Source: Lepidurus packardi
Taxonomy: Eukaryota > Arthropoda > Branchiopoda > Notostraca > Triopsidae
Direction of reading: 5' to 3'
NCBI GenBank assembly: GCA_023053545.1
Contig: JAKZAN010000005.1
Coordinates: 5,704,001-5,768,000 of the forward strand
Length of the DNA: 64,000 nt
The translations under genes and the position numbers were made by a program. The notes below the pieces were generated by a model that saw only the letters and a program-made list of their open reading frames with translations, did no database searches and was not told where the DNA came from. This document shows, piece after piece, positions 1-64,000 of this stretch. Positions within the stretch are counted from its first letter, which is position 1; each line of letters opens with the position of its first letter.

Positions 1-3000
1 TAACGAACCTCTTTTATGTCTGCGGGGTGTGGCTGGAACTGGGGGAATCTCCATATTAGTTTAATCTCGGAAATTGTGATGGAGACTGGCAGCAATAGTC
101 CGCTGGGGAAAGATCTGGACGGGGGAACGGTGGTCAAGTGGCTGGAAACTTCCTGACCTAATGTCCAGGTTATCTTCTACACCACAGGATGCTAATGTTG
201 TAAGATATATTTCCACCTGGCTGGCGTCCAAAAGCCTATCCTACCAGAAAGGAACACCAGAGAGAAACCAACCAGTCTGTAAGTGTGTGATATTATTACT
301 CATGTAGCCATTCAGTCGAGTTGGCACACATACACAGTTGAATAACTGATGTCTCTATGTTTGTATGTATGTGTGGTCCCTCGGCAGCAATATGGGACAG
401 ATATCCGTGTGGACAGGCGGCCCAAGTGGCGAGTTTATGTCATGGGGCATATATGTAAAAAAAGACCACAGTCATTTATCATCACTCATCCCTTTGCTTC
501 CGGAAGATACAAAAAAACTAACCGGAAAGTGTCCATTGGACGTTTTTCTGTTTCCAATACAATTTCGTCCGCCTCTTCGTCTTCCTCTTCTTTTATATTA
601 CTGTACTGTGTTCGCTAAGAGCTGCTGTGGCCGGAGGCTACTGTTCTAGCTTCGGTTTCCCTTTTCTTGTCTTCTTTATATTAAAGTGGAGACTCTTAAT
701 GGGGAAAATCCCGCAGTACACTGATAGAAAAAGGAGACATGAAAACTTACAAGTTGGCAAGGAAAGTTAAGAAAGGCGAGAGGATTTGTCTATGTATTGT
801 AAAAGAAATGCAATGGAACGCTCGGCTGTTTGGAAGCGCTTCAATTATAAACCATGGGCTATATTGCTTCCGTAGCTATACAAAAGGAGCACACAGATGA
901 GAAAGAGAGGGAAAGCGTACGAGAAATGGATAGAAAACAAAAAGAGTTCTGGGTGACGGGGTGCGGGTTCAGCAAGCTGCTACCTCTGATGTCGCTACTG
1001 GCTTGGAAAAACGTCTTTCGGTAGCTACCGTTTCCGTTTCTTTTTTTAAATTTTCATTCTTTCTTTTTCAATCGATGATTTTTTATTTCATTCCTAAAGC
1101 CTTCAGCAAGGGTCTTTGATGGGTTCCATCATGGCTGCGTGGAGGGATTCAAGTTCAGAAGGGTTTTGGGCAAGAGCATTCACTATATTCCGCCCAAACA
1201 GAACGACTGGCGCTTTGGGCTCAAAAATGTCACCCATCGTCTCAAATCCCTGGCTACTAGACAAGCATTTCTGACAACTGACAAGGCAGATTTGGAAGGC
1301 TATTGCTGCACAACCAAATGACTGCAGTTCCAGTAAGGGTGCGCTCCCATGTAACGGTTACTGCCTCTGTCGTCCAATCTCGCAAGGTATGGGAAAGAAA
1401 AAAAATTCAGTATAGTAATAGGCAGTAATAGTTAGATTCCCGAGCAATACGGAAACGACTTGGCAATCCAGATCCGTGTCCGGGGCCGGAAATGAAACTT
1501 TACTCAGGACTCCAACCCTCGCGGACACATATAACGGGTCCGAAGAAAAAGGAAACGACAAGAAAAAAAGAAAGAATGAAACCAATGACAAGGCGAACCA
1601 AACGAATTCCTTTCTTTTCCTTGCAAATCGTGCTCTCCACCCCCAATGTCTTCGGGAAGGGTCCAAAATGGACTTGATTGCTTCTGCGTAGCATTAGCCA
1701 TGAAAAGAAGGAAAGTAGTATAACTGCAGATCGTTAGGAAACGAAGGCTCCTCCGCGGTTGACGTGGTGTCTTGTTTATATCAAGCTAAACCCAACTGCT
1801 CTCTTTCTCTTCCTTATAAGTTTTAGTTTCTTTTTTATATTTAAGCTTTATGTCTCCAAAGACACGGAGAAGGATTCGTATTCCCAGATCGTCAACTATT
1901 GCAGCACCGATCATTTTAGACGGGATTGTTGTGTGTCAGTTTCCTTTTATCTTCGGTGGATTTCCTTCGACAGTAAACTTAAATAGTAGGCCCAAAACTA
2001 GCAATGGGAGGGTTCACACCCCAATTTATTTAGGGTAATTTATATTCTATACCAAAGTTGCCTCGGAAGTTTCTTATTACTGCCGCGGCCGGTTCGGAAT
2101 ATGCGGGGGCACGGATCAAGTTGTCAGCTTTTTGGATCCTTTCCGTGGACCTCGGGAGTTATGTTGTGTTATTAACGCCCAATATCTAGCAAAAAGCCCT
2201 GTGAGAGATGAGGCCTAAACTGTTCACCAAGTGTACTGGCACCGTTCTGGCCATTTCTTCACGGCTGGTAGCTGACAAACTGTAGCAATAGTTGTGGTTG
2301 GGGTGGAGGGACAAGAAAAACCAACGAGTTTTGGAGACACAAACGATAGTCGTTGTTTTTTCTCAGTTACGGCTCCTTTTTGCGTTTTGAAGTAAAAGAA
2401 GAAGAAGGGAAGATGATGTCGCGGTTGATTTCAATTTCCGCCCCAAAACTAGGCTTTTATCCCAGACGTGATGGGATCCTATATGTCAGTCTTATTGGGT
2501 TAGCGACTCTCAATGTCTGCTATTTTCAGAGTCATTGATTTCCTCCGTTTTATTCTCTCCCAAGCGCGTAATGCTATTAGGATGTGCAACTTTCCTCGCG
2601 AAAGAGCCCACTGCAGCACCTTTCTGAAGTGGAAGAAAGAAAGATCCGTCATGGGTCCTGTTTCTGTTTCTAGCCTTTGCGGTCGTTCATTTGACTTAGC
2701 AGATGCCATCATTTGTATGCTACACCATATTCCTAGTCACTGTCCCAATTCTGAATGCCGACCTGGTATCGCACACACACATAGAACGCGGAGACAGGGA
2801 CATCAGCATTCCGACGCAATCTCTTCTTTTTTCTCTCTTTTTAAGGCAACCCCAATTTTCAGTTCTTTTTCTCTCCGTTGTAAAACCTAAAAGTAGAGGC
2901 ACCCATGTCTTGAGGGGAGGTGAAAGGAGGGATCGAAGAACCTTGGAAATTGCTTGCATAAAACATGCTGCAGCAGCGACGAGTTAAGAGTGTCGGAATG

Positions 3001-3066
3001 TCAAATGTATAGGAGGATCTCTGCTAAGAAGTTTTCCCCTGACCTTTTATTGGTACTCAATTCTGC

Positions 3067-5923
3067 GGGGGGGGGGGGGGGTAAACGAAGTAAGTTATCC
3101 CGACCGTCTCCATCTTTTTTTTTTATATCAGAAGCGTTTTAAACTCTGAAAGGGAACAATTGCTAGCGGTTTAAGAGCGCTTAAATATGGAGGAGCATTT
3201 CGAATTTATTAGATTGGTTTCAATTCGCCTTTGCTTGGGCTCATAGTTATATGCATTCGTGAAGAAAGAAATCAGGTTTGGGATTCCGCGAATTTGTTCC
3301 ATCTCGTTGAGAGTTTCGCCCCCGTGAATATTATTTATATAAATGTAAAGACCTTTCGAAGAAAACCATCAAGGATGCACAGACATCAGTGAATTTTGGT
3401 GCGAGCACAGCTGAGCATTTTATATGTTTTCCTCTCTCGCTTTTTTTTGGCTTTCCCACCGTTGCACAAGAAATGCCGGTACAGCATCTGGAAACCGGTC
3501 GTTTGAATAATGTGATTGGCCTTTGCCTTGCAGCTCTTGTGCCTTTAATGCCAGGCGCTCCATGTGTCCCAGCCTCACATGTCCAAATTGCTGTGCATTT
3601 CCTTGCCAGTGAAGCGCTTGCAAGTTAGACAGACAGGGAGTGTCGTGTCGTTTAATCGTGCATGTTTGGATAATTACAGGTTTCCGCGTCTTGGTCTGCG
3701 GCAGTCGTGAAGGAAGCGCGACAGTTTCGCCCGCTGTGGGTTGAAGCTGGCCGACCGGCAAAAGCATTTCTACCGCAGGTCGAGTACACTTCCCCGGTTT
3801 TCCGTAGCGGTTCCAGATTTTACGTATCCGAAAAACAGCAGGCAGTAATGTACGTACCTTACCTTAGGATATACCTTGTTGCTACCACGCAGGACCATCT
3901 CTCCTAGCTCTTTCGCTGTTCAGAGCATTGCTTGACGGCGGATCGATGATTCTGCCATGAGCTCGCGCGTAAATCCCGTTTACCGGAGGTTTATACAGGT
4001 AGACACGGCTTCTCTCTCGCCAAAAAAGAGAAGCACTAGCAGTGGCCCAAACGTAAATACCTATAAGCTTATATGCGGTGCTTGGGAGATTATATTACGA
4101 CATCAACGTCATACTCGGGACTTGTTTCTCACCCCCCAAATCGTCCACACATAGACAAACGCGAGGCCGTCTATTCCTTCGTCCTATTTCTTCGGAACAG
4201 AAACCGAAAAACTAGGCCCCTTTTTATTTTATTTTTTTCCTTTTTATTTGTTGTCTTTTCCACTGAAGTAAGGGATTGCAAGCGAGAGAGAGAGAGTATT
4301 GATCACAAGTTTTGCTTGTTTGCTGATTCTATGCTATAGGAAGGTTTTCAACGAAGCACACACCACAGCATTCTAACGTTCTGGATGTGTTATGAGAGAG
4401 AAAAGTTTGGGGACGCCCGCTTTTGCGATATTCTCGAAATTTGACAGCTCGCGGATAAGAAGTTCGGTGAGTTCAGGAGGCGACACACGGGTGATATGGT
4501 GCCCATGCTCCGTTCGAACTTCTATTAGAGCACATTGAGCTGGCAGGGACAAGCTTTTGACATTTTTATTTGCTTTCACTATAAGGAATTTTTCGGTTGC
4601 CCGTGGGGTCCGAGCTTTTGGCAAGCCAATTACAAGTTTTAGGTCTGCGGCGCTCCTAGTAAATAGATATATCAGCTACACGAAAGCAGCAGCTTGTGCA
4701 GCTAGCCTAGCGCGTATTTCTTTATAAAAGGGGGGGGGGGGGGGGGAATGAAAACCAGATTAAGAGGCTTTGCCCGAAATGGATGGAACCGACAACTGTA
4801 AACGAAAAAGACAGAAACGAAAAAGGCGAAAATGCTCTATGACAACTTGAAATGGGGGATTGGGGGGGAGTTGAATGGCTCTTTCTCTGCATTGCTGCCG
4901 CTCATTAAAGTCTCCTATTGCCCGGTTTTCCCGCTATATTGTTTTTCCAATTGAATCCCAGCAATTGTTCACGAATTTGAATAGACTGCAAAAGCTTTTG
5001 GAGGAGCAAGAGTAGTACTGGCCCATTGTAGTAATGGTCTTTCACTTTCAACCACCCCCTACCCCTCTCACCCTTTCTCTCGCTTGCTCATGCTCTCTTG
5101 GATTACAGTACTGGCAATGGCAGCGACCTCGCCAAAAGCCAATGTCGGTCCCTTTCTTTGACCGGGCAGAACATCTTTAAGAGATATCCGCCAAAGTGGG
5201 GGCTTTTTGGCAAGCTGGGTTTTATAAAGAATCACTGGAACTCCAGAGGCCAAGTAAAAAAAAAATCTGAAAAAAAAGCCAGTCGCTTGGCTACTTGAGC
5301 AAATGCTGTATATATGGGATCAAGGAGGTTAAGGAGTAAAAGGAGAGTATCAGCACCAGGCAATGACAACTTTTCTAGCAATACTTTTTTGCTGTCTTTT
5401 CATCCTAAAAGGCTAGCGATAAGCAAAGAGCTTCGTCGGCGTTGCTTTTTTTCTTCCTATTCCTTTGCCCACAGGCGCTGAAGCGTGGTGCGAAAGTTGC
5501 CAATATCGTCTCTCAAGCGCATTTTCCAGGGACCTTCAAGCGTAACGAAAAGAATGCGGCAACTATTTAACCACGCTATAACATGGAACCGTCTTCGCTT
5601 CAATCCCAGAGCGTCGTTTCCCCAAGTGTAGTTCTTCAGAAATGCCTGATTAAAGCTCCCCTCGACCCATATTTCTGCCACCAGACAATCAGAAATTTTC
5701 CTAGCAAGTTTATCGAAACCGAGAGGATCAGCTACACGAGAACCTTCTTTTTCCAGCCCTTTCTTTCTCTTCCAGTAATACCGCAGTAACTCTATCTAGA
5801 ATTATTTTCGTTCACGCGACGCGTAAAGATCAGACGAAATAATGATGCGCTTTAGCGGTTAGATTTCTTCCCACGTCAGAGGCAGAACCACTAACTTTTT
5901 TTTTTGGGGGGGGGGGGGGGGGG
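3067..5923. repeat. Three long poly-G tracts
   Basis: Uninterrupted G runs lie at 3067-3081 (15 G), 4730-4746 (17 G) and 5906-5923 (18 G). Poly-C runs, which are G runs on the other strand, lie at 24792-24806 and 33846-33858. Such tracts are prone to length error in assembly and can form quadruplex structures when paired with other G runs. No gene overlaps them. Confidence 0.9.
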
Positions 5924-8900
5924 ACTTGAGGGTCGTTGGCTTAATTTTCCCGTTCCTTTTCTTCCCATTGGGGTTGACAATAAAGCAGACGAGGTAGTTA
6001 GAGTTAACGTATTTCTTACCCCACTCTTGAAAATCCTCACGACCGAAATTAAAGTCATAAAACTGCATGAGGCGGCGACGCCCTTTTCCAGAACAGGTCA
6101 CATATGGTTTATACGATAACGCTAGAGAGTAAAAAGCTATGTAAAGAATCTCGGGCTAAAATAAATTACAGCCATACGTTTTTCTTTGGGAGGAGGCCTT
6201 GGGAGTAAAGTGTCGTGTTGATTACTTTGATGGGATATTGACAGCTGCGGTCCTCATCTGGCTCGAAGCAACTTTTCTGTTGCGCTCTTTCTTTTTGGAT
6301 GGTTCTGCTTTGCCATGCTCTATTTCTTTAAAAAAAATCTAAGAAAAGAACATTGGCGGCTGATTTGCTTTATGCAAAACCGAAAAGGGGTTTTGAGAGC
6401 TCCGATATAGACGATGAAAATGGGGGGTAAGGGAGGTGGGACGAAGAGGCCTTATGTCTGCGAGATGGAAACTGTTTGTATGGGCTGCGGGCTCGGGTAA
6501 AGTGCAGCGTTTTTCATTTTTTCTATTCTCCTTGAGTCTGAGCTAAAGCCGTCGTCAAGTGATTCATGACCAAGTGTATAATACGCAATAGTAGAGAGCG
6601 ACTCTGCCGTAGGTTCATTAGCCGCGTTGGAGAGCCCATAAGCATGAGACAAGCACCTGGGGCATCGCAGTCTGCCTTTCTTTTCCCTTTAAAAAAAAAA
6701 CATCCATTGACTAATTCGACCCTTCAGACCCAGTTCTTTTTGCGTCTATCTTTTACCCTTCAGATACTAGTTTTTCGCAGCTATGCAACCCCTCATGTCG
6801 CTATAGCATGGCAAAGAGAGATTCAAAATTCTCATTCCCTATGCAACATAATCAAATTGTATTGTGACAGTAATGTAGGGATGTCTAAACCTATTATTTA
6901 AAGGAGGTATTCTTTAATATCTTTTTTCCGTAAATTTCTTGCGTAGTATTCCAAGTTTTGAAAAGCTTAAGTAAATCATAAAAGAAAATGAAAATCCGTA
7001 GTACACTAGATTTTCTTATTAAGATAATTTTTTAAGAATAATTTTTCAATTATCTAATTTCTGTTTTTGAAAATATTAAATTTTCTGTTTATGAAATTAC
7101 GATAAGAAATTGCATATAGCATAGGATATAGCATAGGAAATAGGGGTCTGACATCAGTGCCATCTTTTGACAAAAATGATCAAGTACTTGAAGTATATGG
7201 TGGCCTTATGTGTGAAACAACGTGGACGGGACGCGACCTCGAACTGTACCGAGGGGCCAGAAATGGTAGGTACCATCCCCTCTTTGTGCAGAAATCCCGG
7301 CGGAATAGAATTTCTGCGTTTGGCTGCGAGAGATGTTAGATACAGAGAGATGAAATATGACGCAGTACTCCTTTGCCCCGCATAGTTTTTATACCCTTTA
7401 ATCCAATTGTAGTAAGATGGCGAGATAAAAGAGTAGTAATAATGGTAAACGGAAGCAGTCATTTCTGTGACATGGGTAATTGTTGTGCCCTTCCCCCCTT
7501 GCGCCGTATTTATTGAGGTTATATACATTTCTTGGCCGGGAAAGAGGAACCAAAATGAAGTTATGTAGAACTGCTTGAATTTCCATAGGCTAATGGCTCT
7601 TTCTACGCAGTAATTTGTGGCACAGGCACAGAAAATACCGCAGCATGTTCTTGAAAAGCTAGCAGAGCCACGTGATTCCTTTTCCCTTTCAGCTGACGGG
7701 TTGTGTATACCTTCCAAAGAAATCCTTTCTAGAGCCACTGAAGTTGCTCGAAAAATCCCGCGAGACGGAGATACGCCAAAAAAATGGGAATGGGAAGCCG
7801 CATCACCTGGAATGGTGTCAGCGAAATCGGGGTGGAGGAAGGGCGGTGAGCAAGTTTAAGTCCGGCTGAGTAGAAAGTGGCCGGTAAAAGGACTTGAGAT
7901 AAGGTCGGCAAACGTCCCTTAGGTGGTGTCCCTTCCGTGAAGCGAGCGCGCTCCGCGTTCTCAGTCCTATTTTTTAGCAATCTAGGGGGAGGGCGCAGGG
8001 ATAAGGGAGATGGGCATAGGTAGTACCTGTACCGACGACTCAGCCGGAAACGACACAGTTACCCCATGGGTACCGTGTCTGCTTTCTGTATATATATGTA
8101 TACTCCTTTTCCTCTTAGCTAGGCGAATCTAATCAATACTTGCTTGTCCTCGAGAATTCTCTCGCTCGCACATCTCCTTGTGATGCTGCTGCGGTGCGTT
8201 TATCGTAGGCGTCTGTTTGTATTATGCCACTCTAGAGTCGAGAAATGAGCAAACTTGCCTAAAGGTGCTTAACCAACTCGTTCCCTTTGTCAGCACTGTT
8301 TTCTAAAGACTACTCTTCAGTTTGCTTTCTGCTAAAATCTCTGATTGCCCTCATAAAAGGGGCTTTAATAGAGCAAACTTTCTTGTATCCAAATAATTGT
8401 ATGATTTATTAAATACAGCATTAATTTTTCCAGTCTTACTATTGCACTTGTACTTTTTTAAGACACTGAAATTATATTCACGGTAACCTTCAAGATAATC
8501 ACGGTAATACTCAAAGAATAAATAAATGACGACGTATTTATAGAAAGTCGTTGTTCTGAAATATTTCACAATATTCAATAAATTGCTTGAGACGTATATG
8601 TACAAAATTCTGAGACTACTTTTCTAGTGACAAATTACTTAGTATTTTTTTTAAAATGCCTAATGGACCTCGATATCATTTAAATCATGGAACGAGAATG
8701 TTACTTAGGCACGCACTTTGGTGCAGATACAATACATCATTTCATTTTCAGACATTTTAAGACATGGTTTCCATGTGTAAAGCGTCGATTCACAGTTTTA
8801 GCCGTTTTATTTCCATACCCGTTCTTCAGGTTTCCGTCATAGTATTGCACAAGCTCCTTCCGAGAAAGTTTCCCCAGCTTTTTTTCTCCGTTGACTTAAC

Positions 8901-11900
8901 TAGCTGGTAAAGAGAAAAAACTGCCCTTCGGCTGTTAGAAAGGCAAAAGAAAAATCTAAGACACGGGTAGCCCGGCAGTGTCATGTCCCAATTAATGTCT
9001 CAAGTAAAATTGTGCCGGGTAAATATGATATATCTGTCGCTGGCGTCCAGGTTCCAAGCTCTCGAAAAAAGAAGCTACTAGAACGAAACAAAACACGACA
9101 CCGAAAAAGGGAAGAAGAGGGGCTCATGAGTACAGCATTGATCCGGGGCGTCGCTGTAGCGGAGGTAACTCGGTCCGGAGTATATCCTCATTGCTATGGG
9201 ATGCTGCAGAATGGATCTTTTCTTCTGTATACTGGGGAGTAGAGAAAAAGTGATAAAAAAGAGAAGACCAGCAAAAGCTTGAGTTAAGAGCGTCAGCGTG
9301 TGTCGCGGCGCGGGTAAAAGACCCGTTCACGTGCTTCACAGTCGCGCACGAGTTCTTATCACGATCCTTTACGAAGGTCCTGACCCCCTATACTTTCCTC
9401 GGGTCGTCCTCCCCCCCCTTTCCATTTCTTTACCTCTCCTGGCCTGCGGTGTCCAGTATGGCTAACAAATGAACCTCTCGGAAAGTCTCCCCTTCACCAA
9501 AAGTAAAAGGTGCGGTGATAGTCGTCTAGTTGCTTGGACTCTGATGACTTTGACTTCCGCTAACTATGGAAATGAATAGCTATTGTATGCTATAAGTGCG
9601 AATGCTTTAGAAAACCAAAGCGATAGAGAGAAAGAGGGGGACTCGTATGCAGTATATGGAGTGCGTATATATGAGGTTTGATGTTTGCTATATTGCTGCT
9701 ACGACTGCTAGATTACTGCTCTGGGTTGGCAGTAATAATGAGCATGTATATTTATTTTTAGTGTGTGCATTTTTAGTAACGCTTGTATAGACCATTGGGC
9801 AGATTCGATTGGGTTGACAGGATAAGAAATTCAAGGAGCCAACACAGCAGTGAAACAGAGCAAGCTGTCGCAGTAATTTCAGCTCTCTTAAATGTTCCTT
9901 TTGGTGTCTAAAGAACGTGCTGTTACTCCACGATGATGGATATCAAGCGCCCGCTGGTATTACCATCCATCAACAAAGACAACTTTAATCTGCCCGAAAA
10001 GGGCTGCAACAGTGATAAATCCATCCATCATGTTTAGTTGCATTATACTCTTGCTCTACATAACTTAATTGGAAGGATTATACCGTTTGATCTTCTATAT
10101 GATTACTATATATTGCCGTATATTTTTTTTTGTCTGAAGAAATCGTAAGCCAAGAGGTTTTCTTTCGAGTTCAATGAGTCTTTTGGGGTTCAATCCAAAT
10201 CAGATTTGGGGGAATTACTAAAGATAGTTATATAACGCGTGTGGGAAAAAAGACGTCTAGAGAAAGGGCAGCATGATATTACTGCTCAACTCAGAAATAC
10301 AGACGTAACTTCACTGGAAAGAGCTTCTGGGATGGAGTGCTCACGTTTCCAATTATACTTTGGTGACAGGATTTCTTGATCTAGCTTTTTCGTTTTGGTT
10401 GTTTTTAGCGCTTTGTTTCTAGCGACCTCGTATTCTAGCACTAGTATTACTGTTATTGCTACCGCAAGGCCTCGGTCAACCCCAAGTTTCCTACACAACT
10501 TTTGGTTAAACGACTCTTGAGTTTGGTAATATGCGCCCATGAGAGATCTAGAGGGCTAGATCTCCCAATTTATGCATTGCGGTTTTAGAAATTGCTCCCC
10601 AGCTATTGACGTAGACTTACTTGGACTGTGACTGGGAGAAATTGAATCAGCAACCAGTCGGACGGGAAAAGGAGGGATACACAGAACGCGAGATAAGTTG
10701 GAAGGAGGGTCAGTAGTCCCTTGATTGTTGCTCCCTAGACCTTTTGTTGAGAACCAGGCGATGCAATTAGTGCCGTCTGCAGCTGGGGCTTTGGATCGAA
10801 GAAAGGTTAAAAGGTGGAAAGCCAAAGAGAAAGAGAGAGAGAGGGACAGCCAGACACTAACCCAAAGACGTAAGAATGAAGAACCCAACAGCATTGGGAG
10901 GTGTTAATTTAGGTGGAGTTGAACTTGGTGGGAGAGGGGGTGCGGTAACATGTGTCAGCCACACACTCACACACACAGACACACATCTATACACACTAGA
11001 CATTGCCACCCAAGGTATAATTAATACGCCCACATCATGTCCTCTCCGCGACCATTTGGGAAAGGGGAATGGCTAGCTGTCGTCATTCGGTTGCTTTCTG
11101 CAACAAGACGAACCTCTGTTAGGAACCTTATAGCAATATTGGAAGATGCCAACAGGGAGGAAATGATCGCTTGCAAACTTCGAGTTCTTTGATTTCTTTC
11201 TTCTGTTTAGGAGGAGAGTGTAGGGAGGGCAGATATTGAAAACATAAAAGTGGCGGGAAAATGGAGCGAGTGAGTAGCAGCGGGAGAGGCAACAAAACAA
11301 AAGGAGCGCTATATTGCTGCACGCGGCGCCCTAAGACTTGAAATTGCTGGCAATAGCACCCCCGCTGTCTTTTCGCAATCTCGGATATCTAGAGTCCCAA
11401 TCATGCCCATTTGCCCCTCCCTTAACTTCCCAGTTTTCATCTCCCGGTATACTTCCCTATCTATTGGCCACAGCCATGCAGAAATATACGTGTTGTCGTT
11501 TCTCTCTTGACCGGACTGAAAGAAAACGGGGCCCTCCTCCTGGCTGGTCACGAAGAGCTGGAACTCGCCTTGTCGCCAGTTATGTGGCTCGCAGTCCGGG
11601 GGTGTTTGATGGGGGAACGCCGAGTTTTTATATTGCTGCAGCATGGGTATACATCCCGTGAAGGGTTCAGGGACGTAAGGTTGGCAGTGTGTAAAATGCA
11701 CTTGGTGATTGAGGTCGTCGATCAAGTTTGATGGCATCCAAGCTTGCTAGGGACCCAACAATCAGGAAAAAAGAGGAAGAAATTGCCAATTCCGCGGCAG
11801 TTTTACTGACAAGCAATAGACAGACGCCAGTTTTATGAGCGTTTCTTGTCCTTATCACACAGACGTTGGGAGGATGGGGAACCCTTCCAAGATACTTTGG

Positions 11901-12982
11901 GTTCGAGCAAAGGAAGAAATAACATTCCGATTTCGCTCATACGAGCTTCACACGGAATGTATCCGTATATAATTAGTTATTTTTGCGAGGGCTTGTGTTG
12001 GGTGTTTTTTATAAGACGTTTGTGTAAGTAGAACAATTAGCAGAGCAGGGATATCGATAGCCGAAGTGTTTAGGTGCTCCTCACTGGGAGCAAAAACGAA
12101 AGAAATAACAAAAAGACGTTGAAGCCGCGGCTCAGAAGACTCATTAAGCACCCAGCTATAAAGCTCTTGAACTGAAGAGAGCGTTTGGCATTTAACGAGC
12201 TTCTTAACTCTTCGTCTGCCAACCCAGCAGCTGAAGCCCCCTTGATAAAAATGTAATTCTATTATCCCCTTAGGACCCTCTGCGTTAGGTATTCACTTAA
12301 AGACAGGCTTGCGGGATAGGATACACACAACCCAGAAAATCAGATTCCTTGAATATCTTTCTTTTAAAGCACATGTGATATAGACCTTTTTGTTTGTAGA
12401 AATAAGCGTTGCTTGTCAAGACGATTTTACTTCATATTATTAATTTACTCGGAGAAAGTATAAGGGTCTTGAGTGTAAGTTTATCCCAGTGTTGTTGCGG
12501 TCGGTCACGTACGAGTCAAATTGGCGCAAGAGACGCTGGTTTATGTTGAGGACCGTAATGCGACTATCTACACAGCCAACGCCATGGAGGGGTGTAAGGT
12601 CGTTCCTGGCCCCGCCTCAACTTATTACGTACATAGCTTTTTGTCAGTATTGTTTATTCTTGGGTGGGCAATACAGAGAAAGAGTAAAGCAAGCTGGCCG
12701 CCTATAAAATGAAAATGTAGTGTACAAGCCCAGCAAGGAAGAAATATTACAAGTGGTCTCTCCGGCCGCTACTGCTGCTGCTGCGTGCTGATCGTGGCGT
12801 TGCTATGGCAACTTTGTACCGTTCGTCTTTGTCTCTTCGTTCTCTCCTTCTCTTGGGAAGAAAAATGAGGGTGTACACGACCAAACTAAGAAACAAGGGA
12901 CAGACAATAAAGTACATTCTCAGGCCGAGCAATTTCTTATTTCTGAGTCAGCTTTCTTCACACATTTCTTCCCCAGAAAAAA

Positions 12983-13081
12983 CTTTTTACATTAATTTTT
13001 TTACGTAATATTTTTACATTAATTTTTTTACGTAATATTTTTACATTAATTTTTTTACGTAATATTTTTACATTAATTTTC
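12983..13081. repeat. AT-rich tandem repeat, about 27-bp unit
   Basis: A unit reading roughly ttttacattaattttttt followed by acgtaatat is repeated about 3.6 times with almost no divergence. It ends less than 100 bases before the first readable exon of the alpha6-like receptor gene. The near identity of the copies indicates recent expansion. Confidence 0.9.
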
Positions 13082-13176
13082 TTATAAAGAAAAAATCTGA
13101 CTAGTTTTACGATATCTTGAGAGTGCTCCGAAAAATTCTGACTTCGTTTCGTTTATTTCTTTGCTTAATGCTGCAG

Positions 13177-16100
13177 GCTCCCTACAAGGCCCCCATGAGA
13201 AGCGGCTGCTCCACCATTTGCTGGACCATTACAACACTCTCGAACGTCCGGTGGCCAACGAATCCGAACCTTTGCAATTAAGCTTTGGCATCACTCTGCA
13301 GCAAATAATTGACGTGGTACGTATAAAACTCGTTATTAATCGAGAAAGAAAAAAATAAACGAAACAAAAAAATCCTGGGCCATCAAAGTACTCGGTAGTT
13401 AATTGCAGTGCAACATTGAGGGTTTTGGGTTGGATTAAAGCCGCGGGTATAAAATGTAATGCTGAAGGAGGCCCGGGTGTAATGTGACGTTTTAAAAGCT
13501 TGAGTAGCGAATAGTTATTCGTCAAGCTCACAGGGGCTAAGGTAACGTATACAATAGCTGGCAGCAAGGCCTGTCATCCATCAACGGCGTTTGCTTCCCC
13601 AAAGGCCAAAAATCTCAGCTATATTCCCCTCCCGCTACCCCCACAATTTCTTCCAGTACGGTCAAGCGCAAGGCTTGTGCTCGACATATACAACACGGTA
13701 TTTGCACCCCCCGTCATCATCATGATCACAGTCTTGTTAAATACACCAAGTTGTCCAGTCCATGTTAGACAGATTTCTCATGCGATCGTATTATTTTCCT
13801 AATGCCAGATTCGCGAGTCTGAATTTGCCAGAAATGTATTTCTGTTTTGGATACGGAATGGCTAAGTTTGAGCTCTGCACATAAATTTCACATGATAAGG
13901 GATTCCAGACACTTAAATATTTATCGGAAAAGTTTACTCCAGGCTGAACTATTTGATGCAATATTCGACAGTTATAGTTCGATCTCTGAATCAATAAGTC
14001 AGAGAACTTTGATCTCAGACAGAAAACTCAGAGAACTTTTTCTCAGAGAACAATAATTTTCCGGAAAGATTTAAGAAAAGCCTTATTCTACCCAGAATAC
14101 TATTTCCTCATAACAACTGTTTCTTGGGGAAATATTTCTTTATAAACAATCTTTCTTTCTTGAAGCAGGTCGTCGTAACTAAAGTGAAGCCAAACAATCT
14201 GCCACGTCGACTCGTAAGCTTAGATGAACATTAAATTCCCAGGTTAGATACGGAAGTAATAGGATCATTATTGTCTTTGCAAGAAAATGGATTTATTTTG
14301 TGGTTATGTTCCCAGTCTTTTCGGAAGAAAAGGGCAAAACATAGTATTTCTAAGAAACAACAGCGTAGCGAGAAGAGTTATAAGAGAGGAGGCAAGGTTT
14401 GTTTGTATTTCTTTGTTTTTGCTTTTATTCTGTGTTTCTGGTAAGTATACACATATACCTACGTGTGTGTACAGGAAGCCGTGAAGATCGATGGCTTCCT
14501 GTTCGGGGTCCTTTTTCTAAGTTCGTGCTCCACTTATAATACCAGCCTAGCGGTAACCACTGCACAGCGTCTCAGGAAATGTTATTGGGGTTCATTTGCT
14601 TGATGCTGTTATCAAGAACAAAGGTGACGAATCGAAGTCAAGATGCTTACGTATGGCTGGTTTTTTTTCTGGCTTCTGAATTGACTTTTTTTTTTCTCTA
14701 CACGATTTTTAATCTTTGCCCTGGCTATACTTCTACGACTACTACCACTACTTTGGATTTTTGCAGGATGAGAAAAATCAAATTCTCATCACCAACATGT
14801 ATCTCAACTTGGTAAGTTCCCACCCCCCTCGCACCCCGAACCCCCCCCCCATTTGTTCCAATAAACCTGTCCCTTCCTTCTCACTGAGAAGATATATATA
14901 TATGTATGAATATATATATATATAAAGTTCGTTTTAACAAAACTTAAAAAAAAAACTTCTAAAAAAGCTAGACATATTCTCTTCTCTTTGGCTTGATTTG
15001 TGAGCTTCCACCTCTCTATATACTTCTATTTGGCTGCTTGCGAAATGGGATTACTTCTTCTTCTTCCTGTGCACTGTGCTGGTTTTCCTTTACTCCGTTA
15101 ATTCACACATACATACACACACTGAAACAAAACAATCGACAAGGTTCTCCAAAATCTTTAGAGTTGCCTCTTTTTTCATGAATTTCCCATAAAAAAAGGT
15201 GCGGTGGTCCTTTATAGATGAATCTTGTTAGTTCTCAGAAGGATTCAAAGACACGCCAAAGAGCTGAAGTGACGTTTACTTTAAAACGTCTGCAATCATT
15301 TTAATAATAGTACTAATAATAATACCTACGATTTATTTGATTTCCATGTGGTGTGTCCCTACTTTTATTTTCGTGCGGCCTTCGAGATTTGCTGCGGACA
15401 TATTGGGTTTGGTGTTTTTCTCCACAACTTCGGTGATGTTAATGTATGGGGCCTTGTGAATCACAAACATAAGCATTTTTGTCACATCTGGGCTTTCTGG
15501 ATTTTTTTCTGGCTTTTCTTTTCTTATTTTTCTTATTTTTCTTTTCCCCTCATTGTCTGTGGCACAAAAAAGGACGAGAAGAATCAGCTTCTCATAACAA
15601 ACATGTATTTAAAGTTGGTGAGTAACTCCACAAACTTGCCTTTAAACATTTTTTCACCCTATATTTCTACGTTTCCTCCATCCATTTCCTGTTTTTCTGT
15701 TGATTTCATATTTTATTTATTTTTTTAATCTTAAAACGCCCGTGTTGTATAAAACTGACTCCCACGTCAGAAGCATGCTCAGTTTTTATATATAAAGCAA
15801 TATAATTTATTTAATTCACTGCAGAGGCGGAATGACTTTAATTTTATGACAACTCTGTATTAACTTTTCCTCTCTCTCCCTCAACTTTTATATATATAAA
15901 CATATATATAAAAAAACTAAAGAAAGCTAGATTTCAGCATAAAGAAAAAACGAGGAATGATCGCTTCACCGCATGTCACAACAAAGATGTAAACTCTCAT
16001 CTTAAAATTGAGCCCACCTTTAAGTAAAAAAATATAAAAAATGAAGACGATAAGTTGGACTCGATGAAAACTGAAGTAGAAAACTCTCTTTTCTTTCTTG

Positions 16101-19100
16101 GCATGTCTTTGGCCAAACGCCGCACCTGTTCCTTAGTTTCAGATTCTCCATCCACATGTGTGTCGTTACTAAGTGTGCGTGTGCGCGTATGTGTGTGTGA
16201 AACCGTCGACTCCGTTTTATTACTCATTAGCTTACAATGCCGGACCCGAATTGTAATTTGAAAGACACATCATTGGCTATTCATGCCAGTGCATTAGTAT
16301 TAGAGTAGGAGAAAGGCGAAGGAAATTGGATTGAGGAGTACTTATAGCAGCTACACAACAGATGGCAGAAGTTGCACATGAAAAGGCTATACGATGTTTC
16401 AACTAAACGGTTCAAAATGTAAAGAAGTTAAATCCTCAAACCTGATTGAGATCTTGTGTAGTTTTACGTATATTTCAGAGTGTGATCCTTAATTGACAGT
16501 ATCTTTTTTTCGAGTACATTGCTACAATTAGTTTAAGACTGAACGAATTGTGTTCACAGCTTTGTGTCCATAATTCAGTCGCTTTGGTTTGAGACTCTAA
16601 GCTAAAGACTTCCTACTATCGCATAGGCGAAACTTGAACTTTAAGTGTATTTTCTGCCATCGTACTGTATCGGAAAGTTCCCGAAAGGTTTATCAAGATT
16701 TATCTCACATAGTACCCCTTATTGTGTATACTTTGGGGTTTATGTAATGTACATTTATCTCTATTGGTACATCCTCTTCTAACATAAGTTATGGATGTGC
16801 TGTAGTGTCCTTACTCCAGTTTCGTTTAGTATAAATTTTTATAACATCATGTCCTCTGTTTCATCCCCGCCTTTGCGTCGGTTCAAAATGTGTGCTTTGA
16901 CTTGCATCTCGGTGTGATTTTGTGTGTTGTTCTACCCATTGATATGTTGATTTAGTTTTTCTCCGCTGCTTACCTTTGTTTCGTTTGCCAAGACATCATG
17001 TATCAGTGTTACCGAAGCTTGCCACCATTTGCTCGTATTTATCGCCCTTCTAAAAAAAGCTACAATTATGTAATGACTTGATAACATGATCCAGGGCACG
17101 ATAAAGCTAACATTTTCTCTACTTGGATTCTTCATCAAAGGAGTGGAACGACTACAATTTACGATGGAACACATCTGATTTTGGCAACGTGCGTGATTTG
17201 CGAATACCTCCACATCGAATTTGGAAGCCTGACGTTCTGATGTACAACAGGTAAATATACCTTAGAAAAGAGAATATATTACTTCTTAAGAAGGAATTTA
17301 ACCAATTTTTCGTGTATTGCACAGCGCGGATGAAGCCTTCGATGGAACGTATCCCACAAATGTGGTAGTCAGAAGTAACGGAAGCTGTTCCTATATTCCA
17401 CCGGGCATCTTTAAAAGTACTTGCAAGATTGACATTACCTGGTTCCCCTTTGATGACCAGCTCTGCGACATGAAATTCGGCAGTTGGACCTATGACGGTT
17501 TTCAAGTAGCTATTTCATAACTGTGGCAGACATGTTCGCACGGTTTGTAGCCACGTTTTAGGCTAATTTTTTCCTCTTTTTCTGTCTCTTTCCCTGTGGC
17601 CCATTTTGCCCTATTATGTAGCTGGATTTGCAATTGCAGTCAGAAGAAGGAGGAGACGTAAGCAGTTTTGTCACCAATGGAGAGTGGGAACTAATTGGTA
17701 AGCTTTATGGTACATTAATATAACTGAAGCCGGAAAAAAGGGAGGGGCGTACGAGTTCCAAAAGAAGAAAGAAATATCAAGTTTATTTTCTTTAACATAA
17801 TCTTTTATTAGAAAAAGGCTGCAATTCTAATGAGAGTTATTACTGTATTTATATGGTAGACTTACCTGCATATTAGTAGCTGGTTTCCGCACAGTTTAAT
17901 TGGGTGTCCGCTGTGCTATCTAAATTGTTTATACTGAATGGTTTTTCATTCTATATCTATTTAAATGTTTCATTGGTTGGTCGAGAGCGAGTTGGGTACC
18001 TCGGATTTCTAGTCCCAGCCATTTCTGGGGGGTATTTTGCGTTTGCTTTTAGGGGGTTAACTTTTATATTTTTATTATTTTTCTTTAATTTTGTTTTTGG
18101 GTTTACTAATATCGGAACGTCCATCCATGGCCCTGGAATTGAACTTTATCCCATTTTTCATCTATTTCTACCTCTTTTTCTCCTTTTAACCTTCCCCCTT
18201 CCCCTCACCATCCATTGATCCCTTGTTAGTGTGCCTTGGCCGTCATGTGCATATAGTGCAGCCGTTTCTATCCCATAGACCAGCTCATATGCATTCGTTG
18301 ATCACAGGCGGAAACGCAAACTTACGGAGCATCAGCAAAAGCTAACACAAATAAATATAACCATCTTGTTACTTTTTGGCAATCAGCTGGGTTTCACAAA
18401 CTTTTTTAGAAAAACAAAAAAAAAACTCCTTCTTTCTTATGCACAGCAGCAACGCAGACACCTTGAACTCTGTCCCTCGTCTGGAGAAACAAACACACGC
18501 ACACACACACACACATAACAGTCTAGTATGGCATCTCGTTGGCGTTTTCTAAAAACAAGCGAAAACCCCTTACTCATTATTCTAGCGTGCTTTTATTCTC
18601 CAAAGACTCATGTGTCTGAGGCAGAAAAAGAAACAAAAGAAAAAAATAAATAAGGAAGGGATGCCTCAGCGTACCACCTCACGTATATTATACATACATT
18701 TCCCACGGATTACAGCTTTTCTGTTTTTCTAATTCTGTTCTCGACAGATTTCTTACATTATTTTCATTCTTCTTTTTGAGTTTATGTTTCCCCGATTTTA
18801 TTTCCTCTTAAGCAAAAAGAAAAGAATAATTATGCTGGTCCTTGTCGTTAGAGGTGAAGTACCGCCCTTGACTTCTTTCTTTTCTTAAATGTTAATTTCC
18901 CCCGAGTTCACATCGTGGTGTTTACGTTTCCTTTTTTTTATTTCGTTTCTTTTTCCTTGTTTTTTCCCTAACAAAAATTTGTGTTTGTCCTAATTTAAAG
19001 CAAAAAATATGGAGGATTGTCGTAGATTCTCTCCCATTAAAAAGGCGCCCATACGAATGAACTTAAAACACCTTACCGATAAAATGTTAATGACTGCTAA

Positions 19101-22100
19101 ATAACGAAAAGCGCTAAAAAACAGAAAATGCTCTTTCTGATGCTCAGTTTTGCCCCCCATCAAGTGCATCTTTGCTGCGTCACCCGAACCCTCTTCACCC
19201 CCAAAAACCCCTCCCACCCCATGTTCCGGGAAAATGCTTGGTGCACATTTGCATGTCCATGACTATCCTGGATTAGCAGCAGCTGTCGGCGTCTTGTTAT
19301 GCTTTTCTTTCACTTATTTTTTTCCTCGCATCCAAAATTTTGCTGTCTTGCCCAAAGTTTTGTCGTGCTTCAACTTCGTGTAGCCTTGCTTTTCGTGTGG
19401 AGATGACATAACTCATCAAGAAGAAAGCAGCATGTGCGTGGAATGCTTTTCCAAAATTCTTTACAGCAAAAAAAAGAAAAGAAGCCGAGAGGCTCGCTTT
19501 TTTTTAGCTTGCATTCATTTCTGTGAAAATAGTCTATAAACATCTTAAACTTTAATAAATTTTGTTTTCAATCCAGGCCCAAAAAAATAACAGTTAGTAT
19601 TGAATCTTTAAAACAGAAAGGTATTAGTTTTGGTGGTTCTTTTATGTTTCCTCTATTCGTTATTTTAAATTTGTTTGGGTTTATTGTTTTCTTCTTTCAT
19701 TTTCTCCACCCTCTATCCCATATTTTCCTTGCAAAAAAAACACCATCGGGCTCGTGTACACACGCTTGCAAAATGTATAGGAACGCCCGGTAAGCGGAAC
19801 GTCATCTACTACGCCTGCTGCCCAGAGCCTTACGTGGATATTACGTTCCAAATCATCATCCGTCGCCGTACTCTCTACTACTTTTTCAACTTGATTGTGC
19901 CGTGCGTCCTCATTGCCTCTATGGCCGTCCTCGGCTTTACGCTGCCTCCGGATTCCGGAGAAAAGCTCTCTTTAGGTAACGATCTCTACTGTTATTAGTC
20001 TCTCTCTAGTATTGCTAATAGCCGTATGGGTTGGCACCCGCACATAAGACATACTAAAACATGCCACACACACTCACGCACATAATCATACACACATATA
20101 GTCAGTACACATAAAGTTGTAGCTATCAACACGATATTAGTGCAGCCAAGATCAGCGACGTATTCCCTCACCTTCTCGGATTTCAACCTCCCCCTCTATT
20201 TCCATCCTGTCAGCAAAAAAAAAAATTGTAAAAATATATTTTTACAATAAAGAAGACGCATCATCGAGGTCCAGACTCGCTCTCCAGATGGGGAAGTTGG
20301 AGGGAAGAGATCCGGGAATTTTTTGTTTCTGTCTCTGTTATGCTAATTAGGAGTGCCTGGACAACGCAATATCAAGTACTACACTTGCTGTCCGGAACCT
20401 TACGTGGATGTGACCTTCCAATTGCTGCTGAGACGTCGCTCACTCTATTACTGGTGCAACATCATCTTACCTTGCGTCATGATTTCTTCCATGACGTTGC
20501 TGGCGTTTACGTTGCCTCACGATTGCGGCGCCAAACTCACGCTAGGTATTTTGGCCCTCTCCTTCTTTTAAGCTCCCTTACCCATGGTGATATTTACCCT
20601 TCTATGAAAGAAAAGAATAATCCTCCAATTTTCATGCTGACCAAACAAAAACACTTACCTCTAGGGTGCAGCGGATTCGCGTACCAATTCAGGGCCAAAC
20701 ACACACGCTTCAACACACATTTTTTAACACAAAAGAGTGCGGGGCCATTGCGAATAAATAACTATGCCAGGTGATGTGTGTGAACTAACATGCTTTTCCA
20801 GGGGTCACCATTCTGCTTTCCTTGACCGTGTTTCTCAACATGGTGGCCGAGACCATGCCTGCCACTTCTGATGCCGTACCTTTATTAGGTAACCCTTTCA
20901 TGGGGTCCCTGCCGACTGTTATTTCTTTGGGAATCACGCGGGAGGAGGGCCTTCGAAAGATTTCCCCCACACAAGTGCTTAAGGGGACTCCTCATGATTA
21001 TATATACTTGGAAAGCGTCTGTTACAAGAGCAGAATCCATAGACCTTTCTGGGAGGAAGAGGCTCTTTTGTGTACTCGCTTTTATACCCAAAGGGACAAC
21101 AGAAGAGTCGTCGCTGAGTTCCTATTTGCTAGGTCTTGCATTGTGGCATCACTCTCTATTAGCACTTAGTACTTAGCAGTTTGCATGGTTGCTACGAAAG
21201 TAAAATAGCCGCCATTTTCTTTTTATTTGAAATCGTACATTTATTTTGTACATTTCTGGGTTTTAGAACCTTAGAAGAGCATGCTTGGCAGTTATATGAA
21301 CTCTCCCGGACATGTCGAAGGTTAAAGAAACAAGGGCCCGACAAGTCAACATGAAATCGATAGTCGTTATACAGATATAATTGATGATTGAGTTTTTTTC
21401 ATTGCGTCCCTCCCATTTATTTCTCTCGGAGATGCTGTTCCTCGGCTTTTCCATCTACCTATCTCTTCTCACTCTCTCTTTCTTTCTCTCTCACTTTCTC
21501 CACGTTTTGTGATTTGGTTAAATGGTGGTGGCTCGCTCTTTCTTGTCTCTCTATTATATAATATAGGAGTGACGGTGCTGTTGTCGCTCACTTTCTTCCT
21601 CAATAGTGTGGCCTCGGCTATGCCGCCTTCCTCTGCTAACCCTTTGATAGGTAATCGCACCAGTTTACCTTGCACTCGCCGTGTATTACTCGTCTCCCGT
21701 GTCATCGGCGCACCTGATTGTTCACTTGTTCCATGAATTTTTATATACAACCTGTCTGTGTGGATTTTTTCACCTCCCCCAAATATCACGAAAAGAAGAA
21801 AAGAAGTTACTTGGGGTCATCAGGGACCAAAGGAAGGGACACAAAAGCAAAAATAGAGCTATACCATGCCATGGAGAATTCTACGTCTTTGTCAGATCTA
21901 TCTTTCTTTGGCTTTTCAAACGACAAAAATCGAAACACGAAGAGGGGCGCGGAGGTAAATAAGCACGAAGCCGATTGAGCAAATGGTCTGTGAAATTTGG
22001 AAAAGGGAAATCATCACTTTTCATTTCTTTTATTTATAAGCTGCAAAAAACAACAAACAATTTTTGAAAGTGTTTCTAACTCTATAGACTTGGTTATTGA

Positions 22101-23865
22101 ATTTTTGCAGGCGTAACGATCCTCTTGTCGCTCACTGTCTTTTCCCTCATGATCTGCGACACGCTTCCCGAGAGTTCGGATGCCATTCCTGTGTTAGGTT
22201 AGATTCTATATGCACAAAAAGTCATGTCCTGCCATGTCTCATCGTTTTCTTTTAAAACCCAACAAGCTAAAAAAATAAACAAATAATAATGGCTTAATAA
22301 AAATATATAACCAAACCGTGTCAAAAAGTGGGAGAGCGATTTATACTTGTGGGTGGCGGTTTTTTCTGGCATGTTAAAAACTTTTATCGGAGAATTCTTT
22401 AGCAGTTAGCATGTGTTAATGAAACCAACGGTGTATCATTTCAAGTCAATTCGTAATTGGGCATTTTCTAAGTCTGAGCAGCTAAACTTTACGCATGAAG
22501 CATGGCTTGACAACTATAAACAAAAAACCGTTTTAAAAAATAAATTGCACCCAAAAACAAATCCTATATTTACATATCCCATCCCGTTTGAAGCTGATAA
22601 GGCTTCCATAAACAGAGACATATCTCCCAAAATTTCTTATTTTTTTAATAAATAAAAAGGCTATGGGAAGTCGTGGTTTTTTAAATACTCTTGTCTTTTC
22701 GCTTGCTCTAAAAATCTCAAATGAAGGTTCGCGTTGAAAGAATTCCACACATACACATATACAAAAAACGACCCAATAAACAGCAACGCCCTCCTCCCTC
22801 TGACTCCAAGTAACGCCGTCTTGTGTCTTTGATATATAACTTGTTTTTGTAATAACTGAATTGGTTTTATCATGACCAGTTGCCTCTTAAATATTCCGTA
22901 CAGTAACTGCATGCATAGTAATTTTTAATTACTGTTTCCGTTCGTTTCCGTTATTGTAGCTAATTATTTTTTGGATGTTTGTTTCATTTCAATACGCTTT
23001 TGTCTGTCAACTGTATAGAAACAAATTATAGCAACCAATCAAAAGTTTTCGCTAATCGTGTGTTTTTTATTTGGTACAGGAACGTATTTCAATTGTATCA
23101 TGTTCATGGTGGCGTCTTCTGTGGTCTCCACGGTCCTTATTCTCAATTACCATCACCGGAATGCAGAAACTCACGAAATGACACCTTGGGTAGACTTTAC
23201 ATTATCTTTCACAGTTCCCAAAACATGTCATCTGTTCATTTTAGTATTATTTTTTTTAAATGTCTAGTATTTTTTAAAAATTAGATTAATGAACTAGAAA
23301 TCAATCAATGCAGGTTCGCACCTTGTTTTTACAATGGTTACCTTGGATCTTACGCATGAGTCGTCCCGGAGAGAAAATTACGCGCAAGACGATCATGATG
23401 AGTCATAAAATGCGCGATCTAGAAATGAAAGAGCGCTCCTCGCGGAGTTTGCTGGCTAACGTACTGGACATCGACGATGACTTCCGCCAGATGAGCTCCT
23501 CTTCCATGTTGGGCATGGGCGGTGGTGGTGGCGGTTCAGGGGCCAGTAGTCACCATCACGGCTTGACTTTACCCGCTTACCATCACCATCGCACCCCCAG
23601 CACACCCTCTGCCTTGCCCTTACACGAGGATCCAGCCTTGATCCACAATTGCTTGGGCGCGCACCGCGAGTTGTCGCATATTCTCAAGGAGATACGTGTC
23701 ATCACAGACAAGATGCGTCAAGATGAGAGCCACGGCGAAGTGACAAATGACTGGAAGTTCGCTGCCATGGTTGTCGACCGCATTTGCCTCATCGTCTTCA
23801 CGCTCTTCACCGTCATCGCCACCATTGCTGTGCTTTTCTCAGCACCCCATATCATCGTGCCCTGA
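13177..23865 (+). CDS. nAChRalpha6: Nicotinic acetylcholine receptor subunit, arthropod alpha6 type (5' exon missing)
   Basis: Subunit of a pentameric acetylcholine-gated cation channel in the neuronal plasma membrane; the Drosophila counterpart Dalpha6 is the spinosad target. Constitutive exons: 13177-13316, 17141-17250, 17325-17505, 17622-17697, 23080-23189 and 23314-23865 (stop 23863-23865). Alternative exons: 3a/3b, 7a/7b and 8a/8b/8c, listed separately. Phases agree for every combination. The start QGPHEKRLL, the Cys-loop [17 protein letters not shown], the vicinal CC of loop C (CCPEPY), TM1, TM2, TM3 and the C-terminal HIIVP match the insect alpha5/6/7 group; QLDL-type exon junctions also match. 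The TM3-TM4 loop carries an unusual Gly/His-rich stretch at about 23515-23600 ([15 protein letters not shown]). About 498 residues are readable per isoform. The signal-peptide exon was not found. Family assignment is very secure; alpha6 versus alpha7-like paralogue naming is slightly less so. Confidence 0.95.
14767..14811 (+). CDS. nAChRalpha6: nAChR alpha6 alternative exon 3a
   Basis: A 45-base exon with AG before and GTAAGT after, reading [15 protein letters not shown]. It encodes part of the ligand-binding domain, the strand that follows QQIIDV. Insect alpha6 genes carry two alternative exon 3 copies at this position. The sister copy 3b lies 760 bases downstream with the same length and phase, so both included together would duplicate the strand. 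Mutually exclusive use is inferred by analogy. Confidence 0.93.
14891..14925. repeat. (TA)n microsatellite in nAChR intron
   Basis: Two runs of alternating TA are separated by a short interruption, between alternative exons 3a and 3b. A similar weaker TA-rich patch lies at about 15885-15910, downstream of 3b. Confidence 0.85.
15573..15617 (+). CDS. nAChRalpha6: nAChR alpha6 alternative exon 3b
   Basis: A 45-base exon flanked by AG and GTGAGT, reading [15 protein letters not shown]. It differs from 3a at only two residues (I/L and N/K). The low divergence means either recent duplication or strong constraint; silent sites differ at many codons, which favours constraint. Confidence 0.93.
19781..19975 (+). 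CDS. nAChRalpha6: nAChR alpha6 alternative exon 7a (loop C, TM1, start of TM2; canonical pore)
   Basis: A 195-base exon with acceptor tatag and donor GTAACG. It encodes loop C with the agonist-binding vicinal cysteines ([14 protein letters not shown]), TM1 ([16 protein letters not shown]) and the TM1-TM2 turn [10 protein letters not shown]. The glutamate of GEK is pore position -1', the intermediate charge ring that in cation-selective nAChRs supports cation and calcium permeation. This copy agrees with the single exon found at this place in insect alpha6 genes, so it is the conserved version. Confidence 0.95.
20351..20545 (+). CDS. nAChRalpha6: nAChR alpha6 alternative exon 7b (loop C, TM1, start of TM2; neutral -1' pore residue)
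   Basis: A second exon of exactly 195 bases with the same start and end phase as 7a, acceptor attag and donor GTATTT. It keeps the loop C core ([14 protein letters not shown]) and the three arginines before TM1. TM1 is changed ([16 protein letters not shown]), and two extra cysteines appear, one in TM1 (WCN) and one in the turn (HDCGAKLTL). The -1' glutamate is replaced by alanine, and 2' serine becomes threonine. There is no stop, frameshift or damaged splice site, so it looks functional. Mutual exclusion with 7a is inferred; use of both in series would place two TM1 segments in one protein. Confidence 0.92.
20802..20888 (+). CDS. nAChRalpha6: nAChR alpha6 alternative exon 8a (TM2, canonical)
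   Basis: An 87-base exon encoding [18 protein letters not shown] and then [11 protein letters not shown]. It supplies pore positions 4' to 20' with leucine at 9', valine at 13' and glutamate at 20', as in insect alpha6 and vertebrate alpha7. Acceptor ttccag, donor GTAACC. It is the closest of three TM2 exons to the ancestral sequence. Confidence 0.94.
21567..21650 (+). CDS. nAChRalpha6: nAChR alpha6 alternative exon 8b (TM2, divergent)
   Basis: An 84-base exon, one codon shorter than 8a and 8c but in the same phase. It encodes [18 protein letters not shown] and then [10 protein letters not shown]. Position 13' is phenylalanine instead of valine, 17' is serine, and the outer-ring 20' glutamate is replaced by serine. 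One residue is missing in the TM2-TM3 linker, and its conserved aspartate (SDA) is absent. Acceptor atatag, donor GTAATC. Confidence 0.9.
22111..22197 (+). CDS. nAChRalpha6: nAChR alpha6 alternative exon 8c (TM2)
   Basis: An 87-base exon encoding [18 protein letters not shown] and then [11 protein letters not shown]. Pore 15' to 19' differs from 8a (SLMIC against LNMVA), and the outer ring keeps a negative charge as aspartate. Acceptor ttgcag, donor GTTAGA. Three alternative TM2 exons are known from insect alpha6 genes, so this cluster is ancestral in outline. Confidence 0.93.
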
Positions 23866-26039
23866 ACGAAGATGGCGTGACGAACCGAAACCTACAACAA
23901 AGTCGGAAAAGACAAGCTAGCTCTAATGACTCTTTCTCTCTCTCTCCAACACCTCTTTTGTGTCTCTCTGTCTCTCTCTCTTCCATCTCCTCCGATATGG
24001 TGCTGCTGTTGTTTTTGGCGGATGGAGAAATCTTCAGAATTGGTTGATGCTGAGGTCACTTTTATACCAGAGCCCGTGAACTTTTGCTACCAGCGCTCAA
24101 TAGAACACGATCCTTTTGTCACGTCGGTAAAAAAATGGTGGTGCAGTTTTTGTACATAGAAGCCGTGGTTAGAGCGAGTAATCTTTGTATAACTACCGTG
24201 GCGCTCAAAGGACTTCTCTCTCCTCTTTTCTTCTTCCAAAAAAATGTATCAGGTGGGGACACCTCTCTGCCTGTGTTTTGACCTTTTCGTGATCTACCAA
24301 AGTTGGAGTAGAGTGGCGGAAACTTTAAGCTCCGCCTCCCCAGTAAAAAGAGCTCAATTCAAGCACCCAGTGAAAAAAAAAAATGGTCAGTGTCAAAAAT
24401 TATGTTTCCTTTTTGGCTTTCTGCCCCCCCATCTAGCTTACAATTTTACCCACAGTGAAGACATTCATTGTAGGCGTTACTAACACTGAAGTGGGCTAAT
24501 TCGTAGGTCGCAATTTTATATCACATTTACCATGAGGTCAACATGTGTGAAACCATGACAGTAGAGGGTATCCCTTCAATAATGAATCTTTTGGTTTTGG
24601 GTTTGAACACGCCCCTTTGATGAAAGGTCACGTATAACAAATATGGTAGCAATAGTGAAATTTTGTGCGACGTACAATCACCCTCTTTTTTTTTCGTGGG
24701 GGGTGGGTTCGTATACCCAATATTAATCATCTCCATTTCCTGAGCCACCCCATCCCGTAATTCCTAGAAAAAAAATCCGTAATGTTGTACTCCCCCCCCC
24801 CCCCCCAAAAAAAAGCTTCAAAGTTCGATGCTGATGACCTCAAGTAGGAGGGAAAAATGGTCTTCCTTCTGCCACGAAAAGTTTTGGTTTTGGTGAAAAC
24901 CTGCGGGTGCCAAAAACTGATTTTTTGCGCTCCAAAATAATTAAAAAAGATGTGCCCCATCTTTTGTCTTACCCATCATCGAAGTGGGTTCGGGTTATAT
25001 TGGCCTTGGCCAGTAATTTTTTCGGATGTCGTTTTCTCTTTCCTTTCTTTTGCTAACCAACAAAAAATGGGAAATTGCATTAACCCCTCCCCCTCCTCTC
25101 CCTCATCTATGCAAAAAAGGGTTTGCTGTGGGGTTTCTTCCTTCTTGTTATTTCTTTCACTTGGAAAGCCATGGGGTAGTGGTCTTTCGTCTAAGTAGGG
25201 GCGAGTGTTACGTCCTTAGTGTGTGGTTGAGGTTTGACAGGTGCCAAAAATGGTTTGGAACACATGAGACACCATTGTCACATACTTCTTGCCTTCATTC
25301 ATTATCATACTTTGTTGGGGGATCCCTTTGTACATTTTAAAGCCCTTTTTCTTTCAAGTTTTCCTGTAGATAGGGTTTTTTCTGATTACATTCTATGATT
25401 GCCAGTTGACTCCTTGTTACTCTAGGTTGAATCCGGAATAAAAACAAATTTATGGATAACATAAGCAATGTCAATCGAGGAAGTGCGAAACCATAGATAT
25501 AACCATATTGGGTAAATATAGGGCGTTCATCTCAGGATCGTTGCTTCCCTGGATTATCGACGGAGCCTGGTTGAGGTCGCTGAAAGGGAGAAACTACGAC
25601 CGCGCCGAAGCGTGCGGCAGGGAAACGTCAATAGTCTTGCTGAAGCAATTCGGCTAACTGGTGCTGCTGTGAGTATGGGCGGGGCTTATGACCAACTTAC
25701 AGCTGCTGTTGCTGCCCTTACTCGTAAAGTGTTCCTGGTGCGACCTGGTGAACAACGTCTCCACATCCCCAGTACGTTAGCCGACCTTAGATTTACAGGA
25801 TATTGAGCGTAGTAATTTGTTCGATTTCTTTAGTCCGTGAAGTTTTAGATAAGCGGGCTCACTGGACTGTGTCAATTCAAAACGTGTGCAGTTACCCTAG
25901 CTCGTCGCTCTCAAGTAACTGTGTATCGGAGCAGTCGATGGGTGGGAGCGAGTAAAAAGGAACGTAAGATTGAATAGGCGGAAATTAGCCCTCATGAGTG
26001 CTGTAAAGGATACGTAAAAAGCGTCAGTTTTCCTTGAAG
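23866..26039. other. Spacer between the two nAChR genes
   Basis: It holds the 3' untranslated region of the alpha6-like gene, CT-rich microsatellite sequence near 23935-23990, a poly-C tract at 24792-24806 and the open frame at 25522-25806 described separately. I see no other gene. The promoter of the beta1 gene presumably lies in the right part, but I could not identify motifs. Confidence 0.6.
25522..25806 (+). CDS. Unrecognised GC-rich open frame between the receptor genes (possible orphan exon or gene fragment)
   Basis: An open frame of about 94 codons runs between stops in a locally GC-richer patch. A plausible splice acceptor (ttcatctcag) lies at its left side. The predicted product ends LRFTGY then a stop, and contains alanine-rich stretches (TAAVAALTRK) and VAEREKLRPRRS. 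It has no usable early ATG, so it would have to be an internal or terminal exon, or the relic of a gene or transposon. I do not recognise the family, and no partner exon is evident nearby. A chance open frame is the main alternative. Confidence 0.25.
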   Translation, partial: GVHLRIVASLDYRRSLVEVAEREKLRPRRSVRQGNVNSLAEAIRLTGAAVSMGGAYDQLTAAVAALTRKVFLVRPGEQRLHIPSTLADLRFTGY

Positions 26040-28685
26040 ATGAAGAGCCCGGTTTCCTTGTGGGTCATTGTAGTGGTATCGATATACTTCTCTAGCCAAG
26101 GAGGTCAGTATATTTTGCTGCAGAAATATTTCCAGGTTTCTACTTATAGCATAACACTTTATCTAAGAGGAAATTTTCCTTTCCTTTTGGTGTTTTCACT
26201 AGCCCTCGGTAGTGCCTGTACGTGATATTTTTCAGCTGTCGTTGTTTTGCCGGAGCTGCCCCGTCTAGACTCTGTGGCATAATAACTTGATTTCCTAAAA
26301 GAAAAGCTTCATGGAAACTAAATGCTTTATTTTTTCGGCTATATCCATTAATCTTCCGTGTGACTTTTTCGATCCATAGGTTTGGGCTCAGAAGATGAGG
26401 AACGTTTGGTACGCGATCTGTTCCGAGGCTATAATAAGCTCATCCGGCCTGTCGAGAACATGACGATGAGAGTAGAAGTGCAATTTGGACTGGCTTTTAT
26501 TCAGCTCATTAACGTGGTACGTGGACTACCCCGTAATTTTCCGTCTCTTCGCTTTTCTTTGTTAAAAAATTTTGTTAAAGAAAATATGTTTTCTTCTTTT
26601 CAGAATGAAAAGAATCAGGTCATGAAATCCAACGTTTGGCTGCGACTAATGTGGAAAGATTACCAACTGCAATGGGATGAAGCTGACTACGGTGGCATTG
26701 GAGTCCTCCGCTTGCCGCCCGATAAAGTCTGGAAACCGGACATTGTACTTTTCAACAAGTACACCTTTCTTTTTACTTTACAAACCATATTTTTTATAAG
26801 TATTTAAATATAATGATTAGAATAATACTCGTTTTATTTACAAATGGAGACAAGTAAACAGTTTTTTTTTATTCTTTTCGGTAAATAGTGCAGATGGGAA
26901 TTACGAGGTTCGATACAAATCCAACGTACTCATCTACCCCAACGGAGAAGTTTTGTGGGTTCCCCCTGCTATCTACCAGGTATTTTCATCGAAAGAGTAA
27001 CCGTGGAACAAGCCCTTGTAATTCGCCAACTTCTCACTGAACGCACTTTTTATCAAATGCGATAATAGCCACACAACCATATGTTCAAGTCCAAATTATT
27101 CTAAGAACGGTGAACTTTCTTTAAGTTATGTCAATAGCCGTTCGCGAGACCGGTGCTTGCAATGAGTAATGACGACACATAAGTTTCACGGCGTTGGCTT
27201 ACAGTACTTGTTACCATGGTTACCATTTACTTCTACGTTTAAAACAGTAACCAAATGGCTCTAGAGTACCATGGATTTACTCAATATCTTGAAATAAATT
27301 TAGATTGTTAGCGACTTCTTTCGGGAAGTCCAATTGTTTAAACGGCATTGGTTTCTTCCAGAGTTCGTGTACCATCGACGTCACTTACTTCCCTTTCGAC
27401 CAGCAAACATGCGTCATGAAATTCGGCTCCTGGACTTTCAACGGCGACCAAGTATCGCTTCGTCTCTATAACAATAAACACTACGTGGATCTGTCGGATT
27501 ACTGGAAATCTGGAACCTGGGATATCATTGAAGTGCCGGCGTACCTTAACGTCCACCAAGGCACGCCCACATCGCCTACTGAAATGGATATTACATTCTA
27601 CATCACCATTCGTCGTAAAACTCTCTTCTATACCGTCAATTTGATCCTGCCCACGGTGCTCATTTCTTTTCTCTGCGTGCTGGTCTTTTACTTGCCCGCG
27701 GAAGCCGGCGAGAAAGTCACTTTGGGCATTAGTATTCTGCTTTCACTGGTCGTTTTCTTGCTGCTTGTATCCAAGATCCTACCACCGACGTCTTTAGTCT
27801 TGCCTTTGATCGCGAAATACTTACTTTTCACCTTCATTATGAACACCGTATCGATTCTGGTCACAGTGATTATCATCAATTGGAACTTCCGTGGTCCCCG
27901 AACTCATCGGATGCCCAATTGGATCCGCGTTGTCTTCCTCAAATATTTACCCATTTTGCTTTTCATGAAACGACCCAAGAAAACTCGCCTGCGTTGGATG
28001 ATGGAAATGCCTTCTGATGGACTTGTAGGGGGCAGCACTTTGGGAATTCCGACCCCTGTTTCTATCCCAGTAGGAATCCCAGCCCCTCCCCCGTTACCCT
28101 TCAGCGCTACCACCCCACCCACTTTGCGGAGCAAGATGGAAGTCATGGAATTGGCTGATTTACACCATCCGAATTGCCGGATGAGTAGACAAAACAGCGA
28201 ACAAACCCGGGAGCAACGCGAGCGCGAGCAGCGTGAAAATGATCAAAGAGAACTGCCTTCGCGTGAACCTGATCCTCCTGATGCGATGATCTTGACCCCT
28301 GAAGCTTACAAGGCCACAGAAGCTGTCGAGTTCATCGCTGAGCACTTGCGCAACGAAGATGAGTACATCCAGGTACTTATTTCACTTTTGTTTGGTTGTT
28401 TAATTTTTTCGCATTACAAATCGAAATGTTTCATAATCGTTTTAATATATAATTATCAAATTATGTTAGATCCGGGAAGATTGGAAGTACGTAGCCATGG
28501 TTATTGATCGTCTTCAGTTGTACGTTTTTTTCGCTGTGACAACGGCCGGTACTATTGGCATTCTCATGGATGCGCCGCACATTTTTGAGTACGTAGATCA
28601 AGACAAAATCATCGAAATCTATCGAGGTAAGCACTGTTGTGTACGACCGTCGTTTTTCTATAACTGGACTTGGATTTCAGGGTAA
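26040..28685 (+). CDS. nAChRbeta1: Nicotinic acetylcholine receptor subunit beta1 (ARD type)
   Basis: Non-alpha subunit that combines with alpha subunits in most arthropod neuronal nAChRs. Exons: 26040-26103 (signal peptide MKSPVSLWVIVVVSIYFSSQ), 26380-26516, 26604-26758, 26889-26979, 27362-28372 and 28470-28685; phases agree throughout and give about 557 residues. Diagnostic stretches shared with Drosophila beta1 include SEDEERLVRDLFRGYNKLIR, the Cys-loop region SSCTIDVTYFPFDQQTC, TM2 (GEKVTLGISILLSLVVFLLL) and the end FEYVDQDKIIEIYRGK. Loop C lacks the vicinal cysteine pair, as expected for a beta subunit. The TM3-TM4 loop has a Pro-rich segment and an Arg/Glu-rich segment (REQREREQREN). 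The C-terminus is uncertain: after IYRGK the frame continues 15 more codons, but a strong donor (CGAG then GTAAGC) sits exactly there. The gene starts 2.2 kb after the alpha6-like stop on the same strand. Confidence 0.95.
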
Positions 28686-29079
28686 AAACAGATAAAAGGA
28701 TGTTGTTTCTACTACTCGGCGTGCCAAATTGTATGCCAAGTGCTCATATAAAGTGTGCGTGTCTGTGCGAATGTCTTCCAGAATAACAGGTATATTTATA
28801 CTGATAATTGAGTCTCTGGTTCTTTATAATTTTCTTTCTTTTCTGTTACTTGACAAGTATTAACCGATGAAATCATCCACAGAACTTGTATGAGTGACGG
28901 GTACTAATCACAGTTGTTGAGGCATGTTCTTTTGGATGGGCACTTGTGTAGTCTCTGTAGATTATGGTTCCATTCTATTTCCTATGTCTTCTAAAACTTG
29001 AACCGAAATCGTGAAAAGGGTGTACTTGTCATAAGCCATGATTTGAACACATCTTGCCAAACTACTTAATAGTAGTCTG
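28686..29079. other. Spacer after nAChR beta1
   Basis: This is presumably the beta1 3' untranslated region and terminator. No open frame or repeat of note is seen before the tandem duplication starts near 29080. Confidence 0.5.
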
Positions 29080-31350
29080 TATAGCTTCTCCTTTTTACTT
29101 TGTCTACCCAGCTGAAATTTGCTCTTGCGAGTTTATTCTCTCAGTATTCACTCATACTTGGTTTATTTTCCGTGAACTAAATCCCTGGGCTGGTAGTTTA
29201 AATTTATTGCATAGCAATAAACGGGACAGTTTTCAGTTTCCCTCTCTTTCCCTCTTACGGCAGCTGTTAAAAGCATGCTTGTGTGATATCATCGGTAGAT
29301 AACATTGAGATATAAACTGGAATTGCGCCCAAGAAGCTTAATCTCCAGCATTCTCCAAGTGCAAGAGGAAGACCTTAATTCCATAGTACTTGACATACTT
29401 TTACTCGCGGCTGCTATACTAAAACCTCGAAACCGTTTAATCTCGGTTTTTAATATGCAATTCTTGTTATTCACAAAGCTTAGAAAGTAGCTAGCAAGGT
29501 CACGGATAACTAACATTCCAAGGTTGACTTGTTCTGTGAGCTTATAGGAAGTGATATTTATCCACCTGGGAAGAAAACCCACTATGTTAAGATAAAGTTA
29601 ATCCTTTATCGTACAAACCCATGTTATCGGCCTAGTCTGACGGGACACACGTAAAGATCAAAGCACGACATTTCACGGCTTGTTACTGAAATTTTCGGAA
29701 CACTTACTCGATTTCATTTACAGGAGTAGCTAACTCCAAGCTAACCATAACTATATTGACCCTATTTTAACCCCGTCAAGCTTGAAAGAGCAAGCGGCGT
29801 CCCATGGCGAAATGCAAATACAAACAAGTTTATTTGGGTTCAAGGTAACTGATTTGAAAGACAAATAATGTTCGGAAGAAGATACAGAGATACATAGGTC
29901 AGTCTTAACACGAAATTGGGAGGATCATGAAGTACACCTTCGTTAGCCTTTTTTGTACCTGGATGTGCCTATGTTTGGGGGGCCTTGTACGGTGTGAAGA
30001 TGAGTCGCGGTTGTGGTATGCTGTTTCTTGGTTGGGCCGCTTGCACCACGGCAGAGCAGATTGGGCTGATTTGGATCGTTTGCCCAATTTTGGAGATCCC
30101 AACGTCTTGTTCGACACCTTTTATAGGTATGAATAAGTAAAACTCGTTGGGGACTCGTGCCCTTTTTTTTTATATTTAGTACTGTTATTTTCAACTCGGT
30201 GTTTATAAATTGGCAGGATTGATAAAGCGGAAACCACAGCCCGTGGTAGCTTGTTCATGTTGTGGAGGGATTTAGCTGACTTTCTGGAAACCGAATATCG
30301 ATTTCGACGCTGGGTAGGAAAACAACGCATTCAGAACGGTAACCTTCCTCAATACACATCCTTAACGAAGTCGTTCACTCCTCCCCCTCTTTAAAAGTCC
30401 ATGTTCTTTTATACCGTCCTTTATTAGGATTTCCAGAATCAACATGCCAGGCCCCGGGATTATGTAGTGTGATGAAAAGTCGAGTCAAAAGAGAAAATTC
30501 AAAAAGCAAAGTGTATGCTACGTATCTTGGTGCCATTCTTTACTATTTTCCCATTTTGCATTTCACGATTCCCTTTTCGGGTGAAGTCAAACTGCTGGGA
30601 TACGATCTTCTTTAATGCTTCACCTAAGCACCAAAAGCCTAAGTAAAATTCTTGGCTTCAATTGACCCTTCCCTCTTCTCGCCCATTTATGTCTAAACCC
30701 AAAACGAAGCTTCTCCTAATTTAAGTTCAGGCAAGTAAGTACACCTAAACCCACACAAAGGCAAAAAAGGAGTACTTTTTTTTATTAATTACTTACATTT
30801 TTCTCGTCATAAATGAAGCCAAATCCTTTGAAAAAACCTGTTTCGGTCCGAATGCGCGCGCTTCCGACAACTCAGGCTCTGTAGATGCCAAAAAGTGCTC
30901 AAAAGTTATCCTTCTTAGTCGGAGACGGCGCTCGTTGCGCAAAGGACTTCATTCCCATTTTTTTTTTTATTATTGTGAGCATTCGATATTCGCTCTTTTT
31001 TATTTATCGCTAAGGTTTGATGGGAACTTCTTATTTTTCTGTTGTGTTTTGTTTACTTTCTGTGTCTTTTGAGTCTCAGAGCTGTAAAAATCAAGTTCGT
31101 GATTGTGGTCGTTTTGATTGAACATGAACAGTATGTAATTACAACTTCTATAATAAATCAAATGAATTACTTTGAAGCGGTCTGCTATTGATAGCCCAGT
31201 CACGAATTGCAATGTCACAGCTATGGATTTGAAGCAACAAGGTAACAAAATGTCGTTGTGTACCCTCGTGCAAATGCGAGGTCAAGTGTGGAAGGTTTGA
31301 CTCATTTTTCAGAGGTGAAGAAATAGAGCATCTATGACCTTTATTGTAGT
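29080..31350. repeat. Tandem segmental duplication, left copy
   Basis: The left copy aligns with about 31365-33805, offset about 2.35 kb. Shared landmarks include a stretch beginning cagctgaaatttgctctt at 29110 (cagctgaagctggctctt at 31393), the secreted-protein gene (ATG at 29927 against 32280), and cagtcacgaattgcaatgtc at 31198 (also at 33653). Scattered substitutions and small indels separate the copies. The edges are approximate. Confidence 0.85.
29927..30615 (+). CDS. Unknown secreted protein, three exons, intact copy
   Basis: Exons 29927-30126, 30217-30338 and 30428-30615, all with GT-AG borders and matching phases, encode about 169 residues. Residues 1-23 form a clear signal peptide (MKYTFVSLFCTWMCLCLGGL then VRC). 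The mature part is rich in Trp, Arg and Asp (SRLWYAVSWLGRLHHGRADW). The third exon holds a C-x5-C pair (CQAPGLC), then a dibasic KR (SRVKRENSK) and a hydrophobic C-terminal tail. A signal peptide, dibasic site and small Cys loop are compatible with a peptide-hormone precursor or a secreted effector, but I recognise no family and assign no function. The degraded twin at 32280 supports the exon structure. Start chosen: the only ATG before the signal peptide. Confidence 0.7.
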
Positions 31351-31364
31351 TCATCGGATAACGG
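30616..31364. other. Spacer within the left duplication copy
   Basis: This is the downstream flank of the secreted-protein gene. It is AT-rich with no gene and is repeated at about 32900-33805. Confidence 0.6.
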
Positions 31365-33805
31365 CTTATTTCCTTTTTAATTTGTCTCCACAGCTGAAGC
31401 TGGCTCTTGCAAGTTTACTCGCAGTATTCACTCAAACTTATTTTCATTTTTTTATTTGCCCGTTTATTTTCGGTGAACTAAATCCCTGAGTTGATAGTTT
31501 AAATGTATTAGAGAGCAATAAATGGGACATGTTTTTAGTTTCTTCTCGCTTCACCTTTTCTGACTGCTGTCAGGCGCATGCTTATATATTGTTGTCGAAG
31601 ATCATTGAAAGATAAACTGGAATTACGACAAATAAGCTCATTCTCCAAATGCAAGTAGGATGCCTTAATTCCATAGGGAGTGGGCGTTATCTAATGTCTA
31701 AACAGAAAAGGTAAATTAAGGAAGATGTGGAGACTTTCTTGGCTGCTATAGTAAAACCTGAAAACCGTTTGATCTCCGTTTTAATATGCAATTCTCGTAT
31801 TACCAAAGCTTCGAAATAAGTAGTCAGCAAGGTCAAGAGTAACAAACATTCCAAAGTTGAATTGTTCTATGAGCTTATAGGAAGTCATATTTACCCATCT
31901 GTGAAAAGAAACCACGGCGTTGAGATAAAATTAATCCTGAATCGCGAAAACTCGTGTTATCAGTTTATTCTGGCGGGACACCTGTAAAGAACAAAGCTTG
32001 ACTGTTCAAGGATTGTATAGAAACTTTCTAGTTTGGAACACTTGTTAGATTTGATTGTCAGGACTAGGTAATTCAATTCTAAGCCATCCATAACTATTGA
32101 TCTCCATGAATGTGGAACTGACGGCTACGTTCGAACTTGAAATAAGCGGCGTCCCATGACAGAATCCAAAGATACATTACAAACAAGGCTACTTTAGTTC
32201 AAGGTGACTGGTTGAAAGACCAATAATGTTCTTAAAAGGGTACACACAGGTCAGTCTTAAAGTGATATCGGGAGAATCATGAAGTACACCTTCGTTACCT
32301 TTTTTTGCATCTGGCTGTGCTTATGTTGGGGCGGCCTTGTACGGTGTAAAGATGAGTCGCGGTTGTGGTATGCTGTTTCTTGGTAGGGCCGCTTGCGCCA
32401 CGGCAGAGCAGATTGGGCTGATTTGGATCGTTTGCCCAATTTTGGAGAGCCCAACGTCTTGTTTGACACCTTTTACAGGTATGAATACAAAAAAACAGCG
32501 TTGGTGCTCATCCCCTTTTTCTACCTATTTACTTATTTTATTTTCGACTTGGTGTTTACAAATTGGCAGGATGGATGAGGCGGAAACCACAGCCCGCAGC
32601 AGCCTGCTACCGTTGTGAAGGGATATAGCCGACTTTCTTGAAACCGAATATCGATTTCGACGCTGGGCAGGGAAACAACGAACGCAATACGGTAACTTTC
32701 TCTGTACACACCCTTAATTAAGGGGTTCGTTTTCTGTCCCCCTTTAAAAGCCTATGTTTTTCTTGTAGCACCCTTTTTTGTAGAAGTTTCGATATCAACG
32801 TGCCAGGCCCTGGGATTCTGTAGTGTTGCGGAAAGTCGAGTCAAGCGAGAAAATTATAAAAGCATTCTAAATTCTAATTCTAAATTCCACAGATTAGCTA
32901 TTTATTTAGGTGCCATTCTCTAGGTGTTCTTTGATTATTTCCTATTTAGCACTTCACCATTCCCTTTTCGGGTGAAGTCAGACTGTTCGGACGATCTTCT
33001 CTAAGGCTTCGTCTAAGCGCCAAAAGCTCCAAGTTAAATCCTGGGTCTTATTATTGTTCTTCATTCCCCTCGATCCCTGGCTTCAGTTGACCCTTCCCCT
33101 TCCCACCCTTTTGTGTCTTCACTTAAAACTAATTGAGCCAAACTTCTCCTAATTTAAGATCAGGCCAATAAGGGCACTCAAAACCAAACGAAGGGCGAAG
33201 GTAAAGTATTGTCCTACATTTCTCTCACCATAAATTCAGCCAAATCCTCTGAAAATTTCTGATATGGCCCGAATGCGCGCGTTTTCGACATCCCAAGCAG
33301 TGTGGATGTCACAAGAGCTGAAAAGTTCCCCTTCTTAGTCGGAGGCGGCGCTCCTTGCACAGCAGACGTATTAGCAACCTCCGCTTACTCTTCAACCTTC
33401 TCTTCTGTTTGTTTATTATTATTGTTTGTGAGAACTCGGTATTCACTCTCGATTTATCGATGTGTTTGATAGGACTTATTTTTTTTTAAAAAAAAAGACT
33501 ACTGTGTGTTGCTTACTTTCCGGATCCTTGAGTCCCCGAGCTCTAAGGACAAAGTTCGTGATTGTGGTCGGGTTGAACAATCTGTAATTACAACTTTTAT
33601 AACAAAAATTAATTACTACTGTATGACAATGAAGCGTCTGCCACTGACAGTCCAGTCACGAATTGCAATGTCGTAGCTATGGATATACAGTAAAGAGGTA
33701 AAAAATTTCGTCATTTTTGGAGTCTAAGTGCGAAGTCAAGTGTGAAAGATTTGACGTCTTTTTTCAGTGATGAAAGAAATATATCCTCGATGACCTTTTT
33801 GTAAT
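31365..33805. repeat. Tandem segmental duplication, right copy
   Basis: This is the second copy of the unit at about 29080-31350, directly adjacent in the same orientation. It contains the decayed version of the secreted-protein gene. Similarity continues past the gene to near 33805, where ctcgatgaccttttt corresponds to ctatgacctttattg at 31331. Confidence 0.85.
32280..32880 (+). pseudogene. Dead tandem copy of the secreted-protein gene
   Basis: The signal peptide (MKYTFVTFFCIWLCLCWGGL) and the start of the mature region are preserved. The codon TTG of the intact copy's SWLGRL is TAG here, at about 32384, which ends the frame after about 35 codons. The second-exon counterpart (32571 onward) has an in-frame TGA near 32617. 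The third-exon counterpart (about 32785-32880) still shows the Cys pair and KRE. At least two stops in exons mark it as a pseudogene, unless only the first peptide is made. Confidence 0.85.
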
Positions 33806-35815
33806 GCGAGGGTGAAGTGACGAAGGTTGGAAAACTTCTTTTTCTCCCCCCCCCCCCCGCCCTTTTTCTATGTAGGAATGTGTACAGAGCTGTAGAAGCC
33901 TTGCCAAGAATTCCCTCCTTGCTGGGTTATTTTTGAATTGGAGGTCAAAATTGTTAAATGTCTTCCAAATCAGCCATATGCTGCCAGTGTTTCCTTCAAC
34001 TTAGAAAATCGCCCCCGGTGGAAAATGCAGCAAAGGTGCATGCAGCTGGAGCTGGATGTGTTACAGTAATAGTATATGTCACTGTTGGCCCCTCTTCTTT
34101 TGAACTCGAGGCCTCGTCTAACGTTTTGCCAAGTTGACTCTGTCCAATCGACCTGATAAGGATTTCTGCGGTTTGAATAAGGAAAATCGATTACATGTGC
34201 AGCAGCATACTTCCTCTTCGTAAAAATGGGGGTAAATCGGCCATCAGGAATATTTGCAAATCACTTGAGCAGAACTGTCCAAATGAGCTCAACTTAATGA
34301 AATGCAAAGCAGGTAGATTAGGATCAGATACGTTCAAGTTTTTGGGCTGGTAGGATTGTTTTTTTAGGCGAAAAAACTATGTATTGAAGCTTTGTCTTCA
34401 TATTTTTGGCCAAGAGATTCGTTTGATGTTTTACAGTAATCAATATATTACTACTTTAAGAACGTACGGCTCGATGAAGAGAATAACATACGACAGAAAG
34501 TACAAATAATTCGTAAAGACCGAAAAGAACTGGAAAGTTCGTGTTTGGGGCATTTTTGAGTCTCATTCAAGCCTGGCTTACATAACAAACAGTTTCTTGG
34601 CAGGTTTTCCCTACATAAGACCTTTCACGCTCAAGGGCGAATTTTGAACAAAAACATAAGAGCAGCTCTTAGAATCCATTCACTAATGATTGCTTTGTAA
34701 TTAGCTCCTGGATTACAGTTCAAATTGTTCGGGTTGCGCACATTACGTGTGAAAACTTCCATTTACATTTACAAATGAAAACACCGACTGATTGTCCAAG
34801 TAGTGAAATCATAAGCACATTCATTTCGGGAAGAGTAAGAAGTAAGTTTTAGTCGATGTATGAAATAGACAAATGTGTTTGGATTTCTTGCCATTTCATT
34901 GGCAAATAAGGTTGACAGTTTGTAGTACATTGTTTGTCCCGTTTACGAATATTGTTTCTCTAACCCAGGTTTGGGCGGATTTTTTTTTTGATTTTTTCTC
35001 TAGAGCTTCTTTTTAGTGGATTTTTTTGACATCTATAAACTAATTCTGCATTCTTTTGCAATGAAAAATTTGACTTGTACATATTTATGTAATTTATCAA
35101 GATAATTTCGCTTATTGTGTTAATTCGGCTGATACGTTATTCGTCGTTTATGAGTAAACTTCGCAGCGTCGTGAGCTTAGATTACAGCACTTTTTTGTAA
35201 CAGAACGGGATCATATATACATGTACTGAACTACTATATCATGTAAATGCTTTTAAGGTAGCTTGGTTTCAATGAACCTTGCGTTGTTCCGTGCGGCTCC
35301 ACTTTCCGTTCTCGGGTTTGATAAGAAGATTGATAAGGCGCGTGCTGGCGTCATTGCCATCTTTTTCATCTGGGCTCTAATTTCCGCATGTTAATCGAGA
35401 ATTGTGTTTTTGTCTCGAATGGGTGCTTTAAATTTCACTATTCAAAGTTGTTGATAAGCGTAAGCGTGTGTTTTCATCGTATTTGCGCCATGCAAATCAA
35501 ATCTGAAAGCGCTATCTTAACTTTTAGCTCTTACCCAGTATCAAACAGGATACAGAGTAGACTCACGTTGGGAAATTTTGTTTCGTTGTCATTTCTTTTG
35601 CCAAAATTGTGCAGTTTTCAGTTCGTCGATTATCGTTTACTCACTGTTATTCTCATTTGTATGTAATTGTTTTTACTTTTGTTTTAGAACTGGGATTGTC
35701 GTCGTAGTAGATAAGTCGTCATACCTATATTATATTGAGAAACGTCAACAAGTGGTTTAGTCGCTTGGCAGTGGACTTTGTTGATTCCCGGCGGAATTTC
35801 AATTGTGAGGCCAAT
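33806..35815. other. Gene-free spacer before PDE8
   Basis: AT-rich sequence with a poly-C tract at 33846-33858 and no recognisable gene. The PDE8 promoter and 5' untranslated region must lie in its right part. I could not identify core promoter motifs with confidence. Confidence 0.6.
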
Positions 35816-38800
35816 ATGGGTTGTGCTCCTAGTTTACCGGCTTTACAGCCCACGGGTATTGTACGCTGTCGACACTCGTCTACATTGTCGACTCTGCGAG
35901 ACAACAATGTCAACAATATTCAGGTTCTGCAAGCCTCCTCCACTGGGACAGTTAGTAACGATGAGCGAATTACGAAATCAGAAGTTCTGCCAGATCGCAT
36001 CCAGGTCAACGATTACTCCCATCGTAAACTCACAGGTACAATTTTATGTATAAAATGTCTAATGTAACCAAGGGGTGGTTTGAGTTTCATGTTGGTATAT
36101 TTTTCTCGTGCATTGTTTATTAGTGGAACTACGCAAGACGACCCTTAAAAATTTAAAAATCAAAGTCGTTTTCGGAAAGTAGTCAAAGGCAGTTCCACTG
36201 AAATAGTGCAGCCAGCCTTGTTGTTGTACCCTAGAATAGTCAGCGCCATTTTTTAAGGTTTTTGATGAGAGCAGCCAAGCTGAGGATAAACAGTGGCTTT
36301 AATCTAGCTCTTTCCAAGGTAATCTTCTTCATAAAAGCCTCTTGTCAAGTCTTTTGTCATACTTTCAAATTGCTATCAAGTAGACCGGTTGACTAGGGGA
36401 CGGAATTATTGTTCAGAATATTACATCTCCTCTTCCCTTTTCCTTTGATCTCTGATGATCCTCTCCAAAGTAGCTACCTTTTTCCTTCGTGTTCTTTGTG
36501 TTAGTTCATTCACGGAGTTTGGCATTGGTAAGCTATTAAGTCACACAGTTGCAGCAACTTGCGTCCGTTTTTTTCGCGCAGTTAACCTCATTTGGTTTGT
36601 TTTTTTGGCCTTGGCTCCCGTTTAAGTAAGTAGGCTCATATTTCTGTCGCTATCGCCAGCTTCAGTTAGTGCACAAGCTGGCGTAGTATAAGTTACAATA
36701 CTGATAGCCGGGTAAGAATATCAACTTAGAGCACCGCAATAGAGGAAACACATTTGCGGCGACAGAATACGCTTCACAATAGATCGTAATAGACAGGCGA
36801 AAGAATTTATTGATGAAGCATCTTTCGTTGAACTTTTTCTTTCTCGTTTTATTTGTGTGGGCTGTGCTTATGCTGCAAATTTGAACTCGAGTTTTAAGCC
36901 TTGAGCATTTGCTAGCAGCAGTTTATGCAGACAGAAGTATATTTACGGTTTGGAGGGAAAAAAGTCATTACTTTGTTAGGATCTTTCGTTTCAGGTGTAG
37001 AATCTTATTTTCCTTTTGTGGGAGGCCTGGGTAACTTTTTATCCTTCCGATACACCTAGATTAGGCTTCCTATGATGCCAAATTACTGTTTACCTCAGAA
37101 TGGAAGCTACCCTTGTCGCACGTTGCGTCACGTCGGCACTACCTAAAAACACTGTCTAGCAGTAATAATAAATATATTGAAGACGTTTTTCTTCCCCTAT
37201 CTTTTTTCTTACTAAGATTGAAATGCTTAGAAGTTTGTGAGAATACTATTGATTTCTAGACAGTTTAATAACAAAAAATTTCGAGATTTCAAAAGAATTT
37301 TTTTTTTACAATTTCCAAGAGTGTAACCCCTTTTACACCACAGGAGATGCCACTTATTGTGATAACTGGTTATTAGAATCAGCCACTTTATAAAATCATA
37401 TTTTAAAGGGCGAATTCAAAGTGATAAAATTCATAGCATTTTAATCGGTTATTAGAATCACACTTTCGGATATTAAAATCAATCTCAAAAGAATCTTCAT
37501 GTGGACAGTAAATATTGACCAGTGACATTGCTTTTACGTCGTTTTGACGTCATTTCTGTCCTTTCCAGACTACTACTACGCTTAGGGGAAAACCCTTCTG
37601 AACTCCCCAATCAATTAAATGAGCAGGTTATTCAATTGAATGACCAGTTCCTTTAATTGACTGGGAAAATTAGAAGGGATATCATGTTGAGAACCCTACC
37701 TAAGCGTAGGAGTAGGCTTAAAAGGCGCATTGTTTGTTGTGTTTTAGAAGTCTGTTTGTATAAAAATGGCGACGAACAAGAAAAGAGTTGATTTAAATGT
37801 AAACGAGAAGTTGCGGATCATTGAAACTTATGACTAGTTAAATTTAAAAGATTTATCATAAAGAGAAGTTAAGTTAGGAATTCCCCAATCATCTCTATCA
37901 AAATTGTTGAAAAATCGTTACGAAATAAACAGTAGTGGATACAGTGAATCTAGAAAAAGGAAACGTGTGGGAAAGTGTCAAAAAGTAGACGATGCTTTGT
38001 TTCTTTGGTTTAAACAAGCCAGTAACTGATTTTCGGTTATTATAATCAATATTCGGTTAATCGGGAATCGGTTAATAGAAGGTTAATAGATTCACTTGAA
38101 AACGGGATCAGAAAAATGAATTGCATCTGAATTATGCTTTTGTATTATATTGCAGTATTAACTGTAGTGTTAAAATTTGCAGTGCAATTTAAAAACTATT
38201 CTGTTGAAATAAAGGGCATTAGATTGATTTTTTTTCAGTAAAAACTGTTTGGACAAGTTAGATTGTTAGCTGAATTTATGTTCAATTTAAAGAACGCAAT
38301 GTGTTGTTTCACTTGACATTTTATTCAGATCTAGAATAATATTTGCAAGTTTCAAGTATTTTTCAAGTAGTGTAACCATTCTTTCGTTTCGGGTCGTTTG
38401 CTCGCATCCTTTGTATAAATCCTATGGGATATCTTGACGCTGTCGAGCATATTCATAGCGATGAGGTCAGGCAAGTTAAGTTCTACAGGGGTTTTATAGA
38501 GAAATTGAGCTTATCGTTGAAGGCGAATAGGTTTGAGATGTGTGTCCCACTAGCGCGGGAAGAAGCTTGCATAATTTTTCTTCTGATGGGGATAAAAAGG
38601 AAGCGCGTGGCTGGCTTGTAGAGTAGACCCGACGCGAGCTTGTTTGCAAGTCAATGAAGCCCAACTGCGTAGCCTTATGCATTTTCAATCAGGGGGCCCG
38701 TGGTAAGCCAAGCCAACGATCTAATCACAGCTATAATCTTTCCATCTCCGACTTTACAATAAATGTAAGCTGTTTTCTTATATATTGCCACCAAGAGACC

Positions 38801-41800
38801 GCCAAGGGAAAAGGAAAACGGGAAACCTAAAGAAAAATAGTACTGAAAAATGGACAGAATGTAGGTTTAGTCGGTGCAGCAATTGTTACTTTGTGGCACG
38901 ACGGACGTAGAGAAAGAAATTGGAGACCCAAAAGGCGAACTAAATGGAAATGTATTTGAGAAGTTTTTTTTCTTCCATTATTTTTTTTTTCATTTGGGTT
39001 AACTCACCAAAATTGTCTATTGATTGCGGACCTGCTGTGCTTGCGAGAGACCGAGACGGAGAATAAAGAGAAGGTCTGCCAAAAGACAGGCTACAGTTGG
39101 GGTGGGGGGAAGGGGGATTAAGGTGTGTTTTTTCTAGTTTTATTTTCTGGTAAACCGGAAAAGCAATGAACGTTGGCTGTATTTTTTGTACGTTTGTTTC
39201 AGCCGATGGGGAGGAAATTACTGCAAGAAGTGATGGCTCTGCTGGTAAAGGCAACAGCCCTCCCACATTACTGCCTCAACAGTTTCTTCAACAGCTCGCG
39301 GTAAATCTTGCCCTGGTGATGGCTGTGCTTTGTATGTCTGGATTTTGGCTTGCTCATAAATGTTTCTGTATGAATAGGAGCGCCGATTTAGTCAGCTGCC
39401 CGGTAACGGTCATTATTTCTCTTCCAACAAGGCTCCACCGGTGCAGGTGAGAGCATTTTCGGTATTACTGTCCTCTTAATACATACAACTAAGCGTAAAT
39501 TCTGGAAAAGGAGAACTGCCAGAGCAATTAACCGCGCAGTTATTGACCGGCGAAGGTGAAAGTACCAGTAAGTTTTTGGCTAGTTTAGCCTTGTAGGGTC
39601 GCTCTAGCGGAAGGGGAATAAATATTTTACGGCGTCGTTGTTAATGCAACCCTGCCTTTGTATAAAGGTGCTGTAATCCTAAGAGAAATTTTCAGATTAT
39701 TTTTACGATAAATTTTACGATAATTTTTTAGATAAATAGTTTACGGCGTCGTTCTTAATGCAAACCTGTCTTTGTATAAAGGTGCTGTAAATTTATTTAT
39801 TTGAAAATTTATTTGAAATTTTCAAAGAATTTTCAGATACATTTTCAAAGAATTTTCAGATGATTTTTGAATAATTATTTCGCTAAAGTTTCGTACAATT
39901 CTAATATAACTCTAAACAGATAATTTGATAAATGTTAAAATCGCTTTAACAACCTTCAAAATACACATATTTTGTAAGGGCTGGTTTTTGGTTGAAAGTT
40001 TCAATTTTTTGAACGATTTAGGAGCCTTGGAAAGTCTGTGAAAGTCAAGCCCGATCGTTGATTTTTCCCTTAATATATTTGTTTCATTCATACTTTTTTG
40101 TGTTTTATCGCTATTTTTGGGGGTTATTTCAGTTACTGTTATACTTTCCCCGAGAAGACGCACAGAGTGATGCCTGGCAATGGGCTTCGCGGAAGCTGGA
40201 GCATCCCGTCCATTTGGCCAAGACCCATGAAGTCGCTATGCAAGTGTACCACGCCCACCAGCCCAGCCTCCTCGTCATCGACCGGAGACTCGGATCCCGG
40301 TCATCTGAAGCTGACGCCCTCTGCAGGTTCTTTGGGATTTTCTCGCTTTCTGACTTTTCTGTTTCATTTTTTCTCGCTCCAAAATACATTTGAACAAAAA
40401 ATGACTTTATTTCTTGTATGGATCCCTAGGTCAATACGTGCAGCGCCTGGAGGCCAGTATGTGACCATTTTGGCCGTGGTCAGACGCAGTACACTGGAAA
40501 GAGAAGAAAGCCTAGTTTTGCCATTACTCAACTTGGGTTACGATCGCGTGAGTAATAAAAAATAAGTGGCCTTTCCAGTACTTATGGCCTTAGTGTTTAT
40601 TTTATTTATTTTTTTCCTTTGGGGATTGGGGGGCTAACTTGACAGTGTTTTCCAGAAAGCGGTAGTTTGGGGGCGTGTTTAAATGAGCTGTTGACACTAG
40701 AAGCTTCAGATTTACGGCTTCGCAGACAACTGAAATTAATGGAACCCGTTTTGGCCGCCCTCAACGTCACCCGGGAACTAGTCACCATCTTGGACCCCAA
40801 TTATGCTATTCAGGTAAAACTCGTGACGTCTTCTGGGAATATCCCTTCTCACAAAAATAATCCGCTTCCGTGTTGGTTTGTTTTTATTTGGCTTGATGTA
40901 CGTACATCCAGTACGTAAATCCAGCCAGTGAACAGTTATTAGGTTTCGTCCGAGAGGATTTATTGAGCGGAGACTTTGTTGACCTGCACCGCACAGACGG
41001 TGGGAGACTTGACGTGGCACAAGTCTTGGACAAGGCGATGAAAAGTGGCAAGAATTGGGAAGGAACATGCTTCTGTAAGCGGAAAACGGGGGACACGGTA
41101 CCTTTGTATTCGAAAGTCTACTTGGTGCATTCGTCAATCTAGTAGGTTTCCGTACTTTTATTGTATTGTATGTATCTGTCTATCTTTATTTTCATTCCGG
41201 GCTGACTTTAAACGGTATACTTTTTCTTCTTTTCTGGGAAAAGCCCCGAGACTTTGGATCATGTAGTCTTGCTGCAAGACCCACCGCCTTTGTTGGCCGA
41301 TAAATCCTGGTCGGGTGATATTGGGGTGGCGGACTTGTATCCTATGCCAAGGGGTTCCTTACGCTCGGCTCGCAAAGCATCATACGACGTTCGGTCATTA
41401 GGCAGCGACAGTACGTCCTAGCGATTTCCTCTGGTTTCTTTCATTTCCTTTTCTAAATCCCATCCCTTCTCAACAGTATTTTCTTGTAAAGGCCAAGGTA
41501 CTTATATCTGAAGAATAAGTTATAGACAGGAACAGGGATAATACTTTCTATCTAGTTTTTGCGTATAATTTAAGTACTTGGCTTTGATGGATATTTAAGT
41601 AATATTTTAGTCTTGTAATTCAAATGCATATTGAAATAATCTGAATTCCGGTTAAGTGTTTATGCATATAGCTTCACACAATCGACGAAGACTAGAACGT
41701 TTCCTGAAAGTGTACACATATCGTTTATAGAAGTTATTCATATTCTTATATTATTACCGATTTTTAAAAGTATATAAAGTTTGTGTGTTATAGGTTTACG

Positions 41801-44788
41801 TAGTATTTGAATACAACTTTATAAATACTATACTAATTGTAGAGCGGACTGAAAGACTAGATTTATTGTAAATAGCCTATTACTTTTTTTATAACTAGCT
41901 GAAATGTTTATCTTGTATTGCATTAAAGGAATATGGAAGCAAGAACTATAGCAGCGGGAAACCATTAAAGCAGTACTTATTTCTTATTTGCACCGAAAAT
42001 AAGTTTAACCCTAATAAAAGCCAAGAAGTTACCATACGTTCAGCGTCAAACATTTTGTGGGTAATTGATATATAATCGCTTTGCTAAGTTGTTTTATAGT
42101 TAATTTTTTAGTTGGATAGATCGTGGATAAAAGTCGTATATGGCTAAAACATGGATGAAATGATTCGGGTATTTTGAAAATAATTTTTTGTACCCGTTAA
42201 GTTAATGTTAATGCCATGTACTTTCGGTTTGCTTTCATTTATTTTTATAGCATGCAAAGTAAAGGCCAGAAGACCAGGGTAACAAAATTCCCCAATAGAT
42301 TTCTTATATTTCTTGAGCTTCGAGGTAACAGTAATAAACATTTCGGTTAACTATAAACTATGAAAGTAGGAAGCTCGGCTCGCACTTGATACTTTAGTGC
42401 CATTCTATAATCCAAGTTTTGTGTTATGCAGACACATTTTCTCTTGTAATAAGTAGTTATTGTTCTAGATACGGCGTTGATGCGACGGCAAAGTCTGGCT
42501 CGTTTGCAATCGATGGCTATGGAAGCACCCATCACAAAAGTCATCAACCTTATATCGGCAGCTCAGGAATCTTCACCTTTTTACATATCTCAAGCCTTAG
42601 ACAAAGTAAGTCGTCTTATAAAGCTTGTTATTCTTATTCCTTCGGTTTTCCTTTTATTTATTTTTTGGTGAAATAGGTGTTAGAGATTTTACGGTCAGCG
42701 GAATTGTACATGCCTCAGTTTCATGACTCGCGGACGAAAGCGGAAGATCCAGTGACGATCGACCTGCTGGGCGCATTACTCTCGGTAAACTTGGTTCTTT
42801 GTGTATACTAGCGGTTCTCAAACTATGCGCCGCGGCGCCCTGGTGCGCCTCGGTAGGCTTGCAGGGGCGCCGCGAAAGATTCCTAGAATTGCATAGATGC
42901 AATTATATAGCCTATGCTCAAAGAGGCGCCGCGCGAGCTGCGAATACGTTCCGAGGGGCACCGCAGCGAATTAGGGGATACTGTTAGTGCGCCGAGAACA
43001 AAAAAGTTTGAGAACCTCTGGTATATACTTTGTCTTTCGAGTTTTTCACAGAACGTTTATATAGCAAGGGCCCAAGTTGAGCAGCACAAGAAGGAGTTCA
43101 AGTGAATCCACTACCAAGCTTGGCCATGCTGCATTGTTTAACCGCAGTCTCCTCCCTCATCTCAGCAACATCAATGTGCCCATACAAATCCGCGAAATGC
43201 TCGAAAATGAAGTCAGCTGGGACTTTGATGTAATCCGTTTGGAAAAATTAACGGGTCATAGGTACAAGTCGCGATTCCTTTTCGTTGTTTCTTTATTTCA
43301 TTCCTACGATTTACTTTTCCGAGTAATTGTGTAGGCCTTTGGTGTGGCTTGGGATGTCTATTTTGACACGGTTTGAAGTTCAACGGACATTAGGCTGCGA
43401 TGAAGCTACTTTGCAGAATTGGCTTACCTTAATAGAAGCTAACTATCACAGTACCAATTCGTATCATAATTCCACGCATGCTGCCGATGTCTTGCAAGCT
43501 ACAGCCTATTTTCTGGAGCGGAATCGAGTCAAACAACTCCTGGATCCCTTGGATGAGGCTACTTGTCTTTTAGCTGCCATTGCGCATGATATTGATCATC
43601 CAGGAAGAACAAGGTTAGATTTTATTTTATTCATGGGTTCACCTCATATTCAGGATTCATACCACCATTCTTTTTGAATATTTTTGTTATTCGTGTTGCG
43701 CATTTAATACATTGATATAATGTAGGAATTGCTTTTGTTTCTTTTTAGCGGTTTTCTATGCAATGCTAATGCCGAGCTGGCTATTCTCTACAATGACTTG
43801 AGTGTCCTTGAGTCTCACCACGCTGCCTTGGTCTTCAAACTCACTTTGCATGATGAGCGCGTCAACATCTTCAAAGGTAGGAATCAAATTGCGATATATC
43901 CGTACATAAAGCATGCATATATATAATGTACTCGACAGGCTTGGAACGGGACATGTATAAAGTGATGCGACAGAATATTATAGACATGATTCTCGCCACC
44001 GAAATGACCAAACACTTTGAGCATTTATCCAAGTTTATTAACGTTTTCGCCAAACCCTATATACGAGAAGAGGACGTTTCTTCATATGAGGTATGTAATT
44101 TTTGTAAAAAGTCTTCTTTGGTTTTTTATGATTCGGCCTCTTCCCTTTTGTCTAGAATAACACCGAAATGGATATGTCCCTCTTGGCAACCCCAGAAAAT
44201 GTCAATCTGGTTAAAAGAATGCTAATTAAGTGCGCTGACGTATGTAATCCCACGCGTCCCTTACCCTTATGTGTGGAATGGGCTCGTAGAATAGCCGAAG
44301 AGTATTTCAGTCAGGTATTTTCATTTCCCTTTCATTTCCCGGTTTTCGTCTACATTTCTCATGCTTTTCTATTCTATTTTCCTAGACGGAGGAAGAAAAG
44401 GTAAAAGGCTTGACCGTGGTTATGCCACAATTTGATAGAGCTACCTGCTCCATCCCCAAGTCGCAAATTGGGTTTACGGATTATTTCGTTAACGACATGT
44501 TTGATGCCTGGGATGGTAAGTGTAGTATACTATGCATAACTTGAAAGTTATCTGCAGAACACTTTTCTTTGTATGTTAGCATTCGCGGAAATACCGGAAT
44601 TACTAATGCACGTCAAGCGAAATTACCAGTTTTGGAAAGACCAAGACGCGAAAGGCATTATGGGATTGCCGCCTGACTTTTTCCCTTCTTCTGCATCCAC
44701 GGAATTCGCTCTCATGCCTTCTCACCGAGACTTTGAAACACTGACCGAAGCGCGAGAAGAAAGTCAGAAATCTGAGTCGTCTTCCTAG
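35816..44788 (+). CDS. PDE8: High-affinity cAMP phosphodiesterase, PDE8 type
   Basis: Hydrolyses 3',5'-cAMP to 5'-AMP. Seventeen exons: 35816-36035, 39203-39300, 39378-39446, 40133-40326, 40430-40547, 40646-40813, 40912-41141, 41244-41410, 42469-42605, 42677-42784, 43065-43261, 43335-43613, 43749-43876, 43939-44090, 44156-44314, 44386-44515 and 44580-44788; all phases agree, about 920 residues (human PDE8A about 829). The N-terminus MGCAPS has Gly2 and Cys3 for myristoylation and palmitoylation, as in human PDE8, and fixes the start. Next come a receiver-like domain ([11 protein letters not shown] to DALCRSIR), a PAS domain at about residues 255-380 ([15 protein letters not shown]), the PDE8 linker [19 protein letters not shown], and the catalytic domain from about 565 with metal-binding HNSTHAADV (about 613) and AHDIDHPG (about 655). 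Exon 6 uses the upstream acceptor (gacag at 40645); a second AG 10 bases later would break the frame. Intron 1 (3.2 kb) and the intron before exon 11 contain transposon relics. Confidence 0.97.
37340..38090 (+). mobile_element. Pogo/Tigger-like DNA transposon relic in PDE8 intron 1
   Basis: The core at 37766-38030 begins with ATG and translates to [20 protein letters not shown], then a TAG, then [17 protein letters not shown] and [20 protein letters not shown]. This is the order of the CENP-B-type N-terminal helix-turn-helix domain of pogo/Tigger transposases, and it ends before any DDE catalytic domain. At least two stops interrupt it. The flanks carry repeated cggttattagaatca-like motifs at about 37365, 37445 and 38035-38085, probably terminal or subterminal repeats. 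It is a deleted, dead element; exact ends are uncertain. Confidence 0.8.
37570..37716. repeat. Hairpin-forming inverted repeat next to the Tigger relic
   Basis: The left arm tactactacgcttagg is answered by cctaagcgtaggagta at the right end. Further in, aatcaattaaa pairs with tttaattgact, and cccttct with agaaggg. The whole 147 bases can fold into one long imperfect hairpin, the structure of a foldback or miniature inverted-repeat element. It sits between the repeated flank motifs and the transposase-like core. Confidence 0.8.
39625..39790. repeat. Direct repeat in PDE8 intron 3
   Basis: About 50 bases (tttacggcgtcgttnttaat through tataaaggtgctgtaa) occur at 39625-39675 and again at 39740-39790 with about four differences. 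The spacer is AT-rich. Confidence 0.85.
42809..43020. mobile_element. hAT-type MITE in PDE8 intron
   Basis: A 212-base element begins tagcggttctcaaact and ends agtttgagaacctctg, an inverted pair resembling hAT-superfamily termini. It is flanked by near-identical 8-base target-site copies (gtgtatac on the left, gtatatac on the right), the length expected for hAT. The interior is very GC-rich (gcgccgcggcgcc) and noncoding, so the element is non-autonomous. It lies wholly within the intron between exons at 42677-42784 and 43065-43261. Confidence 0.85.
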
Positions 44789-45550
44789 TCAACGTCGGTG
44801 TGATCTAACCGCCAACAAATTGTTGGTGTATTTTTACTGGAAACGTTGTTCGTGTCCGTTCTCCTGCCATTATCCCCCAACACGTATACCTCACTTTCGT
44901 CAGCGGCTGCCAAATTGTTGTTTATAACGATTACTTATGTGAATTTCTTTTATTCAGAGTTTTAACCCTTGGTGTTACAAGATTATATTTCTATCCCGCG
45001 CAATGTTCCAGCTGGTCTGGACAAGCTACCCGCGGGTCAACTGCTGTTGTGGTTCTAAACGTGCCGAATGGTTTTTAGACGTACCTCGAAAGTCCCAGTT
45101 CATTTTTTTTAGAACAAGAACGATACGCTTACAACTCTGCCTTGCTGTCCCATTCTCTCTGGTATTACCCCTCTTGTCGATTTTGCTAGTGGCAATGCCT
45201 GTGTCGGAAGAGTCAGGCAGAACTCAGTTTCCCACTTTCTAATGTGTAATGTAACTTGTGACAAAAGTGAACACAATTTTCGTTTGCATTTAGAAAAAGA
45301 CTTGGATATATTTAACAGCCCAAAGCCCCTAAAAATGTACAATATTCCTTTCAGTGTATGCTATTAGTCATAACTTTAATTTTCTACATAACTTGTAACT
45401 CTTCTTGTCGAGGTGTGAGAAAAATGTCAAATAAACAAACGTCTAGCATTGATATACACCGAGATATACTATTTTCATGACGGCATGTTTTGTTCGATAA
45501 AAAAGCAGTTTAGACTAACATACACAGGTTTTCAATAAGGTTTTCACAGT

Positions 45551-45618
45551 ATGGTAACTGGGGTATCTTCCAATGTAAAGGGATTAAGACGCCTTGGAAG
45601 ATACCCCAAGTTACCATG
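45551..45618. repeat. Short palindromic element
   Basis: atggtaactggggtatcttc is answered about 25 bases later by the near-perfect reverse complement gaagataccccaagttacca. The arms are about 22 bases with one or two mismatches. It is a compact hairpin of the kind left by miniature inverted-repeat elements; no host gene overlaps. Confidence 0.88.
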
Positions 45619-45874
45619 CTATGGGATAAAATTTTTTATCTCTTCTGGTTTTATCACGTGATCCCATTAATGTAAAAATTATGAGAGGAAATAAAAGTAA
45701 TAATAAATAATAATAATAATGACAGAAGCAAAAAATAGGCTTGGTTCAGAAGCGAGCCTGGCCCGGGCCAGGCGAGACAAACCTGTGCAAAATCGGTGAG
45801 TTGATAGCACTTGAAAACACAGTCGTTTCGCATTTCGCGTTTGGTTCGCATTTCGGAGAAATTTTGATACACTT

Positions 45875-46385
45875 GATCGAGTTTGATACAACTTGATAGC
45901 AGTTGATCAGCCTGGTCTGTCGTGTAAAGTGACGGATCCGTCACTTTAGGAGCTGAGGCAAATTTGACTGAAAACGTATCATGTTCAGACCGAATACCTC
46001 CTCACACCCCTGTAAATCGATTTATAACCTGTTCATATCGAAACCATTTGTTACTTTCAATATGAACTTGACGACTAGTGAAACCGAACATGGCGAACAT
46101 GAAGAAAACAACAATGAAAGTAGACTTCCGAAGAAGATAAGAACGTTACGAGATTGCTCAAACTAACCTAACCTAACCTAACGTTCTTTGTTTGTGCCAA
46201 CATAAAGTGAATAGCTCGTTTTGTGTTTATCTGGCGCACCATCCACCCGCCATCAGGAGGTGTGAAGTGCTGTTCGGTCTGAACTTGATACCTTTTTCAG
46301 TCAAACTTGCCTCAGCTCCCTTCAGGAGACCGACGGATCCGTCACTTTACACGACAGGCCAAGTTGAGTTGATAGAAGTTTGATA
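45875..46385. mobile_element. Foldback/MITE-like element with long inverted termini
   Basis: The left part (about 45876-46015) and right part (about 46250-46385) are inverted copies. tgtcgtgtaaagtgacggat on the left matches atccgtcactttacacgaca on the right. Further in, gctgaggcaaatttgactga matches tcagtcaaacttgcctcagc, and ttcagaccgaatac matches gttcggtctgaa. Arms are over 90 bases and imperfect. The unique centre, about 230 bases, includes the (TAACC)n tract. There is no coding capacity, so it is a non-autonomous element of unknown superfamily. Confidence 0.8.
46163..46182. repeat. Interstitial TTAGG-type telomere-like repeat
   Basis: ctaacctaacctaacctaac is four copies of the complement of TTAGG, the arthropod telomere unit. 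It lies in the middle of the foldback element at 45875-46385. Confidence 0.85.
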
Positions 46386-46775
46386 CAACTTGATGCCATT
46401 TGATAGATTTTTAATGGCCGTCTTTTAGGCTTTTCAGTCAAGTCCGTTTTTCTTTTCTGTACCAAAAGTTTTGGGGCTTACTGAATGCCATATTTCTTCT
46501 TGAAGTAACATGCTATATACTACAAGTAATATTTCAGCACGCTAATGTTGTGATGAACCAACTTGTTTGAATTCGTTCTTTGTCCCAAAAATTAAATTGA
46601 AAAACATAGTTGCGAATGAAACTGCTTTGCAGTACGACTAGAGTATTATTATATATATGCTCCTTTTACAAGTTACCCCAGCCAAGCCAACACAACCCTC
46701 TTAAATGTGAAATTTAATTGACGGAATGGGTTTGTTCTGTATCACACAATTTCGTAAGCTAAATAAATAATCAAG

Positions 46776-49700
46776 CTACTTCTGTCTTACATCCCACACA
46801 CCTTGGCTGAATTTCTCGACCGTCAGGTCTCCCGATACTAGTTTACAGGTTTTCAAGTTTTGCATATAAAATACTAACTCCGAAGTCACCAATCTACACA
46901 AGTAAACAGAAATTAAAACCCCAGATCAAATCAGTATTTAAAAAAAAAAAATAGTTATTTTACCCATGTTGAGGTCCTCCATCATTAGGAATCGCCAATT
47001 TCTGCAATCGGGAGCCCAATTTGAGCTGGAAATGAATGTTGAACTTGGATATGATCTGCTGGATCTGCGAGGAGGGCAAAACAGGACCAATCGCTTCCTG
47101 AAGCTTCGCCAGCTGCTTACAAATAGCTTTGAAAGAGGCAGAAGGCACTGGCGGTTTGGCTTCCCATTGGCTCAGATGCGCGTCCATCATTTCGGACAGT
47201 AGCGTGACTAATTTCAGCTCAATTTCGGCCACGTGGTCCGAGTAGTCTTTCACTAATTGGTCAAAATGCTTGGTCATTGTCAACTGCTTAGCCTGAAGCC
47301 TGGATTCAAAATATAGCTTCAACCTAGAACCCGCCAACAATTTAGTTAAGAAAAAATTCGACAACATTATCTTTTTAAGAGAGTTTACTTGGGAATGAAC
47401 AGTTGCACTAGCTGCAAACTCCGGGAAGCTAAAGCCAATGTTTTGCTCGAAATAGTCTTCAATCCAGCCACGTGCAACGCTCCAGCGCCCAAAACTAACT
47501 GGCAGCATCTCGAATTGAAGGTTTTTAGCAACTCAACGACGCGGGTAAGCAAATCAGGGGCTGCTGAAGGCAAATCCACTACGCACTGCCCATACTCTAG
47601 CAATAAGGGCAACAAATACAAAGCTGCCCCTACTACAGCGTAATTTATCCCATCCACAGTCACGTGATCTTGACTAGGACCAGAACTACCAAGGGACCCT
47701 GTCCCTATTCGCCTAGTAAAGCACCACTCGCCTAAAAATCACAGTTATTACAGTTTAAGTTTTCTGGAATTTGACTATCAAGCTAATTTACCCTCTCGTA
47801 TACAACAGTCCAACATATTTCGTAAATCCTGAGGCACATCGGCTTGTTTCCACTTTTCGCTGTCCAGCATAACTCCCAATTTTGTTCTTCGTTCCTCATG
47901 GAAACGTTGTACGAATTTAGTCGCCTAAAATATTTACACATTAATATGTGATCAAAGATTATTAGGCGAAAGTACTTGACTCTGGAAGGCAAGTCTCAAG
48001 GCAGTGGATTTTTTCCCACAAATTGCTTCTGACTGATTAGCAAACTCATCGACTAACTGGGCCAAGGCCAAAAACTCGGGCGAAGACAGTCTTTCGATCA
48101 AACCCCCATCTTTAGTTCGCGCTGTGATCAATTTTGCACACTTTTCATGGGCAGCATCACAAACGGAGTGCATCATCTCTTGCAGGGATGAATGCAGCTT
48201 GGAATAAAGCGTTTCATTAAGAAAAACATCCTCAGCATTCCTAGAAATATTTAAGTTTATAAAGAATAGATAAGCTAAGAATGAAATATTCTTTTTACAA
48301 TGAAACACGGGCTTCACTTCCATCTTTGCTCTGACCAGCTGCCAAACAAGCCACATGAACCATAGCTTCATAGATTCCCTAGAATATTCGTTTAAAAAAA
48401 GAACACTAATTATCCAATTAGGAAAATAACTCACTTGGACGCGTTTGAGCAATGATGTCAATGCAGAGGTAGAGTTCTGGAGAAGTTCAAACCAAAGCTG
48501 ATACGGTAGAAGTCGAACTTGCTCCAATAACGTAGTTCCTGATCCCGCCACACCACTGGAAGGGGTATGATCCATATCGGTACGAGAAATGGCTTCGACT
48601 ACAGTCTAAACATATAAAGTCTTGTAGACAATGTGAAAAATTCTGCAGACGATGGACAATATATTCAATTCTTAATATTTGTTTGAAGTACTATGAGAAC
48701 TTTTCATAAAATAAAATTATTATACTTGTTTCATAACAGCTTTAATAGTAGTAAGTGCTTCTTCACGGAAGATTTCCACAAACGTATGATTGCCCTGTCT
48801 TAACATTCCCATGACTACGCAAACCAAACGCTCTTCCTCTTGAAATATGCCTTCCATATCCCAAGGTCTATTCAGGGCCGATGTAATATATTTATGAAAC
48901 TCCGCTTGAAGCATTTTATCAATCAACCGCTCCATTTCTGAAAGCTGGGGACCCAAATTCCTTTCCAAAACAGAAATAAGATTAAGTTCCTGCTGCAAAT
49001 ACACAATAAGTCATTACTTGAAACAGTGAATATTGGCTAATTCTAGCTGTAGGACTTCCTGGGTGGTGTGAATGAGATCAAGAGCCCCCACATAGTCGGA
49101 GCTAGACAATAATAACTGGATTGTCGGCTGAGTTTGATGGACTGTGGCCATTAATTTTAACTAAGGCAAGAAAATGCTTTAAAATTTAAACTTTTATTTC
49201 GACTTTGAAAATACTTTTTCTATTAATTGGAGCTGGTGCTGATGAGAAGTTTCTAACTTGATGACTTGCCATGATTTGGTAACCAAACACTCGTCTATTT
49301 CGTTCACCTTCAACCTAACAAGGACACATCGACAAATTCAATAACTTAATTAAGATTCATTCACGAGCTTCAATATAAAATATACCGTAAGGCCTTTAAT
49401 GCTGTTAATGATTGTTGCAACTGCCCTCTGAGAACGTCATGTGATGCCACGGCAGCGAAAAAAGATTCAGATTTGGAAGAAATATGATGTGCCAAACTGG
49501 CTTCAACTTCATCCAAATAGATTGTTAACTAAACAGAAAATAATCCATAGGCGAATAAAAGGGTATTCACAATCCTTTTACTTTTTCCTGCAAAGATTTG
49601 GAATTTCGTGAAAAACTTCGAGCAAAGCTTTCGCCTTCTTGGTCTTTCTGAAAAGAAAAAACTCGGTCGAAAACATCAGGATCGCTGAGTCGGAAATTAG

Positions 49701-50499
49701 GCGAGGAAAAGACTTCCGGAATGTCTGGATGCAATTTCGGGATTGTTTCATTCAATTTGCCTCCTTGAAAGGCAGCTTTATGGCGCTAAAACAACCCAAT
49801 ATTATGAATGAATGCAATAACAAAAGGCGTTTCTACTTTAGACGTCTTTTTCAAGTAACTAGCAAAATGGCTTCCAGAAATTTCGGGTAGAAAAGGGCTC
49901 GGAGAGACTTCGGGCACGTCAATAAAAGCGTCACCCCAAGTTTTGGTAAAGAAATCTCTCTGAAATAATGAAAGAGACAGTTATAAATGTGGGAGCTTAA
50001 TCATTTCATTTTCTTTCTTTTTTTTACTTGTTTTCCTCGTTTGGGATCATTAAGAACAGCAGGGAGGTTCTGACAAGACATATGAATGCTCCAAGCTTCA
50101 TTCGATAGCAGGGACTGTCGCGGCTTGGGAGTGTTTTCCTTTCTGCGGACTGGCATATGCGTTGAGGCCAATGCATGTTGCTTTAGGACGTGATCTTCAT
50201 AATCTTTGTCCGATACACCTTCCAATGGTAAGGAAGAACAAACCCCATTATAACCATAGCGACAGACGAACGAGCCTCCTTCTTGGCTACAATGATTCTC
50301 CCGCAGATGCCTAAGATTAATTTTTTTTTATATAAGTCATCAAAATTTATCTTTTAAAATGAGTAAGGGAAAATTAGCAAAGGCTAAACCTTAGAAAGTC
50401 GTTGTAAGTTTTGAAGGGTTGTTTATTGGGACACAATACACATATTTCCCATGCTGGCCGTGAGTTTGAAGTCTGACTCCTGGAAGTATGTGCAGCCAT
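46776..50499 (-). CDS. VPS54: Vacuolar protein sorting-associated protein 54 (GARP subunit)
   Basis: Subunit of the GARP complex, which tethers endosome-derived vesicles at the trans-Golgi. Exons on the minus strand: 50499-50390, 50310-50028, 49959-49837, 49785-49582, 49528-49386, 49314-49215, 49160-49056, 48992-48726, 48605-48435, 48378-48299, 48240-47976, 47924-47792, 47731-47389, 47323-46964 and 46893-46776. Length is about 934 residues (human 977). Diagnostic matches to VPS54: NLPAVLNDP, DFFTKTWGDAF, KLMATVHQTQPT, SRSLQLVQLFIP-like, PVPSASFKAICKQLAKLQEA and NDGGPQHGLVTSELVFY. The N-terminus adds two Cys/His clusters of zinc-finger shape: C-x2-C-x14-H-x4-H in exons 1-2, and C-x7-C-x15-H-x4-H in exon 2. 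One border is odd: after HTTQE the frame meets VLQ and then no good donor, so I place a weak GT donor at 49055, giving a 63-base intron. Confidence 0.96.
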
Positions 50500-51020
50500 C
50501 AACGTGAATTTTCCGGTTTAAAATCCGGTAAGTTTGTCGATTTGTATGACTAATCAGTTCTTAACTATCAGTTGACTCTAACATGAATTTGTGGGCCAAT
50601 ACTGTTATATTTGTCTTGGTTTTTGTACGTAGGTTTTGCAGGAACAAACAACCGTACTGTAATTAGTTCTCAGAACGGACAAGTTATTTTTTACTCCAAC
50701 ACACCAAGTAAACATGACGACGTGTGCGATCTCTAGCGATACCAAATTTACTCGCTAGGTGGCCTTTTCGTTGCGCGGAGGGTAATTACTATTAATATAA
50801 ATTCCGAAATTCATGGTGAAATTAATGTTATGTACTTGAGTTCAGTATTGCTTTAAGGCCTAGGTAGCACTGCCCGACCTGAGCTGAACTTCAACCCTGT
50901 AAAGCCGGGTGACATGCCAGGGGCACTCCATACTCAACATACACTACAATTAACCTCTCCAGTTAATAATCTCTGAAGTTACTAAATAAACCTGGTTAAT
51001 AATTTTGGTCATAGAAAGCT
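50500..51020. other. Spacer upstream of VPS54
   Basis: This should hold the VPS54 promoter and 5' untranslated region on the minus strand. No open frame or repeat of note. Confidence 0.5.
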
Positions 51021-51245
51021 TACCAAACTATACAGCTTCTTTCACCAACACAGAAAATCATAGAAACTCTCAAAATGAAGAACACCCCTAATTCTATTAA
51101 TTCATTTGAGAAAATGTCTTTATCTTCCTTTGATCTCTGAGCCCGGCTTCTTAAGCGATCCAAACAGGTATCCAGAAGCGTGTACTGTACATGCATTCAA
51201 AGGCGGCTTAACGTAGGTCCAGTCCATCGTCTATAGCGGTTCTTA
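51021..51245 (-). pseudogene. Partial, internally deleted copy of the CAND1 3' end
   Basis: Bases 51133-51245 match part of the penultimate-but-one CAND1 exon (54478-54600), for example tgcattcaaaggcggctt and gagcccggcttct. About 28 bases are missing after that point. Bases 51021-51132 match 53722-53834, the region just past the CAND1 stop codon, including caattcatttgagaaaatgt-like sequence. The two pieces are joined directly, so about 640 bases between them in CAND1 are lost. The order on the minus strand is kept (exon piece, then 3' flank). It is too short to encode anything. Confidence 0.8.
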
Positions 51246-51400
51246 AACTGTGCGCCGCGGCGTCTTGGTCCGCCGCGGTGGGCTTGCAGGGGCGCCGGGC
51301 AGGGGCGTTGGATCTGCGCACTGCAGCAACTAGATAGGACCATGTTCTGCAGGGCGGTGTGGCGGATTGGGGATACAATAAGCACTTTTTATTGTGTACC
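51236..51400. mobile_element. Second hAT-like MITE copy, truncated
   Basis: It starts tagcggttcttaaactgtgc and shares the GC-rich interior gcgccgcggcg and gggcttgcaggggcgccg with the element at 42809. The right terminus agtttgagaacc is absent, and the match fades near 51400. It abuts the CAND1 fragment. Confidence 0.75.
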
Positions 51401-51859
51401 GAACTGGACAACGGCTTTTTAATCTATTTTTACCAGGATTAGGCGAGAGGCCTACATTGCTGGCCTTTGTTTGGAAAAAAACCTATTCTTTACAGCTGTC
51501 GTGGATGTTTAGATTTATCTCCAGGTGAATCGTAACCAAAAAAAAAATTTCTTATAAGTTGGAAAGCACCGCTTGGAACCTTATAACACTCACTTTTCGG
51601 CTTTGGAAAGTCTCAGTAGAAAGGTCAAACCAGTTGACATTTACTTTTTTACTTTGAAGGAAAGGGCATCCGCAGTATCTGGAAACACGTTACGAAACCC
51701 AAGGAAAACATGCAACTCCTGAATTGCAAACTTCTTGATATGTGCCTGTCCAGCAGGACTTTTCTCTGAAACATTTTTTTAGCTGCTCATGAAAACTCGC
51801 TTCAACTAGTAAAATAAGGGACTGTGTACTGTACCAACATCGACTTCAAGCTTCAGCAA

Positions 51860-53214
51860 AAGAGCAGTCCCGAGTGACGATGAAGTTGACGAACAAAAGA
51901 ACGTGGACAATGGAGGTCCGATAGAATTTACGGAATTTGAAGTCAAAGAATTCCATTTCCTCGTTTCGAAGTGATGGTAGTTGGTCCTCAAAAGGTGTCC
52001 ATTACTGCAGAAACGTTCAACTTCAACTGAAACAACTAAGGAAAAGCCTACCATTGAAGCTAATATCACAAACACTACGCCTGAATTGGAAGTTAATAGA
52101 TATGAGAGCATTACTTTATTTTACCAGGACGACAATGAAGCCTTCGACATGGCACTTTGGTACCACGGAGATCAGGTTTGCTGGTGATGTCGACTTGGGG
52201 AATGCAATCTCGTCCCTATGATAGTTTTTATATGACCACGCAAATTAGCCCTCCTCATTGTTAGAGGATACAATTGTTGTGGCAATTAGTGTGGAATCAC
52301 AGCTAGAGTTAATGGCCGCCAGTCTCCGATGCGACACAGACGCCGACGTAGCCCCGACACAGCCGGCCCACAAATCTCCAGATTTACGAGCCTATTTCCC
52401 CGAAACCAGGCTATGGGATTTGTACACAACCGAGTATGTCTAATAACAAAAATGCATATTGCATTACAATTGTCGGTTCGTTAACATTGGAATCCTCTTA
52501 CTTACATAGTTCTAACGGAGACATCAAAATTGAGCAAGAGTTACTGCATGAAAGCCATAACCTCGTGGGTGTGACGGACCTTACGTTGTGTCCAGTACCG
52601 CCGGATTTGGAATGTCTGCCGAAGCTAAGATCGTGGCATTCCAGCCGCTCTTTCTCGAGCTGCACTTGCCGTACTCCATCAAATGCGGCGAGAAACTCAC
52701 CCTTAAGATTACCGTGTACAACTACATGCCGTCTGCACTTCCAGCAGACGAACTTAACGAACTTAAATTTCTCTTTTAGCTCGAAAATTCTGTAAATTTG
52801 TTATAATTTTTGTGTATTTAGGTAAAAGTGACGGGTAATCCCAGTGAAGATTTCGTTACGCTTTCGAATCCCAATACACTTGTGTGGATGCACGGGATTC
52901 GAGTATTGTCGAGTTCACAATTCGTCCTACCATATTGGGTCGTCTAAATATCACCGTCGAGGCCCAAGTGGATCCTGGTTACCCTCAGCCTTGTGGTACC
53001 GCAGAACTCCCTTCCGCCCGGTAAGAATTCCATTAGCTTCAGTTTCTTTTTGTCTCGGTTTTCAAATTAATTCTTAAATAAGGATTTGATGGGGCGTGAT
53101 TTTTAATTTCAAAATTTCCTTTATTTTTCAGAGATGCGCTAGTGAAACCATTGTTGGTTGACCCCGAAGGATTCCCGGTAGAAACTATGCTCGCCCAACT
53201 AGTTTGTCCAGAAG
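51860..53214 (+). pseudogene. Alpha-2-macroglobulin/thioester-protein family pseudogene fragment
   Basis: Pieces in changing frames follow the order of an alpha-2-macroglobulin-family protein just before its thioester domain. They are DLRAYFPETRLWDL (about 52385-52435), KAITSWV then a stop (about 52550-52575), FGMSAEAKIVAFQPLF and LPYSIKCGEKLTLKITVYNY (about 52610-52730), VTGNPSEDF, then VEFTIRPTILGRLNITVEA (about 52907-52965), and LLVDPEGFPVETMLAQLVCP up to a donor at 53214. The family normally reads ITSWV, GFG, FQPFF, LPYS and GE in one frame; here at least two frame changes are needed. The thioester motif and C-terminal domains are missing. The weaker stretch 51860-52250 has coding character but I cannot place it. 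Sequencing error could mimic the frameshifts, but the truncation argues for a dead copy. Confidence 0.75.
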
Positions 53215-54012
53215 GTTTGAGAAATATTTAAAACATTCAAAACTTAAACTCAACTTTTTTTTAAAAAAAGTAGCCACAAATGTTCTGTCTATGGTGGTCA
53301 GTAATCGAACATGCGAGGTGATCACAAAAAGAACTTTACGAGCAGCGCTACAATTAAGGAATCCATGAGTTATAACCCAAGCAGAAAGCGAAGCTCGAAG
53401 CTTTTGACGTGAACCTTACGAGACAACATTGCCCAAAAAACTTTAACGAAGGTTTGGGAAATAGTATAGTTAGGATTGTCTACGGAACGTGGCAGAACGG
53501 AGGTGTTTGAGTAAATTGATAAATTGGGTAAATTGTTTGAGTAGATTTCTGAGTGGTAATGGTATGCACACCAGACAAGTGAGCGATAAAGTTTGAGGCA
53601 AGAGGAAGTTCGAATCACCGGTTTATAACGATTGCTGATAACCTAAGTCAACTCAGATGCGGAAACGTTGTCTCGTCGTTTATGGACCAGTTGAGGCACA
53701 CCCGCCATTAGTAGCAGCTTTACCAAACTATACCACTTTCTTTCATCGATACATGAAATCATAAAACACTCAAAATGAAGAACACTCCGAATTCTATCAA
53801 TTCATTTGAGAAAATGTCTTTATCTTCCTTTGACGCGCTTTCAATTTTACAAGGAATTTTAAAACAAGCCCGAATCAAACAGAAGCAAGTCATTCCTAAC
53901 GAAAATTCGCAAGAGGCTGCAAAACAAATAGAAACCCGATAGTCCCAACGACTTTTTCGACCTGTTCATCACGTTTGCATCCGTTTTCTACATAATCTAG
54001 AAACGAAAGCAT
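53215..54012. other. Spacer between the macroglobulin relic and CAND1
   Basis: It includes the CAND1 3' untranslated region on the minus strand and the 53722-53834 segment that is duplicated at 51021-51132. No gene recognised. Confidence 0.6.
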
Positions 54013-57000
54013 CTAGCTCAAATCCATGGCAGATCCCTCCGTCAAAAGAGCGGCTGAATCTTTCTGGGTGGATTCAAACAAGGATTGGAGCTCGGGCGTT
54101 GTCTTGATTTGCGTCACGAAGTCATGCAATTGAGGATTTTTGTCTATGAATCAAATGTATCGAAATTAACGTCAAACCTTATCCCAAACTGAATATTTTA
54201 CCCGAATCCGGAATTGCCAGTAATGCTGCAGTAGCTCGCATGGCAGACCGCTTCAATTCGTCTTGCTTTTCATACTCCTGCTTGACCGAATAAGCTTTAA
54301 CTTTTGTGGTACAGGTTCCTCTCAACGGCTCCACCAAACGATCCAATCCTACAATAAACAAGAACTCAATTTTTCTCCTATTAGACCAAAATTTAATTTG
54401 TACGTTGAAGAACAGCAGCAGGACACAAAGCAGCTAGGCGTGCTAGCATCAAATAAGTCAGCATCTTAATATCGTAGTGATCTTTGAGCCCGGCTTCTAC
54501 TTGGGACAAAAATTCAAAAACATCTAAGCGATCCAAACAGGAATCCAGGAGCGTGTACATGCATTCAAAGGCGGCTTTACGTAGGTCCAATCCATCGTCT
54601 ACAGTGTGCTTGAAGGGGCCCATTTCAACCTCTCTGACTAGTTCTTTCTGTAAAAATCAAATTAGAAAGCAGCAAAAAGTTACAAATATTTTAATGATAA
54701 AACCTAAAGCCAAAACATTATTTGAGGATTTCTTTTACCCGAACTTTAGTCTCATTATATAACTGAGGTAATAGGGAGTCGAGCAAGTCCCGAATCAAAG
54801 ACGGTTTGTTATGGGCTGCGGAATTAAAGGCAACTAACGCCACTCGGCGTACTTGCAGATCCGAGTCTTGCAAAGCTGACAAGAAATGACCCATACATGG
54901 TTTCAACAAAGGGTCAATAGGACTCGGCTGATCGCTGATGGTGAATTTAACTGCTGTCACGACGGTAGTTCGCATTAGCGGTGATGGATTCTCCAAAGCC
55001 CCCTTCAAAATGAAAGGTTTAAGGATACCTATAACATAATATGCGTGGCTTCATTACCTTTAGCCTGGGGAGAAGAGTCTGGGGATCACTTAAAGTCAGT
55101 TTGCCTAAACATTCAGCCACGACATTCCTGGTCCCTTCCTCTGGACACTGGCAATGTCTGAATAACAAATCCCAAATTTCGGATACAAAGGGTTGTAACT
55201 TAGCCACCCCGTTTTCATGACTCGTTTCCCATGTGATTACCTAATTTTTGTTATTTTTTTAGAAAAAAAAAGACAGAAAAGATGAATAACACATTTAGTT
55301 TTCCATAGAGAATTACTTCTTTGAGTGAATGGAGCAAAAGGTACTGTCGTTTAGCCTGGGCTTCGATTTGTTGCAAAATGAACGGCAAGAACGCTGGTAA
55401 ATTGCCTAGAGCTACGGATCCTAACGCGTGGGATGCAGCGGATTTGACTTCTTCATTGGAAGGGGTAAAAGAACTTAGAATCACGTCACAAACTCCTGGA
55501 ACTCCATGTAGATCACTAGTGCAAACAAACCAATGAAACAATCAGCATACAAACAGTCTAAATAAAACAAGGAAAGTATATGTACATGTGCTTGCCAATC
55601 TCTCCAATGGCTAATAAAGAAAAAATATGTTGCGCGTCCGTACGGGGCTTTTGGGCGTCTTGTACAAGCTGACGGACCAACTGAGAAGCTTCTTTACCTT
55701 GGGTCACTGCTAAAGCTGCTACACTTTGAGCCAACGAATAAAACGCCTACATATTAATTAAAAAGAAAAGAATATAAGACATCGATACACGATCATTACA
55801 TGTATACCTGTTTATGCAAATTGCCTTGTGAAACCATAGACACGAACATCGTCAAGAGTTCGCGATAGCCTAATCCTGGCAAATGGGCTGCTACTAAAGC
55901 TTGTAAAAATTCCAGCAACGACGCTAAAGCTGATCCTAAAAAAAGTATAAAAATACTCTTATTCAGTTTTTAATCTCAAAAATACCATAAAAGGAAAACA
56001 TTCTTAACACTTTATGAGAGCAACAAAGCTTACTCTGTGAAAATTTACTAATTATTACTCAGTTATTTTACGTTTGAAGACATCCAAAACTACTTCTAAA
56101 TGTAAGGAGAGAATAAGCAGGATTTAAAAAAATAAAAACGCGCATTTTTCTTTAATAAAATTCCACTGAATTGCATTTAAATTAATTTCATTTAAATTCC
56201 GCTTAATTTCATTTCCATTTTATTTATTTATAAACTTAAAATTTAAATGTATAAATTTAAAATTTATAAATAAATGAGAAAAGGCGAACTGAAAAACTGC
56301 GGCAATTTGCTTAACTTATCATAATAATAATATAACAATGTATTTTTATTAATACTTAAACAAAAGGCAGCCTTTTTTTAAACTGAAAATAGGGGTAAAA
56401 GACGTAAAACTCACCTTGAAGCAATGGCGACCGAACCAATGATAATACTTCCGGTAGAACGGCATTAGCCAATGGAGGTAAAGTCTGCGGGTGCAACTTC
56501 GCCACTGAAGTAAGCAACGACAACGTTAATTGGGCGATATGCAAATCCGATTCAGACAACAATGGCGGTAATTCCACCAAAACCTAGAACAAAAATATGA
56601 AAATCAAAATTTGACTCAAAACAATTCCTAGTTACCTTTATCAGCATTTCAGGGGCAATAGCCGTATTATAATTCTTGACCAATGTCTCCAAGAGCGTCA
56701 AGGTGCTCAATTTGAGTGCTCTTTGATTCTTCCTCAAAAATCCTGCCAAAATCGGCAAGGCTTCCCCCAAAAGCGGCCTTAAGTCCACTTTCAGCGGTGA
56801 CGATGCGATCCTCGTCAGAGCTTTGACCGTGGTCAACCTCGTAATCTCGTTCCTCAAGCGATCCAAAAAAATCGGCAAACACGTGACCAACTCATTCTGT
56901 AAATGATCACCCAAGTGGCTAATAATCTGGCCCATGCATGCAATAGCCCTCTCTTTGACTTCTTGGTCAATATCCGCCGCCCTAAGTCGACTCAAGGTGC

Positions 57001-58799
57001 AACTGTAAAGATCCGCCGTAAACGGCGTGAAATCAAAGTTGCACGCAGTGTCCAACGGTCTTATAACTCTTACGATCTGCTGGAGGACCAACAATCCTTC
57101 CGAAGTGATCTTATAGAAGGGATCGCTTACAGACGCAAGCAAAGACGACATAAGCACCCTTACATGAGGATGAAAAATGCTAGGAGGATGCGTCGCAAGC
57201 AAGGTGTGCAGGAAAGACAAAGTGTCAATCTTCATATTGGACGCTGCGTTTTTCTCAGTTAATGAGAACAGTAAACCCGGGATTAACGCAGGAACGTGCT
57301 GGGTCAAGCAACCTGGACAGACGTGAATTAATTCTGTGAGGAGTGCCAAGCATCCTTGGCGTGTCTTCACAGATTTCTCCTTCAGTTGCTTATGTAAAGC
57401 TTTAATCATAGCTGGAACTTGTTGTTGGAGCAACGTCATGGGACTTTCTTTGTGTTGCATCGCTTCGGAGTCGTGCGCAAGCGCCGGTTTCGTCTGTTTT
57501 AAGAGGACTATGAAGGCGTGGAAGATGTCGGCTTTCACGTTTTCCTCGCGCTCCTTAAAACGGTTGATTAATGCAGGTGACACGGTTTTGTATAACTCTG
57601 TTAGAAGATCCACACGAGAGGCAATGATGGCTTCTAAGCATTTTGCGGCTGCACGGCGTACTTTCCAGCTCATGTCGTCGTCGTCTGAATATTCGTCATC
57701 CGTGCCTTCGTTTTCTTCGTTCTCGGTCTCCATTCCGCCGTCATCCGGTAAACCTTCGTCTTCCTCGTCTTCGTAGTTGTAATTCGGATCGTAGCAGATG
57801 AAATCCAGACAAAGGGATACGATCGTGGGAATATGGGCTGACATTTCCTTGTGGCAACGTTCAATGAAGGCTTTAAGGGCTTGCAAACAGTATTCTCGCA
57901 GTTCGTCGTCTTCTACTTTGACGTAGCGGACGACTAAAGGTACTGCGCGTTCCACATGCTCGCCAAAACGGTGTCCGGCTTGACAACAAATAGCTCCGAT
58001 GCTCTGGACGTAGGTTCGCGTTGCAGAGGTGTTTCCTGATTTGGCTAGGCCTTCCATAAGGTGTTCTACAAGTTTTACGTAGAGAGAGTGGTGACATGAC
58101 GTAACAAGGTAGCCGAGAGCAATGATGGTGCGCTTGCGGACTGCCAAACGAGGGGAAGAAAGCTGGGGTAATAGCGCTTCGAGAATAGAAGGGTGGAAAC
58201 CAACCAATAGGCTTCCAAAGCGAGACAGGAGGTCGCCAAGAATGTCCAGAGCTTCTAGTTGGACTGAAATGTCTTCTTGCTTAGAGATGGCGGTGCTTAG
58301 CCGGCCTGTAACACGTTTGCAGACAGAGGCGGCTAAAGTGGAGGCGGTTAGGGGGAGTTCGGCAATCACGGTTTTTAGGCCGATAGAGGAAATATCCCGA
58401 AGTTGTTCTTTATCGGAAGTCATGTTGTTGCAGAGAGTGTCAACTATGGTTTCGACTTGGTGTTCTTTAACTTTACTGACGAGGGGGCCAAGGCATTTGA
58501 CGGCGAGGTTCTGTACTTCACCGTTCTTGTCTTCGAGCAAACGCAGCAGCATCTTAACTACTTTCCTCTCAGAATCATCGTCTAATTTGATACTATCTTT
58601 GTGGAGTTCAACCATAAGATCATTGGTGGCCATAAAGCGAAAATCTTTATCACTGGAAGCCATCTAGTTAACAGAAAATGTTATTATAGTAATCTTCGTT
58701 TTCTGACTGTGATTTTGAATTATAAGTTATTATATATAATACAAGTTAGCAATGTACCTTCTCCAGTAAGTTGGCTATGTGATACGACACTGCAGACAT
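54013..58799 (-). CDS. CAND1: Cullin-associated NEDD8-dissociated protein 1
   Basis: Binds un-neddylated cullin-RBX1 and exchanges F-box and other substrate receptors of cullin-RING ubiquitin ligases. Exons on the minus strand: 58799-58758, 58663-56636, 56583-56415, 55935-55808, 55746-55586, 55515-55317, 55240-55058, 55002-54739, 54647-54404, 54348-54202 and 54143-54013. All borders are GT-AG, phases agree, and the length is about 1231 residues (human 1230). It starts [20 protein letters not shown] and continues in HEAT repeats. Shared landmarks are [36 protein letters not shown], the acidic loop [20 protein letters not shown] at about residue 330-345, [30 protein letters not shown] and [12 protein letters not shown], ending GSAMDLS. 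One exon of 2028 bases holds over half the protein. It is highly conserved and clearly functional. Confidence 0.98.
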
Positions 58800-59638
58800 C
58801 TTAAAGGATTTTTTAAGCTCTTCGTACCACAATATTTATCTGCAGGCTGTGCAAATCTGAAAATTAAAATAAATTCTTCTGAGCAAGGAGCAAGTTGTAC
58901 TGACAAGTAAAGAAATGCAGGAATCTCGTGATGTCAAACTCTAAAAGTTCGTTAATTCATTAAAATTGTTTCTAGACATAAATACAAATTTACTTCAAAC
59001 TAACTTACTTATAAATAAGCGCGAATTTTTCCTTGCCGAAATAAATTCGCCGGAACAATACAACAAACGGACTCCAAACGTCAACAAAGATGGCGAACAA
59101 ATCTCAGCTGCATAAAAGTTCGAGGTAATTCTCACACGGCGAAGGAACACGAAGCGCCAACCTTTGATTTGCAAACCAATAAATTTTTTGATAATTAATT
59201 CGGCGTACTCTTGCTACTTCATAATATATTTTGTCTTACGTGATTGACAGGCATAAGTCTATTTGTATGCGTGAAAAAGTTTTATTCCTGATATACTTTC
59301 TTCTTTAATTACAAGAATGAAAAGAGCGGTAAAAAGAGGATGTATGATCATGTAATCTGCCTTTTTTAGGTATGGCTTATACACGGCAAATATCGTCCGC
59401 TTTCACAAAAACCTGTTTTGAAATTATGAGCCGACAAATAAATTTGCAAGTCGCCTTTTCCAGAAAGCCATTACTTCAGAAAGGGGGGTTGTCGTTAAAC
59501 GTGAACCACATACAAATGGCTAAACTGCCTAGCCAATCCCCCTTAACACAAGCAAGCATCCATAACACTTAATAAAATAAGTCAGCACACACTAAATGTC
59601 CTTTCTTCAACCGAGAAATCTGTGCCTTAAACCGACAT
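58800..59638. other. Spacer between CAND1 and RBM25
   Basis: It contains the CAND1 promoter and 5' region and the RBM25 3' untranslated region, both minus strand. A 66-codon plus-strand frame at 59372-59572 shows no family resemblance. Nothing else is seen. Confidence 0.5.
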
Positions 59639-62600
59639 TCAGGACTTCATTAAGCCCAGCTTTTTGGCCTCAATTTCATATATGAGCAGCCGCCACATCT
59701 TCACCACAAACACCTCTGCCTCTTCATCCAAAACCTAAAAAAGCGATATCATTAAAACCCATGTTTCTTTCGAATACAAAATAAATACCATTTGCACATC
59801 ATTCACAATACTCTGTGCATCCGAACCCAGCAAAACTTTGGAGCAAATGAATTCCACCAACGTTGGCTCAGGCTCGCCAATATATTCGACAATTTTTTTA
59901 TTAATCCAAGGCCTGATTCGTTTTTCCATGAGCGCCTATACACAAATCCAAAAATAGTACAAAACATTCCCAAATTCAAAACTAATATAATTTACCGGAT
60001 CCACGACACCCCATTCGATAGGATATTTAAACAGCGCTTCTTTGTCCGTAGGAATTTGGTCAATAACAGATTTTATGTGCTTCCGTTTTTCTTCCATGGA
60101 TCGTTTATCTTCTTTACTCTTTTCATCGTCTTCGTCTAGGAAAGCCAAGACATATATGTCAAATTTCACAAGAATGTGTACAAAATCTCTCGGTGTACCT
60201 ATACGAATTAACTTTCGTTTTTTAGGTCCATTACTGTCATCATCGTCCGTATTAAAAACGTCTTTAACATCTAGTCTCTTTTTCTTGCTGCTATTCTGCA
60301 AGACAGGGGAAATTCCAACTCCTGCATTCAGCAAATAACAATTAGAATCAACTCAAGCTTAAGGTAAACAAATTGAGCTGAACCTGTTTTGGATGTTAGG
60401 GAGGTGGTGGAGGAGAAGGAAGAAGAAGACATAGACGCCGAGCCTAAATTAATGGATATCTTGGGTGAACTTTCGCCGGAATTGGCCGGTGAGGTCAACC
60501 CTTCACCTGGACTCCAGGAGTGTGATGTCGAATCGTCTTCAATGTCCATATTGACTTCGTCGCCGCCCGTTGAGTTATTTGAAGGAGGCACAATTTGGGC
60601 GTCTGTATCTTGTATGTCGGGTGACGTGTTTTCCCGAGCAGGGGACACGTCTCGGGAAGAGGACGACGAGATGTCGATTGGCTTGGAATGGTCATAAATA
60701 GGGAGGGGCAGTAACGGCTTATATTGCGCTTCGCGCTCTTCCTTAGCCTATCCCCCAAAAAAAAATGAGAAAAGAAAAGCGAATAAAAAGGTACCTTTTC
60801 GAAAGCTGCTGAAGGATCCTCCAATCCTTGTGAAAATATCTTGGTTTTCAGGGCTTCCAATTCGTCCTTTTCTCGTTGCCGGTCCTTTTCATCCGCGTCT
60901 TTCTCTTTCTCTCTTTCTATTCGTCGTTTTTCCAGTTCTCTGCCCCTGGGAAATCAAATTCTAACGTGAATATTACCGAAATAAACTATTCGAATGGCGA
61001 AAAGTAATTATTTAGTAGAATAGTGCAATATCAGGGTTGAAAACTAACTGAAAATTGTGTTACTTGAAGTATTTGGTATCGTCGCGATCATCGTCATAAT
61101 CCTCGAGAAACTGCTTAAGTTTCTTGGCATCTTTGGCTACGTTGGCTTTCTTTTCCTGCTCTTTATCCTGCCACCGTGCATATTCCTTTACTTTTTTTCG
61201 TTCTCGGGCTTCCCATTCACGTAGTCGCTCTTGATAAGCCACTTCTTTTTCTCTGGCTCGCTTTTCAACCTTTCTTCTCTCTTTGGCTTCTTCTTCTAAT
61301 TCTCTTTCTTTCAGAAAGTCCACTTCAGTGCGTTTTAATGGTACAGCTTCTGGTGACTGGTCTTTGGACCTTAAAGAATCGAACAAAATATATGTAAGTA
61401 AATTTCCAGACATGAAAAATCAAGCGTATTTTTTCTTTTTGAATTTACCTGCTCCTGGGGCGCGTTGTAGGCTGCAGTGGCGGTCTCCGTCCTCCTCCAC
61501 GACTGTCAGGTGTATTACTCTTAGGCGACCGATTTCTAGGGGAAGGAGAACGTCTGACGTCTCTATTTTCCCTTGAATCGCGTCCCCGATCATTTCGTTC
61601 ATTCCGATCGTTTCGATCGCCCCGTTCTCTAGGGTGACGATCTCTGTGACGATCGCGATCTGCTGCACGTTCCCTATCGCGTTCCTCGCGTTCTTTCTGT
61701 CGCACTTCGTCACGTTCGCGTTGCTTTTCTCGTTCTTCTCGGTCCTTTTCGCGCTTTTTCTTATCAACTTCACGTTCCTCTTCTTGTTTCTACATTTTAA
61801 GAAAGTTAGGATCTAACCACTTATTTATTTAAGCTAAATTTACTTTCATAATTTCGCGAAATTTGTCAATCTCCCGCGATATCAGGTCCTTTTTACCTTC
61901 TTCCATGGTAATTTTGTCCAGACTCTATAACGTAAATTTTTGTGGAATGTTAAATTAAGCTAAAATAAATAAATCAGAATTTACGTGGCGGTCTTCTTCC
62001 TTCCGGGCTTTGATATTGTCCATAACTTCCTTTCTTGCGGCTTCCCGAGCAGCTGACGCCTTGATTTCGCCCTCGTGTTCTTGTACCACTTGGTTAATTC
62101 GTTCTCGAGTAATTTCGTCGTCCACTTTCATAGCTTCAGACAAGTAAGAGCCGTCTTTGTCGTCAATCACTTTGCTTTCCTCCACGATGGCGCCTTTGGA
62201 ACGCAGTTTTTGTCGTTTGTACTCATCCAGACTGACTTTTGTCTTGGCGTCCACTTTCACCACTAATTTCTTCTCTGCAATTTCGAAGTCATGTAACAAC
62301 CGGATGCTTCGAAGTGCTCCATCAGGATTGCTGAACTCGCAAAAGCCGAACGCTATAAAGCAAATTAAGAAAGCGATTTCAAACCAATTTGCGAATTTTT
62401 CATTGTTCCTCTTTACCTTGAAGCATGCCAGAGGCCCCTTGCACTCGCTTCCAGGATAGAACGTGTCCACAAGCTGCTAACAAGAGCCGAACCATGGCAT
62501 CTGGGGCGTACTCCGAGATATTGCCTACGAAAACTGTGGTGGATGGACCTTGTGCTTCTTGGGACCGTAAATGTACCACTGAAACAGAATGCGAAGCTCT

Positions 62601-62922
62601 GGGTGGCGGTCCTCGCATAGGGGCGTGGGGTTGAGGTGGGTAACCGCCTCCTGATGGAGGCGCCATGGGCGGAGGACCTCTATAAGGCATGGGCGGAGCT
62701 CCCACCATGACCTAAGACAATACTCATTTTAAGCCAAGCTGATTATAGGCACGAAAAGGTGTTTTTACCGGTGGCATCATTCCGGGCATCATTGGCGGAG
62801 CTGTTGAACCAAAGCAATTAAATATTTGTTAGTAAACTATTAAAACTGTTGTAATATGTACCCCTACTATGCATGTAGCCGTGAGGCATGCCCGGCATCA
62901 TGGGGGGTCGATGAAAAGACAT
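59639..62922 (-). CDS. RBM25: RNA-binding protein 25 (splicing regulator)
   Basis: Nuclear splicing factor of the RRM-RE/RD-PWI type. Exons on the minus strand: 62922-62862, 62800-62769, 62711-62417, 62352-61985, 61924-61844, 61789-61449, 61369-61064, 60945-60795, 60747-60384, 60321-60199, 60135-59996, 59935-59789 and 59734-59639. Phases agree; about 834 residues (human 843). The N-terminus is Pro/Met-rich (MSFHRPPMMPGMPHGY). An RRM spans about residues 89-165 (TTVFVGNIS, SWKRVQGASGMLQAFGFCEF, EKKLVVKVDAKTK). Next are GKKDLISREIDKFR, a long Arg/Glu/Asp region in the middle (RERAADRDRHRDRH), and a Ser-rich segment. The C-terminal PWI domain reads RIRPWINKKIVEYIGE and VLDEEAEVFVVKMWRLLIYE. The start ATG is fixed by the human-like MSF opening. 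Any 5' noncoding exon lies beyond 62922. Confidence 0.97.
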
Positions 62923-64000
62923 GGTAAACCTGGAAAGTTAATCGAGATTAAGTGAGTACATTAAGCTGATCAATACGCACATTAAGCTGCAATTTATAGG
63001 CTAAGGATACACTGTGAATTTCTTAATTTTAGATATAAGAGGAGCACAGAGTGATATTTGAATGAACGTAACAAAATTCTTATTTAGATTTACATTAAGA
63101 GGAAAGTTTTTATGAAAAACATGAAGCAGAGCGTCTGGCAATCTAGTGTCCAAAAGTACGTAAACTACATAGATTTTCCTAAAGTTAAGGGCTTATAATA
63201 TTATCAGGGTGTAGTAGACATAAACTTACTTAAATTTAGGAGCAAACCAAATGCAATTTTACAAGAAATAGTTTAATGTTTACAGATTCACTCCCTGTCT
63301 GATTACTTGAGTTTCTTTCGCACAATGCACGCCGCTGAGGCACGTCGCGCCACCTATAGACGAAAACCACAACCGACGATAAGACCCAAACCCTTATAAA
63401 AAAAGATTACTTAAGATTCCGTAGGTATCCCCACCTATGGACGAAAAAGCTAAATACGACTCCGTGAGGGGACTTCAAAGGAAGGTTTCAAAGTGAGGTT
63501 TCAAAGGCTTCAAAGGAAGGTTTCAAAATGAATAAACATATGTTGTAGAACAGACCAAATTAAATGTTCTCGCTGAAGAACCCCTATATCAATTATTTAT
63601 ATTAGCTGAGTAATTAATTATTTAGCGGAATAGGTCCCGCACCTTTCCAACAAATTTCACGTTTTCCTATCGTTATACCTTTGGGGGAAAGCTGCGGAGA
63701 AAGAGCTAGCGCCTTTACCTGTGACCGCATGGAAAATCGATCGCAAGTCATAGCGCGAAGGAAAAATCGGTATTTTGTGACTGAGCTTGTAAATTAACCA
63801 GCACAGCTATAGACTTGTTTTGGCATTCAAAAGATAACGGTACCATCCCTAGAAAGCGATAACGTTACCATCACTAGAATTTCCGGAATCGAATTTCGAT
63901 GCGCTCATAGCACCCCCTATACGCGTTGGCAATAAATACTCCGTATACTTCGGATGTAGCTTCTTTTGAAACCAGACTTACAATTTTCTTGATAGAAGCA
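62923..64000. other. Region upstream of RBM25 with short repeats
   Basis: No gene seen. It should contain the RBM25 promoter on the minus strand. Short direct repeats occur: ttcaaaggaaggtttcaaa twice between 63474 and 63530, and a unit like gataacggtaccatccctag at about 63834-63880 in two copies. acctatagacgaaaa and acctatggacgaaaa also recur at about 63351 and 63432. Confidence 0.6.

What the first reader, a model, noticed from the sequence alone, without database searches (positions are those of the whole stretch)
19781..20545. Duplicated loop C/TM1/pore-entry exon in an alpha6-type nAChR, with loss of the -1' glutamate in one copy
Exons 7a and 7b are both exactly 195 bases, in the same phase, with good splice sites, 375 bases apart. 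Both keep the agonist-binding CCPEPY. In 7a the TM1-TM2 turn reads SGEKLSL; in 7b it reads CGAKLTL. The glutamate before the TM2 lysine is pore position -1'. In vertebrate alpha7, replacing it with alanine abolishes calcium permeability, and an alanine in this region is typical of anion-selective Cys-loop receptors. Inference: splicing 7b into the subunit would neutralise the intermediate charge ring and change calcium permeability or selectivity. Insect alpha6 genes that I know of have one exon here, so this looks like a lineage-specific splice switch acting on the pore and the binding site together.
Basis: partly seen in the sequence, partly recalled or inferred. Interest (0 to 1): 0.88.

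Follow-up and report, generated by a model that had tools for sequence, protein, structure and literature searches.

The report
Old alternative receptor exon, charge lost
A crustacean-like acetylcholine receptor gene carries a second, old and widely shared version of the exon that forms the binding loop and the inner mouth of the ion pore, and in this animal that second version has lost the negative charge that in a vertebrate relative is needed for calcium to pass.

Summary
In detail: two intact 195-base exons (7a 19781-19975, 7b 20351-20545), same phase, both with CCPEPY, reading SGEKLSL and CGAKLTL. The interpretation needs three corrections. (1) The gene is alpha7-type; the alpha6-type gene lies about 45 kb upstream on the other strand, with one exon 7. 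(2) The duplication is not lineage-specific: a 7b-type exon occurs in predicted proteins of 14 named species, from cockroaches and locusts to bugs, thrips, crab, spiny lobster and prawn. An exon tree groups window 7b with them (support 90/89) and rejects window 7a and 7b as sisters (AU p 0.0044). (3) What looks private is the E-to-A change: 22 of 22 other 7b-type copies found keep GEK, as do 12 of 12 other readable nAChR-like exons of this genome. Published alpha7 work predicts a still cation-selective pore with little or no calcium permeability. Exon 8b also lacks the 20' glutamate, so splicing could set both charge rings. No transcript evidence was available; 15 of 17 database models carry 7a and 7b in tandem, so exclusive use is inferred.

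The parts
13177..13316 (+). exon 2 (start of the ligand-binding domain); exon 1 was not located
   Evidence: splice sites and reading phase
14767..14811 (+). exon 3a (alternative)
   Evidence: 73% identical to the insect exon 3 type
15573..15617 (+). exon 3b (alternative)
   Evidence: 87% identical to the insect exon 3 type
17141..17250 (+). exon 4
17325..17505 (+). exon 5 (Cys-loop)
17622..17697 (+). exon 6
19781..19975 (+). exon 7a: loop C, TM1, TM1-TM2 turn with GEK at -1'
   Evidence: alpha7-type 7a in the exon tree
20351..20545 (+). exon 7b: loop C, TM1, TM1-TM2 turn with GAK at -1'
   Evidence: groups with insect and decapod 7b-type exons
20802..20888 (+). exon 8a (TM2 to TM3 start), E at 20'
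21567..21650 (+). exon 8b, S at 20' and F at 13'
22111..22197 (+). exon 8c, D at 20'
23080..23189 (+). exon 9 (TM3)
23314..23865 (+). exon 10 (intracellular loop, TM4, stop)

Best explanation
The window holds an alpha7-type nicotinic receptor subunit gene of a crustacean-like arthropod (probably a branchiopod; inferred). It has three groups of tandem alternative exons: 3a/3b, 7a/7b and 8a/8b/8c. Exons 7a and 7b are an old pair shared with many insects and decapods. One of the two is spliced between exon 6 and one exon 8, swapping loop C, TM1 and the first turn of TM2 together. Shown by sequence: the structure, the age of 7b, alanine at -1' in 7b and serine at 20' in 8b. Inferred: 7b is expressed in place of 7a. 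Inferred from vertebrate alpha7 work: subunits with 7b weaken the intermediate charge ring and give a cation channel with little or no calcium permeability, graded by the number of 7b subunits in the pentamer; pairing with 8b would also neutralise the outer ring.
For: Intact exon, phase and splice sites. 7b-type exons in 17 of 124 proteins from two searches, 14 named species, plus 5 of 120 listed fragments of a third search. Exon tree: 12 7b-type rows including the window's form one group (90/89, below the starred level); window 7a+7b as sisters rejected, p 0.0044. Two predicted isoforms use a 7b-type exon alone (Scylla X7 P0012, Thrips palmi X1 P0049). pN 0.22 against pS 0.69 between 7a and 7b. 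22 of 22 other 7b-type copies have E at -1', so A is most simply derived here. The alpha7 E237A mutant loses calcium but not monovalent permeability (passages of PMC2064938; PMC5447003) and stays cationic without a proline insertion (PMC6800317).
Against: No transcript of this animal was seen. 15 of the 17 proteins with a 7b-type exon carry 7a and 7b in tandem, which may be a gene-model artefact or real double inclusion; 195 bases keep the frame either way. The 7b donor is weak. Window 7b has a long end branch (0.54). pN/pS averages over the whole history of the pair and cannot exclude recent relaxation. The calcium effect is carried over from vertebrate alpha7 and depends on the partner subunits.
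Confidence: 0.6

Rival explanations
1. 7b is included together with 7a, or in a product that does not conduct. The subunit with a doubled loop C/TM1, or one that fails to assemble, acts as a dominant-negative or regulatory form, so the missing glutamate has no pore role.
For: 15 of 17 predicted proteins with a 7b-type exon carry 7a and 7b in tandem. Both exons are a multiple of three, so double inclusion stays in frame. Bombyx alpha6 transcripts with exons 3a and 3b in tandem are reported (PMC2045683 passage).
Against: Two predicted isoforms use 7b alone (P0012, P0049). The conservation of loop C, TM1 and the pore turn in 7b-type exons across insects and decapods is hard to explain if they never conduct.
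Confidence: 0.15
2. 7b is losing its function in this lineage; alanine at -1' is a tolerated or mildly damaging change in a little-used exon.
For: Weak donor, long end branch of window 7b, and an otherwise nearly invariant residue lost.
Against: No stop or frameshift, intact splice dinucleotides, loop C residues kept, and an alanine codon at least two base changes from glutamate.
Confidence: 0.12
3. 7b is used, but alpha7-type subunits here work in mixed pentamers with GEK subunits, so the lost charges change calcium flow only slightly and the main effect of 7b is on agonist binding or gating through loop C and TM1.
For: 12 of 12 other readable nAChR-like exons in the genome are GEK. 7b differs from 7a at many loop C and TM1 positions. 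Elsewhere 7b-type exons keep GEK, so their older role cannot be the charge change.
Against: Drosophila alpha7 and cockroach alpha7 can form homomers in expression systems (PMC3444433 title and passages; PMC7221154 passages).
Confidence: 0.08
4. 7b makes the receptor anion-selective, a splice-made inhibitory acetylcholine receptor.
For: A simulation of human alpha7 E-1'A predicts inversion to anion selectivity, with a part played by the 20' ring (PMC8011927, abstract, passages and part of the discussion); this gene varies at 20' as well.
Against: Known anion-selective acetylcholine receptors have Pro-Ala here (PMC4055736 passage); 7b has Gly-Ala. In alpha7, E-to-A without the proline insertion stayed cationic (PMC6800317), and the simulation paper itself says experiments disagree with it. 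Position 13' is V in 8a and 8c and F in 8b, not the T of the laboratory conversion.
Confidence: 0.05

Closest known systems
Insect nAChR alpha6 alternative exons 3 and 8 (PMC1919356, passages)
   Same: Tandem duplicated exons in the same gene group; the window gene has the 3a/3b and 8a/8b/8c groups too
   Different: That paper's text has no 'exon 7'; here the duplicated exon is 7, covering loop C, TM1 and the -1' ring, and the gene is alpha7-type
Tandem 7a-type/7b-type exons in predicted alpha7 proteins of polyneopteran insects, bugs and decapods (database models)
   Same: Same exon, same position, same 7b signature ([11 protein letters not shown]), order 7a then 7b
   Different: All copies found keep GEK; the window's reads GAK
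Laboratory mutant alpha7 E237A (Bertrand 1993, known only through PMC2064938 and PMC5447003)
   Same: Same residue, same substitution at -1'
   Different: Engineered and present in all five subunits; here natural and in one alternative exon
Tribolium nAChR alpha9, which lacks the GEK motif (PMC2064938 passage)
   Same: Natural loss of the -1' glutamate, with the same consequence proposed by its authors
   Different: Property of a whole divergent subunit, not of one alternative exon in a conserved alpha7-type gene
Anion-selective acetylcholine receptors of schistosomes and molluscs (PMC4055736; mollusc protein P0013)
   Same: Alanine in place of the glutamate before TM2
   Different: They carry Pro-Ala; 7b carries Gly-Ala and is alpha7-type
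Bombyx nAChR alpha8 alternative exon 7 (PMC2045683 passages)
   Same: Duplicated exon called exon 7 in an nAChR gene
   Different: Covers TM2 and TM3, not loop C and TM1; described there as a more recent duplication

Membership tests
alpha7-type nAChR subunit (arthropod alpha5-alpha7 group) | Ligand-binding and transmembrane domains of the family over their length | tested here: met
   7b/8b form: PF02931 positions 1-215 of 216, PF02932 1-232 of 233
alpha7-type nAChR subunit (arthropod alpha5-alpha7 group) | Vicinal cysteines of loop C | tested here: met
   CCPEPY in 7a and 7b
alpha7-type nAChR subunit (arthropod alpha5-alpha7 group) | Groups with alpha7-type, not alpha6-type, proteins | tested here: met
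   Tree of parts outside exons 7 and 8, split 89/92, below the starred level
alpha7-type nAChR subunit (arthropod alpha5-alpha7 group) | GEK motif before TM2 | tested here: inconclusive
   Met in 7a, not met in 7b
Old 7b-type alternative exon of alpha7 | Common descent with 7b-type exons of insects and decapods | tested here: met
   Group of 12 rows 90/89, below the starred level; local duplication rejected p 0.0044
Mutually exclusive exon pair | Tandem homologous exons of equal phase and length | tested here: met
   Both 195 bases, same phase
Mutually exclusive exon pair | Transcripts contain one or the other, never both | not testable with these tools
   No transcripts held; database models are 15 tandem and 2 7b-only of 17
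Anion-selective acetylcholine receptor | Pro-Ala in place of Glu before TM2 | tested here: not met
   7b reads CGAKL; rule from PMC4055736

The most novel reading that the evidence does not exclude
In this lineage an old alternative exon pair has become a calcium switch. Choice of 7a or 7b sets the inner charge ring (E or A at -1') and choice of 8a, 8b or 8c sets the outer ring (E, S or D at 20'), so one gene writes six pore chemistries by splicing, each 7 choice also bringing its own binding loop.
Probability: 0.3. Interest if true: 0.75.

Novelty: new variant of a known kind. Interest (0 to 1): 0.52.

Why it matters
The exon 7 pair extends the splice repertoire described for this receptor group to the agonist loop, TM1 and the inner pore mouth, and places it deep in the history of insects and crustaceans. 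Receptors of this group include insecticide targets (alpha6 is the spinosad target; PMC5111602 abstract, listing), and cloning work that assumes a single exon 7 would miss isoforms. The glutamate loss is a natural counterpart of a classic laboratory mutation and gives a direct test: is calcium entry through an alpha7-type receptor set by splicing?

Tried and rejected
Recent local duplication of exon 7: rejected by the exon tree; the 200-base flanks show little similarity (local alignment scores 26 and 21 against 77 for the exon).

A second exon 7 in the alpha6-type neighbour: none among hits with E below 1 in L009, which covers its exons 6 to 8. A further exon 7 or a fourth exon 8 in the window gene: none beyond those listed; the 'HNLV' exon 8 of other taxa matches only 8a, 8b and 8c there.

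Base-pairing elements for mutual exclusion: the nine inverted repeats between exon 6 and 8c are mostly AT-rich; one species cannot test them.

Other proteins with alanine at -1': of 260 exon-7 motif copies in 244 fetched proteins, one, a mollusc protein reading SPAK. Limits: only the best 120 of 3294 and 120 of 400 hits were listed, and clustering at 90% identity can hide a 7b isoform behind a 7a representative. This matters for Daphnia (P0034) and Artemia (P0027), so absence of 7b or of GAK in other branchiopods is not shown.

Naming the organism: not achieved. A COX1 probe met several copies with in-frame stops and gave no name.

Script faults: one search used a pattern that missed tandem copies (replaced, which still missed four divergent copies, read directly); one search matched almost nothing; one search matched nothing and was replaced.

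Full report
What is there. 7a spans 19781-19975 and 7b 20351-20545, both 195 bases, flanked by AG and GT, entered and left in the same phase. They belong to one gene on the + strand with exons 2, 3a, 3b, 4, 5, 6, 7a, 7b, 8a, 8b, 8c, 9 and 10, from 13177 to 23865; exon 1 was not located. With exon 3a, all six combinations of exons 7 and 8 translate without an internal stop. The 7b/8b form matches both Pfam domains of the family nearly end to end, and the exon 7 plus exon 8 part of both forms has human alpha7 chains as its best solved relatives.

Which gene. A tree of parts outside exons 7 and 8 puts the window gene among alpha7-type proteins, next to Daphnia (83/75), and puts a second gene of the same genome with insect alpha6 proteins (89/92); neither branch reaches the starred level. 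That second gene (L009, minus strand, its exon 2 about 45 kb from the window gene's exon 2) has one exon 7 ending in DSGEKLTL, one exon 3 hit and two exon 8 copies. The window gene shows the 3a/3b and 8a-8c groups that PMC1919356 describes for insect alpha6 (passages).

How old is 7b. A search with the 7b region found 13 proteins, 11 of them predicted proteins of polyneopteran insects that carry a 7a-type and then a 7b-type exon. A search with the whole protein (3294 hits, 120 listed) added planthopper, kissing bug, thrips, spiny lobster and prawn models, and a barnacle protein with a divergent second copy. Of the 124 proteins from these two searches, 17 carry a 7b-type exon by a motif rule that leaves the barnacle out; they come from 14 named species. 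15 of the 17 carry 7a and 7b in tandem; two carry 7b alone (P0012, P0049). A third search with the exon alone (400 hits, 120 listed) added five fragments. In a tree of 29 rows and 66 columns, 12 7b-type rows including the window's form one group (90/89, not starred). Holding window 7a and 7b together costs 17.9 log units and is rejected (p 0.0044). Adding the barnacle copy to the 7b group is not rejected (p 0.35). Several rows, window 7b among them, have long end branches. The pair most likely predates the split of these insects and decapods. The dipteran and lepidopteran alpha7 proteins listed show only 7a, which suggests loss there but does not prove it, because clustering hides isoforms.

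What is special here. In the fetched set, 259 of 260 exon-7 motif copies in 244 proteins have E at -1'; the one alanine is a mollusc protein reading SPAK. All 22 7b-type copies are GEK. In the window's own genome, 12 of 12 other nAChR-like exons in which the position could be read are GEK, 7a included; two further hits did not reach it. The alanine codon GCC differs from GAA at two positions, so a single sequencing error does not explain it. 7b keeps the loop C tyrosines and cysteines. Window exon 8b has S at 20', as does the 8b of Daphnia P0034, whereas the 8b-type exon of the polyneopteran models has E. Among 148 exon-8 segments found by a motif in 124 proteins, 128 have E, 15 D, 2 A and one each S, Q and G at that position. 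Between 7a and 7b, pN is 0.22 and pS 0.69, which speaks for selection on the protein over their joint history but not for the present.

What it should do. From papers seen as passages: alpha7 with this glutamate replaced loses calcium but not monovalent permeability (Bertrand 1993 as cited in PMC2064938). A charge model gives a zero calcium fraction for E237A and names 20' as the main determinant among the charge positions compared (PMC5447003). Without the proline insertion the alanine mutant stays cationic (PMC6800317). One simulation predicts inversion to anion selectivity and says that experiments disagree (PMC8011927, abstract, passages and part 1 of 2 of the discussion). Known anion-selective acetylcholine receptors carry Pro-Ala (PMC4055736). 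The likely effect of 7b is a lower calcium fraction with cation selectivity kept, graded by subunit mixing; the 20' change in 8b could add to it. Elsewhere 7b-type exons keep GEK, so the older purpose of the pair must lie in loop C, TM1 or something else.

What is not known. No transcript of this animal was available. The tandem 7a-7b models of other species and the weak 7b donor leave room for double inclusion or rare use.

Novelty. Ten full-text searches of open-licence PMC papers were made, nine on splicing and exons and one on permeation. I saw listings, and passages or sections of 13 papers, none of which described a duplicated exon 7 in an alpha7-type receptor. The text of the cockroach alpha7 cloning paper has no 'exon', 'splic' or 'isoform' (PMC7221154). 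Most subscription journals are outside that library. Tandem exon duplication in this gene group is a known kind; the exon affected and the charge loss are a new variant of it.

Noticed in passing
window 21567-21650: Exon 8b has S at 20', where the 8b-type exon of polyneopteran models has E and Daphnia P0034 also has S; barnacle and spiny lobster models show A or G at 20' in an exon 8. Loss of the outer ring charge in one alternative exon 8 may be recurrent in crustaceans.
   Followed up: partly
L009 1891-9955 (minus strand; contig C4 near 5.664-5.672 Mb): An alpha6-type gene divergently oriented to the window's alpha7-type gene; one exon 3 hit, one exon 7, two exon 8 copies, one of them unusual ([28 protein letters not shown]).
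   Followed up: partly
window 26364-28504 (+): Another nAChR-like gene directly downstream (Pfam ligand-binding and transmembrane domains in 27293-28504, AGEK at the pore mouth), so three receptor genes lie within about 70 kb.
   Followed up: partly
window 46963-48605 (-) and 56555-58663 (-): Open frames resembling Vps54 (46963-47532, just below the Pfam cut-off) and CAND1 (56555-58663, TPR_CAND1).
   Followed up: partly
window about 12985-13080: A short AT-rich tandem repeat (TTTTTACATTAATTTTTTTACGTAATA-like units) just upstream of exon 2 (seen).
   Followed up: no
other contigs of the same genome (L024-L031): Several COX1-like stretches with TAG or TAA inside lie in large contigs, as expected of nuclear copies of mitochondrial DNA.
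   Followed up: no
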